Below are positions 1 through 64,000 of a DNA stretch of 64,000 nucleotides, piece by piece. A program made the translations under genes and the position numbers. The stretch covers positions 248,001-312,000 of the forward strand of contig WPIO01000211.1 in assembly GCA_009760855.2 (NCBI GenBank), given 5' to 3'. This DNA is from Cristatella mucedo (taxonomy: Eukaryota; Bryozoa; Phylactolaemata; Cristatellidae). Positions within the stretch are counted from its first letter, which is position 1. The number at the start of each line of letters is the position of its first letter. The notes under the pieces are model-generated. The model did no database searches. It was not told the origin of the DNA and worked only from the letters and a program-made list of their open reading frames with translations.

Positions 1-369
1 CATAGCCTGGAACTCACTCCCGACTTGGGTAACGACATCCCCTGACTTGACCACATTTAAAAAGAAATTAAAAAAGAACCTGTTTATGACAGCATTTAGT
101 GGGTCCTTTTGATTCGTATTTTATGTGCTTTGGCATGATGACACTGTTGCATGCTGCCACTAACCACATTTGCATGCTTACCCTGTGCATGTCACCTAAC
201 CATGTTATTCTTGTTGTGTATCGGGCATGCTACTACTTACCATTCAATCATGCTTTCTTTGCAGCAAATGTAAAGTGCCTAGAAATTGAGATATTGAAAT
301 TGAGAGAAATTGAGAAATAGAGATTGAGTTCTCTGAGGGTGCTTTATCAAGTACATTATTATTATTATT
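1..369 (+). mobile_element. LINE-A 3' end, cut by the window edge
   Basis: The first bases read through the last codons of a non-LTR reverse transcriptase (a PKAWNS-like block, then a TTFKKKLK-like block). The LINE-A 3' untranslated signature follows: GCTGCCACTAACCACATTTG, then a TAAAGTGCC-to-GGTGCTTTA hairpin, then ATT repeats. Many copies of this tail occur in the window, so the family assignment is firm; this copy is mildly decayed. Confidence 0.85.
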
Positions 370-638
370 AATGTGCCAGTAGCAGGTGCACGGAAACTTT
401 TAAAAGGCAGTGCTGCCTTTATATATCTAAGCAATAGCCTTGGCAGCTAATGATCACACTTGCAAAACGCAATATAGAATCAGCTTCTACACGATTTGAA
501 CTAACGACCTTGTCTGTGGATGCTAGCATGTACCTGTGGGCCTAGACAAATTTTGTTCTCCTCGGGTACAGCACAAGTGTATTTGCTGTAAAATACCGGT
601 CATCATTTGTTTATTTGCTAGTTTATTCTCCTTTGCAG

Positions 639-1273
639 GGGAAGACGACTCCACGGTTCGTGCTCAGGTCGCCGAGCGAATGAACGCCGCTCTGCGTTGC
701 GTGGTCGTGACACCGGCGCAAGTGCGGCACGTCCGGAACGTGGCGCCCAACAAGGACATGTTCTGCGCCACGTTTCCACTTCCCGCCGACGTCCTCCTCG
801 GCTGCCCTCCTCTGCAGGCTGGGCCGCCATTGGCAGTCAGTCGGGTCGTTGCGGCTGTGCCGTTACCTTCAAACGGTGCCTCCGCCGTCGATGCGTTGCG
901 GCCGGCCACGTCAGCAGCTGCATCCACCCATGATGCACCTGGCGCCGCTCGCAGCACCGAAGGCCCGGCTGCGGCTTCTCCTAAGGCTGGCGGTGGCAGC
1001 GCCGCTACTAGCGAGCCAGCGAGCGCCGCCGAGTCTGGAGCAGGCGGCGTGGCGGAGGCAGGAGATTGCGACTCGGAGCAGCAGAGCCCTGCTTCGCTCG
1101 ACGACGCCCATCGGGGCCTGCCTGACCGCTCGGGGGCGGCGGAGGTGTCTTGGACTGCGGCCGACTCGGAGTGCAGTCAGCAGAGCACGAACAGAGCAGC
1201 CGCTGTCGGCCTGCTCCCGGTTGTGGACAGAGCCGACGCTGTTGCCGGCGACCCACCCTTAAAGAAGGCCAAA
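639..1273 (+). CDS. Candidate internal exon, Ala/Ser-rich protein
   Basis: I do not recognise the product. The segment is GC-rich compared with its flanks and stays open between an acceptor (CTCCTTTGCAG ending at 638) and a donor (GTATGT at 1274). It starts with two bases of a split codon and ends in phase 0. The first part (GEDDSTVRAQVAERMNAAL, then VTPAQVRHVRNVAPNKDMF) looks ordered, with helix-like composition. The rest is Ala/Ser/Gly/Pro-rich, probably disordered, and ends in a basic PLKKAK stretch. It lies on the same strand as the RhoGEF exons and has the same composition, so it could be an upstream exon of that gene. No linking exon is proven over the next 11 kb, and it may belong to another gene. 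No domain can be named. An overlapping minus-strand ORF lacks matching splice sites and is treated as a shadow. Confidence 0.5.
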
Positions 1274-2035
1274 GTATGTGACTAGCTGTGTGAAAGGCTG
1301 CGTCCTCCCATGCTGCCCTCGCCTGATCACGAGCGACCACGGCGTTTCCACCCATTCTCATGCATTCGAGACGGTCGGTGCCGAATTCGGATCTGTTACG
1401 CCTGGCCAGTGTTGGCAGTCATCAGGCGCAGGTGCTGAGCGCGTGCTAGTAACGCTCGTTTTTTTCAGCGTCCGACTGCTGCTGCAGTTATGTCGGCTAA
1501 GTCTCAGGTCTGGTCTTCGTGAGTGGGCGTGAGTACGGAGGGTCTTTTTTGGCATCCAGGGCAACTTTAGCCTTACCAATCTTGGGTCTTTCCTAAGAGA
1601 TATTCTTTGAATGTTCTGTAATGCACGCAGACTGCGTGCTCCATGCAAGCCGTCTGCTGGCTGCAGTTTGAGCAAGCTCAACTTAGGGCCGCCCGTCGCA
1701 ATGGCACTGGCTGTGCCCTGGCTCTTCAGCTGCAGCTTGTGCTGCCAAGGCTTTGCACCGAGCCTTGCTTTTTGAGCGATAGCCGCGAAGGATCTTCGGC
1801 CTTTATGTAAACGAGCCTGTCAATTTACTTTCTAAGCTTTTCTCTCACCGTGTTCTTACCTGAGGCTTGTGCCAAGAAGAGAGAGAGAGAGAGAACATTG
1901 TCAGTTGGCACCACGTGACCATCACGTATCCACATCCATATCGATGTTGGGCAGTGGTGGTTAGCTGTGCGTGCATGCACATGCACATCCAGTCTGGCTG
2001 TGCCTGAAGGGGCATACAGTAAAGTAAATAAAGGT
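1274..2035. other. Intron-like stretch, nothing recognised
   Basis: It follows the donor at 1274 and contains a short GA run near 1880-1895. I see no conserved coding or repeat signature. Confidence 0.5.
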
Positions 2036-2170
2036 TAGCTGATTCAACACCCTCATATGTGTAGTGGCAGAATGAGCCTTAACGGCTATCACCATCGCTT
2101 GCAGTGGACAGTAAAGAATAGCCCCAGTGCGTGACTCGAACCCGACGACCCAGGTCGGGAGCATCCAGCC
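2036..2170 (-). mobile_element. SINE-A, tRNA-derived, decayed
   Basis: On the minus strand this reads a degenerate internal Pol III B box near 2140 (GACTCGAACCC on the plus strand). The SINE-A body follows: an inverted GGCTATCACCATCGCTTGCA-like block and a GCTGATTCAACA end. Confidence 0.7.
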
Positions 2171-2710
2171 TCGCTGCCTGCTGATCCTGCTGCTGCACAC
2201 TGCAGGCACATGCACATCCTGCCTGGCTGTGCTGCTGGCGCTAATGCACTGAGGCTGCTGCTGCTGAGGGTGGGGGGAGAGAGAGGGAGCTAGTGATGCT
2301 AATTAATACTGGGCTCTGTTGCCACCGTAGGAATGCCACTGCTGCCACTGGGGGGGGGGCTGGCTCGTTGGAGTGTGGGCTCAGAGCTGTAGCCATGCAG
2401 ACTTTGCTGTCGTTATGCTGTTTCTGACATTCGACAGGGCTTTGCCTTTAGACAGAGTGGCTTAAATAGTTCAAACGTTAAGCAGCTTAACATTCCAAAG
2501 CGTTGAAGCCAGCCAGCTGCAGGCCATGTACTGCTACTAAGCAGACCGAGCCGGAGGCCACTCACTCTCTCACTGATGGTCGCCGGTACTGCAACCTCCG
2601 GTCCGGGGATGTTCGATGGGCTGCGATACGGCGACCTTCGACGGCCGGTCCTTTGACGCTATGTATATGTGAAGCCGACAGCAACTACAGACACAGAGGA
2701 TACACGTTGA
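2171..2710. other. No gene seen
   Basis: It contains CTG/CAG-rich patches, a GA run near 2275 and a G homopolymer near 2350. No supported exon or repeat family was found. Confidence 0.4.
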
Positions 2711-2845
2711 AAGGTTAGCTGATTCAATAGCCTAATCTGTATCGAAGTAGCTGACAGCTATCGCCACCGCCTGCAGTCGGCGAATGAAGAATCTGCCACT
2801 GCAGGGCTCAAACCCACAACCTGTGTCGTGCGTGACAAGCAAGCG
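2711..2845 (-). mobile_element. SINE-A, decayed
   Basis: It shows the minus-strand SINE-A layout: GTTAGCTGATTCAATAGCCT, a CAGCTATCGCCACCGCCTGC block, and a B-box remnant (GGGCTCAAACCC on the plus strand). It ends close to a C homopolymer at about 2850-2863. Confidence 0.7.
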
Positions 2846-2863
2846 CCTTCCCCCCCCCCCCCC

Positions 2864-3190
2864 GGCTTCGACTGCCTGTGCCTGCTGAAACCGAGTTTTG
2901 GCATCTTTGATGCTTTACAGCAACCCAGTGGTACTGTCCTGCCCAAGGGCAGTCCAGCCTAGTGACCTAGGTGCCAGTGTAGAGCCTGCCTTCTTCCGGT
3001 TAACCCCACCCCCTACCTTCTAGCTTGCTCTCAGGTTTTTCTTTGCTCGGTCTCCCTGGTCTAAGCGTCATCACGTCCACTGTTTCTTTTCTTGTACAAG
3101 TGGCTGTCACACTGACAGTCGCTCTCTCCTCTCCCCCTGTCTAGCGAGGTCGGTGGTGTAGTGGCAAGCTCTGTACTTGCATGTGCATAT
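2864..3190. other. No gene seen
   Basis: This is pyrimidine-rich intron-like sequence after the poly-C run. No ORF or repeat signature can be supported. Confidence 0.4.
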
Positions 3191-3560
3191 GCACGTGCGT
3201 GCTCACACTGTGCATGCTGCCACTAATCATTGTTGCATGCTTGCCTTGTGCATTTCACTTCTAACCATGTTATGCTTGTTGTTGCCGAGCTGGGTTGGTC
3301 CAGCGGTTAAGGTGCTCGCCCCGACTAAGGTCTGGCTGAGGTCGTGGGCTCGAGCCCTGAGGCATATGTGAAGCGCCTGAATAGAGATTTAGTTCTCTTG
3401 GGGCGCTATACAAATGAATTATATTTATATTTATATATAATATTTTATATTTATTTAGCATGCTACCACTAACCATTCGATCGTGCATCCTTCTGCAGTA
3501 AATGCTAAGTGCGGAGAAAGAGATTGAGCTCTCTTAGGGCACTACAAATTTATTATTATC
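3191..3560 (+). mobile_element. LINE-A 3' tail split by a SINE-B
   Basis: The left part (3191-3285) has the LINE-A text TGCATGCTGCCACTAATCAT through CTAACCATGTTATGCTTG. The right part (3458-3560) resumes with CATGCTACCACTAACCATTC, the degenerate hairpin and a TTATTATTATC end. The two halves join cleanly when 3286-3457 is removed, so the SINE-B arrived after the LINE-A copy. Confidence 0.75.
3286..3457 (+). mobile_element. SINE-B, tRNA-derived, nested in LINE-A
   Basis: The 5' part is tRNA-like: GGTCCAGCGGTTAAGGTGCT, then a B-box-like GGGCTCGAGCCC. The 3' part is GAAGCGCC, a GAGATT..GTTCTC inner stem, then GGGGCGCTA, followed by a TATTTATATTTATAT tail. The same structure recurs at 54736 and, inverted, at 37926 and 61495. 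Confidence 0.8.
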
Positions 3561-4120
3561 ATCATCATTATCTTGCTGCTGCTCGGCTATCGTCTGCTTG
3601 GGGCATCGGCGCATTGCGGCTGCGAGGTTGCCACTCCCTCTCTCACAAGAGAAGTGTACATACCAAGCTGCCCCCCCCCCGTCTGCCACTGCAACTACGT
3701 CATACCAAGTTAGCGATGGCTATGCATCTTAATTTCATTCCTGTCGTTCCAGTTCCCATGATTCTCCCTCTTGGTTGTAGCAGTTGTGCTTTAACTTCTG
3801 GCAACGCTATGCTGTATTTCTAGCATCAGGATCTCCCTTTGGCATGTTTAGGGTATCTTGAGTCCTGCTGCTGCTGCTGCTCGCGATTAGGTCGTGCTTC
3901 CTGTCGTCTGTTTTGTCAGCCTTGGACAGGGAGCTTGTTGCAGTACCCCAATGGGATCCGACTTAGCAGCTAAGTAGACCCGCTAGCAACCAGGCCCAGC
4001 GAAGCTTTCAGCCAGGCATCAGTTGAGCTGGTTGATCTGGTGATCTGGTGATCCATAGCTGATCAGCTTTCAGGGCTGCCTGCTGGTGCTGGTGCTCGGT
4101 TGCTATTGTCACTCAGTGCT
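3561..4120. other. No gene seen
   Basis: It has a C homopolymer near 3670 and CTG repeats near 3870. Nothing can be assigned. Confidence 0.4.
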
Positions 4121-4258
4121 TATGCATGGTGACACGGTGCACCCTACCGCTAAGCATTTGACACAGGCTTCCTTAACAGCATATATAAGGTGCTTACAAA
4201 GAGATTAGGTTCTGGGAGTGGGCTATACAAATGCATGATTATTATTATTATTGTTGTT
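4121..4258 (+). mobile_element. Decayed LINE-A 3' tail
   Basis: Recognisable blocks are ACCCTACCGCTAAGCATTTG, AAGGTGCTTACAAAGAGATT, a GTGGGCTATACAAATGCATG remnant, and an (ATT)n end. Confidence 0.6.
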
Positions 4259-5740
4259 GTGGTGGTGACCTTGTCCCATGGAAAGGGTATAGATGATCAG
4301 GCAGTCGCCGAGCTTCAGAGTGACCTCTACAGGTGACCTCTGCTCCTTCCACTCCCCCACCTCTGCTGCTGCTGCTGCCCAAGTAGCCACACTGCTGACA
4401 GATGGCTAATGGCTCAGGAAAAATAATAAATAATAGTAATAATAAAGTAATAAAAAATAATAAAACCAATGACTCCGGAAGAATTTGGAGCCACCTCTGT
4501 CGGTGCAGCTGCTGCTGCTGTGTGTGATTGTGGACTCACTCGTAGCTGCCGAAGCAGACTGGCTGTCTCTGTCTGGCTGGGCAGCGGCCGATCAAGGGAT
4601 GGACGAAGCCTGCAGCGTGAAGGCTGCCGGTAGTGTGAAAGGAGCAGCCGAGTGCATCAGATAGGCGACGGCCCAGCCAGCTAGCTGCCGTGGCAGCAGC
4701 TAGCTGGCTCTTCATGATTGACCCAACGCTTTATGCTACATTGTGTGAGTGACTTATTGTTGGCGAATTAGGGCAGTCAAAGCGATGTTGGCCCCAGACG
4801 CCGAGTTAGTAGCAGCAGCAGCAGAGCGTTCCCCTGGGCACTTGCTTCACCGGCACCATCGCTGGCTAAGTAAGCATCGCTCGGAGTAATCATCTTCAAA
4901 GGCACGTCCCAGCCACCACCGCCGGTGGTAAGCAGCACAGAGACGGCAGGTGGGCGACGGCAGCCGACTAATGCCTTAGTCCGTTGCACGGCTGCACAGT
5001 TGCTGGTTGTGCCATCTTATCTTGCCGGCAGCGACCTGCGGCAACCGACAAGGCATTGTAATCGTTTTGCAAACTCGTCGATAGCCTTATCGTGCATGCT
5101 CTTGTTTAATATTGCATTCGTGACCGCTTCCCTCGCGAGTTGCTGAGCTCCTACCCAAGGTTTGTCGACTGGTGCTTTCCTTGACGAGCTGACCTCTAGG
5201 CATTGGGGCACGCTGTGCCCTGGCGCTATAGCGCAGGGCCGGCCACTGGTGAGCCATGTGTACTCGTGGGACTGCTTACATCCTGTGCTTAACTGCATGT
5301 TTGCTTTCGTCTCGTTGCAATTGGCTGACGAGACTCACTGCTCGTGCATATTCAGTAGGGCTCTCCCCCACCCCGGTAAATAGTGATTCCACTGATGACT
5401 CTGTAGCACGTGCAGGTAGAAAGCAACAACCAAGCGCTCACTGTCCACCGCTTGGCATTTGAGGATTATCCTAGATCGTATGCGTGCATTTTAGCTACGT
5501 CCAAGTTTTGTAGAGAAATATTTAATCTCAAAGGTCAATAACCCGACAGCGTTCATGTCTCTTTGATCGTCTTCTTAATGACACAAAGAAACAGGCATAC
5601 TGCCAAGTGATCTTGATGGCAACGAAACAGAGTTTCTCCAAATACTTCTTAGGGAAGATAGTATGGATTAGTGACTCCCATCACCCCTCACTTCTATTTC
5701 TGACGGACAGAAACCGTTTATTGCCCTGTAGTTTCCTCTC
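4259..5740. other. Intron-like stretch, no supported gene
   Basis: It contains short CTG/CAG-rich runs and an AATAATAAA-rich patch near 4425-4460. ORFs here are short, overlap on both strands and lack convincing splice sites. Confidence 0.4.
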
Positions 5741-5747
5741 CCTCTCT

Positions 5748-5789
<42 letters not shown>
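5741..5789. repeat. (CT)n microsatellite
   Basis: Nearly pure CT dinucleotides with a few CCT interruptions at the left edge. It makes open LSLS/RERE frames that are not genes. Confidence 0.95.
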
Positions 5790-5790
<1 letters not shown>

Positions 5791-5799
5791 CACTCCTGT

Positions 5800-5905
5800 A
5801 TCTATTATAATAAAATATGAATACATTTGATATAGAGCCCTCAGATAACTCATCTCTTTTCAAGGCTCTTTCCATTTGCTGCAAAGGAAACACGATCGAA
5901 TGGTG
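5800..5905 (-). mobile_element. LINE-A 3' tail, inverted
   Basis: The plus strand reads ACATTTGATATAGAGCCCTC, then AACTCATCTC, then CATTTGCTGCAAAGGAAAC and ACGATCGAATGG. This is the reverse of the LINE-A hairpin and upstream block. Confidence 0.75.
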
Positions 5906-6540
5906 AGTGGACCAAGCCGCAGTTGCATATTGTTATGTATCGACACACGCCTCAACCGCAAAGGATTCAAGCAAGCCGGTATAGAGCCCAGTTACCACTC
6001 GTGGACCTCAGATTATTGTCCAGCTTGAGGCGGTAACTAGCTGACAAATAATTTCCGAACCACCCTTTTCCAATGAGGGAGTCTATTTCATACCGATCTA
6101 TCCATTTCTCATTAGGCTTCACAATATGGTCATGGGTTTCATCGTCATAGCCTTCGTTGTATAACCGACCCTCGTTTTTTGTGTCCAGTGTCGTCCGTTG
6201 CTGCTGCTGCTGCTGGACCCTTCATTTCTTTTTCGTAATATACCTCGTTAATATGCCTATTGAAGTAATTGCTCGATTTTTGCCCACGGCCAAAAAGACC
6301 ACCGATTCGCTTGGCCTGTCACAGTAGTTCTTGTGAGGTGCACAAACCTGTTGCTGCCCCCTAAAAAAAATACTGCAAACATATCCTACTTATCAGCACC
6401 GGCTACACCCTTCTCGGCCCTGCTCTCTATCCGACTCACTTAATTCCCTTGTAGCCTGCACTGATGCCACTCTCACTCGCATTACCACTAACTCCCTGCT
6501 AACTTTGCTACGATAAGACCAGCCCAATATTCATGGGCTG
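5906..6540. other. No gene seen
   Basis: It contains a short CTG run near 6200. No feature can be supported. Confidence 0.4.
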
Positions 6541-6900
6541 TTGACAACCTCAAGTTGATCGACTTCAAGATTCGCCGATCTAGTATCACTACAAGGTCGT
6601 CTGGCCGTAATTCGGGCATGGTTTCCAAAGTGATTCGTCATTTGATGAGCACGTTGTCTTCACGGTCGAGACGGCAGGCTTTCAGCTGTGTAACTTTGCC
6701 TAATCAGGGTCTCCTTAGACAAGAGTGGGACAGCCAAATTAGTTCATTCGTTCGTGACGTATCATGTAAATTACCGCAATTCCCTTTATTCGCGATTGCT
6801 GCTCAGTGCCCTTAATAGTCTGCAGCTGGTATACAATTCAGCAGCTCCCCTAACCCATGGTCAAAGGCATAGCTGCCTGGTCACGTCGCTCCTGTCCCGG
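6541..6900 (+). mobile_element. Decayed LINE reverse transcriptase fragment
   Basis: Plus-strand translations contain a weak match to the block after the RT palm, then LQLVYNSAAPLTHG. The latter corresponds to [14 protein letters not shown] in the intact LINE-A copies. Frames are broken, so this is a relic. Confidence 0.5.
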
Positions 6901-6984
6901 CTTAGCTAGATCTCTTGCAAGCGTAGAATCTACTTAAAAGATCCCCTTTCTCATGTATAGGTCATTTCGCGTGATTTCATGCCA

Positions 6985-7285
6985 GCCTGCATGCTCGATA
7001 TGCACTCTTAGCCCTAGCTCTTGTACCCCTGCTTGCTCCACCACTTGCGATCGCCTGGCCATTCCTTGCACTTGCTACTGACTGTGGCACATCCTTTCCA
7101 GCCGTCCCGAGCTGTTGCATCCGTGCTACTCACACCTGCCGTTGCACTTTCTTTTTTGTTGCACGAGAAGAAGAATGTTGGCTTCTGCATGTTGCATACC
7201 GAAAGCCACTTGCGTTATGGGAAACTCTCCTGCGTACCCACCCACTTAGTCTAGGTGGCTTTATGGAATTAATGACGGAGGTGCA
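6985..7285 (+). mobile_element. LINE-B 3' end
   Basis: One frame gives LLTVAHPFQPSRAVASVLL and later HTESHLRYGKLSCVP. These parallel ATADYGTSFSAFL and RTESHLGCEWAIQNSPA at the C terminus of the LINE-B copy near 48400-48580. A GGCTTTATGGAATTAATGAC tail follows. Confidence 0.6.
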
Positions 7286-7682
7286 TTGCTTAAGGAAAAT
7301 AATTTTATGATACGGCCTTCAGTTCAAATATGTCAAAGGAAGTTTAGAAATTGCTGATTCCGGCTTGGGCGTGCTGCGTGCATTTACTTTGCATCGCTTA
7401 AGTCTCAGCTAAAGAAATATCCATTCCACTCAGCTCTTCTTCCTCTTTCTGGACCCGAGCGAACTTGTCTGTCTGTTTCTGTTGTGCTGTGCGAGCTTAC
7501 ACGCGAAAGATTCGGTGCACGCCACTCACCAGTGGCAGCCCGCGAGTGTCGTCTCGTGTGTGCTTTTTCATTCTTGTCTGATGATGATGATGCTTTTAGT
7601 CTTTTGAATGCCTTTTTAAGCACGATATATCCTACATGTATTTAGCCTATATTCATTCCTTCTCATGCAGTGAGCTCTGAAG
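7286..7682. other. No gene seen
   Basis: AT-rich at the left and mixed at the right, with a GATGATGATGATG run near 7578. No supported ORF. Confidence 0.4.
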
Positions 7683-7812
7683 TGCCTCGGCAGAGCTTTA
7701 TAGTTCTCTGCTTTGGCTGCTATGCAAACGACCGGCTGCTTAAATCATGCCTCGGCCGAGCTTTATAGTTCTCTGCTTTGGTTGCTATGCAAACAACCGG
7801 CTGCTTAAATCA
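7683..7812. repeat. 65-bp tandem duplication
   Basis: Two adjacent 65-bp units (7683-7747 and 7748-7812) both begin TGCCTCGGC and end GGCTGCTTAAATCA. By eye they differ at only a few positions. Confidence 0.9.
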
Positions 7813-7899
7813 CAAAAGCCTCGCCTTCCAACTGATGTCTTTCTAAATATGACTGACGTATCTCGAAGGACATTCGGTGTTCCCTTGGGTCAGTCCTCG

Positions 7900-8033
7900 G
7901 CCAGGGCTAAGTTGCTCTCACTTCCGAAAGCCGCTTAGGCTGTGAGTGCGCTATACAAAACTCTCCTGCGTAACACCCACATGGTCTTTATGACTTTGTG
8001 GAGTTACTGACGGAGATACATGACATGACATGA
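7900..8033 (+). mobile_element. LINE-B 3' terminus
   Basis: It contains AAGCCGCTTAGGCTGTGAGT, GCGCTATACAAAACTCTCCT, ACATGGTCTTTATGACTTTG and TGGAGTTACTGACGGAGATA, then a short run of ACATG units. This matches the LINE-B end at 48540-48650. Confidence 0.8.
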
Positions 8034-8145
8034 CTTCGCGACCCAGGTCATGGGTTTGAGTCCGGCAGCAGGCAGTCATTTGTAGCTCGCTGCAAGCATT
8101 CTTGATTGCCGTTTAGGCTCTTCTGCCTCTGCGTAAAACGATGCT
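8034..8145 (+). mobile_element. SINE-A, 5'-truncated or decayed
   Basis: A B-box remnant (GGGTTTGAGTCC) is followed by the body with GCAAGCATTCTTGATTGCCG and GGCTCTTCTGCCTCTGCG. It abuts the LINE-B terminus directly. Confidence 0.6.
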
Positions 8146-8472
8146 CTTTGATCGGCTGTCTTGCACGTTCGCTTCTTTTTTTTACCCAGTTGGTGCCAGA
8201 CTTCTCGTGTCATTAGAGTGCCAATCAACTTAGTCCGTATCGTTCTAGTCTCTACCGAATCAGCCGATGCACCTGCCCGAGCCTGATTTTCTTCCCTTCA
8301 CATCGAGCTCTACCCCACCTGGTTCATTTCTCACTTACTCACTGCCGCCATATTTTGCCTCTCCATCCTCCCCTTTCCAGTCTCCCTTGCTCTCTGATGC
8401 CTCGCTTGATCGCACCTTCCTCGCTCGATCGCTCGCTTCGTCTGCTCGTGCAGGCGTTCTCTCCGTCCGTGG

Positions 8473-8474
<2 letters not shown>
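8146..8474. other. No gene seen
   Basis: Pyrimidine-rich lead-in to the CT array. Nothing recognised. Confidence 0.4.
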
Positions 8475-8656
<182 letters not shown>

Positions 8657-8882
8657 TCGTCTGCTCTTTCTGTCTGTGTGCTCTCTCTGCCTGAGTGCAC
8701 GTGGAGCTGAGGTCGGCATCTCGGCTTTGTTTATTGTTTCGTTTTCTCCAGCATCGGTGACCCTTTTGTTTGCCACTTAAATAGGCTGCCGGACGTCGAC
8801 TGGAGATCAATGGCTGTGCAGACATTGTTCTCTGGCCTGCAGCTGCTGCTGTTGCAGCAGTCTGTCTGTTTATAGGGCGATT

Positions 8883-9094
8883 GCAGAAGTCGTCGCCAGC
8901 CTTCAGTGTGCTGCAGTGCCGGCCTGCCAAGCCAAGCCTGCTCTGCTGCCTAGGACAATGCTGCTGCCCAGCGGCACCGAGCAGCAGCAGTTCGCAGGCC
9001 TCGTAGAGGCAGCAGAGCAGCAGCCGCATCAGTAGCGGGAGGAGCAGCAACAGGAGCAGGAGCAGCTTCTGGAGCAGCAGCGGATGCAGAATGC
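8883..9094 (+). CDS. Doubtful Gln-rich exon broken by a TAG
   Basis: Function is unknown. One frame runs from an acceptor-like GCGATTGCAG, through VVASLQCAAVPACQ and a Gln-rich helix (TEQQQFAGLVEAAEQQPHQ), into TAG at 9033. The same frame then continues as REEQQQEQEQLLEQQRMQNA up to a strong donor (GTGAGT at 9095), phase 0. The sequence after the TAG would form a coiled coil. Either only the part after 9035 is a small exon (TAG would supply its acceptor AG, though pyrimidines upstream are poor), or this is a broken exon, or CAG repetition merely imitates coding. It lies on the strand of the RhoGEF gene and could belong to it. Evidence is weak. Confidence 0.25.
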
Positions 9095-9832
9095 AGTGAG
9101 TGTTATGTGCTTTGCATGCACCCGGGTTAGCCGATGTTGGTGCCACAATCACGTTCGACACGACCTTTGTGTGTGGCACAGCTCGCCTGACATCTCCTGC
9201 TGTCTCGTGCTGTCTGCTCTTAGCTTGCCGGGGGGGGGGGGCGTTGGAGGAGGAATGCTGGCTGCCTGTGGCTTCCACTGGTCGAAGAGTGTTTGCTGAG
9301 AGAACGGACGGAGTCTCTTAGTTGCAAGCTAATATGGAGTCATGCATTGAATTACAATGAGGCTTTTGATCATCGTAATTCAAGTGTGCACTTAAAAGCT
9401 TTGAAAGCTGTAGAGATTTATTTCTCTGTGGAACACAAAGAGTAAATAGTCTTTCTGGCACAGTCAATTTTTAGTGACTTGTCTGCCCATCGGTCAATGA
9501 TTGCTGCTGAGCCTTTGCATAATATGCTTATATGCATAGTCTTTAATTTTCAAAGTGAAATTGTTTCATGATTTTTTTTAAGCAGATTGCAGGTTGCCAG
9601 CCTGGTGCCAGTTCATCATACCCAGGACACTGTTTTCAGTTCCTACTTTCAGTTTCTCTTCTTCGGCCCTTTCCATGCATTGTCGGCGGGCTGCAAACGG
9701 AATCGCAGCCGCTACGTCTAGCTCATTGATGGTCGCTACTTAGTCGTCTACCCCCATGCCTCCCTCAATGCTCTTCTTCTCCTGTCCCTCCCCGAACTCT
9801 TGCAGTCACTCTAAATTGCTCTGCCTCTCCCT

Positions 9833-9836
<4 letters not shown>
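9095..9836. other. Intron-like, no gene seen
   Basis: It includes a G homopolymer at about 9230-9241 and otherwise ordinary AT-rich sequence. Nothing can be assigned. Confidence 0.4.
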
Positions 9837-9894
<58 letters not shown>

Positions 9895-9922
9895 CTCTCT
9901 CTTCTCTTATCTTTCTCTATCA

Positions 9923-9990
<68 letters not shown>

Positions 9991-10075
9991 CCTGCCCTCT
10001 CTCTCTCCCTCCCTGCCCTCTCTCTCTCTCTCTCCCTTCTCTTGTCTCTCTCTTTCTCTTCTGTCTATATCTCTC
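9837..10075. repeat. (CT)n microsatellite with interruptions
   Basis: Two long CT arrays are separated by a diverged pyrimidine stretch (about 9890-9925), followed by CCCTCCCTGCCCTCTCTC repeats. The coding frames across it are artefacts. Confidence 0.97.
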
Positions 10076-10084
10076 TTCAAGATA

Positions 10085-10250
10085 AAGGTCAGGTGATCCT
10101 ACAACAGCCTCATTTATGTAATGAAAAAGAGCCTTAAACTGCTATATAACCGTGCTTGCAACTGACATTAACAGATTGTCTGCTGCTGGACTCGAACCCA
10201 CGAACTGGATCGTGATGTGCAAACACCTTATCCCTGAGCACCTGAGCTAA
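10085..10250 (-). mobile_element. SINE-A, decayed
   Basis: Inverted SINE-A. The B-box complement is GGACTCGAACCCACGAAC near 10190; the A-box side is ATCCCTGAGCACCTGAGC; the 3' side is CTACAACAGCCTCATTTATG. Confidence 0.7.
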
Positions 10251-10867
10251 GACCCGATACTATCTCCCTCCCTGTCAGCCTGTCTGTCACCATTCAAATC
10301 TAGTGTGCTAGCAGCATTAGTGGGGAGGACTGAAACTGAAAGGTATTAATGGGCTTATCAGCAGCTGCCGAGACTGCTGCAACCCTCCTCTGCATCACGT
10401 GTCGCACTGCTGCTGCTTCCTCGCCGAGAGGCTTCACCTGGCTCGGCTCTGGGCGGTGGCCTCAGGTGGCCACTGGTTGGAGCCAATGCCAGAAAGTGGT
10501 CTGCCTTTGGCAGCAGCAACAGCTGCCTTGGCCGGACTTCATCTTTCAAATGGGACCAGCCAATTAGGGCAGTCCGAACAAAGGCTGCTATGCACGCCTG
10601 CATACCTGCTGACCTGCCGTCTGTCAAGTGCAACTGCTCATGCCTCGAGCAGTCCCGGTAGGCTCTCTCTTAGCCTCCAGTCTACACTGAGCTGTATCGG
10701 CAACCTCGAGATGGCTTTCTTTGATTTGTTGAAGCATCGGCTAGGGTTGGACAAGTCGTCTTGCCGCCTTACCTCGATCTGCCGAAACTAGAAATAGATT
10801 TGCTCTTCGTTCATGGGGATTGACCTTAAGGTGGTGGTTATGGGGGAGGGGTTGTAGTTGGTCATCG
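10251..10867. other. GC-rich patch, no confirmed exon
   Basis: 10360-10680 is GC-rich and open on both strands for up to 130 codons. No frame has coherent composition bounded by good splice sites. It may hide a small exon, but I cannot support one. Confidence 0.3.
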
Positions 10868-10976
10868 TGTCACTAACCAATCGACTTGCTTCCTTTCCAG
10901 CATATTTATAGGACTGGGAGAGAGGTTTAGTTCTCTTTGGGTGCTACTCAAATGTTTTATTATTAGCATTAATACT
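10868..10976 (+). mobile_element. LINE-A 3' tail, decayed
   Basis: TCACTAACCAATCGACTTGC, CTTTCCAGCATATTTATAGG and GTTTAGTTCTCTTTGGGTGC, then ATTATTAG. Confidence 0.7.
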
Positions 10977-11094
10977 AACTACTGCTGCTACTGCTGGCTG
11001 CTTCTTCCAATTCCTCGGACTATCACCGACATGTGCTGCCGTCGGCTGCTATCGAAGCAGCCATATTGTTGCTGCTTCGATTAAGCCAAAGTAA

Positions 11095-11262
11095 CTGTCA
11101 AGGCTTGATTCAGCGTCGATGTGGTGGCAGAAGCACCGTACCACACACAGCTGCAGCTCCTTTCTTCAGTGGGCAATAAAGAATTGCATGCTGCTGGACT
11201 CGAACCCACACACTTGGTCGTAAAATGAAAGCCCCTAAACCTGCTGTACTGAGACCCACAGG
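11095..11262 (-). mobile_element. SINE-A, decayed
   Basis: The inverted B box (GGACTCGAACCCACAC) lies near 11195. The flanking SINE-A body is partly replaced by a CACACACAGCTGCAG stretch. Confidence 0.65.
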
Positions 11263-11369
11263 GGCTGCCTGCTGCTGCTGCTGTTGCTGCCCTATGCTCT
11301 CCGCTTGTTCTATTATCACCATCCCTACTGCTGCTGAGACACTTGCTGTCTATAATAATAGCAGTAATG

Positions 11370-11465
11370 CATTTGTTTAGCACCCTTTCTTTGCAGCAAA
11401 TATAAAGTGCCTATAAAGAGACTGGGTTCTCTGACGGCGCTACATAAAATGCATTATTATTATTG
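11370..11465 (+). mobile_element. LINE-A 3' tail
   Basis: CTTTCTTTGCAGCAAATATA, AAGTGCCTATAAAGAGACTG and GGTTCTCTGACGGCGCTACA, then ATTATTATTATT. An inverted LINE-A tail follows immediately. Confidence 0.8.
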
Positions 11466-11469
11466 GAGA

Positions 11470-11630
11470 CATTAATTTCTTTCTAGGTACTTTACATATG
11501 CTGTAAAGGAAGCATGATCAAATGGTTAGTGGTAACATGCACAATGGTAACAATCATAGCATGGTTAGAGGTGATATGCAGTGCCTGCATGTAAATGTGG
11601 TTTGTGACATCATGCACAGTGAGTGTATGA
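11470..11630 (-). mobile_element. LINE-A 3' tail, inverted
   Basis: TTTCTTTCTAGGTACTTTAC, TGCTGTAAAGGAAGCATGAT, CAAATGGTTAGTGGTAACAT and ATGGTTAGAGGTGATATGCA are the reverse complement of LINE-A 3' text. It faces the copy at 11370 tail to tail. Confidence 0.8.
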
Positions 11631-12135
11631 CAGTGGCTGTGTCTGAATACGTGCTGTTCTAGCAGCCTTTGGTGCATCCGCTGCTCAGCTACCGCCACTG
11701 CCGCGGCTGAAGCTGCGTATCAGCTAAAGATGCACTTATTATGCTCACCTTTCCCCTCGGCGAACTTGTTTTTTGTTTTGTTTTTGTGTGCTTCGCATGA
11801 TTGTTTTGTTTTTGTGTGCTACGCATGCTTGCCTGTTCACGATTCAGTACATGTTCCTCACTAGAGATCCTGCTGACCGGTCACCCTGACTGACTGACCT
11901 CTTGCGCGCTTCAGCGTGCTGGCCCCTTGCGCTAGCTACTTATCTGCTCTTGCATTCTAGACTAAGCATGATGCCGTGAATCTTATAAACCATTGGCTAC
12001 TGATCCGCTTGTTGCGCCTGGATAGATTATTTATTGTAGGGTGCTATACAAACGACATATCACGACCACTATTAGTATTGCTGTTGCTCCTGCTGCTGCC
12101 CCCCCCCCCCAGAGGCTGCCATCTGTTATAAGCTC
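11631..12135. other. No gene seen
   Basis: It holds two nearby copies of TTTTGTTTTTGTGTGCT (about 11768 and 11804) and a C homopolymer near 12107. No gene is supported. Confidence 0.4.
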
Positions 12136-12330
12136 CTGCTGCTGCTCCTGCTGCTGCTCCTGCTCCTCCTGCTCCTGCTGCTCCTGCTCCTGCTGCTGCT
12201 GCTGCTCCTGCTCCTGCTGCTGCTCCTGCTCCTGCTGCTCCTGCTCCTGCTGCTGCTCCTGCTCCTGCTGCTGCTCCTGCTCCTGCTGCTCCTGCTCCTG
12301 CTGCTCCTGCTGCTCCTGCTCCTGCTGCCC
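12136..12330. repeat. CTG/CTC trinucleotide array
   Basis: About 195 bp of mixed CTG and CTC triplets. The minus strand reads Gln/Glu repeats and the plus strand Cys/Ser repeats. Both open frames follow from the repeat alone. Confidence 0.95.
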
Positions 12331-12612
12331 TAGGCGCGGCTGCATCTGCCGCTTCTTGCTACACTCTTTGATGCTGCAGAGCCGGAGCCGAAATGAATTG
12401 ACCTCTTTAGAGGGCTAAGCTGGTTACCCAAGTTCACTTGTAGAGTATAATAGATATTAGTAAAGGCAATATTTGTGCAGAGCAAAGAGCAGCAGTCTTC
12501 TTACAGCAGTGCCATTGTGGCATCTTGAGCCCAAGCACAAGCTGAGTTCTCTGAATGACTCTGCTATTCGGCCATTCGGCCATTAGCTGGCTAGGCTGCA
12601 TCCGGATCTCAG

Positions 12613-12779
12613 GCGTGGTGGCAGGCCAGCGCGGCGGCAGCAGCGGAGGAACGCCTGTAGTTGCAGGCTGCGAGCGCTCGGCATCCCCGCCGGTTTGTGC
12701 TGCCGATCCGGGGCGTGCGAGTGAGCGCAAGCTGAGTCCGGTACCCCTGCCGCCGCCGCAGCTGCCACCGTTGATCGAG
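12613..12779 (+). CDS. Candidate small exon, Gly/Pro-rich
   Basis: Product unknown. The frame VVAGQRGGSSGGTPVVAGC followed by a Pro-rich stretch (SPVPLPPPQLPPLIE) lies between an acceptor-like CCGGATCTCAG and a donor (GAG then GTAACA at 12780). It ends in phase 0 and begins with two bases of a codon. It is GC-rich like other exons on this strand. The polypyrimidine tract is poor, and its phase does not match the exon starting at 14207, so an extra exon or another acceptor would be needed to connect them. It could be an upstream disordered segment of the RhoGEF protein. Confidence 0.35.
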
Positions 12780-13076
12780 GTAACAGGCAGCCTCGCTGTC
12801 ACGGCTCGGAATGAGCACTAGCGAGCTCTGCCGTCGCGCACTAGCCGTCGCGAGCTCTGTCCACTCCGCTTGTCGGCTCCGCCTTCTGTCTGCAAGATCC
12901 GCGAGCTGCTTTAGCTTGTAGATTGCAGAAGCAGTAGTTTTCTAGCCTCCTCGCTGGGCACGCAAGGGAAGTTATCTCGTTTCAGTGTGCTTTGCCTGCT
13001 TACCTGTGCATGCTATAAAGCAGGGGTCCTACTAACCGGCCGCCCTCGGATTCTTCTCGTGTGCTTATGCCTGATA

Positions 13077-13077
<1 letters not shown>

Positions 13078-13141
<64 letters not shown>
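13078..13141. repeat. (TG)n microsatellite
   Basis: About 60 bp of pure TG dinucleotides, followed by two copies of TGTTTAGTGCTACCCACTTG (about 13145 and 13168). Confidence 0.97.
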
Positions 13142-13142
<1 letters not shown>

Positions 13143-13354
13143 TGTGTTTAGTGCTACCCACTTGAATGTTTAGTGCTACCCACTTGAATAGTAATATGAG
13201 CGCGTTTTTGCATGCACATGTTGCGTTGTGTATTTTGGATTTTAAAATCGTGTTCTTGCATCTAGCTTCACATTGCAACAACTCCTCATTCTGAACTCGA
13301 GCCATCTAGCTGCGCCTCAGGTCAATCTCAAATAATCTGGAAACAGTGCCCCAG

Positions 13355-13665
13355 TTTTGTATGCTCCCTAAGCCTGTAACCCATTCTCTACCGACTTCAC
13401 GACATCCCATGAGTCGATGACATGTGTAAAGAAGCTTGATCTTTACCCATTCCTCACAGCTTTTGCTATTTACGTTTCCTACATGTGAGTTGTCTGTCCT
13501 TCATATGATTTTTATATGCTGAATTTAGCTCCCCTCGTTGGATATAAACTTCTTCCTAGGCATTTTGCATCCACTAACCAATTGACATGCTTCCTTTCCA
13601 GCTTATGTAAAGTGCCTTGAAGGAATCTTAGACCTCTTCAGGTCTATGCAAATATTGTATTACTT
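13355..13665 (+). mobile_element. Decayed LINE-A 3' end
   Basis: TTTTGTATGCTCCCTAAGCC, ACTTCACGACATCCCATGAG and CACTAACCAATTGACATGCT, then a degenerate AAAGTGCCTTG hairpin. It matches the last RT codons and the tail of LINE-A. Confidence 0.7.
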
Positions 13666-13726
13666 GTATAATTGTTACACATGTTTCAGCATTAATTGAT
13701 TATTTATCTTTGCCAGATTGCCTTGG

Positions 13727-13905
13727 TGAGCCGTGGCGGCTCACTAAGTAAGGTGGTTGCTTTTCACGACCAAGGTCGTGGGTTCGAATCCTGCAGTAGG
13801 CAATCCTTTATTGCCGATGCAACTGGTGTTGATAGCTGTAAACTCTTTAAACTCTTCTGTCTCTATGCAAAAAGAGGCTTTTAAACCAGCTAGTATTTAT
13901 TGTAG
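13727..13905 (+). mobile_element. SINE-A, well preserved
   Basis: It starts GGTGAGCCGTGGCGGCTCAC (A-box side). The B box is GGGTTCGAATCC near 13780. GGCAATCCTTTATTGCCGAT and GCAAAAAGAGGCTTTTAAAC follow. Confidence 0.85.
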
Positions 13906-14206
13906 TATTTTTAAATTTAACATTCATGCTTTCACTGGTTATCGCTTATTACCACTACTTTAGTTGTTGCCACGATGCCTTAACGGAAGTAGTCTAAATG
14001 GACTCACTGTAACTACGTTCGCACGATCTATTACTGTTTAAATGGATATTTGGCAGCACGAATCAAATTTTATGGTTACAGTTTAAGACCCTCTTGACTG
14101 GTAATCGCTCTACTTAAAACAGCACACTCTTGATGACCCCCCCTTTTCTAACTGGTTCTCCTGTCTTTTGCAGCGGCTGCAGTTGACCAGACCCCTCTGC
14201 TTGCAG

Positions 14207-16138
14207 AGGAGCGTTCCACAGCCTGCTACCATCACTGCTGCGCCGGCTTGCTGACGCTGAGCAGAGCATGAAGTGCGACTTTCATTGGCAGCAGCGAGCA
14301 GCTACAGTTGACAAAGGCAGCATGGCTGCCGTACGCGAGCCGCTCAGCCCTGGTAGCAAGGTTGGCTATGCCGTCGCTGCGCTCAAGGAGCATGGCGTCG
14401 GCGGCATTGTGCCGGCGTCAGCGGTCGCCCTTGGAGTGGCCGACCTTGCGATGAATGTGAGTCTGCACTGCGCCAGGACCGGCGGCACACCTGACAGCCC
14501 ATTCAGCTGCGCCGCAGCTGCCGGCTTCACTCAGCCTAATCGAGGAAGCACGCACGAGGGACCGGCAGCTGCTGCTGCTGGCAGCGGTGGCGGTGGTAGC
14601 TTTGTTGGCTCCCGCCGTGCCGCCGTGCCGAGCTCACGCCTCGACCTAGCAGTCGTCGACGCGCTGCAACCAGCCGCCGGCGGCGGCTGCCGCAGCGGCA
14701 GCAGCCGCTTCGCGACGGAGCCCCGAGAGGTGGTGGAAGCGTGCCGTGCCCGGCGAGTCAACCCGCGCGACCTCGTCCTGTCACCTGTCAGCTACGAACT
14801 GTCGGAATTGGAGTCGGCCACGCTCGCACTCAGCTGCGCTGTCGCCTCGCTCAGCAGCGGCGGCAGCGCTGCCTCTTGCTGGGAGCAGCGGCGGCAGCCG
14901 CCGATCCCTGCCGCCGGACGCGAGCTTTCTCTCGTCACAGTCGAAGACGTGTGGCTTCCGGACGAGCAGCCTCGCGCCGCTGACGACGGCTCGGCTGCAG
15001 CGGGCGAGCCTGGCTGCGGTGGTGCTTCTAACGAACACGCCGTCGGCGACCACCCCATGTGTGCCTCGTTGTCCGTCTACTGCAGCGGAGGCGATGTCTC
15101 GGCTCGTGAATCGGTCGCTTCGGGCGGGAACGGCGCTGCTGCCAGGCTGCCATCGTCGGCGCGAGACTCGGCAGATCCGAGCTGTAGCCACTTCTCCGCT
15201 GTCTCAGGCTGCCACCTTTCACTGCCGCCAGCCAGTCCCTCGGTCCTCCGCATGCCGCCGAACCGTTCGTCGCCAAGCATCGGCGACGAGGCGCCCGCCG
15301 TCATAGCTTCCGGTGCCGGGAAGGCGGGCTCCGGCACACAAGGCCGGCCAGCCTCGTTCCCTTTGCCGAGAGTGGCGCCGCAGCAGCAGCAGAAGAGAGC
15401 GGACCGTCGGTCCGCGTCGTCTGCCGTGCACGGCTCACTTCCCCACGGCAGCATGCCACCCGCCGCGTCGCCCGACTCGGCGCCAGCAGGCGCCGGCTGC
15501 CAGCACCACACGCTCGACTACTCCGCGCTGCCCAGGGTCGCCGGAAGCGAGCTCGGCGCCTCGCGACCTGCTGTGGCCGCCGCAAAGAAGCAGCAGCAGC
15601 GTCGGTCGTTCTCGGGCTTCGGCGGCGGTGGCCTCGTTGGCCTGCTGGAGCGCGTCGGCCTGCGCAGCCTGTCGTCTTCGGACAGGCTGCGACGTCGCGA
15701 GTCGCTGGACGGCGCCAGCCTCAGCCTGCGAGCGGCTGCCATGGCGGCCCTAGTAAACGACAACGAGGCTTGCGCACGGCGCCTGTCGGTGAGTGGATGC
15801 TGTGCGGCAGGCCGCGTGATGAGCGGCGGCACATCTGCCAGCCGAAGCTCGTCGTCGCCGGAGCTGAGCTTTCGATTGAGGGTTCCTTGCTCCGCTGTCT
15901 CTGGTGCTGGCCACAGTGCATGCTCTGCCGAGAGCGCCGTGCGCAACGGCTATCGGGCTGGCGAGCTGGCGGAAGCTGATCAGGAAGACTGTGACTCGGC
16001 CACTGCTGCCACGGCCACAGCTGCCACGGTGACGAGAGATGGAAGCAGCCAATCGGATGTAGAGGCTGGCAGCGCAGGGTCCCCGACCGCGAGCGCTATC
16101 TGGCAGATGGCCAGTGATCGCTGCGACATCCTGCTCAG
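14207..16138 (+). CDS. Large disordered exon of a RhoGEF gene
   Basis: This open exon of about 644 codons probably encodes the region before the DH domain. The chosen acceptor (CCCCTCTGCTTGCAG ending at 14206) puts a helical segment (AFHSLLPSLLRRLADAEQSM) in frame before the ATG at 14268. An earlier acceptor at 14173 would put TGA in that frame. The exon ends CTCAG before GTAAAG with two bases of an AGN codon left over, and the next exon supplies exactly one base (C). Composition is Ser/Ala/Gly-rich with poly-Ala and poly-Gly runs. Likely basophilic kinase sites occur near 15600-15720 (RRSFSGFGG, RRRESLDG), with RRLSVSG at 15778. No globular domain is visible, and a long disordered linker is the simplest reading. 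Its link to the DH exons rests on strand, phase and composition. Minus-strand ORFs across it are shadows. Confidence 0.75.
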
Positions 16139-16324
16139 GTAAAGCGTGTGACCTCTCTGCACGTGCTCGTCTGTGTGCACAAGTGTATGTGTGCGTGCAC
16201 TCATGTTTGTTTGTGTGCGTGCCTGGATGTGTATATCAGTGCAACTATGTTCGTTTGGCCCAAGCTGTGGTCATCTAGTTAAATTTTGTTTAGAACAGGA
16301 CACCCAGATTGTGTGCAGGTGCTC

Positions 16325-16610
16325 AAGATGGTATGCTGGCAGAACCGATTTTGCATGTTAACCTTTCAGATTTCCAAGTCACACTAGGTTTTTCTATACC
16401 ACCTAATGAGTTAGTTGTATCGTCATTCAATTTGAGAAAGGTTGCTGCCATCAAAGTGCCAATGTCAGCAGTACATGTAGCAAAGGAATTTGAAAGAGTT
16501 TTGACATGCTGGAAGGCTAGGAGGGATCAAAGCAATAGTGATTTACTTGGTAGGTTTAGGATGCTGCAGGATAATGTGCAGCTAGGCTATTGATGACATA
16601 CCAGAACGAC
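16325..16610 (-). mobile_element. LINE-A internal RT fragment
   Basis: It parallels the minus-strand RT segment near 46105-46400: ATGCTGGCAGAACCGATTTT, GTTAACCTTTCAGATTTCCA, TCAATTTGAGAAAGGTTGCT and GGATCAAAGCAATAGTG. Heavily decayed. Confidence 0.65.
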
Positions 16611-17805
16611 ACTCAATTTTGCTCTAGAACCTATTAAGGGACCACGTTTCTGAATTAATTAGGGAAATTGGAACAATTTAGACGTGATATTACTAACATA
16701 TTAACTAGTTAAGCTGTCGTACTCGTATCTACGCAAAAATGACTAACCACATTGTCTAATGCTATTTTTGAGCTATGACGACCAGGATAGACAACTGTCA
16801 CAAGCTAAACTACAAGTTGGCCTTTCCGTTTTATAGATTTCCTCAGCCTCCTACTGTATGCCAATGTAACATGCTTTCTTAGTCTGTGCTTGATGTCCGT
16901 GTTTAGCACATTTCACTCTTTGGGCAACTGAATGACTATATAACTGCACCGAGGGTATATAACTGCATCTTGGTCTAAAGTGATTGCCAAAGCTTGCTTT
17001 TCTGCATTCGGCGGCTCCACCGTCGGCAGATTGACATTGGCGACATATTGACTCTAAGAGAACGAAGGGTCTCGCAATAGGCTAGCATAGCTTTGTAGAG
17101 CCACCATCTTTTTCCGTGTTCGTATAAGGATCCTGGTCAAAATACGAACCATTCAGTGAGAATGACAGCCTGCTCGGCCTTGGGCTGGGGGCTAGATAAG
17201 GTCACGATGTCATCGTCTTGTGCTTTTGGACCATCGTGCCCCCAGAGAGTAGTCAGTCACGTCAGTAATGCTGTGGCTAATCAGAGGACCAGTTGTGCTT
17301 CCCTTGAAGTGTAGCTGCTTGTGCATTTACTATTGTGCAGGTAGCTCACTGCCTGTGGACTGCTTCGCTGAGTCATAGCATTTCAGTCACACAAGACAAA
17401 GTTGAGCCATCTTGCCGCTTGACGGAATTACTCGTCTTGCCACGTGACAGAGGGAGGACAGACTTTCTCGCATTAATTTTTTGAGATGGATGGGTTGATC
17501 AGAGAATACCTGCATTCTTTCCTCGAGATTGATGGCTTGCTTTTGACTGAGGCTTGTTTCGTTTGGTTTCACCTTGAAGTCAAGCAGAGATGCCTGCTGT
17601 CGGCTGAGCCATCTAGGACTTGTTCAGAGGCCGTGAATCGACAGCTAAGGTCGGGCATATCAGTTGGTCATTGACCACCGATCAGCCATCGACTCCTGGT
17701 GATTGCTGCTCTGATTTCATAATCTACAGTTGCACTGCAGACTGCTGCCAGTGCTCAGCTCATACTGTCGTTCAGCCATGTCGGCCTCTGTGAGTAGAGC
17801 GAAAT

Positions 17806-17960
17806 TTAGCTGATTCAGCAGCCTCGTTTATGCAGCAGCAGAAGGGCCTTGACGGCCATCAGCACCACGTGCACTGGGTGATAACAGATCTACTACTGCA
17901 GGACTCAAACCAATGGCCTAAGTCATTTATGCTAGCACCCTATCCCTGGACTAAGGGACT
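17806..17960 (-). mobile_element. SINE-A, decayed
   Basis: ATTTAGCTGATTCAGCAGCC, CTTGACGGCCATCAGCACCA and CAGGACTCAAACCAATGGCC form an inverted SINE-A with a mutated B box. Confidence 0.7.
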
Positions 17961-18204
17961 TAACAGGTGTTTCTGTACATTGAGCTTTAGCTAGCTGCTA
18001 ATGACCAGACGACCAGCAGCAAACCCTGCCTCTGTCAAGATATCGTAAGCTCTACCTCTGGCTAGAGGTCGTAGCCTCCGACTCGGGCCGTGGGAGGTTG
18101 GCAGCCTGATTGTAGGCCACGTCGAGTGAATATGTAGACAAACTTAATCACTACCTAGGCATGGGCTGTTATATAAGCTGATTCACAGCCTCAGCACTGG
18201 GTCT

Positions 18205-18695
18205 GACAATAATGATAATACACTTGATAAAGCGCCGTCAGAGAACTCAACCTCTTTCTAGGCGCTTTATATCTGCTGCAAAGGAAGCACGATCGAATGG
18301 TTAGTGGTAGCATGCTCAATAAACAATAAGAATAAAATGGTTAGGGGTGAAATGCACAGGGTCAGCATGCAAGTTTGGTTAGTGGCAGCATGCACAGTGT
18401 CAGCATGCAGCCGTGATGGCACACTAGGTAAGGTGGTTGCTTTCATGACCTCGGTCCCGAGGTCGTGGGTTCGATTCCTGCGGTTGGCGATCCTTTATCG
18501 CCACTGCAAGCAGTGGTGATAGCCGTAAAGGCTCTTCTATCGCTATACAAAAGAGGCTGTTTAAGCAGCTAGGATTATTGTTATAAGCACACAAAAGACA
18601 AATCACATGGACCCACCAAATGCTGTGATAAATAGGTGTTTTTAGCTTCTTTTTAAAATGCGGTCAAGTTGGAAGCCCATGTCACAATACGAAAT
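18205..18695 (-). mobile_element. LINE-A 3' part, split by a SINE-A
   Basis: 18205-18409 runs from the inverted (ATT)n tail through AAAGCGCCGTCAGAGAACTC to CAGCATGCACAGTGTCAGCA. The text resumes at 18577 with TAAGCACACAAAAGACAAAT and AATGCTGTGATAAATAGGTG. Removing 18410-18576 restores the LINE-A order, so the SINE-A is younger. Confidence 0.85.
18410..18576 (+). mobile_element. SINE-A, nested in LINE-A
   Basis: AGCCGTGATGGCACACTAGG start, CCGAGGTCGTGGGTTCGATT B-box region, GGCGATCCTTTATCGCCACT, then CTATACAAAAGAGGCTGTTT. Confidence 0.85.
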
Positions 18696-18702
18696 GTAGT
18701 GT

Positions 18703-18790
18703 TATTCTTTGCAGCAAATTTGAAGTGCCCAGAAAGAGATTGAGTTCTCTGATGGTGCTATTTCAAATGTACTATTATTATCATTATTGT
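18703..18790 (+). mobile_element. LINE-A 3' tail
   Basis: TTCTTTGCAGCAAATTTGAA, GTGCCCAGAAAGAGATTGAG and TTCTCTGATGGTGCTATTTC, then (ATT)n. Confidence 0.8.
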
Positions 18791-19241
18791 GAGTGATCAG
18801 AAGTCGTGTTTTACAAATTATCAAGTCGAGACCTGACACAGCATGCCAAGAGATCAAAGCAGGACGACGAAAGTGGGGTGCAAGAGTCGGTAGCACTTGG
18901 GTGGCTGCAAATAAATGTGTTTTACACAGCTAAGCACTAGACGTAGCGCAGCCTCCATGGTGTTTGCCCTTCAAGAACCATGCCTTTGTTTCGAGTCTTT
19001 TTTGCGGCCGATTCCTTAATGCCCGCTGCAAGCAGAGTATAGGCTGATACGGCTCCTCTGCCACTAAATGTAAATTCCACATTTTATTTGGTTTTTCTGT
19101 CCTCCCTTTGCTTGTTCATTAATGTATGTCTTTCCCTTCATTTTACTGAAGCGAAAGCAGGACCCGGCCTATTTCTTTGTCTGTCTCGGTTACGCTTGCA
19201 CTGCCCCTTTGCTGCATCTATTTTTTTTCGAATATTCGCAG

Positions 19242-19809
19242 CCTTCTGGAGGAGAAGGAATCGTCTGCAGGATCAGCTGCTGCTGCTGCTGCTGCACCTA
19301 CTGTCTGCAGTCCTCGACATGGCCGACTGGCAGTGTCCGCTCAGCAGCAGCAGCCGCCGCCGTTGGCCATGTCGGCGCCTGCTAACTCTCACCTTCGTGC
19401 GTTGGCCGAGGTGCCATCTTTGCCTCGGCACCCGGCCGCTTCTGCCACAGCAGCAGCGGACAGGCTCGATACGCCCACGCCCACTGTGGCGGGCCGCCGT
19501 CGGCCGTCGCCTTCAGCGGCGGCTGCAGATACCCGAAAGCCTCTGTCGTCGACGCCCGGCCGCGCGTCGCTCATCATGAACGAGCTGGTGCAGACCGAGG
19601 CGGACTACGTGGCGGCACTGCGGCTCGTCGTCGAGCACTACTTGCCCGTGTGCGAGTTTGCCGCCCCGCTGGAGCCGCTGCACGGCCAGGCGGCCGCCAT
19701 TTTTGGCAATGTCGAGCAGCTGTACGACTTCCATAGCGAGCTCTTCTTTGCCGAGCTCTGCTGCTGGCAGCACGACCCGTTCTCCGTTGGCAGGACCTTT
19801 CTCGAACAC
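19242..19809 (+). CDS. RhoGEF exon: start of the DH domain
   Basis: This encodes a low-complexity linker and then the first helices of a Dbl-homology (RhoGEF) domain, the catalytic unit that exchanges GDP for GTP on Rho-family GTPases. It starts after TTCGAATATTCGCAG with one base completing the split AG-C codon of the previous exon. About 108 codons of Ala/Gln/Pro/Ser-rich sequence come first. The DH domain starts with LIMNELVQTEADYVAAL (from about 19570), then HYLPVCEFAAPLEPLHGQ and AIFGNVEQLYDFHSELF (about 19696-19746). The exon ends FLEH in phase 0 before GTGAGT at 19810. TEADYV and IFGN with a following FH are typical of DH conserved region 1. The pattern most resembles PLEKHG4/quattro-type exchange factors, as judged from remembered family features. 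Confidence 0.9.
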
Positions 19810-20369
19810 GTGAGTTTGCGCCACAGCCTCGCGGCAGCAGCAGCAGCCGGCGAAGTTGCTGTGCTTGGTCTTGGCAGCCACGCATTGGTAAATGCCCGGT
19901 GGAGAGGCATCGTCGCAGGGCAGCCACACTATGCGGAAGCTTGGTCGGGGGGGGGGGGCCTCGAGGCCGCGCGCAGTGCGTCGAGGGCAGAGCAGAAGTC
20001 TTTACCTGCCACGGCCAGCGGCAGCAGCAGACTTGCTCAGACCGCGCCTTCCTTTGCCCGTGCACGTGCCACGTGTACGAGCCTGGGTCGAGCTACCTGC
20101 GCTGCTGCTTCGGTGCTATCGAGTGGCCATCGGTTCTCTGTCGGGCAACTCCCCGCGCAGCTGCTGCTGCTGCTTCTGCCGCCGCTACTGTGCAACCTGC
20201 CCATCGGGCTGGCAAGACTAGAAGTGCAGTGGTCACGGTCACGTGCTGCTGTGACTGCCATGCTGTCGTTTGGAATCGCTCCAGCCTTCCGTTACCTGCC
20301 TCCCGAATCTGAGAACACTCGTGGCCATGCAACATAATTGCCAGTAGTGTGTGGCATGGCCTATCGAAA

Positions 20370-20690
20370 TCTCGGCTTACATTCCTACGTCTACCCGAAA
20401 GTTGGAAGACCTAACCCTTCAATGTTGATTCGGCTAGCATTTAACCCATGCCGTGTACCAGTAATTTAGGCATACTAATCCAAAATAGCTTCTCATTAGA
20501 TGAGCACATTTCCTCTTCTGTCGAGTCGGCCAACTTTCAGCTAAGGAACGTTGCAAAAACTAGGGCCTGGTTTAAGACGATTGCAATTATAACCAAGCTA
20601 GTTTGCAGCATCAACGGACTTAGCTGCCACATCAATCAACCCACCTCTGTCCAGGTTTTACTGGCTTACTATCCGGCCTCTAATTGATTT
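20370..20690 (+). mobile_element. Decayed LINE reverse transcriptase fragment
   Basis: One frame reads NLGILIQNSFSLDEHISSSV and then ANFQLRNVAKTRAWFKTI. This is the post-catalytic RT block (NLGVIFDSSLSFDSHI-like, then FQLRNIAKIR-like) usual for CR1/L2-type elements. Frames are broken afterwards. Confidence 0.75.
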
Positions 20691-20733
20691 CAAGAGTCTC
20701 CGTCTGGCTTATAGTTCACTTTGTATGCTTATA

Positions 20734-20992
20734 AAAATAATAATAATACACTCGATAAAGCTCCCTCAGAGAACTCAATCTCTTTCTAGGCGCTTTACAT
20801 TTGCTGCAAAGGGAACCGCGATTGAATGGTTAGTAATATCATGCTTGTTAAACAACATGAATAACATGGTTAGGGGTGACATGCACAGGGGTCAGCATGC
20901 AAGTATGTTTAGTGGCAGCATGCAACAGCGTCAGCACGCATAAATGACGAATCTCAGGGACCCAATAAATGCTGTCATAAATAGATGTGTTA
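20734..20992 (-). mobile_element. LINE-A 3' tail, inverted
   Basis: AATAATAATACACTCGATAA, CTTTCTAGGCGCTTTACATT, GTTAGGGGTGACATGCACAG and CAGGGACCCAATAAATGCTG. Reverse complement of the LINE-A end. Confidence 0.9.
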
Positions 20993-21121
20993 TGATTAAT
21001 CTAATTGCTCTAGGCTATCCTAGTGACACTTGCAAACTCGAAATCCTCACTTTCACAATTGGCTTAAATGAAAAATAAAAATTAATAAATAATAAAATAA
21101 ATAATAAAAATAAATGAAGAA

Positions 21122-21285
21122 ACTCTAGCTGATTTAGCAGCCTCTTTTGTATAGCGACAGAAGAGCCTTTACGGCTATCACCACTGCTTGCAGCAGCGAT
21201 AAATGATCGCCCACCGCAGGATTCGAACCCACGACCTCGGAACGGAGGTCGGGAAAAGCAACCGCCTTATCTAGCATGCCTTCAA
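21122..21285 (-). mobile_element. SINE-A, well preserved
   Basis: Inverted: TAGCTGATTTAGCAGCCTCT, ACGGCTATCACCACTGCTTG, CGCAGGATTCGAACCCACGA (B box), then a CCGCCTTATCTAGCATGCC end. An AATAAATAATAAAATAAAT-rich patch lies just left of it. Confidence 0.85.
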
Positions 21286-21551
21286 CATCGAGTTTGCATG
21301 CAACGCTTGAGTCTGCGTGTTCTCTGCAGCCTTAAAAACCAGGCGCAAGGTATTTCAGCATCCAAAACTAAATGAAAGTCTGTGTGTGCTTTGTTAAAAT
21401 AAATATTGCTGTAAAAATTTTGCCCTCAATGTTTGCAACACATTGGAAACGTTACGGCTGTGACTGCTGTCATGCTATGAGCTACCTCAAGCTGTATTTG
21501 TCAGAATATGAACAGGTTGAGATTGCTGTGGCAATGTACCTACCTTTGCAG

Positions 21552-21641
21552 AAAACCAACTTTGAAGCATATGCTTTTTACATCAAAAACAAGCCAAGAA
21601 GCGACAGCATCATGTCACAGCACGGTACACAGTTGTTCAAG
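21552..21641 (+). CDS. RhoGEF exon: middle of the DH domain
   Basis: A 90-nt phase 0-0 exon of exactly 30 codons, bounded by TACCTTTGCAG and GTGAGG. It encodes KTNFEAYAFYIKNKPRSDSI followed by MSQHGTQLFK. YxxYIKNKPRSD followed by a histidine-glycine turn and a FF/LF-K end is a very characteristic stretch of the PLEKHG4/quattro/Trio-like DH group. It continues the FLEH end of the previous exon without a phase break. This is the most diagnostic short exon in the window and too well conserved to be chance. Confidence 0.92.
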
Positions 21642-21867
21642 GTGAGGCCAGCAAGTGGCGCATGCAGAGGCCGAGGTCAGAGGCCGTGGTGCGAAGCGAA
21701 GCTTTCGAGGATTCGTTTTATTTACGTGGAATATGCACCTGCCTCCAGACGCCACATGCTTTCAGCTTTGATGTGTCTGAGAGAGTGCTCAAAGTAAGAT
21801 GTCAACTGCTTCTCACCATAGAACCGATTCAATGTCGCTCAGGTTTTTGCCCCATGCTTAAGATGCC

Positions 21868-22005
21868 TGCCTCTAACCAAGGTCAAAGTGAATGCATTTT
21901 ATGACCGAGGTCGTGTACTCGAGCCCCGTGGCATATGTGAAGCGCCTGAATAGAGGTAAAGTTCTCTCAGGGTGCTGTGCAAATGAATTATGTTTATTTA
22001 TATAT
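21868..22005 (+). mobile_element. SINE-B, decayed 5' part
   Basis: ACCGAGGTCGTGTACTCGAG (B-box remnant), CATATGTGAAGCGCCTGAAT, TAAAGTTCTCTCAGGGTGCT, then ATGTTTATTTATATA. Confidence 0.75.
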
Positions 22006-22229
22006 AGTGTCTTTATGCCCCGGTGAGACTTCCTGCTGTGCGTGTGAACATCAACTAATCCCATTCATCACGGTGTGACAAAATGCTGCGAGCCTGCTTC
22101 GATCTGGCTTCAATGCTCAGTAGAAACTTTGCTTGGAGCCTAGCATGCTTTCTCAGGAATGAAAAGTGGCATGATGAAATAGGCTGCCTTCCAGGCTGTG
22201 CTGCCGTGTGTGCAGACAGAATTGCATCT

Positions 22230-22640
22230 TCAGCACCTGCAGGGCCGCATTGGTTGGTTCTGCCAGTTGCCTTTCTCATCGAATCGATTTGGAGATCGTC
22301 AATTTGGCTTACGAGTCGCTTCACTCGCCTGCACCAGCCTACCTGTCCACCTTGTTCCTTCAGTCACAGGCTCTTGTTCCACCAGCTGCTCAGAGGCTAG
22401 TCTTATGCAGCGGCCCCTCGCACTAAATTGAAATCTTTGTAATCGAGCCTTCAGCTCGTAGGTACCGAAAGTCTGGAATTCGTGTCCACCTTTGTCAGTA
22501 ACTGCCGTGACCTTGAATAATCTGATCTGCAGCTGTGGACACATCTATTCCGGTCAGCTTTCCTTTGCCACACTCTTCTCTTGTTCCCGTGTGCTCTGTG
22601 CATGATTCAATGCATGATTATATTCAATGCATAAACTACT
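22230..22640 (+). mobile_element. Decayed LINE C-terminal fragment
   Basis: Shifted frames give WLVLPVAFLIES and NLAYESLHSPAPAYLST. These correspond to [11 protein letters not shown] and [16 protein letters not shown] of the intact LINE-A copies. Many indels. Confidence 0.65.
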
Positions 22641-22756
22641 AGCCAGACATGTTTGCTTCAGCTTGCTGGCCTAAGCCTGATACTTGCTTCTGCCCTGATG
22701 CTTGATACCCTGCATCTCACTAACCCAGGGTATGGATTCTCTTGTAGCATGTTGTA

Positions 22757-22935
22757 GTGGTGAGCCGTAATGGCTCACTAGGTAAGGCTGTTTCTTTTCA
22801 TTACCTCTGCGCTGAGGTCGTGGGTTCGAATCCTATGGTGGGCGATCCTTTATCGCCACTGCAAGCGGTGGTGATAGTCGTAGAGGCTCTTCTGCTGCTA
22901 TACAAAAAGAGGCTGTTAAATCAGCAAGTATTTTT
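22757..22935 (+). mobile_element. SINE-A, well preserved
   Basis: A-box side AATGGCTCACTAGGTAAGGC, B box GGTTCGAATCC (22823-22833), body GGCGATCCTTTATCGCCACT, and end CTATACAAAAAGAGGCTGTT. Confidence 0.9.
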
Positions 22936-22959
22936 TTATTTTTTTTTAGTCAAGTTACA

Positions 22960-23040
22960 ATGCCCCAGGATAGAGATCGAGCTCTCTTCAGGTGCTATGC
23001 AAACGACCTATTGCTATTATTAATATTAATTTTATTATTA
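22960..23040 (+). mobile_element. LINE-A 3' tail, short
   Basis: CCCAGGATAGAGATCGAGCT, CTCTTCAGGTGCTATGCAAA, then ATT-rich end. Confidence 0.6.
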
Positions 23041-23159
23041 TTATGCTTATAAGGATCCAAGTTTGTGCTGCAGAATGTGAAGCATTTGTTTTGCAGAAAT
23101 CGCAGTTTCGTCACTGGCAGAGTCCTGCATATCCTAGCCCATGAAGAAAGTTGGCTCCT

Positions 23160-23234
23160 TTAGTCAGATAATTGCATGTCTTATAATAATAATAATATTG
23201 CACTTGATTAGTCAGATAATTGCATGTCTTATAA
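23160..23234. repeat. Micro-insertion between 26-bp direct repeats
   Basis: Two identical 26-bp direct copies (23161-23186 and 23209-23234, both starting TAGTCAGATAATTGCATG) flank 22 bases. Those bases begin TAATAATAATATTGCACTT and match the inverted extreme 3' end of LINE-A. See finding. Confidence 0.85.
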
Positions 23235-23723
23235 ATTATTAGTATCATTATTAGTACTTTACTCCTGCCTCCTTCGGCTTTGGAGATCCTTGTAGAATCC
23301 TGTCTGTTCAGGCTTCGGGAGGTTATATTGTAGGGGCTCGTGCCTGCGGCAGGCGCACAAATGCCGATGAATTGTGATGGCCCCACAAACGTTTAATAGT
23401 AATGGCACGGCTGTATTGTATGCTGGCGAAGCAGATGAAATACGTGAAATACGTGCTTGCTGCTCCGGGGCACGTGCCGATAAGAGAGGAGAGAGTGTCT
23501 AGCGTTCGAACAGGCCGCCCCAAGAGGCAAGAAGTGGATTGCACGGCAACGATAGGTCACGTGCCTGCATGGAGCTTGCCCGGCATGTCGAATGTCGGCT
23601 GGGGTTGAACCACGTGATGGCGATAGCACGCCCACAATACGTATGGGTAGTTTATGGATTTGCTGTGTCTTATTGTGCCATCACTTCCCGCATGAGCGCA
23701 TTCATTGCATTTCGTATTTGCAG

Positions 23724-24143
23724 GCTAGGCAGCAGCAGCTGGCCGACCTCCTTGACCTTGGCAGCTACCTGCTTAAGCCAATCCAGCGGCTGGGCAAGTA
23801 TGCGCTCATTCTGCAGCAGCTCGTGAAGGAGTGCTCGGCCAGGGTGGAGGCGGCTCTCTTGCCCGACGGCATACGGCTTCGCGACCAGCTGCAGCAGGCC
23901 GAGGACATGGTGCGCTTCTGCCTTCGTCATGGTGACGACCTCTTGGCCCTGGACAGCTTGTATGAGTGTAGCATTGACCTGACCTTGCAAGGTCAACTGC
24001 TGAGGCAGGAACAGATGACAGTAACCAGGGACAAAAAGAAGACACAAGAGCAGGTGTTCCTCTTTGAGAAAGTCATCATCTTCAGCAAAATTAAGCGTGT
24101 TGAAAAGGGTCATGACCTCTACAAGTACAAGGAAAGCATTTCA
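23724..24143 (+). CDS. RhoGEF exon: end of DH, start of PH
   Basis: A 420-nt phase 0-0 exon (140 codons) between TTCGTATTTGCAG and GTAAGT. It completes the DH domain and opens the pleckstrin-homology domain, which usually positions the exchange factor at membranes. Conserved region 3 is visible as GSYLLKPIQRLGKYALILQQ (from 23760), the core helix that contacts the GTPase. It is followed by a helix with MVRFCLRHGDDLLALDSL, similar in layout to the FQLRHGNDLLAMD region of PLEKHG4-like proteins. PH strands follow: LQGQLLRQEQMTV, EQVFLFEKVIIFSKIKR and LYKYKESIS. The ORF upstream of 23724 is intron read-through. The minus-strand ORF 23670-24113 is a shadow. Confidence 0.93.
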
Positions 24144-24239
24144 GTAAGTCTAGCCATAATAATCGTCTAGTCCAACGATGTACTCAACCTAGCCCAGTAG
24201 TTTGGCAGTGGTAGCTAATGCCATATTGTGAGTTTTCAG

Positions 24240-24705
24240 TTTAATAATAGTAATTATATTATTATATTTGTATGACACCCTCAGGGAACCAAACTTCTTT
24301 CTAGACACTTTACCTGTGCTTTAAAGGAAATATATGGTGAGTCGTGATAGCATGCTAGGTAAAGTGGTTGTTTTTTTTACCTCAGTTCCGAGGTCATGGG
24401 TTCGAATCCTGCAGTGGGCGATCCTTTATCGCTGATGCAAGCAGTGGTGATAGCCGTTAACTCTCTTCTGTCGCTACACAAAAGAGGCTGCTAAATCAGC
24501 TAGCAAATCAGCTAGCATGTCAACACGGTTAGTGGTAGTATGTACAGTGTCAGCATCCATAGGCACACCAAGGACAAGTCACAAGGATCTAGCAAATGCA
24601 GTGAGGAACAGGACCTTTTTCAGTTCTTTTTAAAGGTCGTCAAGTTAGGGGATGCCGAGATGTCCTCATTCGAGGAGTGAGTTGCAGGTTTTATGAGCAT
24701 ACGAA
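24240..24705 (-). mobile_element. LINE-A 3' part, split by a SINE-A
   Basis: 24240-24336 is a decayed inverted tail (CACCCTCAGGGAACCAAACT, CTTTCTAGACACTTTACCTG). 24515-24705 continues with CGGTTAGTGGTAGTATGTAC and AGTTCTTTTTAAAGGTCGTC. The SINE-A at 24337 interrupts it. Confidence 0.75.
24337..24520 (+). mobile_element. SINE-A, nested in LINE-A
   Basis: GGTGAGTCGTGATAGCATGC start, GGTCATGGGTTCGAATCCTG (B box), GGCGATCCTTTATCGCTGAT, ACACAAAAGAGGCTGCTAAA. It ends with a short duplicated AATCAGCTAGCA. Confidence 0.85.
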
Positions 24706-24719
24706 TTGTGTGCTGATGC

Positions 24720-25468
24720 AATTGTATTTGTGACATCTCGTCTCGACTTCTGCAACTCACTGCTTACTGGCCTCCCAGCATGTGCGATCAGGCGATTGCA
24801 GCTGGTGCAAAACTCCGCAGCTAGGCTTGTCTGTCGTGAGCGTCGCAGTTGCCACATTACTCCACTTCTCGCCGACCTGCACTGGCTACCAGTCAAGCAA
24901 CGGATTGACTTCAAGGTTTTGACGCTCACTTTTGGGTCCCTTCATTCTATGGCTCCAGCCTATCTCTCTGACGTACTCCCCCATCAGGCCAAGCATCGTG
25001 CCACCCGCTTTTCGGAATCCAACAGTGTAGAAATACCTCGCACAAACCTCAAATCCTTTGGAGACCGTGCATTTGGTTCGTATGCTCCCAAAGCCTGGAA
25101 CTCCGTCCCGACCTGCGTCAGAACATCCCCTGACCTGACCACATTTAGGGGGAACTTGAAGACACACCTATTTAGGACAGCATTAAGTGGGTCCCTGTGA
25201 TTCGTCCTTCACGTGCTTATGCATGCTGACACTGCATGCTGCCACTAACCACATTTGCATGCTGACCCTGTGCATGCTGCCACTAACCACATTTGCATGC
25301 TGACCCTGTGCATGTCACCCCTAACCATGTTGTTCATCTTGTTTGTTTTTAAAGCATGATTTTACTTACCATTCAATTGCATTTCCCTTTGCAGCAAATG
25401 TAAAGCGCCTAGAAAGAGATTAAGTTCTCTGAGGGCGCTTTATCAAGTACATTATTATTATTATTATT
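24720..25468 (+). mobile_element. LINE-A, RT C-terminal part and full 3' end
   Basis: An open frame to 25200 encodes the C-terminal part of a CR1/L2-like reverse transcriptase: [57 protein letters not shown], and a [19 protein letters not shown] block. The untranslated tail has a 9-bp hairpin (TAAAGCGCC at 25401, GGCGCTTTA at 25434) and ends in (ATT)n. The palm catalytic motif is absent because the copy is 5'-truncated. It is nearly identical to the inverted copy at 25697-26425. An element remnant, not a host gene. Confidence 0.9.
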
Positions 25469-25681
25469 ATTTGTGTGCTGATGCTGTTCATGCTACCACT
25501 AATTATACTTGCATTCTGACCCAATGCATGTCACCCCTAACCATCTTATTCTTGTTGTTTATCAAGCATGATACCACTGACCATTCGATCGTCTTTCCTT
25601 TGCAGCAAATGTAAAGCGCCTAGAAAAATATTGAGTTCTATGAGGGTGATTTATCAAGTGTATTATTATTATTATTATTAT
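25469..25681 (+). mobile_element. Second LINE-A 3' tail, in tandem
   Basis: GCTGATGCTGTTCATGCTAC, GTCACCCCTAACCATCTTAT, AAATGTAAAGCGCCTAGAAA and TATGAGGGTGATTTATCAAG, then (ATT)n. It belongs to another LINE-A subtype than its neighbour (ACCATTCGATCG instead of ACCATTCAATTG). Confidence 0.85.
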
Positions 25682-25696
25682 CAAATTGATTGCCAA

Positions 25697-26425
25697 TCAA
25701 TAATGATAATAATAATAATGTACTTGATAAAGCGCCCTCGGAGAACTTAATCTCTTTCTAGGCGCTTTACATTTGCTGCAAAGGGAAATGCAATTGAATG
25801 GTAAGTAAAATCATGCTTGAAAAACAAACAAAACGAATAACATGGTTAGGGGCGACATGCACAGGGTCAGCATGCAAATGTGGTTAGTGGCAGCATGCAC
25901 AGTGTCAGCACGCATAAGCACATCAAGGACGAATTACAGGGATCCACTAAATGCTGTCCTAAATAGGTATGTCTTCAAGTTCCCCCTAAATGTGGTCAGG
26001 TCAGGGGATGTTCTGACGCAGGTCGGGACGGAGTTCCAGGCTTTGGGAGCATACGAACTAAATGCACGGTCTCCAAAGGATTTTAGGTTTGTGCGAGGTA
26101 TTTCTAGACTGTTGGATTCCGAAAAGCGGGTGGCACGATGCTTGGCCTGATGGGGGAGTATGTCGGAGAGATAGGCTGGAGCCATAGAATGAAGGGACCC
26201 AAAAGTGAGCGTCAAAACCTTGAAGTCAATCCGTTGCTTGACTGGTAGCCAGTGCAGGTCGGCGAGAAGTGGAGTAATGTGGCAACTGCGACGCTCACGA
26301 CAGACAAGCCTAGCTGCAGAGTTTTGCACCAGCTGCAATCGCCTGATCGCACATGCTGGGAGGCCAGTAAGCAGTGAGTTGCAGAAGTCGAGACGAGATG
26401 TCACGAATGCATGGACCAACTTAGA
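25697..26425 (-). mobile_element. LINE-A, RT C-terminal part, inverted copy
   Basis: On the minus strand, the frame 26419-25934 encodes the same RT C terminus as 24720-25200 with about five amino-acid differences. Both copies share [16 protein letters not shown] and [10 protein letters not shown], which other LINE-A copies lack. The hairpin and (ATT)n tail are at 25697-25790. With the plus copy it forms a long inverted repeat. Confidence 0.92.
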
Positions 26426-26858
26426 TGTCCATCAACTTGGTCTCTCTTCGGCCATTCTTGGCCATTATCCATAACTGTCTGATGTAAGGACATAAGGATC
26501 ATTACCATGCCCTGGCTAGCCAATCGTTAAAGGGCAGTGATGAGAGACTCAGTGAAGCTCCAGTCCGGTCGTAGCCCATCTATGCTTGGCCTATTTTCGA
26601 CTGCTCGAAGCTTGCCCGGAAGGAGGAGCAGGAGGGCTGATGTTTGCATGCTAGTTTTCGTTTGGCTGAATGATGTTTATCCTGAGGTTAAGGATTCGGT
26701 TCTCTCTGGGTGCTTGACACGAGTCTTATTACTACTGACACATTCGTGAGATTGGCTCGAATCACTTGGCTGCTTTGGCCATTTCGACAGTTGCATGTCT
26801 AACCGCTCGGCGGTACTTAATTGTAATGCCTCCCAAACATGGCCGACTCTCACTGTAG

Positions 26859-27195
26859 ATGCACAACGTCGGCCTGACGGAGACGGTACACGGCCTCGGT
26901 GTCGGCGGCAGCTTGGTTTTCGAGCTCTGGTACCAGCAGAGCGGCGGCCGTGGCGGCTCGCTCAGCTGGCTCATTGACGCTCCGACCCTGCAGTCGAAGA
27001 GCGCCTGGGTCAAGGACGTTGGTCGCCTGCTGTGGGCCCAAGCCAGGATGAGCAAGCAGAAGTTGCTGGCAGGACTTCCGCATTCATCTCAGGCGATCGC
27101 CGTGGCATTGCTGTCCAAGAAACGGCCTCCTCCTCAGAACCTCGGGGCCAGCACCGATGCCCAAGCTCCGGGGCTCCGGGGTCACGTGGCTGCAC
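26859..27195 (+). CDS. RhoGEF exon: end of the PH domain
   Basis: Starts in phase 0 after CTCTCACTGTAG and ends before a strong donor (GTAAGT at 27196) with one base of a codon left. It completes the PH domain: VGLTETVHGLGVGGSLVFEL (second-half strands), then the C-terminal helix AWVKDVGRLLWAQARMSKQK. That helix contains the near-invariant PH tryptophan (codon 27006-27008). The ETVHG..FELW and LLWxQA patterns match the PLEKHG4/quattro PH layout, where GLTE(N/T) and LLWRQA occur. The remaining 40 or so codons are Ala/Pro-rich tail. If not spliced at 27195, the frame would run to a stop at about 27299. The minus-strand ORFs are shadows. Confidence 0.9.
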
Positions 27196-27382
27196 GTAAG
27201 TCGCCAGAAGTCCTTGGGCGCTGGCACGCAGACCGTCGTCATCGCTCGTATGACCTGCTTCCCATAGCGTTCGGCCGTACAGTGTGCTCTCGACCCTGAC
27301 CGTGCGATGTTTGGTGAAGGGAGGGCTACCTACTTACTACCTATGTACACCTGACGCACCTATATCTAGTACTTCTTTGCAG

Positions 27383-27515
27383 GCGAGGCCCAGCGAGTGT
27401 TCCATTGACTGTGCGGCCTCAGTCGGCAGGGTGCTGGCGCTAGTGAGTGGGGCCAGCGCTGCAGCACTCTTGGGCAGGGAAGATGTTCCTTCTGCCCAGT
27501 GGTGCTCACTATGAT
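27383..27515 (+). CDS. Candidate last exon of the RhoGEF gene
   Basis: A good acceptor (GTACTTCTTTGCAG ending at 27382) is followed by GC-rich sequence. In phase 0 it reads ARPSECSIDCAASVGRVLAL, then VSGASAAALLGRED, ending WCSL and TGA (27513-27515), which looks like real coding. The upstream donor at 27195 leaves phase 1, however. Joined that way the product would be REAQRVFH and a stop at 27407. Either an alternative donor or an unseen exon restores phase 0, or the short tail is genuine. The intron would be only 187 bp. Confidence 0.5.
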
Positions 27516-27749
27516 TACTGTGCCTGTGTGGAAGTGTCAAGGTTCGGCCTTCTGCTGAAAGGAATTATATTATGATTGTGCCTGTGTGGGAGTGTCAAGG
27601 TTCACGGCTCAGCCTTCCCTTACGACTCTTTGTGGCTGTGCCATTGGGCTAACATTGCACGACACCAACGTACCTCGCTTCTATCCTGCTTACGGTTAGG
27701 AGTTTTTTCCTGGTTAATTGACACTTAATAATCAGGCTTCACATTGACA
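27516..27749. other. Downstream of the RhoGEF; short direct repeat
   Basis: A roughly 30-bp segment (TGTGCCTGTGTGGAAGTGTC) recurs about 60 bp later as TGTGCCTGTGTGGGAGTGTC. No clear poly(A) signal near 27300-27700. Confidence 0.5.
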
Positions 27750-27960
27750 GTGATAATAGCAATTACATCGCATCGGTTTGTCGTGTAGCACTCTAAGGGA
27801 ACGGCATCTCTGCCCAGGTGCTTCACAGCTCTCGGCAAGAGAAACACTCCCCGAATGGTCAATGATACAAAACGTGTCATGTTAAGAAAAGCATGGAGAG
27901 CCACACAAGTATCATACTTGTATCAGAATGCAAAAGCACAAATGAAGCCAGTTGCCACCA
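27750..27960 (-). mobile_element. Decayed LINE-A 3' tail, inverted
   Basis: AGCACTCTAAGGGAACGGCA, GCCCAGGTGCTTCACAGCTC and CCCCGAATGGTCAATGATAC fit the inverted tail with many substitutions. Confidence 0.5.
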
Positions 27961-27970
27961 GCTAGTGAGG

Positions 27971-28136
27971 CAGGACACTGCATGGGACATTAAGTGAGTC
28001 AAATATTGAGCAAGCCATGTAACAGTCGAAGGATAGGTAGAGCTGAGTGCTGTCGCTGTAGAATTGGAAAGCCACGATTGTGTTTGGCGATGATATCAAC
28101 CAGAAGGAGCATATAGAGTGCATAAGGAATGGTGGT
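27971..28136 (-). repeat. 166-bp direct repeat, copy 1 (RT fragment)
   Basis: Matches 29151-29316 with a single difference (C versus T at 28050/29230). On the minus strand it translates with a YSDSTQLYLSFD-like remnant of the reverse-transcriptase YADD region. Confidence 0.9.
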
Positions 28137-28349
28137 ATGTATGTATGGTAGTATTGGCTAGTAGTATGGACTGAATTATGCACAGGTAGACACGTAAAAG
28201 AACGGAGGAGAAGGAGGCCCACACAGCACAGAACACGCAGCACATTTTCCTATTCTCTGTTATTTCTATTCACCGGGGAATAGAGAAAGCTGAGCAGATC
28301 AGGCACATCTCTAGACTTAAATTAGGCAATGTCAATGCAGGTGGTAGCA

Positions 28350-28725
28350 GCAGCTGGAAGCAAGCTCCAGGGTGCCGGTGCATTTGTGAACTGAATGAAG
28401 GACTTGGCTTATATAACCAAAGGATTTAAATTTAGTTTGAGGAACAGACGGTGAGCCGACTGACTGGCAACCGAAGGATAAGGGCTGGTACGATAGCATG
28501 GGACTGGAGGAGCGAGGAGGTTAAGGCCGATGCGAAAGAGTGATGAGACCAGTGAAGCCTTCAGAGGTGATCGAGAGGGGACCATTTGATGCAGCGATAG
28601 GAAGCCGGTGAAGCTCAGGCAGTCAGTCGTGCTAGCGTCCAGCCTTTTTCTTTTACCTTTGATGACTGGCCAGACGGGTGAGCCGCTTAGTTTTGCACCA
28701 GCTGCCACCGACCAGAAAAGGCACA
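28350..28725 (-). mobile_element. Decayed LINE RT C-terminal fragment
   Basis: The minus-strand frame contains GLNLLAPPVPCYRTSPYPSV and SAHRLFLKLNLNPLVI. These resemble the LHGLAPPYLSDLL-to-VPKTKLKT region of CR1/L2-like RTs, in a lineage distinct from LINE-A and LINE-B. Confidence 0.5.
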
Positions 28726-28749
28726 GGCCATGTTCGAATTAAGGGGGAA

Positions 28750-28918
28750 AATGCTAGCTGATTTAACAGCCTCGTTTTGTATAGCGACAGAAGAGCCTTT
28801 ACGGCTATCACCACCGCTTGCAATGGCAATATAGGATCGCCCACCGCAGGATTCGAACCCATGACCTCGGGGCCGAGGTCGTGAAAAGCAACCACCTTAC
28901 CTAGTGAGCCATTACGGG
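28750..28918 (-). mobile_element. SINE-A, well preserved
   Basis: GCTAGCTGATTTAACAGCCT, ACGGCTATCACCACCGCTTG, CGCAGGATTCGAACCCATGA (B box), CTTACCTAGTGAGCCATTAC. Confidence 0.9.
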
Positions 28919-29150
28919 AAGTGCTGTCATTTCGAGGCAGTGCGTCGCTACCGTGATAACTTTCGAATTAGTTAGGCTGTCGTTCTTTTGTCCACGTAGG
29001 TGCTGGTTTTGGCAATACCACTCGTGTTTATGGGCCTTCATCACTGGAGTGATACTAGATAAACTCATTCTGAGGGTGAGATCCTTTAACTTGTGTGTGA
29101 GACACAATTAAGTCTTTTTACCGCCCCAGGAAACTTGAGGCCGTCAAGTA
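28919..29150. other. No gene seen
   Basis: Nothing recognisable between the SINE-A and the second 166-bp repeat. Confidence 0.35.
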
Positions 29151-29316
29151 CAGGACACTGCATGGGACATTAAGTGAGTCAAATATTGAGCAAGCCATGT
29201 AACAGTCGAAGGATAGGTAGAGCTGAGTGTTGTCGCTGTAGAATTGGAAAGCCACGATTGTGTTTGGCGATGATATCAACCAGAAGGAGCATATAGAGTG
29301 CATAAGGAATGGTGGT
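29151..29316 (-). repeat. 166-bp direct repeat, copy 2 (RT fragment)
   Basis: 165 of 166 positions match 27971-28136, and the flanking sequences differ. A CA/TG-rich stretch follows at about 29355-29410. Confidence 0.9.
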
Positions 29317-29791
29317 CTAAGGCGAAATCCCGAGGTCCTAAATACTTAAAATGCCACGTGTGTGTGTGTGCATGTATGTGCACGTGTGTGTAGTTAGGGT
29401 TTATGTGCATGTGGGCTCGGTCATAGGTTGTTTAATTTACAAGCTTCACTAGTTTTTTCTTTGTGTTATGTTGAGAGCAGGCACTTGCTTCTTGGCTGCC
29501 TCCACAGCCGGAGAATGTTGTCATCTCGACGGTACCTTACTAGGTTTTGATGCATGAGCTGCTGACGATCACGTGCCCAGCGCCAGCAGCTGATTGGTCG
29601 ATGCTGTCGAGCCGGCGCTATCGGGTCGGCCGAATCGAGTCCAGGCTTGGTACATTTCTCCGATTCCGTTGTAGTTGCTCCGTGATTGGCTGAGACCGAC
29701 GGCACGGGTGGGCCTTAGTCGGCCTTCGGAGCGAGCTCCCAGCAACGCTGCCCTCAATTTCCGGTGACTGCTGCTGCTGCTACTATTCCAG
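29317..29791. other. GC-rich stretch, no confirmed exon
   Basis: 29480-29560 can be read as ALASWLPPQPENVVISTVPY and a stop after an acceptor-like GAGAGCAG. This is not independently supported. Confidence 0.3.
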
Positions 29792-30035
29792 ACGCAATGG
29801 CTCCTACAGGCAGTGGCAGCCAAGATGTGTGGCTGGCGTGCTGACGCAAGCCAGCCACGAGGAATTGCTTGAGCCAACGGCGGCGGCGGCGTGGCCAGTG
29901 GCCGAAGTAGTCAGCCGACGTAGCCAGGCTACCTACCTGCTGTTTCCGGGCCTCAGTGCACGTGGCATGACGCCAGTCGAGTCGAGAGCCGCCCCCTTCC
30001 TGCCTGCTCCGTGCAGCCTTGTTGCCCAAGGCGCT
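29792..30035 (+). CDS. Candidate terminal exon, unknown product
   Basis: A CTG-rich pyrimidine tract and TACTATTCCAG precede an open frame. It begins with one base of a codon and reads NGSYRQWQPRCVAGVLTQAS, an acidic-Ala segment (HEELLEPTAAAAWPVAEVV), then RRSQATYLLFPGLSARGMTP, and stops with TAA at 30036. Composition is more protein-like than the other frames, and it is GC-rich like the RhoGEF exons. It could be a distal 3' exon of that gene or of another transcript. A minus-strand frame also covers it, and no domain is recognisable. Confidence 0.3.
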
Positions 30036-30038
30036 TAA

Positions 30039-30362
30039 CTCTGGTTGCGCGAATGTTTTTCCGGGAGCCTGGACAAGTTGTTATTGTGATATTTATTTGG
30101 AACTGCAATTTTTTGCAGCTAACAGATGCAAGAGTTGTCGGGGACAGCTTGACAACCCTCTTGTAAATGACGAGTTCTAATACATTCCATGTTACTTGCG
30201 TTTGCTTAGTCAGCATTCATGCGGCAGCTGAGAGCCCAGCACACGGCAGGAAACTGTGCAGTCTCTCGAAACTAGTGTGTATGTGCCGACCCACAAATAT
30301 AGCGTATGCATGCTCCCGGAAGGCAGCCTCCCCCCTGGGGTCACGCGGCCCCTCCCTGGGGC
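30039..30362. other. No gene seen
   Basis: Ordinary mixed sequence; nothing can be assigned. Confidence 0.35.
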
Positions 30363-30392
30363 CAGGGGGTCAGGCACCCGCCTGACCCCCTG
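30363..30392. other. Perfect GC-rich hairpin, 13-bp stem
   Basis: CAGGGGGTCAGGC (30363-30375) and its exact reverse complement GCCTGACCCCCTG (30380-30392) are separated by ACCC. Function unknown. It is not followed by a T run, so it is not a Pol III-type end. Confidence 0.8.
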
Positions 30393-30959
30393 CCCCCGTG
30401 GTTCTCCTTCGGCTCCGTGTCTTCTGCTCTTCTCTGAGCCCTTCTTGCGGGTGGGGGAGAGCTGTTACTCGAAGATGGCGACCCGCTATGGATGTGCTTG
30501 AGAGAGACTGACACATTTGCCTGCCGGGGGTAAGCGCGCAGCAGCAGCAGCAGCATTCGGTAAGATGGCAAAAATATGGGTAACAAGGCCAGGGTCAAAA
30601 GGTCCTCCACGCTCCACCGGTTGTGTCCTATCATACCGTCTTATCGTCCAGGCTACTACTGCCCTCGAGCGTACGACCCATATAGTCTTTGTGGAGTTAC
30701 AGATGCAGATCAAACATGAGTCGACACATATTTTATTACTATTGTTATTTAATTATAAACTACTGGATTCTCTCTCGAAGAGCAGTGGCCCCGTGGACAC
30801 CGACACATTATCCAACCCCTGTACATGCCCCCACCCCTACACGGCCCCATACACGGCGGCGGCAGCCTTACTGGGGTGCTGCTCAGCCATCCCGCTCAAT
30901 GAGCAAGATTAGACTTGCGCCAGTTGAGGTGATGGTTGAGGTTGAGGTTGATGCATAGG
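30393..30959. other. No confirmed gene
   Basis: It holds CAG repeats near 30540-30556. A plus frame (MAKIWVTRPGSKGPPRSTG) and a minus frame (RGGPFDPGLVTHIF) are open over 30510-30715, but neither has splice or family support. Confidence 0.3.
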
Positions 30960-31070
30960 TCAAGTTTGGAATCATTAGTAGCATTATTATTAGTATTTAT
31001 TATTATTATAATTCATTATTATTTATTATTTTTAATATTATTTTTTTATTAGTAGTAGTAGCCTTAAAAC
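30960..31070. repeat. ATT/TTA low-complexity stretch
   Basis: Dominated by ATT and TTA triplets with TAGTAGTAG; likely an expanded LINE-A-type tail. Confidence 0.7.
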
Positions 31071-31074
31071 CTTA

Positions 31075-31540
31075 AATCCTTTGGAGACCGTGCATTTAGC
31101 TCGTATGCTCCCACAGCCTGGAACTCCCTCCCGACCTGCATCAGAACATCCCCTGACCTGACCACATTTAAAAGAAACTTAAAAACATACCTATTTAGGA
31201 CAGCATTTAGTGGGTCCTTGTGATTCGTCCTCGATAATAATAATAATAATATTGCACTTGATAAAGCGCCCTCAGAGAACTTAATCTCTTTCTAGGCGCT
31301 TTATGTGCTTATGCGTGCTGACACTGTTCATGCTGCCACTAACCACATTTGCATGCTGACTCAGTGCATGTAACCCCTAACCATGTTATTCATTTTGTTT
31401 GTTTTTCAAGCATGATTTTACTTACTATTCTATTGCGTATCACTTTGCAGCAAATGTAAAGCGCCTAGAAAGAGATTAAGTTCTCTGAGGGCGCTTTATC
31501 AAGTGCAATATTATTATTATTATTATTATTAGTAGCATTA
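31075..31540 (+). mobile_element. LINE-A 3' end with a nested inverted tail
   Basis: It starts in the last RT codons (TTTGGAGACCGTGCATTTAG, CCTGGAACTCCCTCCCGACC) and ends in an intact hairpin and (ATT)n. An inverted LINE-A tail of about 76 bp (31228-31303) interrupts the text between GATTCGTCCT and TGTGCTTATGCG. The 3' subtype (GTAACCCCTAACC, CTATTCTATTGCGTATCAC) is the same as at 62211. Confidence 0.9.
31228..31303 (-). mobile_element. Very short LINE-A 3' insertion
   Basis: Inverted (ATT)n, then ATTGCACTTGATAAAGCGCC through TTTCTAGGCGCTTTA. Only the terminal hairpin of the element is present. Confidence 0.85.
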
Positions 31541-32327
31541 GTAACAATATTTGAAGTGGCCTGCCTGCCTGCCTCACTCACATATTTCTATTCAGAAGAG
31601 AGACAGGCAGGCGAGAGACGCCCGAAGATTACAAAGGTCACTCACTCAAGGCCAGTCACTTGCAGCTTGAAGTTTTCTTTGCCAACATATAAAATAGTGC
31701 TCATCGAGCTTCCACCGGAAATCAGTTTGTGGCCATTTTGACATGTCAGTTTAGTGGTTTAAGGGTCAATAACATTTATTGCATTGTTATTTATGGGCCA
31801 GCAGAGATTATAATACTGTCATCTGTTTTTGGGCTGTTGTGATTTATGGCCGGGATATATAAGTAACGGGCCGCAAAGGCCCGGGGGAGTAACGTCGAGG
31901 ACTCCGGGCAGGGCAGTCGCCTACTGGCCGGTACTGCTGCGTCCGTGTCAATAGTGAGCCGGCTTCGGTGTTCTGCATGCTGTCGCGTACCTGCCGCTTG
32001 GAAGAATGTCAATCTACACAGTTGAAGGACTTGCAGTAGGATATTCTACTAATTTTAACTTCGTTCATGCCCTAGTCTGCTGGTTGACTTGCCATTTCAT
32101 TAGAGAGATGCCAGCTACCTTTTAAACTGTAGCGCCGAAGACTCGGCGGAGGGGGCGTGACCAATCGCTTACTAAGCTTCGTGGCCTACTGCCGCATGCC
32201 ATTCGGTGCTCGTCTTAGCGCAGTGAGAGGTGGCTACACGAAAGAGCGTTTCTGGTGACAACCTACTTACCGTAACAAAGGGGTTTGTAAACTCGAGGCT
32301 TGAATTGGAAAGAGATGCAACTCAGTC
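31541..32327. other. No gene seen
   Basis: Includes GCCTGCCTGCCTCACTCAC near 31560. Otherwise unassigned. Confidence 0.4.
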
Positions 32328-32449
32328 ATGATATTACTCACCATTCAATTGCGTTTCCCTTTGCAGAAAATGTAAAGCGCCTAGAAAGAGATTGAGTTCT
32401 CTGAGGGCGCTTTATTAAGTGCATTATTATTATTATTATTATTGTCAGT
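32328..32449 (+). mobile_element. LINE-A 3' tail
   Basis: ATGATATTACTCACCATTCA, GCAGAAAATGTAAAGCGCCT and TCTGAGGGCGCTTTATTAAG, then (ATT)n. A LINE-B copy in the opposite orientation abuts it. Confidence 0.9.
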
Positions 32450-33355
32450 AACTCCACAAAGCCTTAAAGACTATGTGGGTGCTACACAGGAGGGTTTTGC
32501 ATAGCACACTCACACCCTACAACGCTTTCGGTACGCATTCGGTAGCCAGCAGACTTCGTCAACAAAGCTCGCGCAACAAAGAGAAAAAGTGGGAAGCATA
32601 GCAGAGTAAGGAGAGCAGCTAGAAGGTAGTGAGTAGTATGGAAGTAGCAGCTCAGGACCGCTAGAGAGGACACACCTTAGACGGCAGCAGGAGAGCAGCT
32701 ATCCTTGCTTAAGAATCGTGGCAGTGGGTTCCTTAGTCTAGCACCTGCAGAGCTAAAGCTTCTGTCGCCAACGGTCTTTAAGCTGAAGAATGGAACGGCT
32801 AATTTATGGTCCATACAGGAGCTGAGGGCACCAAGAGGCTGAAAGTGGTGCAGCAGGTCAGCTAGGTACTCAGGAGCCAAGCCGTGGCTGGCCTTGTGGG
32901 TCAGCTGAAGAACTTTGCTCTGTATTCGTTGATCAACGGGCATCCATCCTAGCTCTTTTAGCAAAGGAGACACGTGCTCAAACCTCTGGGACTTAAAAGA
33001 CTAGCTTTGCAGCCATATTCATAGCCAGCTGCATTGGCCTGGTTGCTTTCTTTGTTAGCCCAGTCAAAAGGGAATTACAATAATCAAGCTGAGACAATTA
33101 ATGAGCTATTTTAATTGTTTGCAAGCCACCGTGGAAGATAGCTTCTAATCTTGGATGAGGATCGGACGTGATGGCTAGCTGTAATACAGTCTTCTGAATG
33201 AAGCTTTTAAATTTTAGGCGGCTGTCGAAAACATCTAAATTTCGAGCACGTGGTGATGGTCGCACAACAGCGTCACCTAATAGAAGAGCAGAGCCTTTAA
33301 ATCCAGCCACGTGCTTAGTGTTTCCCATGAGCAGAAGTTTTGTTTCTATCGTCAT
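32450..33355 (-). mobile_element. LINE-B, RT C-terminal part and 3' end
   Basis: On the minus strand: GNTKHVAGFKGSALLLGDA and the ARNLDVFDSRLKF block from 33355, then MSPLLKELGWMPVDQRIQSK, LTHKASHGLAPEYLADLLHH and LKTVGDRSFSSAGARLRN. The 3' terminal text near 32455-32540 is the LINE-B end. CR1/L2-like organisation, frames broken. Confidence 0.88.
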
Positions 33356-34486
33356 TTAGTTTCAAGAAGTTTTGAGATAGACACACATAAGCACACGAAT
33401 AGGCGATAAAGACGCGAATAGGAGGTCTCACTGAACTCGATTCGCAAGCGAACAATGTCGCTGCGCGTCCGGTTTAGATCAATCCTCACGCTCGTCGTCG
33501 CCAGCTCGAAACGCCGAAACAAGCGAAATCTCGCAGCGAAATGCCTTCGCTCGCTTAGGCCAATTGCATCTATACTGGGCGAAATCAAATAGACGGGGAG
33601 TGCCCGAATAACCCTGAGCAACGGCAGGCACACTCCGGACCCTAACTCCTGACCGGAGAACTAGGATTCCGCTTCCGCCTTTGAGCAGGGAAGGAGAAGG
33701 GAAACTGAAGGCTCTTCCTCGAATCCTTCCTTCCACTGCACCAGACACTACACCAGTTCGCAGTGATTAATTCCTAAGCAGGGACCGCGACGGGCGAATG
33801 CCCACAAAGCGAAATTCGCGCTGCGAGCGCTGAATGACCGCCTTCGGTGGGACAGTGAGCCGCCGAAGGATAGCGACAGGATCGTGGAGCTTTGTCAGCT
33901 CTGTCTGGCGTTAGCGTGAACGGCCCGCAACAACACCTCTTTTGTTCTAAGAAAAAAACCAAGTCCGGCAACTGTCTGTGACGGCGACTAAGACCAAGAC
34001 CGAGCCCGTGAGTGAGCGCTTCTCTATTCCTAAATAGGTAGCCGGGACAACGGGGTCGACATCAAGCCAGTCGACATCGATCAGCCTGCCGAACCTGTCC
34101 AACCACGACCGCTGCGTCCTCTTGCTCGCGAGGATGCAGGTGCTTTTCAGCCACCAGCCTCGTTCTCGAAGACATCCGCCCAGCAACTCTCAGACGCCCA
34201 GCGGTGACTGCCACGTTGGGCGAGCGTTGCCCTATTCTCATATTGCAAGCCGGGATTACAGGGTGGTTAGGCCAGCAGCCGATATCAATCAGCCTCATAA
34301 TCCCACGACGACCCGGCTGCGTCCTCTTGATCACTGCTTTAGGGCAAAGGCGTTTCCCGATGAGCAGTTCAAATTGTCTTGCCTTAAAGCTAACTGTTAC
34401 TGGAGTCCGATGTAAATGTGACTTCCACTGCCTAGAAAAGCCAGTTATACTAACCTTGCTAACAAATAACGAGTCAATTCAACAAA
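33356..34486. other. CpG-rich unclassified stretch
   Basis: 33400-34200 is visibly richer in CpG than its surroundings and carries several overlapping ORFs on both strands, none with splice or motif support. It contains a diverged direct repeat of about 90 bp (34039-34130 and 34249-34340; shared GCTGCGTCCTCTTG and ATCAATCAGCCT-like blocks). It could be a CpG-rich promoter region or an older mobile element. Confidence 0.35.
34365..34480 (+). repeat. Unclassified repeat, copy 1
   Basis: CTTGCCTTAAAGCTAACTGT, CTAGAAAAGCCAGTTAT and ACCTTGCTAACAAA parallel 35030-35150. The LINE-A insertion at 34487 lies at its right edge. Confidence 0.75.
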
Positions 34487-34820
34487 ATCCCGACCTGCGT
34501 CAGAACATCCCCTGACCTGACCACATTTAAAAAAAACTTAAAACACCTATTTAAGACAGCATTTAGTGGGTCTCTGTGATTCGTCCTTGATGTGCTTATG
34601 CGTGCTGACACTATGCATGCTGCCACTAACCACATTTGCATGCTGACCCTGTGCATGTCACCCCTAACCATGTCATTCATTTTGATCGTTTATCAAGCAT
34701 GATATTACTCACCATTCAATTGCATTTCCCTTTGCAGAAAATGTAAAGCGCCTAGAGAGAGATTGAGTTCTCTGAGGGCGCTTTATCAAGTGCATTATTA
34801 TTATTATTATTATTATCCTG
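34487..34820 (+). mobile_element. LINE-A 3' end
   Basis: Starts CCCGACCTGCGTCAGAACAT in the last RT codons, then CTGCCACTAACCACATTTGC, the hairpin (GTAAAGCGCC to GGGCGCTTTA) and (ATT)n. Confidence 0.9.
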
Positions 34821-35699
34821 CTGAATTTAGCCAATTATTTTTAAAATTATAGTGAGGAAAGTTCCATTTGAAAATTTGTAAGAGGAAACTTTTATCGGGG
34901 AGTGTTCACAGATATTGCTGGAATATAACCAGTACATCAAAATTATAAACGCTCTGAACGATGGATTGAAAGATCTCCTTAAAGTTGTAGATGGCTGATC
35001 GGTTTCCCTTAAGATACAGGCTGAATATAAGCTGCCTGCCCGTCAATTTCTCTTGCCTTAAAGTTAACTATTACCAGAGTCTGATGTGGATGCGACTTCA
35101 ACTCGCTAGAAAAGCCAGTTATTCAGACCTTGCTAATAAAGGATGGGTCGATCCAAAAAAAGCCTGCAGAATTGAGGTAATTACATTAAAAAATAGTAGA
35201 AAGAATAAAATTTGTGAATTTCTTGCAAGACTTCTGAACATCTATGGAACGTTTTTGTATAATCGTTGGTACCTGGACAATTAACGGAACTGACTTTTAA
35301 AGTTCACTCGAGGTTAAACAAAGATAGTGCAGTCGTCCGTTGCTATAGTTTCGACAAAAGGATGTTTTATTGAATTTTTAATTTAGTTTCCGTCTTTCAA
35401 ATTCTCGAGGTAAATTAGCGCTGCTCAGTAAAACTTGCATTATTTTGCAAGATTGGGTCACTACACTCTCGTACGTTATACTTATCTTTGATCAAGTCCA
35501 AAGCTTAGCAAAAATAATACTTTGTCACCGTTGATCACAGACTGTGCAACAAACTGCCATAATACCTTTTTTCTAATCCTGACATCCTGACGCCGACGCT
35601 CGTTCCTACTTTTCATTATTGTTACTTGATAGTTTTTGTGGCACGTGTGAAGTTTCGGATGGCGTATCAGTTCTTATTGGGTGCGTATATCTGGGTAAT
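34821..35699. other. AT-rich stretch with an unclassified repeat
   Basis: 35030-35150 is the second copy of the repeat at 34365. The rest has no recognisable feature. Confidence 0.45.
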
Positions 35700-35900
35700 A
35701 ACAAAAATATTAATATATTTGTATAACGCGTCCCCGAGAACGTATTCTCGTTCTAGGCACTTTAAGTTTGCTGCAAAGGAAGCATGCTGCAATTTTTAAC
35801 GGTAGCGTGCTCAATGGCAACAAGCATAACGTGGGTAGAGGTAAAAATAATAATAAAAATAATACGCGTGTTATAGCATGCTGTGAGCACATACTAGGTA
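35700..35900 (-). mobile_element. Decayed LINE-A 3' tail, inverted
   Basis: ACGCGTCCCCGAGAACGTAT, CGTTCTAGGCACTTTAAGTT, TGCTGCAAAGGAAGCATGCT and CAATGGCAACAAGCATAACG. Confidence 0.7.
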
Positions 35901-36054
35901 TTGGAGGATTTGAGATCGAATCGCTAATACTGATTATGGAACCGTTGTAACTCCTACAGTTCTAAAAACGCTATCGTAAACTAGCGATTGTAATAGGCGA
36001 GAGACTGACATCGTTTCAGAGAAAGGATAAGGGTAATCCTGTGGGTAATTAAAA

Positions 36055-36150
36055 TATAGTATAGTTCCGTTATAGCGCCCAAAGAGAACTAATTATCTAT
36101 TCAGGCGCTTTATATATGCTTAACCACTGGGCCAACCCAATTATTATCCT
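36055..36150 (-). mobile_element. SINE-B 3' part, inverted and decayed
   Basis: TATAGCGCCCAAAGAGAACT, TATTCAGGCGCTTTATATAT, then TTAACCACTGGGCCAACCCA (inverse of the tRNA-like 5' end). Confidence 0.6.
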
Positions 36151-37162
36151 ATCGATGCTAATGGTGCATGAGTTTCTGTAGCCAACATACTAATCCCACT
36201 TGCGCTAATACTACTAATGACAGTACGTTAGAAAATGAGAAAGCTTGCACTGTAAATTCAAGCTCAACCGACTGGATTCTTCAATGGCATCTTGCCTTTG
36301 GACAGGCTTTCAGGATTCTGTGCAGACACGGATAGAATCATTTGCAATGCAAATATAGAACTTGCCCAAAAAAGAAGAGCGTTTGGGGACACGAATGCCT
36401 TGCACTTTGCACTTTGCTCTGGCGGCTGCACCAGCAGTTGACACAACTAGCGATGCCCGGATATTCGTCGACACTATTCGCCTAACGTTAACTCCTAACG
36501 TCAAGCGTAGCATTTCGATACAAAGGCCTCTTATAGATAGAGCGCAAGAATAGTATCTTGGTTTTTCCGGGACTGGTCATCGAACGCCCGTTTGGCCTCT
36601 CAGAAAAGTATCCAAGTGTGCCTACGAAATCTCTGATTTATTCCGTATGTTTTAGTGCGGCGGCAGCTAATAGGCGATTCTTTGCTTTTGGTTGCCTGGA
36701 GTTTCGTGATAAGGGAACCTTCGAGTTTCATCGAGCTCAAAATATTTTATTATGTGCTTAGGGGCGTGCTAGAGATGATCTCTATAAGGCAAAGCAAGCG
36801 CCAGCGAAAACCCGGAAGTGATAGGGTGTCAAGCTATTGACGGCAGATACGATTTAGTAAGGAAAAAAGGAGCAGGAAATAACTATTGGTCATCTCAAAT
36901 CTCCTATTGGTCACCCTCTGTCAGGGACCATGGGAGATTTGAGGTCTCTGAAAATTGGAAAGACCTAACCGGCTTGCACTAAAGTCTTGCTGAATACAGA
37001 AGAGGGGTGACTTTTGGCTACCAAATGTTCGCTGGGAGCCAACGAGGCTTTGATTGGGCTATGCAACGCTCATCTGCGTAACAAAATCTCCAATCGTCGT
37101 GGTTTTGTGGGCTTGCGATATATTACATTAGCTTTGCATTAGTCGACGATGGCCCCCAGGCG
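36151..37162. other. No confirmed gene
   Basis: Two inverted CCAAT elements (CTATTGGTCA at about 36882 and CCTATTGGTCA at about 36902) lie 20 bp apart. Short ORFs on both strands have no support. Confidence 0.35.
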
Positions 37163-37925
37163 TTAATAATAATAATAATAACACACTTGATAAAGCGCTC
37201 TCAGAGAACTCAAATCTCTTTCTAAGCGCTTTACGTTTGCTGCGATGAAAACATTATCGAATAGTGAATAGTATCATTCTTGATAAACAACAAGAATAAC
37301 ATGTTAAAGGGGTGACATGCACAAGGTCAGCCGGTCAGCATGCAAGTGTGGTTACTGGAAGCATGCACTATGTCCGCATTCATAAGCACATAAAGGACGA
37401 ATCGCAGGGCCCACTAAATGCTGTCATAAATAGGTACGTTTTTAATTTCATTTTAAATGTGCTCAAGTCAGGGGATGTCGTGAAGGAAGTCGGGAGTGAG
37501 TTCCAGGCTTTTCGGAGCATAGGAACTTACGGCACGGTCTCCAAAGGATTTGAGGTTTGTACGAGGTATTGGTAAGCAGTTAGATTCCGAAAAGTGGGAG
37601 GTGGGATGCTTAGGCTGGTGGGGCAGTAGATCTGCTCGGTAGGCTGGAGCCAAAATATGAAGGGACTTCAAAGTGAGCGACAAAATGTTGAAGGCGATCC
37701 GTGTCTTGACTGGTAGCCAGTGCAGGTCGGCGAAAAGCGGTGTGATGTGGCAACTGCGACGCTCACTAGAGACAAGCCTAGCTGCAGAATTTTTCACCAG
37801 CTGTAAGCGCTTGATTGCACATGCGGTAAACCAGCAAGCAGTGAGTTACAGAAGTCAAGACGGGATGTCAGAAATGCATAGACTAACTTGGATGTGGTAT
37901 CCCTGTCTAAACAAGCCCGAACATG
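37163..37925 (-). mobile_element. LINE-A, RT C-terminal part and tail, inverted
   Basis: The minus frame 37797-37468 contains [39 protein letters not shown] and FGDRAVSSYAPKSLELTPD. The inverted tail starts at 37163. Confidence 0.9.
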
Positions 37926-38012
37926 TCATTCCTCGGGGCTCGAGCCCACGACCTCAGTCAGACCTTGGTCGGGGCGAGTAACTTAACCTCTAGACCAAAC
38001 CAGCTCGGTAGT
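37926..38012 (-). mobile_element. SINE-B, 3'-truncated, inverted
   Basis: CTCGGGGCTCGAGCCCACGA (B box), GGTCGGGGCGAGTAACTTAA, CTAGACCAAACCAGCTCGG. It has only the tRNA-like part and joins directly to a plus-strand LINE-A-like tail. Confidence 0.8.
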
Positions 38013-38070
38013 TCGAGTTCTCTGAGGGCGCTTTACTAAGTGCATTATTACTATTATTATTATTATTATA
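38013..38070 (+). mobile_element. LINE-A-type hairpin tail fragment
   Basis: GAGTTCTCTGAGGGCGCTTT, ACTAAGTGCATTATTACTAT, then (ATT)n. The hairpin's left arm is missing. Confidence 0.75.
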
Positions 38071-39265
38071 GCTTATTTGGCCATTCTAATGGACATTCCG
38101 AATAAATATAATTTATGGCTTTAGCTTCTTCTGCTGATGATTTGCCTTCTAGTGCTTCCAAGTCTTTATATCTACTAGCGTACGTGTGTATATACTGTCA
38201 GCTGGCATACCTAGTTAGTTAGTCTGATGACTGTCATTAGGTACTACTACGTTCATAAAAACATTTGTGTGTGTCTAGGCTTGAATACGTGGCTTGCATC
38301 AGTGGCTGGACAACACGTGCCTTCATTTTTCTCTTTAAATGTTTGTAGTTGGAAGATAAACACATAGTTAAGGGAGGACTCGAGACGACCTTGGCATTTT
38401 CCTTGAACAATAGTTGCCTGAGCGTGAGCAAAGGTTAGGTGAGGTGAAGTTCATTCGAACCTCCTCAAGCAAGGTCTTGGCTGTCCGTCTATGCCAAGCG
38501 GCGGCCCTGGAATCGGTGCTTGGCATGGCTGTATCGGCGGGCAACTTGGCGACTGGCGACAGACTGACGTCTTTTGGCTCGTCGCTCGGCAAGCTTGACA
38601 TCGCCAGCTCGTCCTCCCGTCGGCCTTGTCGGTCATCGCCTGCCATCCACACTCACGCCGGCTACCGTTGCTACCATCGGCGTTGATCTCCTCCCCAGAG
38701 ATTCCTCGCCTGAGCTCAGAGCCTCGGCCTCGGCGGCCTCGGCGGCCTCGGCGGCCTCGGCGGCCTCAGCGGCCTCAGCGGCCTCGGCGGCCTCAGCGGC
38801 CTCGGCGGCCTCAGCGGCCTCAGCGGCCTCGGTGGCCTCGGCGGCCTCGGTGGCCTCGGCGGCCTCAGAGTTCTTGCCCCCTTCGGAATCCCATGTGGCA
38901 TAGAGGTGCCTGAGTTCTTGGGGGCCGTTGAAAAGGACCGTCCCAAGAGTGAGCTCAAGGCAGAGATCGCGCCCGGAAGGCTGGCTCCGATGCTGCAGAG
39001 TGGTCATTGTTATAATTCCCGATTAATGTTGGCTTATTGTAAAGTGTTTGAGCTGCAGTGCCCCATATGGGCGTGGCATGCTGCCACGCCCACACTCCCA
39101 TGGTCGTCGGAGGGCTCGGTGTCGTCATGGTCGGCGGAGGGCTTTAGTCGGCCTCAGCGGCCGACTAAACGTTTGCTGAAGCCCATCACATGCTTGCCAT
39201 CGCCTGTGTGTGCCCTTGCATCAAACTTCAAAATAATCCAGATGTGACCCTCATACCGGATCTGA
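38071..39265 (+). repeat. Repeat-C copy 1, unclassified dispersed repeat
   Basis: Aligns block by block with 42315-43560: TAGCTTCTTCTGCTGATGAT, CAGCTGGCATACCTAG, GTCTAGGCTTGAATACGTGG, GGACTCGAG, CGGTGCTTGGCATGGCTGTA, CATGTGGCATAGAGGTGCCT, GAGTTCTTG, GACCGTCCCAAGAGTGAGCT, CTGCAGTGCCCC and GCCACGCCCACACT. No terminal repeats, tRNA boxes or RT motif seen. Strand is arbitrary. A frame at 38945-39090 keeps some similarity with copy 2 (KAEIAPGRLAPMLQSG versus KAELPPGGLVPKLQPG). Confidence 0.7.
38728..38870. repeat. GCCTCGGCG minisatellite
   Basis: Near-perfect 9-bp units GCCTCGGCG/GCCTCAGCG inside Repeat-C copy 1, absent at the matching place in copy 2. It generates Ala-Ser, Pro-Arg and Ala-Glu frames that are artefacts. 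Confidence 0.95.
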
Positions 39266-39284
39266 CCGTAGCTAGGCAGCTAGT

Positions 39285-40440
39285 AGTCGGCACCTTAGTT
39301 CACCAGCCTGTAACTGCCCAAAGCCACAAAGACCATGTGAGTGTTAAGAGGCAGGAGATTTGTCTAAAGTGAACTGACAGCCTAAGCTGCTTTCGGTATG
39401 CATTTGGTTCCAAACAGAATTCATTTCACGAAACAAAGAGCAAGTGAGGAGCATAGCTGAATCAGGACAGCATATATAAAGGAGTGAGTACCATGGAACT
39501 AGCAGTTCAGGACTGGAAAGAACGCGCCATAGTCAGCAGCAGGGGAGTAGCTGTCGTTACATAAGAATCGTAGAAGTGAATTCCATAGTCAAGGACATAC
39601 AGAGAAAAAGCTTCTGTCCCTAATAGTCTTCGGGATGAGGAATGGAACAGCTAATTTCCGGTCCATACAGGAACTGAGGACACGAGGAGGCTGAAACTGG
39701 TGCAGCAGTTCAACTAGGTATAGAGGAGCCAAGCCCTGGCTGACCTTGTGGGTCAGTGCTAGAGCTTTGCTCTGTATGCTTTGATCAAACGGCAGTCATC
39801 CGAGCTCCTTTAGCAAAGGTGACACGTCATGATCAGACCTCTGGGATTTGAGTGCAAGTGCAGTCATATTCATAGCCAGCTGGATTGCGTTAGTGATTTC
39901 TTTACGGCAGGCCAGCCAAAGGAGAATTGGAAAATATCGTGCCGAGACAAAACTAAGAGCTAGTTAACTATTTTGCAAGCCACCGTGGAAGACAGCTCAT
40001 AATCTTAGATAGGGATCGGACGCGATGGCTAGCTGTAGAAGCAGTCTTCTGAATGAAGCTTATAAAAGTGAGGCTGCTGTCGAAAGCGACACCTAAGTTT
40101 CGGGCACGTGGTGATGGTCGCACAATATCATCACCAATTAGAAGAGCAAAGCCTTCTAATCTAGCCATATGCTTAGGGTGTCCTATGAGGCAGCAGATCA
40201 GTTTTGTCAACGTTTAGTTTAGCGAAATTTTCAACATCCCTGATTGAATTTTGGTAAGGCAAGCAATTAGTAGTTTAGCAGCCGCTGCAGCCGATGCACT
40301 TCTGGCGGTCTAAACTTTGAAACCACAGCGAGGTCCATTTTCTCTTAGCTGCAGCAGTTCGGCGTTCGGTGGTGAGCACGGTTTATTCCTCTGCTGTGTA
40401 GCGTCCTGCCTTCTGGCTGGTGGGAAATGGTCGTAGTCCG
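39285..40440 (-). mobile_element. LINE-B, RT part and 3' end
   Basis: The minus-strand frame 40210-39968 has GHPKHMARLEGFALLIGDDI and the ARNLGVAFDSSLTF block. 3'-terminal text (AAGCCACAAAGACCATGTGA) lies near 39320. 40290-40440 matches a segment at 52790-52930 beside another LINE-B. Confidence 0.85.
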
Positions 40441-40654
40441 GCCTACTCCTCTGGTCATTGTGGCAATGTCCTGCACTGAGGCTGGCTGGCCTGTGCTCTA
40501 CACATTAGACGAGTGCAAGTGGCTGCGACCAACTTGCCATTGTGTATTCTATATAATGCAGCAACTCTCTCAATGTCAGCCAGAATTTCAGAACCTAGTC
40601 TTGAACCGTAGGACTTTTGGAAAATTACTGTTAGCATTACTTGTATTATCATTA

Positions 40655-40715
40655 TATTATATATTATATATTATATTAATATAATACATTATTCATATTA
40701 ATTATATTATATATA

Positions 40716-40772
<57 letters not shown>
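40655..40772. repeat. (AT)n microsatellite
   Basis: TATAT and ATATTA runs ending in a pure AT array. Confidence 0.95.
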
Positions 40773-40774
<2 letters not shown>

Positions 40775-41507
40775 TATTATCATTCAAGCGTGTTATGCAT
40801 GTGACTCAATTTTGAGTGAAGCAGCTTGACCCCATTCCTGGGCGTTTAAGCAGTTTTTATTTCGAGCCTATTCTAGGGGAAAATATTCTGCGGAGAGTTT
40901 TTGCAGTGTAGTTGACGGCTTGCTTAGTGTCTTTCTTGGTTGCTTGCTTTTCTCATGGCTGCCTGCGATAAATGCACGGATGTTCTCCTGAGCTCTTTGC
41001 TCTTTTTACACTCACTTCCTTGCGTTGACATCTAGTCGAACCATAATGGCAGAGAATTCACAGTTTGGATATGGAAGTTACCTCTCACCTGTGAAAATAA
41101 TAATAATATTGATAGCAGACTAGATAAAGCACCATCAGAGAACCAAATCTCCTTTTAGACGCTTTCTATTTGCTGCTAAGGGAGCGCGTAAAATTAAGTA
41201 AAAATGTGTTCAGGAAGTAGGGCCAGCATCTCGGCTGTGCCAAACTAATGAGATGTGTGCCTACAATAGTAATACTAGCTCAGTAGACCGTAAAGAAACA
41301 CGTAAGGATTATATTTCTACATCTCCATCGCTTATCAAAACCAAATACTGCACAAACTCGGGTCAATCAGCCTCACTCTGGCAGCTTTCACTCTCACGCT
41401 CACTCTGGCAGCTTTACGAAACGCCAACTCAGCACGTACAAGCTGAAGCTGGCAAGCACTGAAACAACTACTTTGTCAATTCGGGTGATAACAAAGAGGT
41501 CGCAGAG
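40773..41507 (-). mobile_element. Mostly unassigned; LINE-A tail at 41095-41190
   Basis: Only 41095-41190 is identifiable: AGATAAAGCACCATCAGAGA and TCCTTTTAGACGCTTTCTAT, an inverted LINE-A hairpin. The flanks hold nothing I can name. Confidence 0.55.
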
Positions 41508-41743
<236 letters not shown>

Positions 41744-41889
41744 GTCAAAAGGATAAAATGCCAAGGCCACCATTTGAGCAAAACTTTAATGATTATAGTC
41801 ATGTGAAGTTCAAAATTTTCAAAGTTTAGTTTCGCCCTATGGAAGTGAGTTTTGCAACTACGTATGCGAGTTAAAAAATTCTCCTGCAA

Positions 41890-42112
41890 GCATGGTTAGT
41901 GGCAGCATGCACAGTGCCAGCATGCATAAGCACATAAACCAAATCTGCATGCTGACCCTGTGCATGCCACCCCTAACCAGGTGAGGCTTGTTGTCCTTGA
42001 GCACCCTACCACTAACCATTCAATCACTCTTCATTTGCATAAAAATGTAAATTGCATCGAAAGAGATTGAATTCTCTGAGGGCGCTATATCTAGCGTGTT
42101 CTTATTATTGTA
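41890..42112. mobile_element. Two abutting LINE-A tail fragments
   Basis: 41890-41938 is inverted (GCATGGTTAGTGGCAGCATG). 41940-42112 is plus-strand (TGCATGCTGACCCTGTGCAT, CCATTCAATCACTCTTCATT, GAATTCTCTGAGGGCGCTAT). Confidence 0.8.
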
Positions 42113-42536
42113 ATGTTATCTCCTCTAATCAGACTCTCTCATTGGTTTTTCTTTAGATCTATACATGCTCTGTCTGCTATAATTCGTTTCATTCTTCCGA
42201 CAGGTGCAACATTTTTTCCTAGTAGCTTTTATTACACGTTTTCCATGTCCTTCCATTTCTTTAGTGAATCCTCCTTAAAATTCCGATCCCGTATATACTT
42301 TTGTCTTTAATGGCCATTTCAATGCACCTTTCGAATACTTATTGCTTTAGCTACTTCTTTTAGTTCTTTTGATGATTTTATTTTCAAAGCTCGTGTCCCT
42401 AATTTTGTTAGCAACACCAATCACACTTAATGCCTACATATATGTAATACCAGTTGGCATATATAGCATGCCAGTCTGACAACTTTCTTTAGATACTACT
42501 TTGTCATTAGGGAAATTCTTTTAGTCTAGGCTCGAA

Positions 42537-42722
42537 TAAATAAAAATAAATACTAGCTGAATACGGCCTTCTTTGTATAGCGACAAAAGAGCCTTTACGG
42601 CTATCATCACCGCTTGCAGAGGCAATAAAGGATTTCTTGCCGCAGGATTCGAACCCATGACATGGGACCGAGGCCATGAAAAGCAACCACCTTACCCAGT
42701 GTGCCATCACGGCTCACCAAAT
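42537..42722 (-). mobile_element. SINE-A inserted in Repeat-C
   Basis: AATACTAGCTGAATACGGCC, ACGGCTATCATCACCGCTTG, CGCAGGATTCGAACCCATGA and CCAGTGTGCCATCACGGCTC. Repeat-C copy 1 shows the uninterrupted site. Confidence 0.92.
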
Positions 42723-42738
42723 ACGTGGCTGATATTGG

Positions 42739-42739
<1 letters not shown>

Positions 42740-42826
<87 letters not shown>
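42740..42826. repeat. (CT)n microsatellite
   Basis: Nearly pure CT array of about 85 bp. Confidence 0.97.
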
Positions 42827-42829
<3 letters not shown>

Positions 42830-43844
42830 CATAAGGTTTGCAGATGGAAGGTCGTTACATTGCTATGAGAGGACTCGAGTTAGAGAGCTCAACGGGAGGT
42901 TAAGCGATGCCAGGGTCAAGGTCATTTGAGCCTCGATAAGCTAGGCGTTGCTTTTCTGCCTACTCCAGCAGCTGAGCTGGCTCCATTGCTCGGCACGGCT
43001 GTGCCGAGGGGCGATTTAGCGACCTGGTGACCAAAGGGCAACGTTTCGCTTGTCACTCGGCTGGCTCGGCCTCGACCTTGGGCTCGACCTTGGCATCGGC
43101 CAGCTTCGTCCTCCCGTCGACTTTTTCTGCGAACCGTCCTTACCCAAGGCGAGTGGCAGGCCGGTTGCTCTCCTCGGTCTGGCTCTCGTCACCGGATTCC
43201 TAGCCGGACTCGGAGCTTGGGCTTCTCATCGACACGCCTGTCTCAGACCCGGATGTGGCATAGAGGCTGCCGAGTTCTTGTAAGATGTCCGAAAGTACCG
43301 TCCCAAGAGGGAGGCACAAGGCCGAGCTCCCACCAGGCGGCCTTGTACCCAAGCTTCAGCCCGGTTATGACGGCCCATTACTGTCGGCTCACTGTACTGT
43401 TATTGTGCTGCAGTGCCCCTGTGGACCTGACAAGATGCCACGCCCACACTGGTTGGTCGTTGGAGGTCTCGGCCGTGGGACGGTCGGTCGGCCGACGAGT
43501 CGTGCCTGCTGTCAGCTCTTGGCTCGGTCGTGCGCAGCCCAACGGATGAGCGACAGCTTGCCCAGTGGCTTCGAAGGGAAGGCTTCCTACTCTGCAGCCG
43601 ACCTCTGGGGCCGGTACTCATGGCAGGAGGCAAGCCTTTACCAGTCGGCAGCCTGGGCCAGAAAAGCCGGCCAAGTCGCCTGGATTGTGCGTATCTATTT
43701 ATTGAATAAATTTATTGCTAGCATTGTTGTGCATTCCTTGCCGTGCTATGCTTTCGTTTGGTGAAGGCCTGCTTTGCTGGTCGGTCCGGTCTGATAGCTG
43801 TATGGGCACATGGCAGCTCGGCCGGCTGAGCACCCTGCCCAGCT

Positions 43845-44040
43845 CTTGACGTCAATGGCCAGCTCGCGACGTTACTCAGCCCTCGCTGCTCTGGCCAGCT
43901 CGCTCTTGACGTTGCGCAGCTCTCGCTGCTCTGGCCTGCATGCACGCACTTGACGTTGCGCAGCTCTGGCCTGCACGCACTTGACGTTGCGCAGCCCTCA
44001 CTGCTTTGGCCAGCTCGCTGCTCTTGACGTTGCGTCGCCC
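43845..44040. repeat. Minisatellite with CTTGACGTTGCGC core
   Basis: CTTGACGTTGCGC or close variants recur near 43846, 43907, 43949, 43980 and 44020. They are separated by CAGCTCTCGCTGCTCTGGCC-like blocks; units are 30-57 bp long. Confidence 0.8.
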
Positions 44041-45214
44041 TTGCTTGGTAGGGAGGCCCAGGTTGCAAGGTTGGCAAGTGCAGTCGAGTTGGCAGAGGCT
44101 GCTGGGACTGCGCCTGGCTCGCCAGCCATGATGACTAGCCTGCCCGTAGCAGCAAAGCCAGGCGGGGACGAGCCGACTGGCAAGTGCAGCAGAGTCACGG
44201 CCAGGAGGCTGGTGAGAGCAGCTCTGGGTGCTGGCGCACTGCGTGCATCAGCTACCGAGTGGGCTGCATTCATCAGTACATTGCAGTTAGTGGCTCATGC
44301 CAATGCAGCAATCTCTTGCGATTCGCGGCAAATCGACCACAAATAGGCTGTGCAAAGTTAAATTTCTGCGCAGGTTATGTAAACACACTCGTTTTAAAGA
44401 GCTCTCCTTCCATGATCTAGAGCCAGCATAAACAACAGCATTTCCTGGAAGCAACCAAAACGAGAGTTTAACAGGCAGAGAAGTCTAAATGGGAGCATCG
44501 AACAGCAACTATTCCTCTATTTGTATGCGTTGGTGCGTTATGGATTTGACCGTATTTGCTCTGGCTATTGCCGTCGACTGCTGCGCATTGCCCTCAAATG
44601 CATATTAGCGGATGTAATTTTAATACAGTGCCGTGAAATAGGCAAGAATAGTTGGATCTTCTCATACGCAGCGAAATATTGTACGTCATGATAATTGGAG
44701 TTTCGCACTGCCAATATCTGGTCATTATTAAATTAGGTTGGGGTAGTGGCCTGGATCACTGCTGTTAACTCCTATTCATTACTTGCGATTTAACTTGCAA
44801 AACTATTTGAAAGGATACAATAGCATTTTAAGCACAGTGCTCTGTGACACACAAGAAAATGAGATCTTGGCCAAACTACTTCCCATGATTTTCGATAGAT
44901 CATGATGGATTGCCATATTTGCACGTGCTGTTGCTGTCGATGGCTATGGATTGCCAGAGATTGAACTACAGAGTGGGTAAAAGTATGTGCAGTGTGATGC
45001 TTCGTGGAATGACTATTGGAACTTGGTGTAGCCGATTTCTCGTCGACTTGCCTAAGAATTGTGGTATTGGCGTGCACCATTGACAATGAACCCGCCAAAC
45101 AGCGTGACAATTCTACAGTTTCACTTTTAATACAATCAAAAGTTAAATGCAAAGAAAATTTGAAGTTTGCAAGCCAGTTTGTGGTCGATTTGCCATGGAT
45201 TATAGTGGATTAAA
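44041..45214. other. No confirmed gene
   Basis: GC-rich to about 44350, then AT-rich. ORFs up to 121 codons on both strands lack splice or motif support. Confidence 0.35.
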
Positions 45215-46525
45215 ATTAGTAACAATAATACGTGGGATATAGCGCCCTCAGTGAACTCAATCTCTTTCTATGCACCTTACATTTGCTGCAAAGGAAGCAC
45301 TATCGATCAATTAGTGGTAGCATTCTTAATTAACAACAATAATAACATGGCTAGGGGTGACATGCACAGAGTCAGCATGCAAGTATGGTTAATGGCAGCA
45401 TGCACAGAGTCAGAACAGAAATGCACATAAATACGAATACATACGAATCAGAGGGACCCACGAAATGCTGTGACAGCTAGATTTTAGATTTGACAATTAG
45501 TTTTTAGTTTCTTTTTAAATGTGGACAAGTCAGGAGATGTCGTGACTAAAGTCAGGAGTGAGTTCCAGACTTTGGGATAAAACTTTGAAAGAATCTCCCG
45601 GTCTCCAAAGATTTCAGGTTTGTATGAGGTCTAGGTAACAGATTCCGAAAAGCAGGAGGCACAAAGCTTGGCCAGGTGGATCAGTAGATCTGACAGGCAG
45701 GGTGTATATCTAGGTGGAGCCAAAGGACCTAAAAGTAAGCTGCTAAACCTTGAAGTCGATGCATTGATTGACTGGGAGCCAATGCAGGTCGGTTAGAAGT
45801 GGTGTGATGTGGCAACTGCGACGCTCACGACAGACAAGCCTAGCTGCAGATTTTGGCAGCAACTGTAAGTGCCTAGTTGTACAGGCTGGTTGACCAGCAA
45901 GCAACGAGCCACAGAAGTCAAGACTGGATGTAACAAATGCATTGACCTACTTTGATGTGCTACCCCTATCTAAACAAGCCCGAATTTTAGCAATGTCATG
46001 TAGCTGAAAGTAGACTAAATTGACTTTGGAGCTGATGTGGTCGTGTAATGAAATGTCACTTTGGAACACAAACATTAAATTTAGTGCAGATTCAACAGGA
46101 GAAATATGCTGGCAGAGCCGATTGTGAGCGTTAACCTTTCCAATTTCCGAATCACACTTGATTTGCCCTTAACTAGTAAGTTAGTTTTATTTATTCAATT
46201 TAATCTATTTTATTGTTTTATTTATTCAATTTATTCTATTTTATTCATTCAATTTAAGAAAGTTTGCTGCCATCCATATGTGGATGCCATCAATACATGC
46301 AGCCAGGGTATTGATAGAATTCGATATGGTAGAGGGGCGAGAAGGATCAAAGCAGAAATACAACTGAGTGTCATCTGCATACAAGTAAAAGTCTAGATCG
46401 TGTCTGGCAATCACATCGGCAAGAGGGAGATTATAAACCGTGTAAAAATGGCCAAGCAGTGAGCTCTGAGGTACCCCATACTTCAGAGGCTCCTGGCCTG
46501 ATCTTTGATCATGAAGTTGGTCCAT
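45215..46525 (-). mobile_element. LINE-A, RT palm to 3' end, inverted
   Basis: The minus frame near 46525-46241 contains a degenerate GVPQSSLLGHF (GVPQGSVLGP motif) and LYADDTQLYFCFD with the catalytic YADD. The decayed thumb region follows, with the hairpin and tail at 45225-45300. This is the most complete LINE-A in the window but frames are broken. A short TTTTATTTATTCAATTTA unit is tandemly expanded near 46187-46255. Confidence 0.9.
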
Positions 46526-47240
46526 GCATTCGTGACATCCCGTCTCAACTTCTGCAACTCACAGCTCGCTGGCCTACCGGCGTGTGCGATCAGGCGATTG
46601 CAGCTGGTGCAAAACTCTGCAGCTAGGCTTGTCTGTCGTGAGCGTCGCAGTTACCACATCACTCCACTTCTCGCCGATCTGCACTGGCTACCAGTCAAGC
46701 AACGGATTGACTTCAAGGTTTTGTCGCTCACTTTTAGGTCACTTCATTCCTTGGCTCCAGCCTATCTCTCAGATATACTACCCCATCAGGCCAAGCATCG
46801 TACCACCTGCTGTTCAGAATCCAACAGTCTACAAATACCCTGTACAAACCTTAAATCCTTTGGAGACCGTGCATTTAGTTCGTATGCTCCCAAAGCCTGG
46901 AACTCCCTCCCTCCGACCTTCGTTAGAACATCCCCTGACCTGACCACATTTAAAAAGAATGTAAAACACACCTATTTAGGACAGCATTTACTGGGTCCCT
47001 GTGATTCGTCCTTGATGTGCTTATGCGTGCTGACACTGTGCATGCTGCCACTAACCACATTTGCATGCTGACCCTGTGCATGTCGCCCCTAACCATGTTA
47101 TTCATTTCGTTTGTTTTTCAAGCACGATTTTACTCACCATTCAATTGCTTTTCCTTTTGCTGCAAATGTAAAGCGCCTAGAGAGAGATTAAGTTCTCTGA
47201 GGGCGCTTTATCAAGTGAATTATTATTATTATTATTACTA
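46526..47240 (+). mobile_element. LINE-A, RT C-terminal part and 3' end
   Basis: Open from 46505: [37 protein letters not shown] and [16 protein letters not shown], then the hairpin (GTAAAGCGCC, GGGCGCTTTA) and (ATT)n. It meets an inverted LINE-A head to head at about 46525. Confidence 0.9.
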
Positions 47241-47409
47241 TTATTATTATTATTATTGTTTGTCCATTCACATCAATGCCCTGGAGTCTCCCACTGAGAT
47301 AGGAACCATTGGAATGAAGTGACAGTGAAGCCCAGGCAAGATGAGAGGAGCTGAAGAAGGACTTGATGATTGATAGTATATATATCGATAGTATCAAAAG
47401 CTGCCGATA

Positions 47410-47460
47410 GCTCGATAGATCGATAGATCGATAGATCGATAGATCGATAGCTCGAGCAAA
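47410..47460. repeat. GATAGATC tandem repeat
   Basis: Five to six 8-bp units (GATAGATC) bounded by GATAGCTC, in an otherwise unassigned spacer (47241-47494). Confidence 0.9.
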
Positions 47461-47494
47461 GTGAGCAGAAAGACTATCTAAGAAGGGTCTGTAC

Positions 47495-48655
47495 CTGCGG
47501 AGTCCCTCAAAGGTCTGTACTCGGTCCCTTGCTGTTCTCCATTTATATTTCAACACTGGTAAAAGTGATTAAGACCCATAGAACGGGATATCACTTTTAT
47601 GCTGACGACACTCAGCTGTCTTTGTCATTCAAACAATCAGAATCTGCTGCAGCAACTGAAAAACTGAATGCTTGCCTTGCCGACATCTGATCCTGGATGT
47701 CGAAAGACTTCTTGAAACCAAATGGCAATAAAACTGAACTGTTGCTCGTAGGACACACCAAGTGTGTGGCTGGATTAAAGGCTTTGCTGTTCTAATAGGT
47801 GATGCTATTGTGTGACCATCACTACGTGCTCGAAATTTAGGTGTCGTTTTCGACAGCTGCCTCAATTTTCAAAGCTTCATTCAGAAGACTGCTTCTACAG
47901 CTAGCCATCACATCCTATCCCTATCCAAAATTAGGAGCTGTCTCCCACAGTGGCATGTAAATAACTTAACTAGCTCCTTAGTTCTGTCTCGGCTTGATTA
48001 TTGTAATTCCCTTTTGGCTGGGCCACCAAAGAAAGCAACTAGGCCACTGCAGCTGACTATGAATATGGCTGCATGGCTAGTCATTCAGTCCCAGGGGTTT
48101 GAGCACGTGTCTCCTCTGCTAAAAGAGCTAGGATGGATGCCGGTTGAGCAACGGATACAGAGCAAAGTTCTTACGCTGACCCACAAGGCCTGCCACGGCT
48201 TGGCTCCTTCGTACCTAGCTGAACTGCTGCACCAGTTTCAGCCTCTTCGTACCCTCAGGTCCTGTGTGGACAATCAATATGCAATTCCATTCCTCAGCTT
48301 AAAGACCGTTGGCGACAGAAGCTGTAGCCCTGCAGGTCCTAGACTGTGGAACTCGCTTCCACAATTCTTAAGCAACGACAACTACTCTGCTACTGCCGAC
48401 TACGGCACATCCTTTTCAGCGTTCCTGAGCTCCAACTTCCATGCTACAAACTACCTCAACTGCTCTCCTGACTCTGCTATGCCTCCCACTTTCCCTTTGT
48501 TGCGTGAGACGAAGTCTGTTGGCTACCGAATGCGTACCGAAAGCCACCTAGGCTGTGAGTGGGCTATACAAAACTCTCCTGCTTAACACCAACATGGTCT
48601 TTATGACTTTGTGGAGTTACAGAAGGAGATACATTACATTACATCTAACCTGCAT
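47495..48655 (+). mobile_element. LINE-B, RT palm to 3' terminus
   Basis: Plus strand: [13 protein letters not shown] with the catalytic YADD near 47595, then MSKDFLKPNGNKTELLLVGH with frame breaks. The open frame 48014-48586 follows, with EHVSPLLKELGWMPVEQRIQ, LTHKACHGLAPSYLAELLHQ and LKTVGDRSCSPAGPRLWNSL. The 3' text ends in ACATTACATTACAT. A CR1/L2-like non-LTR element, 5'-truncated. Confidence 0.93.
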
Positions 48656-48949
48656 TCCTACGTTGGTTGGTATACACCCGAAGCAATGCTGACACTGTGG
48701 AGTGATTAGCTCAAAAGCCTGACCGGATTTTATTAGCTAGGTTTGAAGTTTCAATATATGAGTTCAGATGGTCTGCCACGACTCGTTCGTGTGTCTTTGA
48801 TGAGAACAGTCTAGGGGATACTTGGCGGAGGTCTCTTGATCGAGTTCTCATGATCTAGTATTACTTTCGTGAGTAGTGGCACGACTACAGCCTTTTTGAG
48901 AGATGCTGAGACTTAACCTATTTGGCCAATGACATATTTATGACGTGCA
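48656..48949. other. No gene seen
   Basis: Nothing recognised. Confidence 0.35.
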
Positions 48950-49990
48950 GCTATGCAGCTCTGTTATGCATGCTATGTTAGCTATGGTAGCAGCAGATCA
49001 ATGCACCGTAGAATCAGGACAGTGGGAATATGGTCCAGGAGACTAGTCTTCGGTGATTGGGATATGAACTTCAGGACGATCTACACCCGTCCTCGTTTGC
49101 CTTTCGATGGGCCTTCAGGCCTGATCTTTTTTAATGCTTTTTAAGCTTGAGCTTAGTAGACCTAACTAGTTTAACGTCTGTGGTAAACCATAAGCCGTCT
49201 GGGCGAGGGTGCACTGTGTGGTTAGTCAGGGATGCAAAATCGTCGAGCAGCTAAACTAGTGTGATGTTGTAGCACTCTACCTATGATGATAAGTCGGAAG
49301 GATTGCGCAGCAATAGTCGAAGCTGATACGGGCTGCATCGATGTCATGTCAGGTCTTGAGGTTCCACAATTCACGGGTGATTTTAGAAGAGGAGGAGGAG
49401 GGCACACACTGTAGACTGAATGACATCTGCATGTGGTCAGATAAGCAGGATTTAGTAATTATTGGTGATGACAAAGTGCAGTTGTATGAGAAAGTTTTTT
49501 TGAGTGTGTGACCCTTGATCTGAGTAGGACCATGCACATACAAAAATAAATACTAGCTGATTTAGCAGCCTCTTTTGTGTAGTGACAGAAGAGCCGTTAC
49601 GGCTATCACCACCTCTTGAAGCTGCGATACAGAATCACCCACTGCAGGATTCGAACCCGCGACCTCAGAACAGAGGTCTTGAAAAGCAACCACCTTACCT
49701 AGTGTGCTATCACGGCTCACTACATGAGCCAAAAAAGACAATGAGTCTGTCAGTGCACAAAAGTAAGTGCTGTAAGTTATCAAAATGAATGTTGAAATCA
49801 CCCATAATGAGGAATGATCTGTCGATTTCTTGCTCACAGAATCGAAATGAGAACAGATAAATCTGAGATAAAGGAGGACTTGGTACCTGATAGGTGAGAG
49901 GCTATTGCCAACGGCGTTAGCTTGTTTTCAGGTGAAATCACGACAATTGATTCGAAAGACGTGCTTCAAGGGTACTTGATTGAGCGAATT
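48950..49990 (-). mobile_element. LINE endonuclease region, inverted
   Basis: The minus strand contains FLIMGDFNIHFDNLQHLL (GDFN catalytic motif of EEP-type endonucleases) near 49830-49770. Beyond the SINE-A come VHGPTQIKGHTL and CLSDHMQMSFSLQCVPSSSS (SDH motif) near 49540-49380. Probably the 5' part of LINE-A or a relative; heavily mutated. Confidence 0.75.
49553..49722 (-). mobile_element. SINE-A, nested in a LINE endonuclease
   Basis: CTAGCTGATTTAGCAGCCTC, GGCTATCACCACCTCTTGAA, TGCAGGATTCGAACCCGCGA and TAGTGTGCTATCACGGCTCA. It splits the GDFN and SDH parts. Confidence 0.9.
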
Positions 49991-50429
49991 CGTCGAACCC
50001 GGCAGAGCCGGAGCCATGGAGCTGCAAATTTGCCCGGCCCAAGTTCAGGGCCGAGGCCCTTAAATATTTGCCTATGCCAGGCCGGTAGGCTTAGGTACTG
50101 AGCCTCCCTCCCCCCCCATAGGCGGGTCCAGAGGTCGGGGCTCGGCCCTAGAAGTCACGGCGTCGAGCTCAACGCCAAGCTGGGGCGAGACGCAACGTAC
50201 TGCGCAAGCAGCGAGCCGAGTCGTAACGACGCACGCACGGGAGAGGCAGGCATTCGTCCTTGGCGGAAGGCCGCTTAGGCGCGTGTACTCTAAGCACAGC
50301 CGGGAAGCAGATTGGTGGTCAGCTGCAGAGTTCTTGCCGTCAGCTCTACTGCCTGCCCGGCCCTCTTCCTCGTCGTTGCATCGTTGCTGACGAATCCCGC
50401 AGTAGGCGATGTAGACAGGAGTGTCGATC
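49991..50429. other. GC-rich stretch, unassigned
   Basis: It contains a C run near 50108 and open frames on both strands (up to 157 codons, minus). It could be the 5' part of the adjacent hAT element, but no motif shows it. Confidence 0.3.
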
Positions 50430-51570
50430 GCAAAGTGCGAATCATGCAGCTGGGACGCTCTGTTCGACTTGACCAGTTTAAGCTTCAGCCTACAGTCGAG
50501 AGAAAGCGAAGACGGTCCTGCTGCCAAGCCTACTTTCAGACACATGACTGGGTCCAGTACTCAGAGAGAAAGGGAGGACTCGGAAAAAATACTAGCCGAT
50601 TTTACAGCCTCCTTTTGTATGGCCATAGAGTAGCCTCGACGGTTATCACCCTGCTTGCAGTGACGGAAAAAGATTGCCCACGGCAGGATTCGAACCCGTG
50701 ACCTTGGTACTGAGGTCGTGAAAAGCAGCAGCCTTACCTAGTGTGCCATGACTTCTCACCAATCGATCTCTCCTTCGCCGGCCGGCATTCGGAGTTTGTC
50801 AGCAGCTGCGTTCGAGGCGACCGTAAGAGCACTGCAGGAAAGATCTAAGGCCGTCTAGCCTCAAGTGCCAACAATCACAGCCACCCTGGTTGGTTGTTAG
50901 ACTCTACCAGCAGCAGACGCAGCCAGTAGAGGCGATCAATGGGGTCCTGGCTGAGATCGGCTGGGAGGAGAAGGGGAAACTGGAGCTGCTGTGTCAACTG
51001 CACCGGAAAGAGGATGGTGCTGATCTTCTCTGCTGCTGCTCTTTGGTTTGATCGCGGCTCGCCTCTTCGCGAGCTCGAGCCGTCTGCCGGCTACAACCGC
51101 AGGAGTTTCCATGAACTGCTCGTCCTCAAACTCAGTGACGAGCCGGAGTGCACAATATTGTGGGACAGCCTCTCGGACAGGAACGAAGACGCTCTGGCAC
51201 AGACTAAGGGCCAAATCCACATCATCGCTGGCCAGACTCGTGCAGGTATGCTCCAAGAGTTGAATGACGAAGACCCGTTTGGTTGCTTTGCGATTTCCAC
51301 CGATGAGTCGTCGCCCGACGCAGCCAAACGAGAGCATTCGCTTCCTTCTTCTGTATTCGCTTCCTGAAAAGACCGGAGATGTAGCCGTCGAGCGATCTCT
51401 TGCTCTTGTTGAAATGTCATCGATCACGATGCTAGATTTGCTCTCATCGATCGATACACGAGGCCTTGGCAGCAAAAAACCTGCATCCCAGACGAATCAT
51501 AGCACATGCTATGATGGCACGTCCAACAGGTCCGGCCCATTCCATGGCCTGCAGGAAATAGTTCGCTGCC
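50430..51570 (+). pseudogene. Broken hAT-family transposase (ZMYM/DUF4371-like)
   Basis: Remains of a cut-and-paste DNA transposase in several frames. An N-terminal TTF-type zinc-finger-like segment reads RRRSCCQAYFQTHDWVQYSE (about 50510-50570), close to the RSFxxxWFxxYxWLEYS pattern. A SINE-A follows. Then comes FHELLVLKLSDEPECTILWD (near 51110), like the N-terminal part of DUF4371, and FGCFAISTDESS, like FxSIxTDExxD. After a frame change come LYSLPEKTGDVAVERSLALV and CYDGTSNRSG (51507-51536), matching the hAT CYDGASNMSG motif. An in-frame stop after about 51048 and at least one further frame break make it non-functional. Terminal inverted repeats were not found. The minus-strand 179-codon ORF (50936-51475) is a shadow. 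Confidence 0.72.
50588..50762 (-). mobile_element. SINE-A, nested in the hAT pseudogene
   Basis: ATACTAGCCGATTTTACAGC, GGCAGGATTCGAACCCGTGA (B box), CTAGTGTGCCATGACTTCTC. It lies between the zinc-finger-like and DUF4371-like parts. Confidence 0.9.
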
Positions 51571-51594
51571 TAGCTTGGGCCACTCGACGACGGC

Positions 51595-52935
51595 TCCTTT
51601 GTACCTCCGTCTGCAACTCCACACAGCCATACAGACTATGTGGGCGTTATGTAGCCGTGTGTTTTCTATATCTCACTCACACCCAAAGCGGCTTTCGTTA
51701 CGAACTTAGAACCCAACAGACTTCATCTCACATAACGAAGAGAATGTGAAAAACAAGGCTGAGTCAGGAGAGCAGTTGAGGTGGTGAGTAGCATGGGATG
51801 TGGCAGCTCAGGACGCCCGGAAGGGATGTACGATACATACTAGCTGATTTAACAGCCTTTTTTGTATAGCCACAGAAGGGCCTCTACGGCAGTCACTATC
51901 GCTTGCATCTTCGATAAAAAACCACCCACCGCAGGATTCGAACCCAAGACCTCGGGACCGAGGTCGTGAAAAGCAGCCGCCTTCCCTAGTGCACCACCGA
52001 GGCTCACTTGCACTCAGTGGCCGGAGATTAATTGTTGCTGCACAATAGTCTTGGAATTGAGTCCCACAGCTTCAGACTTGCAGGGCAAATAACTTCTCTC
52101 CCTAATGGTATTTAAGCAGAAATGTAACACCTAATTTATTGTACATACAGGACCTGCAGGCATGAGGAGGCTGAAACTGGTGCAGCAGTTCGGCTGCATA
52201 TGGCAAAGCAAAGCCACTGCAGGCCTTGTAAGGCAGTGTGAGAACTCTCCTCTGTATCCGTTGATAAATCGACAGCCATCCAAGCTGTTTTAATACGGGA
52301 GACACATGATTATACCTCCGGAATTTTCCAACTAGATTTGTGTCATATTTAACTGGATTTGTGTCATATTAATTGCCAGCTGCAGTGGCCCAGTGGCTGT
52401 TTTGGAAGCCCATGCAAAAGGAAAATACAAGAATCTAGCCAAGACATAGCTAAGGAGCTAGTTAAACCTTTTGTAAGCCACAGTGGAAGACGATAGCTTA
52501 ATCTTAGATACTGATTGGACGCGAAGGGTAGCTACTGAGTCAGTCTTCTTAACGAAGTGTTCAAACTGTAGGCAGCTATAGAAGACGATACCTAAATTCT
52601 GAGCAGATGGTGAGGGTCACACAAAAGCACCATCTATTAGAAAGGAAAGCCTTGTAGTCCATGCCGCATGCTTAGGGTGTCCTGTGAGGCTGGTTAAGAT
52701 TTATCAACGTTTAGTTTAAGGATATTTGCTGACATCCCGGATCGACTGTCGGCAAGGCAAGCAATTAGTGCATCATTCGCTGCAGCAGATTTACTCGCTA
52801 AACTTTGATCTCCACAGTGAGCTCAATTGTCTCGGTGCTGCATGCAGCAGTTAGGCTAGATAGTGGGTGGGCGTGGCTATTTCTCCTCTCCATAGTACTG
52901 TGCCTTCTTGTCGGAGAAAGGTGAGAATGGTCGTG
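51595..52935 (-). mobile_element. LINE-B, RT part and 3' end, inverted
   Basis: The minus frame 52305-52102 has MSPVLKQLGWLSIYQRIQRR and ALPYAAELLHQFQPPHA. 3'-terminal text is at 51605-51780. A SINE-A interrupts it at 51838. 52640-52930 covers the upstream RT block. Confidence 0.85.
51838..52008 (-). mobile_element. SINE-A, nested in LINE-B
   Basis: ACTAGCTGATTTAACAGCCT, CGCAGGATTCGAACCCAAGA (B box), CCTAGTGCACCACCGAGGCT. Confidence 0.9.
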
Positions 52936-53432
52936 GAACAGCCTTTTATTTTGGTAATTTTCACAGGCTCGTATGCATACACAGCAAGGTACACTGGCTG
53001 CGGACTCAAAAAGTGATGTTGGTTTATCCGAAAAATGGTTTCGATTTCTCAGGTGCCCTGCCCTGCCCACCGGTGATGGGGGTGTGGCTGCTGCCGAAAG
53101 ACTGGCTACTGCAGTCGTGACCGGCCGTTATGGCCGGCATTTCGGGACTTGCCAGATGGGCCATCATGACAGGGCTTCCGGCAGCAGAGCCAAGCCGACC
53201 ACTTCGACTGGCCAAGGTCAGTCCAGTTCAAGGTCAGTCCGGTTCAGGAGTCCGACTTTCCCGTGCTGCAGCATCTGAAAGAAGTTTCTCCGGAAGTGAA
53301 TGGCTCGACCTCAGACTACAAGACTGCAGCCTCAGCCTAGCAGTGCCAAAGCGGCCAGGTCATTATTCCATGCAGCACTTCAATGTCTAAGTTCTAGGAG
53401 ACCTAGTGATCTCATCCCGAAGCTCAGAATAT
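52936..53432. other. Unassigned
   Basis: 53140-53220 weakly resembles 44100-44190 (CCATCATGACAGGGCTTCCG versus CCATGATGACTAGCCTGCCC), so it may be another dispersed repeat. No gene. Confidence 0.3.
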
Positions 53433-54245
53433 AAATGGGTCCATTGCATTTGTGACATCCAGTCCGGCCTGCTGTATAACTTACCACGTGCTGCTCTACC
53501 GGCAGCTCTACCGTGCAATCATGTGCTTAAAGCTGGCGCAAAACTCTGCTGCTAGGCTTGTCTGTAATGAGCACAGCGGTTGCCACGTCGCACCACTTCT
53601 CGCCGACCTTCCCTGGCTCCCAGTCAAGCGACGCATCGACTTCAAAATTGTGTCATTCGCTTTTAGGACGCGAAATGTGCATGCTTTCCCAAGGCCAAGC
53701 GAAGATTGCCAAATCCGTGCAGAACAATTGACCAAAGGACCCGTAGAGAGATGCGACTGGCTGCTGCTGCAACCACGTGGTTGCAGCACCCGGCAGCTTT
53801 GCTGGGCCGACAAGGGAGCGACGACAAAGCTACCGATATTATATTATATTATATTATACTATATTATATTATAGCCCAATCTCCATCCTCACAGTGTCCG
53901 CCCCTTCTCTCAAAGTAGCTACGGTGCTGGCCCGAAAACTCTACGAATCATCATGGGATTTGCCTACAAATCGGAAACTTTGCTGAGTTTTTGTCATTCG
54001 CTTTTAGGTCCCTCCATTCTTTGGCTCCAGCTTACCTATCAGATCTACCCAGCCACCGTGGCTAAGCATTGCACCACCGGCTTTTCGGAATCTAATACTT
54101 TCTTTTTACCTGTTTGAAGCTAAAATCCTCTGGAGACCGTGCCTTGAGTTTGTATGCTCCCAAAGCCGAGAACTCACTTCCGACTTGTGAAGCGACATCC
54201 CCTGACTTGACCAAACTAAAAACACAAGCTAAAACGTATCAGTGT
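53433..54245 (+). mobile_element. LINE-A RT C-terminal part, interrupted
   Basis: 53433-53667 encodes [20 protein letters not shown] and DLPWLPVKRRIDFKIVSFAF. The text resumes at 54009 (TCCCTCCATTCTTTGGCTCC) through GGAGACCGTGCCTTGAGTTT. 53668-53991 separates the halves and is flanked by a 17-bp duplication of LINE-A sequence. Confidence 0.85.
53668..54008. mobile_element. Unclassified 324-bp insertion with 17-bp duplication
   Basis: TGTCATTCGCTTTTAGG occurs at 53651-53667 and again at 53992-54008, and the LINE-A reads correctly when 341 bp are removed. The insert contains a 24-bp perfect palindrome (53765-53788, centre CACGTG) and a TATTA-type pentanucleotide array (about 53836-53875). It has no tRNA boxes, no hairpin tail and no ORF of note. 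Confidence 0.8.
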
Positions 54246-54639
54246 ATCCATATCTCTGAGAGCAGTCCATAAACGCCTTAATCTTATAAGACATATTTAG
54301 TCTAGTTTCCAAGCAAGATTTATAGAGATTACTAACACTCATCGTTTAATTCAAAACAGCTGTGCGAACATCATCAAAACAGACTATTATTAAATAGTAG
54401 ACTCTCGATATCGCATCAGTTTTTTCTCGTGAAATCAGAGTGTCATTTTTCAGTCCGATCACACTTATTCGTAACTTCTGTAGAACTGAAAGAAATTTGT
54501 TTAGTATAAAATACATTTAATTGAAAAACCTGAAATATGGAAAAAGTAAATTGGTCTAGGAGAAGAATTACTATACCACAGAGCTTTGGTCTTTTGCTAC
54601 GCCGAGACTGAGGCTAGACCGAACCAATGATAACTCAGG
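54246..54639. other. AT-rich, no gene seen
   Basis: No recognisable motif. Confidence 0.4.
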
Positions 54640-54735
54640 GGCGCCGTCCAGGCGTGCGCCTGAGCGTACGCAGAGTGCATAGAAAGATATCCAGTTTGCT
54701 GAGGGTGCAATGCAAATGCGTGATAATTATTGCGA
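54640..54735 (+). mobile_element. Decayed LINE-A-like tail
   Basis: GTGCATAGAAAGATATCCAG, TTTGCTGAGGGTGCAATGCA. Weak match to the hairpin. Confidence 0.45.
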
Positions 54736-54895
54736 GCTGGTTTGGCCCAGAGGTTAAGGTGCTCGCCCCGAGCAAGGTCTAGCTGAGGTCGTCGGCTCGA
54801 GCCCCGAGGCATACGTGAAGCGCCGGAATGGAGATTAAGTTCTTTTGGGGCGCTATATAAATGAATTATATTTAATTATATTTATTTATATAACA
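54736..54895 (+). mobile_element. SINE-B, well preserved
   Basis: GAGCTGGTTTGGCCCAGAGG, TTAAGGTGCTCGCCCCGAGC, B box GGCTCGAGCCC (54794-54804). Then GAAGCGCC, inner GAGATTAAGTTCTTTT, GGGGCGCTATATAAATG, and an ATTATATTTA-type tail. Confidence 0.9.
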
Positions 54896-55500
54896 TCGAG
54901 GCATAGCTCCACTGCGAAAGTCATGGCTACGTCAATGAGCCGGACGAGGGCGTGTCTCGCGCAGGTCTGTGGCTCTTCCGTCGGGCTGGGCTGAGAGGGG
55001 GGGGGGGGTGTGTGTGTGTGTGTGTGTGTGTGGGACTGGCCGGCCCAACGCTGGCAAACTGGGCGCTCTGCCAAAAGAACCCAGCACGAGAGAGGGGAAG
55101 CGTGCGCCTTCCGCTCTGCCACGCGTCGCGCGCAGCGGCTCCCTCTGGCCCGCCCCGGCGCTGCACGCTATTGGTTAATTTCGATATTAGCAGGCAGCTT
55201 TCTGCGTCGGCGCCACTAGATTCGCATACAGCCTGCAACGCGGAGAGGTAAGCGACTGCGTCGCGACTGCCGGCTCCCACGATGCGTGGGTCGGGTAGGC
55301 ACAGCGCTCATCTTCGCCGGAAGTTAGCGTGCGTAAAGCGCTATGCCTGCGGTTTCTCGAAAGATTATCGGCTCCCGCTGTGCAGTATAAGTAAAGATAC
55401 CATTTTAGTAGCCTTTGTGCACCGCTAATGCAGCTCTTCAGCTCTGGTAATTAACAAGTGACAGTAGTCGACTGCTAGCCCAGTATATCAGCGGGCGATC
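54896..55500. other. GC-rich stretch, no confirmed gene
   Basis: It contains a G run (about 54997-55008) followed by (TG)n to 55032. ORFs of about 100 codons occur on both strands without splice support. Confidence 0.35.
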
Positions 55501-55635
55501 AAGCGCTTGAGTTCGCTTAGCCGCCGGTGAGAGAGAGAGAGAGTGAGATGGACGGACGGATAGGCAGACAAAAGAGAAAATGAGAGAGATAGTGGGAGTC
55601 AAAGAGAATTAGAGAGAAAGAGAGCTAGAGAGAGC

Positions 55636-55667
<32 letters not shown>

Positions 55668-55735
55668 AAAGCGCTAGAGAGGGAGCTAGAAAGAGTGAGA
55701 GTGAGAGAGGGCGAGCGAGGAAGAGAAAGACGGAG
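55501..55735. repeat. GA-rich degenerate microsatellite
   Basis: GAGAGAGA, GAGAGCTAGAGA and GTGAGAGTGAGAG arrays with interruptions. Confidence 0.9.
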
Positions 55736-55977
55736 AATGTAGTTATAGGCAATTAGAAAGTTGTAGGAAGTTCCCTGCTCAAGTAAAATCGTTCCAAATT
55801 ACGTCCAATAGCCGACAATCATGGGCAGCTCTGTATTTTTTGAAGACGCGATAGCTCACTTTCCAGACAGACGAACCAAAGTCTTGTGAGCAACGTGATC
55901 GCAACGTTACCAGAACGGCAGACGATTGGTGACTGCCCCTCAGGCAGCATGGCTAAAGGAGTTTGCCAATGTCAGAA

Positions 55978-56083
55978 GTGTGAGCCGTGATGGCACACTA
56001 GGTAAGGTGGTTGCTTTCATGACCTCGGTCCCGAGAACGTGGGTTCGATTCCTGCGGTGGGCGATCCATTATCACCACTGCAG
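55978..56083 (+). mobile_element. SINE-A, 3'-truncated
   Basis: GTGAGCCGTGATGGCACACT, GTGGGTTCGATTCCTGCGGT, GGGCGATCCATTATCACCAC. It joins directly to an inverted LINE-B fragment. Confidence 0.85.
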
Positions 56084-56335
56084 GAGTGCAGCTGTCCTTG
56101 CTTAAGAATCGTGGCAGCAGGTTCCACATTCTAACACCTGCAGAACTAAAGCTTCTGTAGCCTTTAAGTAGGTCTTTAAGTAGGTCTTTCTGTAGGTCTT
56201 TAAGCGGATGAATGGAACAGCTTAATTTATAGTCCATACTGTACCTGAGGGCACGAGGAGGCTGAAACTGGCGCAGCAGTTCAGCTATGTATGGAGAAGC
56301 TAAGCTGTGGCGAGCCTTGTGGGTCAGCCTGAGCA
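56084..56335 (-). mobile_element. LINE-B RT C-terminal fragment
   Basis: The minus frame reads LTHKARHSLASPYIAELLRQ and SFSSAGVRMWNLLPRFLSKD. A GTAGGTCTTTAA unit is repeated three times near 56166-56205, an internal expansion. Confidence 0.85.
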
Positions 56336-56509
56336 AGTGAAGTAAAGTAGCTCAGTGTAAGTTTAATTTAAATGTAAGTTAGTGCCAGAGACAAGTTTCG
56401 TTATTGTCTAAGCATTTGCTGCATCCGGTCTCCGACAGGCCTTCGATCCAACAGTTGGGACCTTGATGGTCAGGGCCTCACGTGACCGTGCTGCACCAGC
56501 TCTTTTCAG

Positions 56510-56644
56510 AGGTGATGGGAAGCAGGAGCAGCACTATGTTCGAAGATGCCCAGACGCAGACGGAGCCGACACCGGGCGGTGGCCCCGAAGTGGCTGCTCT
56601 GAGTGGAGCCAGTGGAGGCTACGGTGGCGATGGTCAAAACCAGC

Positions 56645-56682
<38 letters not shown>

Positions 56683-57247
56683 GCGTTCTCTGTGCAACTG
56701 CTGAACGACAGCAGCACTCCGCTGTGCAGGGGCTACACGCTGATTGCCGTAGACGAGCAGCAACTTCTGAGGTTTGAGTGTGTAAGGCACAGCAGCGATC
56801 TGCCGAGCGCAATGGAAGAGCAGCTTCCGTTCGATGGAGCTCTTCCTCGTCCGGAAGCAGAAGCAGTCGATGACGCACGGCGCACGCAGCCGGCGCAGCA
56901 CGTGTCGTGGCAAGAGCCAATTAATTTTGAGTGGCCACAGCAGCAGCAGCAGCAGCAGCTCGACACTCGCACTCAAGACGGCAGCGCAGCAATGGCAGCT
57001 CCTCTGGGGCTCGCCACCGCCTCAGCTACTGCATCGGCGCCCCTGGCGCCGCCGGGCAGCACTCCGTGCCTACTGAGGGTGGCTGCAGTGCACGACTTGC
57101 GTGAGGTCGGACTCGAACCTGTGTCGCCGCCAAATACTCCATGTATATTCGCAGAAGCGGTGGCAGCGAAGGAGGCAGAGAGGAAGAACAATGAGGAGGG
57201 GGAGGAAGAGAGGTCTGATGCTGCCAAGGTCGCAGCCACCAGTGCAG
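56510..57247 (+). CDS. IRS-type PTB exon, copy 1, core deleted
   Basis: A 738-nt exon, phase 1 at both ends, between CAGCTCTTTTCAG and GTAGGC; open throughout (246 codons). It is homologous to the exon at 58307. It starts MGSRSSTMFEDAQTQTEPTP, then a Ser run from CAG repeats, then RAFSVQLLNDSSTPLCRGYT, the first strand and turn of an IRS-type phosphotyrosine-binding domain. RGY is then followed after only 12 residues by LRFEC, where copy 2 has 58. About 46 residues holding the middle strands and the expected phosphotyrosine-binding arginine are missing. The remaining helix is SSDLPSAMEEQLPFDG. A Gln/Ala-rich tail with VSPPNTPCIFAEAVAAKEAE and an acidic EEGEEERSDAAK end follow. The flanking intron is also duplicated. 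Loss of the core argues against phosphotyrosine binding; whether it is expressed is unknown. Confidence 0.7.
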
Positions 57248-57339
57248 GTAGGCTGTACTGCAGCTCCTGGTGCAGCTCTGATTTCTCTGTTTGAGCCCTG
57301 CTACAGTAATACCAATAATAAAAGTAATAAAAATAATAA

Positions 57340-57425
57340 TAGTAATAATAATGATACATTTGATGTGACTAGACTGTGGAGCTAATGTGGTCGTCTAATG
57401 AAGGTCGCTTGAAAACAGGACACCT
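57340..57425 (-). mobile_element. LINE-A RT fragment, short
   Basis: ACTGTGGAGCTAATGTGGTC and GTCTAATGAAGGTCGCTTGA match 63700-63760 of another LINE-A. It is preceded by AATAATAAAAGTAATAAAA. Confidence 0.65.
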
Positions 57426-57459
57426 ACATAATTAGTTTGTAATGCTTCTCACCATCTCT

Positions 57460-57690
57460 TTTTCACCCGTGTGTCTGCCTCCTCGTGTTCTCTCAGGTCC
57501 TGTACATAGACACTATGTTAGCTCGTTCTATTACTCTGCATGGAGACCGTTGGTTAGAAAAACGTCTGCTGTGCAGGTGCTAGAGTGTCTAGCTTGCTTC
57601 CACAATTATTATTTAAACCTCTCCCACCCCCCAGCTGCCGACTATGGCCCATCCTTTCCAGTCGCCCGAACTAACAGACTGAGATTGCAT
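57460..57690 (+). mobile_element. Decayed LINE-B C-terminal fragment
   Basis: CTCAGGTCCTGTACATAGAC, CATGGAGACCGTTGGTTAGA and GCTGCCGACTATGGCCCATC parallel 48255-48415. 57691-57951 right of it is unassigned, with three loose copies of CACTCCAGTTGCTGC. Confidence 0.7.
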
Positions 57691-57951
57691 CACAATGCTG
57701 CCACTCCAGTTGCTGCTGCTCACATTATGCCACTATCATAACACTCCAGTTGCTGCCCCTGCAGTACGCGCCTTCCCACAGAGGTGCAGTCCATCCCCAG
57801 AGGTACCTAATTACTTGCCCAATTCCCCTTTTGCTTGCACTCCAGTAGCTACCCATTATAATGCTGCATATTTAATAGCTGCTAGAGGTTTGAGCTCCGA
57901 TTGCATGTTCTCGTTGTTACCAAGTCGCGTGACAAGTTTCTTTGCTGACTT

Positions 57952-58207
57952 AATTTTTATAATAATGACATTCTCTATGAAGCGCTCTCAGAGAACTCAA
58001 TCTCTTTCTAAGCGCTTTACATTTACTGCAAAGGAAACACGATCGAATGGTTAGTGGTCGCATGCTCAATAAACCAACAAAACATAAAAAAATAAACAAA
58101 TAAAAATAGATAAGAATCACAGGGCTCCACTAAATGCTGTGATAAATAGCTGCATGTATAGTTTCTTTTCAAATGTGCTCAGGTCGGGGGTGGGGATGTC
58201 GTAACTT
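57952..58207 (-). mobile_element. LINE-A 3' part, inverted
   Basis: AAGCGCTCTCAGAGAACTCA, CTTTCTAAGCGCTTTACATT, GATCGAATGGTTAGTGGTCG, CCACTAAATGCTGTGATAAA. Confidence 0.88.
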
Positions 58208-58306
58208 AACGATTTGCTGTGCCCGATCTCGGATAGGCTTTTGATCAGAGAGTTTGAATCTTGCTCGGCAAGGTCTCACGTGACCCGTTGCATCTGCTTC
58301 TTTCAG

Positions 58307-59619
58307 AGGTCATAGGGTGCTGGAGCAGCACTCTGTCTGCAGAGACCAGCAGCTCTGCCGGTGCCCAGATGCAGGCACAGCCGACGTCATGCAGTGGCCC
58401 CGAAATGGGAGATCAGAGCAGCACCCTGCCAGGCGTCGGGAAAATAAAGGGGCAAAACAGAAAACAAAAAAGCAGTGGTCAAACCTGTGGTTGCTGTGGT
58501 TGCTGCGATTGCTGCTGCAGCTGCTGTTGCTGCTGCAGCTGCAGTTGCTGCTGCAGCTACAGTTGCTGCAGCTGCAGCAACTGCAGCAGTGCAGGCAGAG
58601 TGTTCCACGTGCAGTGGCTGGACGACTGCGGGGCTCCACTGGTCAGGGGCTACCTGGAGGTCACCTCAGACTGGCTAGTGCTTAGTCTCGACGACGGTGC
58701 TGGAAGCAGCAAAAGTGTCGTGTCCGAGTGGCCGCTCAGCTCCATCGGCCACATCGGCTTCTCTGATGAGGGACATTTCGTGCTCTTATGCAGCCGTCCG
58801 GGCTCTGGCAAGCCGAAGGTTTTGAAGTTCGAATGTGCATGCAGCGGCGAGCTGTATCACACCATAGACAAGCGCCTGCGCGAGAGAAATGCTCTTCCGG
58901 CGGAAGCCGTCAATGTTGAGCAGCCCTTGCAGCCACAAAGATGGCGTCAGCAGCAAACTCTCAGGCGCCCACAGAAGCTCGTAGCTAGAGCCGACGACAA
59001 CGGGGCTACAGCTCCATCGGCGCTCGCGACTGAGGCTGCAGGGGAGGCGATGCAGCAGGTGCCAGGAGGTACTAAGCGCGTACCGAGGGCGGCAGCAGCA
59101 GCGACAGCTGGAGCAGTGGTTGTGGTGGTGGCAGCAGCAGCGGCAGTGTCAGCAGCAGCGGCAGTGTCAGCAGCAGCGGCAGTGTCAGCAGCAGCGGCAG
59201 TGGCAGCAGCAGCGGCAGTGGCAGCAGCAGCGGCAGCAGCAGCAGCAGCAGCGGTAGCAGCAGCGGCAGTGGCAGCAGCAGCGGCCGTAGCGGCTGCAGC
59301 GGCTGCAGCGGCGGCGGCAGCGGCACGGAGGACACTCACTATGCTGGACTCCGGCCGAAGCAGCTGCCACAAACTCCGCTTACCTTTGCAGCTGCAACAA
59401 GCGCCAGCGTACCATCATCACCATACGGTGCATCCAGCTGCATGGATGCACTGCAGCAGCAGCAGCCACACCTGATGCAGCCACCAATACCCAGCCAGCT
59501 CGGCCATCAGCTGCACTATGATCAGCTCAGTCTCCAGCATGACCATGGAGAGTTTGAGGACAAGGAGAAGGTGGAGGAGGCAGAGAGAGCTACTGCTGAG
59601 GTGGCAGCCACTATTGCAG
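58307..59619 (+). pseudogene. IRS-type PTB exon, copy 2, frame change
   Basis: Between CTGCTTCTTTCAG and GTAGGA, phase 1 at the start. In the first frame a Cys-rich stretch from CTG repeats precedes a full IRS-type PTB domain. It reads RVFHVQWLDDCGAPLVRGYL, EVTSDWLVLSLDDG, VVSEWPLSSIGHIGFSDEGH, LLCSRPGSGKPKVLKFEC and ELYHTIDKRLRER (about 58595-58890). The pattern resembles FRS2/DOK-type domains, which bind NPxpY motifs on receptors; an arginine (LCSR) sits where a binding arginine is expected. After about 59070 the plausible coding frame shifts by one. The first frame becomes pure Ala/Val in the GCAGCG array. The shifted frame gives Ser/Gly, then GTEDTHYAGLRPKQLPQTPL and ERATAEVAATIAG, matching the end of copy 1. 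The exon is 1313 nt, not a multiple of three. It may be pseudogenic, an assembly error, or contain an unseen splice. Confidence 0.7.
59090..59330. repeat. GCA/GCG trinucleotide array inside the PTB exon
   Basis: GCAGCAGCAGCGGCAGTGTC-type units repeat, coding Ala/Val in one frame and Ser/Gly in the next. This is the likely site of the frame change. Confidence 0.95.
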
Positions 59620-59814
59620 GTAGGAGCTTTGCCGGTGCCCGGCCGAGCTCTGCCTTCTGTATAGAGGCGCTGCTAGGTGCTGCTCTGCATGGTTTCAGCT
59701 TGAGCCTCAGCTTAATCTTTTTGTATGCACAAACTTTGTTACGAATGACATTTATGTATATGCTGGCACAGATGCTGGTGAATCTATTATCCATACATGT
59801 GCACCAGCATGTAT

Positions 59815-59915
59815 ACGATTGTGCTTCCTGTGCAGCAATTGTAAAGCACCTAGAAAGAGATAGAGTCTTCTGATGGTGCTTTATCAAATGCATTATTATT
59901 ATTATTATTACATAC
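59815..59915 (+). mobile_element. LINE-A 3' tail
   Basis: CTTCCTGTGCAGCAATTGTA, AAGCACCTAGAAAGAGATAG and TCTGATGGTGCTTTATCAAA, then (ATT)n. Confidence 0.85.
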
Positions 59916-60115
59916 TTAAATGCATACATGCATATGCATAGGTGTGAATACATGCCTGCCTGCATGTATGCATCCACATGCACATACATATGTAGGTATG
60001 CATACACATGCATATTTATGCATATGCATGTGCACCTATGCTTATATATGCATACATTAATGCATATATATAGATAATACATATATACATATATGCACAC
60101 ATACATATAATCCCA
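59916..60115. repeat. ATGCAT/ATACAT simple-sequence stretch
   Basis: Dense ATGCATAC, CATGCATATG and TATATGCATAC motifs without a fixed period. Confidence 0.85.
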
Positions 60116-60299
60116 TTATTTCAGTCCATGCAATCTTATATGGTGGATGGTAGGCTGCTATTATTTATTGTTCGTGAATCGGTGGGCTATACGAACAGCT
60201 GGTTGTAGACTGGACCATCGCTTGAGTCAGTTTCAATCAGGTCCTCATAAAAAACCGTGCCTCTCAGTGTTGTGATTTACCGATTTCGTTGCGGCTGTT
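60116..60299. other. Unassigned
   Basis: Nothing recognised. Confidence 0.35.
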
Positions 60300-61490
60300 T
60301 AATCTTGTTTTTTTGGAAGACTTTTCAGAGTTCCTCACTAAAATATTTATGATTGACAGGCAGTTACTGATTAGCAGGAGAATTCAACATTCACATTGAT
60401 AGCCAGAGCAGCAGTCAGGTCAACAAAGTTTTTGACTGTCCGGAGAACCTCGGTTTAGTCCCACGCGTTAATCATGTCACTCGCGTCGGTGACCTCATTC
60501 AGATCTCCTTATCAATAAGGGTGTATACACTACAGACCTTGTTTGCTTGCTGACCCTCTCAGATCATTGCTCAGTCTCGTTGAAAGTTCCTGTTCTGCTG
60601 TATTTGCATGGCAACATCGAGCTTGTCCAGCGACTCTACATGAAAAGTAGATACAGGTAGAAGAATCCCGATCTGCACCCAGACTAGGCAGGCATACCTC
60701 GACGCCCTGATTCAGTGAACGTGGCACTTACGAGCACCCTTGCTGGCTTGCTGTCATACATTCTGTCCATCAACAGAGTGGTGGAGATTCCTTTTAATTT
60801 ACTAAAATACTTCAAAAGATGCCCACTCTAAGGTTGAAAAGGGTAATGAGCCTAATTAGGAGTCTCATTACGGTCTAGCCAACTTAAAAGACCCCTCTGA
60901 GTGCACAACCGGAAGCTTAGAATCGCCTGGGCATCTTTTATTATAACTCGGAAAGTGAAGTCCTGCTAGCTATAGTAGAGCTAGACCTATAAGATAGCAA
61001 ATAATCAGCTGGCTAATTCTGAAAGGCCTCATCCAATTGATATTATCAGCAGTCAAGAAATTTTCGGCCTTGTTTGCTGAGATAACAGTGTGTGTGTTCT
61101 TGCGTCCATGCGCAGCCCCTGACATTCAAGCAGTTGTTGAATCAAAACACGCGACCGTAACAATGTTTTCCGACTTTCTGCTTGCTACTTGGTGGCTACT
61201 TAAATATAGGCAAAGCTTTTCGCTTTGGCTATTGCGAGAAATGGTGGTACAGAAAGGCTGGCACGACGCATGCTGTCAATCCAGACAAAGAGCTCGTCTT
61301 CTGACGAACCTGCATCACCCTTGTGTGGTCTACACACTGGCAGTCAAACGTAGCTCAGCCATGACTGCGATTTTTAACGCGTCTCTGGAAGTGAAGTTGT
61401 ACCTAAGTCTTTTATATCGGCAATCGTTAGGTTGATGCTTAAGAAGCATGGATTGGATCCAGAAGTCCTTGCAAACTATCGCCTAGTTGA
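60300..61490 (+). mobile_element. Decayed LINE: endonuclease to start of RT
   Basis: One frame reads GEFNIHIDSQSSSQVNKVFD (GDFN motif, near 60379), then ENLGLVPRVNHVTRVGDLIQ, and another LTLSDHCSVSLKVPVLL (SDH motif). The start of the RT follows near 61435: LKKHGLDPEVLANYRLVDLY, like LLKKPSLDPxDLxNYRPVS. Many stops; clearly a relic. Confidence 0.8.
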
Positions 61491-61494
61491 CCTT

Positions 61495-61653
61495 TATTTA
61501 TTATATAATTCATTTGTATAGAGCTGTTTTTGTATAGAGAACTTAATTTCTATTCAGGGGCTTCATATTTGCCGCACGGCTCGAGCCCAACGTCCTCAGC
61601 CAAACCTTGGTCCGGGCGAGCAATTTAACCACTGGGCAAAACCAGCTCGCCTT
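61495..61653 (-). mobile_element. SINE-B, nested in LINE
   Basis: ATATAATTCATTTGTATAGA, CTTAATTTCTATTCAGGGGC, ACGGCTCGAGCCCAACGTCC (B box) and ACCACTGGGCAAAACCAGCT. It splits the RT of the surrounding LINE. Confidence 0.85.
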
Positions 61654-61659
61654 GCAAAC

Positions 61660-61890
61660 ATTCTACTTTGAATGTCGGCCAATTTAGTTAAACTAAACGA
61701 GAATACCACATAAATGCTGCTCACAGAACACCCTAAGCCCGTGGCTGGACTTAAAAACTTTGCTCTTTTAATAGGTGGTGCTGTTATGTTACTATAGCCG
61801 AGTGCTCGGATTTTGTCGTTTTCGGCAGCTGTCTGCACCTTAGAGGCTTCGATAAGAAGTCTGCATGTAAAGCTAGGCCTCACCCAATCC
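61660..61890 (+). mobile_element. LINE-B-type RT fragment
   Basis: CACAGAACACCCTAAGCCCG, TGGCTGGACTTAAAAACTTT and TTTTCGGCAGCTGTCTGCAC parallel 47750-47880. Confidence 0.7.
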
Positions 61891-61914
61891 TTGTAAAGAC
61901 TTGGGACCATCTAC

Positions 61915-62188
61915 CGAGAGTCTGCCGTACCACGCCCTCCCCATGCCACGCCCACAAACGACGCCCCCACAAACGATGCCCCCCACAAACGACGCCCCCA
62001 CATACCGTGCCCTCCCTGCCACGCCCTCCATGCCACGCCCAACTACCACACCATCACTGCCACGCCCTCTTCTGCCACGCCGTATCTGTGCCACGCCCTC
62101 CCGTACCATGCTCTTCCTCCCCCCAGTGCCAAGCTCTCCTGGTGCTATGCTCTGCCCGTATGACACACCCTCCCCGTGCCTTGCCTTC
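61915..62188. repeat. TGCCACGCCCTCC minisatellite
   Basis: Degenerate units of 12-14 bp (TGCCACGCCCTCC, ACAAACGACGCCCCC) repeat about twenty times and resume at 62386. Pro/Arg-rich frames across it are artefacts. Confidence 0.9.
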
Positions 62189-62407
62189 ATGCCACGCCCT
62201 CTGCATTTGCATGCTGACCCAGTGCATGTAACCCCTAACCATGTTATTCATTTTGTTTGTTTTTCAAGCATGATTTTACTTACTATTCTATTGCGTATCA
62301 CTTTGCAGCAAATGTAAAGCGCCTAGCAAGAGATTAAGTTCTCTGAGGGCGCTTTATCAAGTGCAATATTATTGTTATTATTATTATGCCACGCCCTCTG
62401 CATTTGC
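62189..62407 (+). mobile_element. LINE-A 3' fragment with 22-bp target duplication
   Basis: The 22-bp sequence at 62189-62210 (ATGCCACGCCCTCTGCATTT plus two bases) repeats exactly at 62386-62407. It encloses 175 bp of LINE-A 3' end with intact hairpin and (ATT)n. Same subtype as 31370-31525. Confidence 0.93.
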
Positions 62408-62444
62408 CCAGAGCGTTTTGCAGCCTGAGCCGACCACCTTCAAT

Positions 62445-62625
62445 GCCTAATGTAATGTAATGTATCTCTGTCTGTAACTCGACAAAGTCATAAAGACCAC
62501 GTGGGTGCTAGGCAGGAGAGTTTTATATGGCGAAATCGCAGCCTAAGCGGCTTTCGGTACGCATTCGGTGGCCAACAGGCTTCGTCTCAGGCAACAGAGA
62601 GAAAGTGGGAAGCATAGCAAAGTGG
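62445..62625 (-). mobile_element. LINE-B 3' terminus, inverted
   Basis: TAATGTAATGTAATGTATCT, AACTCGACAAAGTCATAAAG, TTTCGGTACGCATTCGGTGG and AGAGAAAGTGGGAAGCATAG. Confidence 0.85.
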
Positions 62626-63284
62626 GAGTACCACAGCTGCAGCCATACAGCAGCAGCAGCAGCAGCAGCCGTATGGCAGTGCCCACTTTTGACGCAGGCC
62701 ATCGAATACTTGCTCGCCTGTAGGACGCCCTGCGCTCCTCCTCCTCCTTCTCTTCTCCAGCTGCGCTCTGTCAGCTCCTGTTAACCGAGAATCATCATCA
62801 GGCTGCCGTGCCTTCAGTTCGCATGCATCTAAAGCCTTGAATTGTTTTGCCTCATCAGCTCCTCGCAGCCTACGAACTGTCCTTAAGTTGCTTTTGCATG
62901 CTGAAACTGTGTAATTTGTCCCCACTCAAGTGGCATGCTTCCTTTCATGTGCACATAAAGTTACACAACTGAGATTAATTATTCTAAGGGCGCCATGCAA
63001 TGTTTCAGCCTTATCATTGCTATTGTTCCCAGTTGCAAGCCTATACCCCGATGGTTCATCCTCCCTCCTCAGTTTGGTGACACTAGCAGTCAAGCCCTGC
63101 TCGACCTCACCACTTGCTGACCTCTGCAATCGTTTACTTTCGGGTCTTACAGCAGCAGCAGCAGCTGGGCAGCAGACCGTATTAGGAAGAGATTCATTCA
63201 TTTCTCCGAGGGTGTGTAATCCCTTGCCAGGCTCTCCCCAATGCCAAGCCCACCCCGTGACACGCCCTCTTGTGAAATAAACTC
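62626..63284. other. Mostly unassigned
   Basis: It has (CAG)n near 62647-62668, a weak plus-strand LINE-A tail at about 62890-63010 (TAAGGGCGCCATGCAA) and another CAG run near 63150. No gene. Confidence 0.4.
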
Positions 63285-63870
63285 GATAAACGAAAAAAAT
63301 ACCATGGTTAAGGGTTTCATGCATCGGATCAGCAGGCATAATCACATAAAGGACGAATCACAGGGACCCACTAAATGCTGGCAGATAGGCTGGAGCCAAA
63401 GAATGAAAGGACCTATTACTGAGTTGCAAAACCTTGAAGTCGATGTATTGCTTGACTGGGAGCCATTTAAGTTTGTCAAGAAGTGATGAGATGTGGCAAC
63501 TGCGACGCTCACGACAGACAAGCATAGATGCCGAGTTGTTCAAAGCTGCGAGTGCCTGATTGCACAAGGCGAAAGACCAGGAAGCAGTGAGTTGCTTAAG
63601 TAAAGACTAGATGCCACAAATGCATGGGCCAATTTAGATGTGGCATCCCTGCCTAAATAAGCCCAAATTTTAGCAATGTTGTGTAGCTGAAAGTAGGCAA
63701 ACTCGACTGTGGAGCTAATGTGGTCGTCAAATTAAAGGTCACATGAGAACATAACGCCTAGATTTCGTGCAGATTCCAAAAGAGAAAATGGCAGAACTGA
63801 TTGTGAGCCTTAATAATCTTTCCCATTTATAAATGTTGTTAAGCCCAATTTCTGAATATTTCCAAGTCTT
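63285..63870 (-). mobile_element. LINE-A with internal deletion, inverted
   Basis: ATGGTTAAGGGTTTCATGCA, then GGACCCACTAAATGCTGGCA. At about 63380 the text jumps straight to GATAGGCTGGAGCCAAAGAA, which normally lies about 230 bp further on. The RT continues to about 63870. The rest to 64000 is unassigned. Confidence 0.85.
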
Positions 63871-64000
63871 AGTTGAAGATCTTCTACAGTCAGTTATTCA
63901 GGTGTCTTAGTGCACCTATGTCACCTGCACTAGTGTGCTTCGTGCCCTTGCAAGTACTCAAGTCGAGTTAACTTTGGAACTTACCCTCCAAAAAAAGTCA

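Follow-up and report, generated by a model that had tools for sequence, protein, structure and literature searches.

What can a gene do with two neighbouring exons that are copies of each other when neither copy is complete? The question is raised by a window of 64,000 nucleotides from the bryozoan Cristatella mucedo, on the plus strand of which two homologous exons follow one another. The first, exon A, is without the core of its PTB domain, and the second, exon B, is without an ATG at the matching place. The explanation that we favour, and hold to be moderately probable, is that the two follow each other as exons within one FRS2-like adaptor gene, formed by exon duplication and complementary loss and joined by splicing of A to B.

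Exon A (56510..57247) is 738 nt long, a multiple of three, and is open over 245 codons. Its ATG (56515..56517) begins the sequence MGSRSST, which is followed by a PTB remnant, a Ser/Gln/Glu-rich tail and a phase 1 donor, GTAGGC (57248..57253). The remnant, placed by alignment at 56680..56826 with approximate ends, consists of the first strand (AFSVQLLND...CRGY) and the last-strand region (LLRFEC), and also takes in a stretch that aligns with the C-terminal helix of exon B. The intron between the exons spans 1059 nt (57248..58306). Exon B (58307..59619) measures 1313 nt, two more than a multiple of three, and ends at the donor GTAGGA (59620..59625). It carries an open IRS-type PTB domain, closest to FRS2/SNT (58594..58905), and a GCN repeat tract (59128..59325). 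The PTB frame of B stays open until a stop at codon 389; the tail of B is homologous to the tail of A but lies in another frame than the PTB of B, and the alignment puts the loss of frame where the GCN tract ends on its 3' side, as it does at a related locus, C240.

The homology of the two exons had been proposed in a preliminary description of this DNA, and it holds also outside low-complexity sequence: A and B are 68% identical over 198 nt including upstream intron, 74% over 90 nt including the first PTB strand and 76% over 71 nt at the donor. The matching splice sites were likewise correctly read. Exon A is preceded by ...CTCTTTTCAG and exon B by ...CTTCTTTCAG; both have AG acceptors and start with AGGT, and their 3' ends read GCAG/GTAGGC and GCAG/GTAGGA. 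Both exons had been said to begin in phase 1; the phase 1 junctions stand, but the ATG of A lies five bases inside the exon, so that a coding phase at the exon start is meaningful in B alone. The lesions are as described, with A in an open frame and B keeping its PTB and losing the frame afterwards. By hand count, the interval from GY to FEC is 12 residues in A and 58 in B, leaving 46 residues of the PTB core missing from A, and by alignment with the modelled B the gap takes in strands three to six.

A CTCACGTGACC-like stretch lies about 22-33 nt 5' of each acceptor (56477-56487 and 58275-58285 in the window) and is common to most loci of the family; it may be a branch point or an E-box. Further upstream of exon A, a block at about 55700-55980 on the plus strand is some 73-76% alike at two other loci, C124b and C624c, and is possibly a promoter or 5' UTR. 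A search for a 5' exon upstream of A led to this shared block (55.70-55.98 kb) and defined no donor. A 3' exon common to both was sought with a C-terminal motif of the FRS2 type, which gave no convincing match, and neither a 5' UTR exon nor a 3' terminal exon was identified for the pair.

How secure is the PTB assignment? From exon B alone it is weak. Pfam IRS matches window B at 13.3-16.9 bits, below the cut-off of 22; a long-frame scan at E<=0.1 did not report the domain, and B alone gave no match at E<=1 with phmmer against the PDB or with NCBIfam. The family as a whole is more informative. Ten of 14 members match Pfam IRS at E<=0.1, and the PDB profile relied on here was built from the 13 divergent paralogues with the FRS2 orthologue left out, since a profile including the orthologue gives much stronger PDB matches. 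Against the PDB at E<=10 the 13-paralogue profile finds five sequences, namely two of FRS3 (best E=3.2e-4), two of FRS2 (best 6.4e-3) and, weakly, DOK1. A single-sequence AlphaFold model of window B (pLDDT 85.2) has seven strands and a C-terminal helix, and its first PDB match is the SNT PTB, 1xr0_B (1.1e-5), in a near tie with the PH domain of TBC1D23 (1.2e-5); DOK1 is again among the weaker matches. The PTB fold is thus clear in the model, and the kinship with FRS2 comes mainly from sequence. Together, profile and model bear out the IRS-type PTB named in the preliminary description. In the alignment, the first arginine of the PTB pocket, whose place we take from IRS-1, is missing in 13/13 paralogues, in two of them by a gap.

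Searching the genome (572 Mb, 688 contigs) with the PTB of B, and scoring 15 candidates, gave a member count that is a lower bound: PTB exons are found in at least 14 places at E<=0.1, with no stop inside any match. They comprise one FRS2 orthologue and 13 divergent relatives, four of which, the window copy included, lie on the contig of the window, C124. The orthologue (C331) starts with MGCVGS, matches FRS3 over its PTB at 1.1e-27 and has five YxN motifs of the GRB2 type. Besides it, six copies stand alone (C624b, C124c, C231a, C652, C99 and C681), as judged from an upstream flank of about 3.5-3.9 kb searched for A. Three YxN motifs each are present in C124c and C231a and none in the other four of these six. 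None was found in ten tandem-class sequences scanned, a set in which the window tail was read by eye and the B exons of C240 and C624a were not counted. The contig C231 (102.6 kb) shares two PTB loci with the 20-40 kb region of C124, in inverted matching order and with blocks of 82-95% identity; it may be a segmental duplicate or a diverged haplotype, in which case the C231 copies would not be independent.

Is the exon pair peculiar to the window? An A exon lies upstream of a B exon at six loci: the window, C124b, C240, C624a, C624c and C124a. A genome search with the body of A found the first five of these at E<0.001, each with a B exon 1-4 kb downstream in the same orientation, and nothing further better than E=0.1 except a second piece of C624a. 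The sixth A exon, in C124a, was found by local search only, and further A exons of reduced size may thus have escaped detection; its 129 nt hold the start, the anchor, about 40 residues and the same GCAG/GTAGG donor. In C240 most of A is replaced by a long GGC repeat and the frame is lost. The first PTB strand is retained in four A exons (window, C124b, C624a and C624c), and all four have the same core deletion. The idea of a duplication caught decaying, put forward in the preliminary description, consequently does not fit A, where a deletion shared by four exons in open frames is not local decay; it fits the window copy in part, since the tail of B is out of frame there, by a shift that C240 shares.

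The start codons follow the same division. An ATG is present in 6/6 A exons and, at the matching place, in 0/6 partner B exons, which have ATA (window, C124b, C624a and C624c), AAG (C240) or ACC (C124a). The stand-alone copies, FRS2 orthologue included, have an ATG in 7/7 cases, although in C681 it does not share a frame with the PTB. The exception is C231b, which has two N-terminal units, neither with an ATG, and no A within about 8 kb upstream. Fisher's test of the pattern gives p=0.005, for rows that are related and in which one ancestral loss would have the same effect. The A exons begin with MGSRSS (5/6) or MGCRSS (1/6), which we take, by pattern, to be myristoylation sequences. Over the first eight codons the A exons differ among themselves at 19/120 residues and the B exons at 55/120. 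The adjoining intron, compared without gaps, shows a parallel contrast (48/345 base differences on the A side and 171/345 on the B side), so the A side may be less diverged overall, which weakens the argument for the anchor from these codons.

With the start and anchor in A only, and the PTB in a B that has no ATG at any of the six loci, the pattern suggests that A and B are spliced together in series. Two other uses of the pair can be weighed against it. The preliminary description considered isoforms with and without the PTB. In the form without it, A would be joined directly to a 3' exon common to both forms, with B left out, and yield an anchored protein that lacks the domain. The phases would allow this, since A and the intact B exons are multiples of three between phase 1 junctions and the frame is kept if B is skipped; the claim that such an exon can be left out without a frame shift holds at those loci and fails for B of the window, with its two surplus bases. 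Isoforms would also need a 3' exon, and none was found; B lacks its own ATG at the corresponding position, and the five A exons of the genome search all stand beside a B. We regard this reading as improbable. The two exons might also belong to separate adjacent genes, each with its own 5' exon, as the separate acceptors and the conserved upstream intron stretch of each exon would permit. The missing ATG of all six tandem B exons, the mere 1059 nt between A and B in the window and the 129-nt A of C124a, which would form no domain alone, make this highly improbable.

When did the pair arise? A tree was made from short shared blocks in 20 rows, of which C240_A, C124a_A, C124a_B, C231b_N, C624b and C231a lack the second block. 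The six A exons form one clade (support 97) and eight B-type units another (83). The same inner groups recur in both: window, C124b and C240 (99 in A and 97 in B) and the two C624 loci (100 in each). This agreement points to one exon duplication, which probably came before the pair spread. Over much of the PTB and tail, window B resembles C240 more closely than C124b, and just upstream of the exon it is nearer to C124b; such mixed affinity suggests conversion or recombination between family copies.

Are the members of this family still genes? They could instead be the remains of pseudogenes: the tandem family might be dead or dying as a whole, the window pair one of its relics and the A/B patterns a legacy of an earlier functional gene. 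B is broken at 4/6 tandem loci (window, C240, C624a and C624c) and is open and a multiple of three in C124b, C124a and C231b. B of C240 has the same tail offset as window B, with nearly the same out-of-frame residues. An assembly error was rejected on this ground as the simple explanation of the frame loss in the window; the shared shift is probably real and probably old, and the window copy partly decayed, although independent mutation to the same offset is possible. Selection, as measured by dN/dS, is weakly below 1 and near neutral: pairs of A exons give 0.63-0.95 (3/6 with p<0.05), with a non-significant 0.95 for the window and its nearest relative, C124b, and pairs of B exons give 0.49-0.91 (6/21 with p<0.05).

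Against a dead family stand the frames of A, which are open at 5/6 loci (C240 is broken), with lengths of 738, 702, 891, 849 and 129 nt that are all multiples of three. In a neutral simulation with substitutions only and hand-set branch lengths, four stop-free full-length A frames had a probability of 0.0008 or 0.00005, depending on the root, the latter value being one of 20,000 runs. Gaps in A are multiples of three in 12/12 cases for two close pairs (4/13 in flanks) and in 17/25 for four distant pairs (7/37 in flanks), although many lie in CAG-type repeats, where slippage yields multiples of three anyway. Moreover, two loci are open across the joined A and B, over 608 and 406 codons. We therefore consider pseudogene remains rather unlikely as an account of the whole family. 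The window locus is best taken as one of its members that has partly decayed, at least two tandem loci of the family being still open.

Under the favoured explanation, splicing of A to B in one gene, an ancestral exon with a start, a myristoylation signal, a PTB and a tail would have been duplicated in tandem. The start and lipid anchor would have been retained in A, which lost the core of its PTB, and the PTB in B, which lost its start. Splicing from phase 1 to phase 1, with the joint ...SA-E-VIG..., would then give a single membrane-anchored PTB protein, and the pair as a whole would have been copied to at least six places. We infer from sequence that the product may be spliced, translated, myristoylated and able to bind a receptor. 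In the window, where the tail of B would have left the frame later, the result would be an anchor and PTB with a foreign tail, or no product.

Other features of the window lie apart from the pair. Exons of a Dbl-family RhoGEF occupy 19570-27060 on the plus strand, with parts of the DH domain near 19.57-19.81 and 23.72-23.84 kb and an adjoining PH domain from 24.0 kb to a probable end, by motif, near 26.9 kb; for the 23.7-24.1 kb exon the closest sequences in the PDB are those of RhoGEF 25, Trio and DBS. The PTB exons are probably not the 3' end of this gene (19.5-27.1 kb), given the gap of about 29 kb, in which no linking exon was seen, and the occurrence of the PTB family elsewhere as loci of its own. 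Many copies of short repeats are present at 24.7-26.4 and 46.5-48.6 kb, alongside fragments that look to us, by eye, like LINE reverse-transcriptase tails. ARAGORN reports a tRNA-Lys on the minus strand (28839-28918); Rfam reported nothing in the window at gathering score, and the element is perhaps a tRNA-derived repeat.

Which known adaptors does the pair resemble? FRS2 is known from animals in one or two copies, and the C. mucedo genome would thus hold an expansion of it. Among the additional copies that were scanned, both those in tandem and those that stand alone, most have lost YxN. FRS2 and FRS3 (SNT-1 and SNT-2) share with the pair an N-terminal MGxxxS start, one IRS-type PTB and a low-complexity tail. 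They differ in that the pair has the start and anchor and the PTB on two duplicated exons, and in that the tandem class is without the YxN motifs of the orthologue, a lack shared by most stand-alone copies. The boldest reading of this absence is a decoy or non-GRB2 role: intact tandem loci might produce membrane-tethered FRS2-like PTB proteins devoid of GRB2-docking tyrosines, which would compete with FRS2 for receptors. This is a proposal that we think clearly unlikely; if true, the decoys would be a genome-encoded brake on FGFR-type signalling, one exon's functions being split over two. In FRS2 the myristoylation sequence precedes the PTB, and the binding of this PTB to FGFR is independent of phosphotyrosine (PMC3250484). 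Bilateria are the only group from which FRS2 sensu stricto is reported, and the DOK/IRS adaptors are described in the same study as having an N-terminal PH domain (PMC7260276). DOK and IRS belong to the same PTB superfamily as the pair, and DOK1 is among the weaker matches; a three-frame scan of the plus strand at 52-64 kb found no PH domain at E<=0.1, and the same scan also missed the PTB of B.

The pair is also comparable to tandem exon duplication, and to duplication, degeneration and complementation, as its duplicate exons retain their splice phase and show complementary loss. A limited search of the literature, by titles, found none describing such a split arrangement. Textbook tandem exon duplicates are alternative, mutually exclusive exons, of which U2AF1 is reportedly an example; A and B, by contrast, apparently serve one after the other in the same product, and even the start codon has been allotted to one of them. 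Complementary loss after duplication is as a rule discussed for regulatory elements or entire genes. In the present case it can be seen between two exons of what is apparently a single gene, one with the start and anchor and the other with the binding domain, and since six related loci stand at different stages of intactness, the order and outcome of the process can be read directly.
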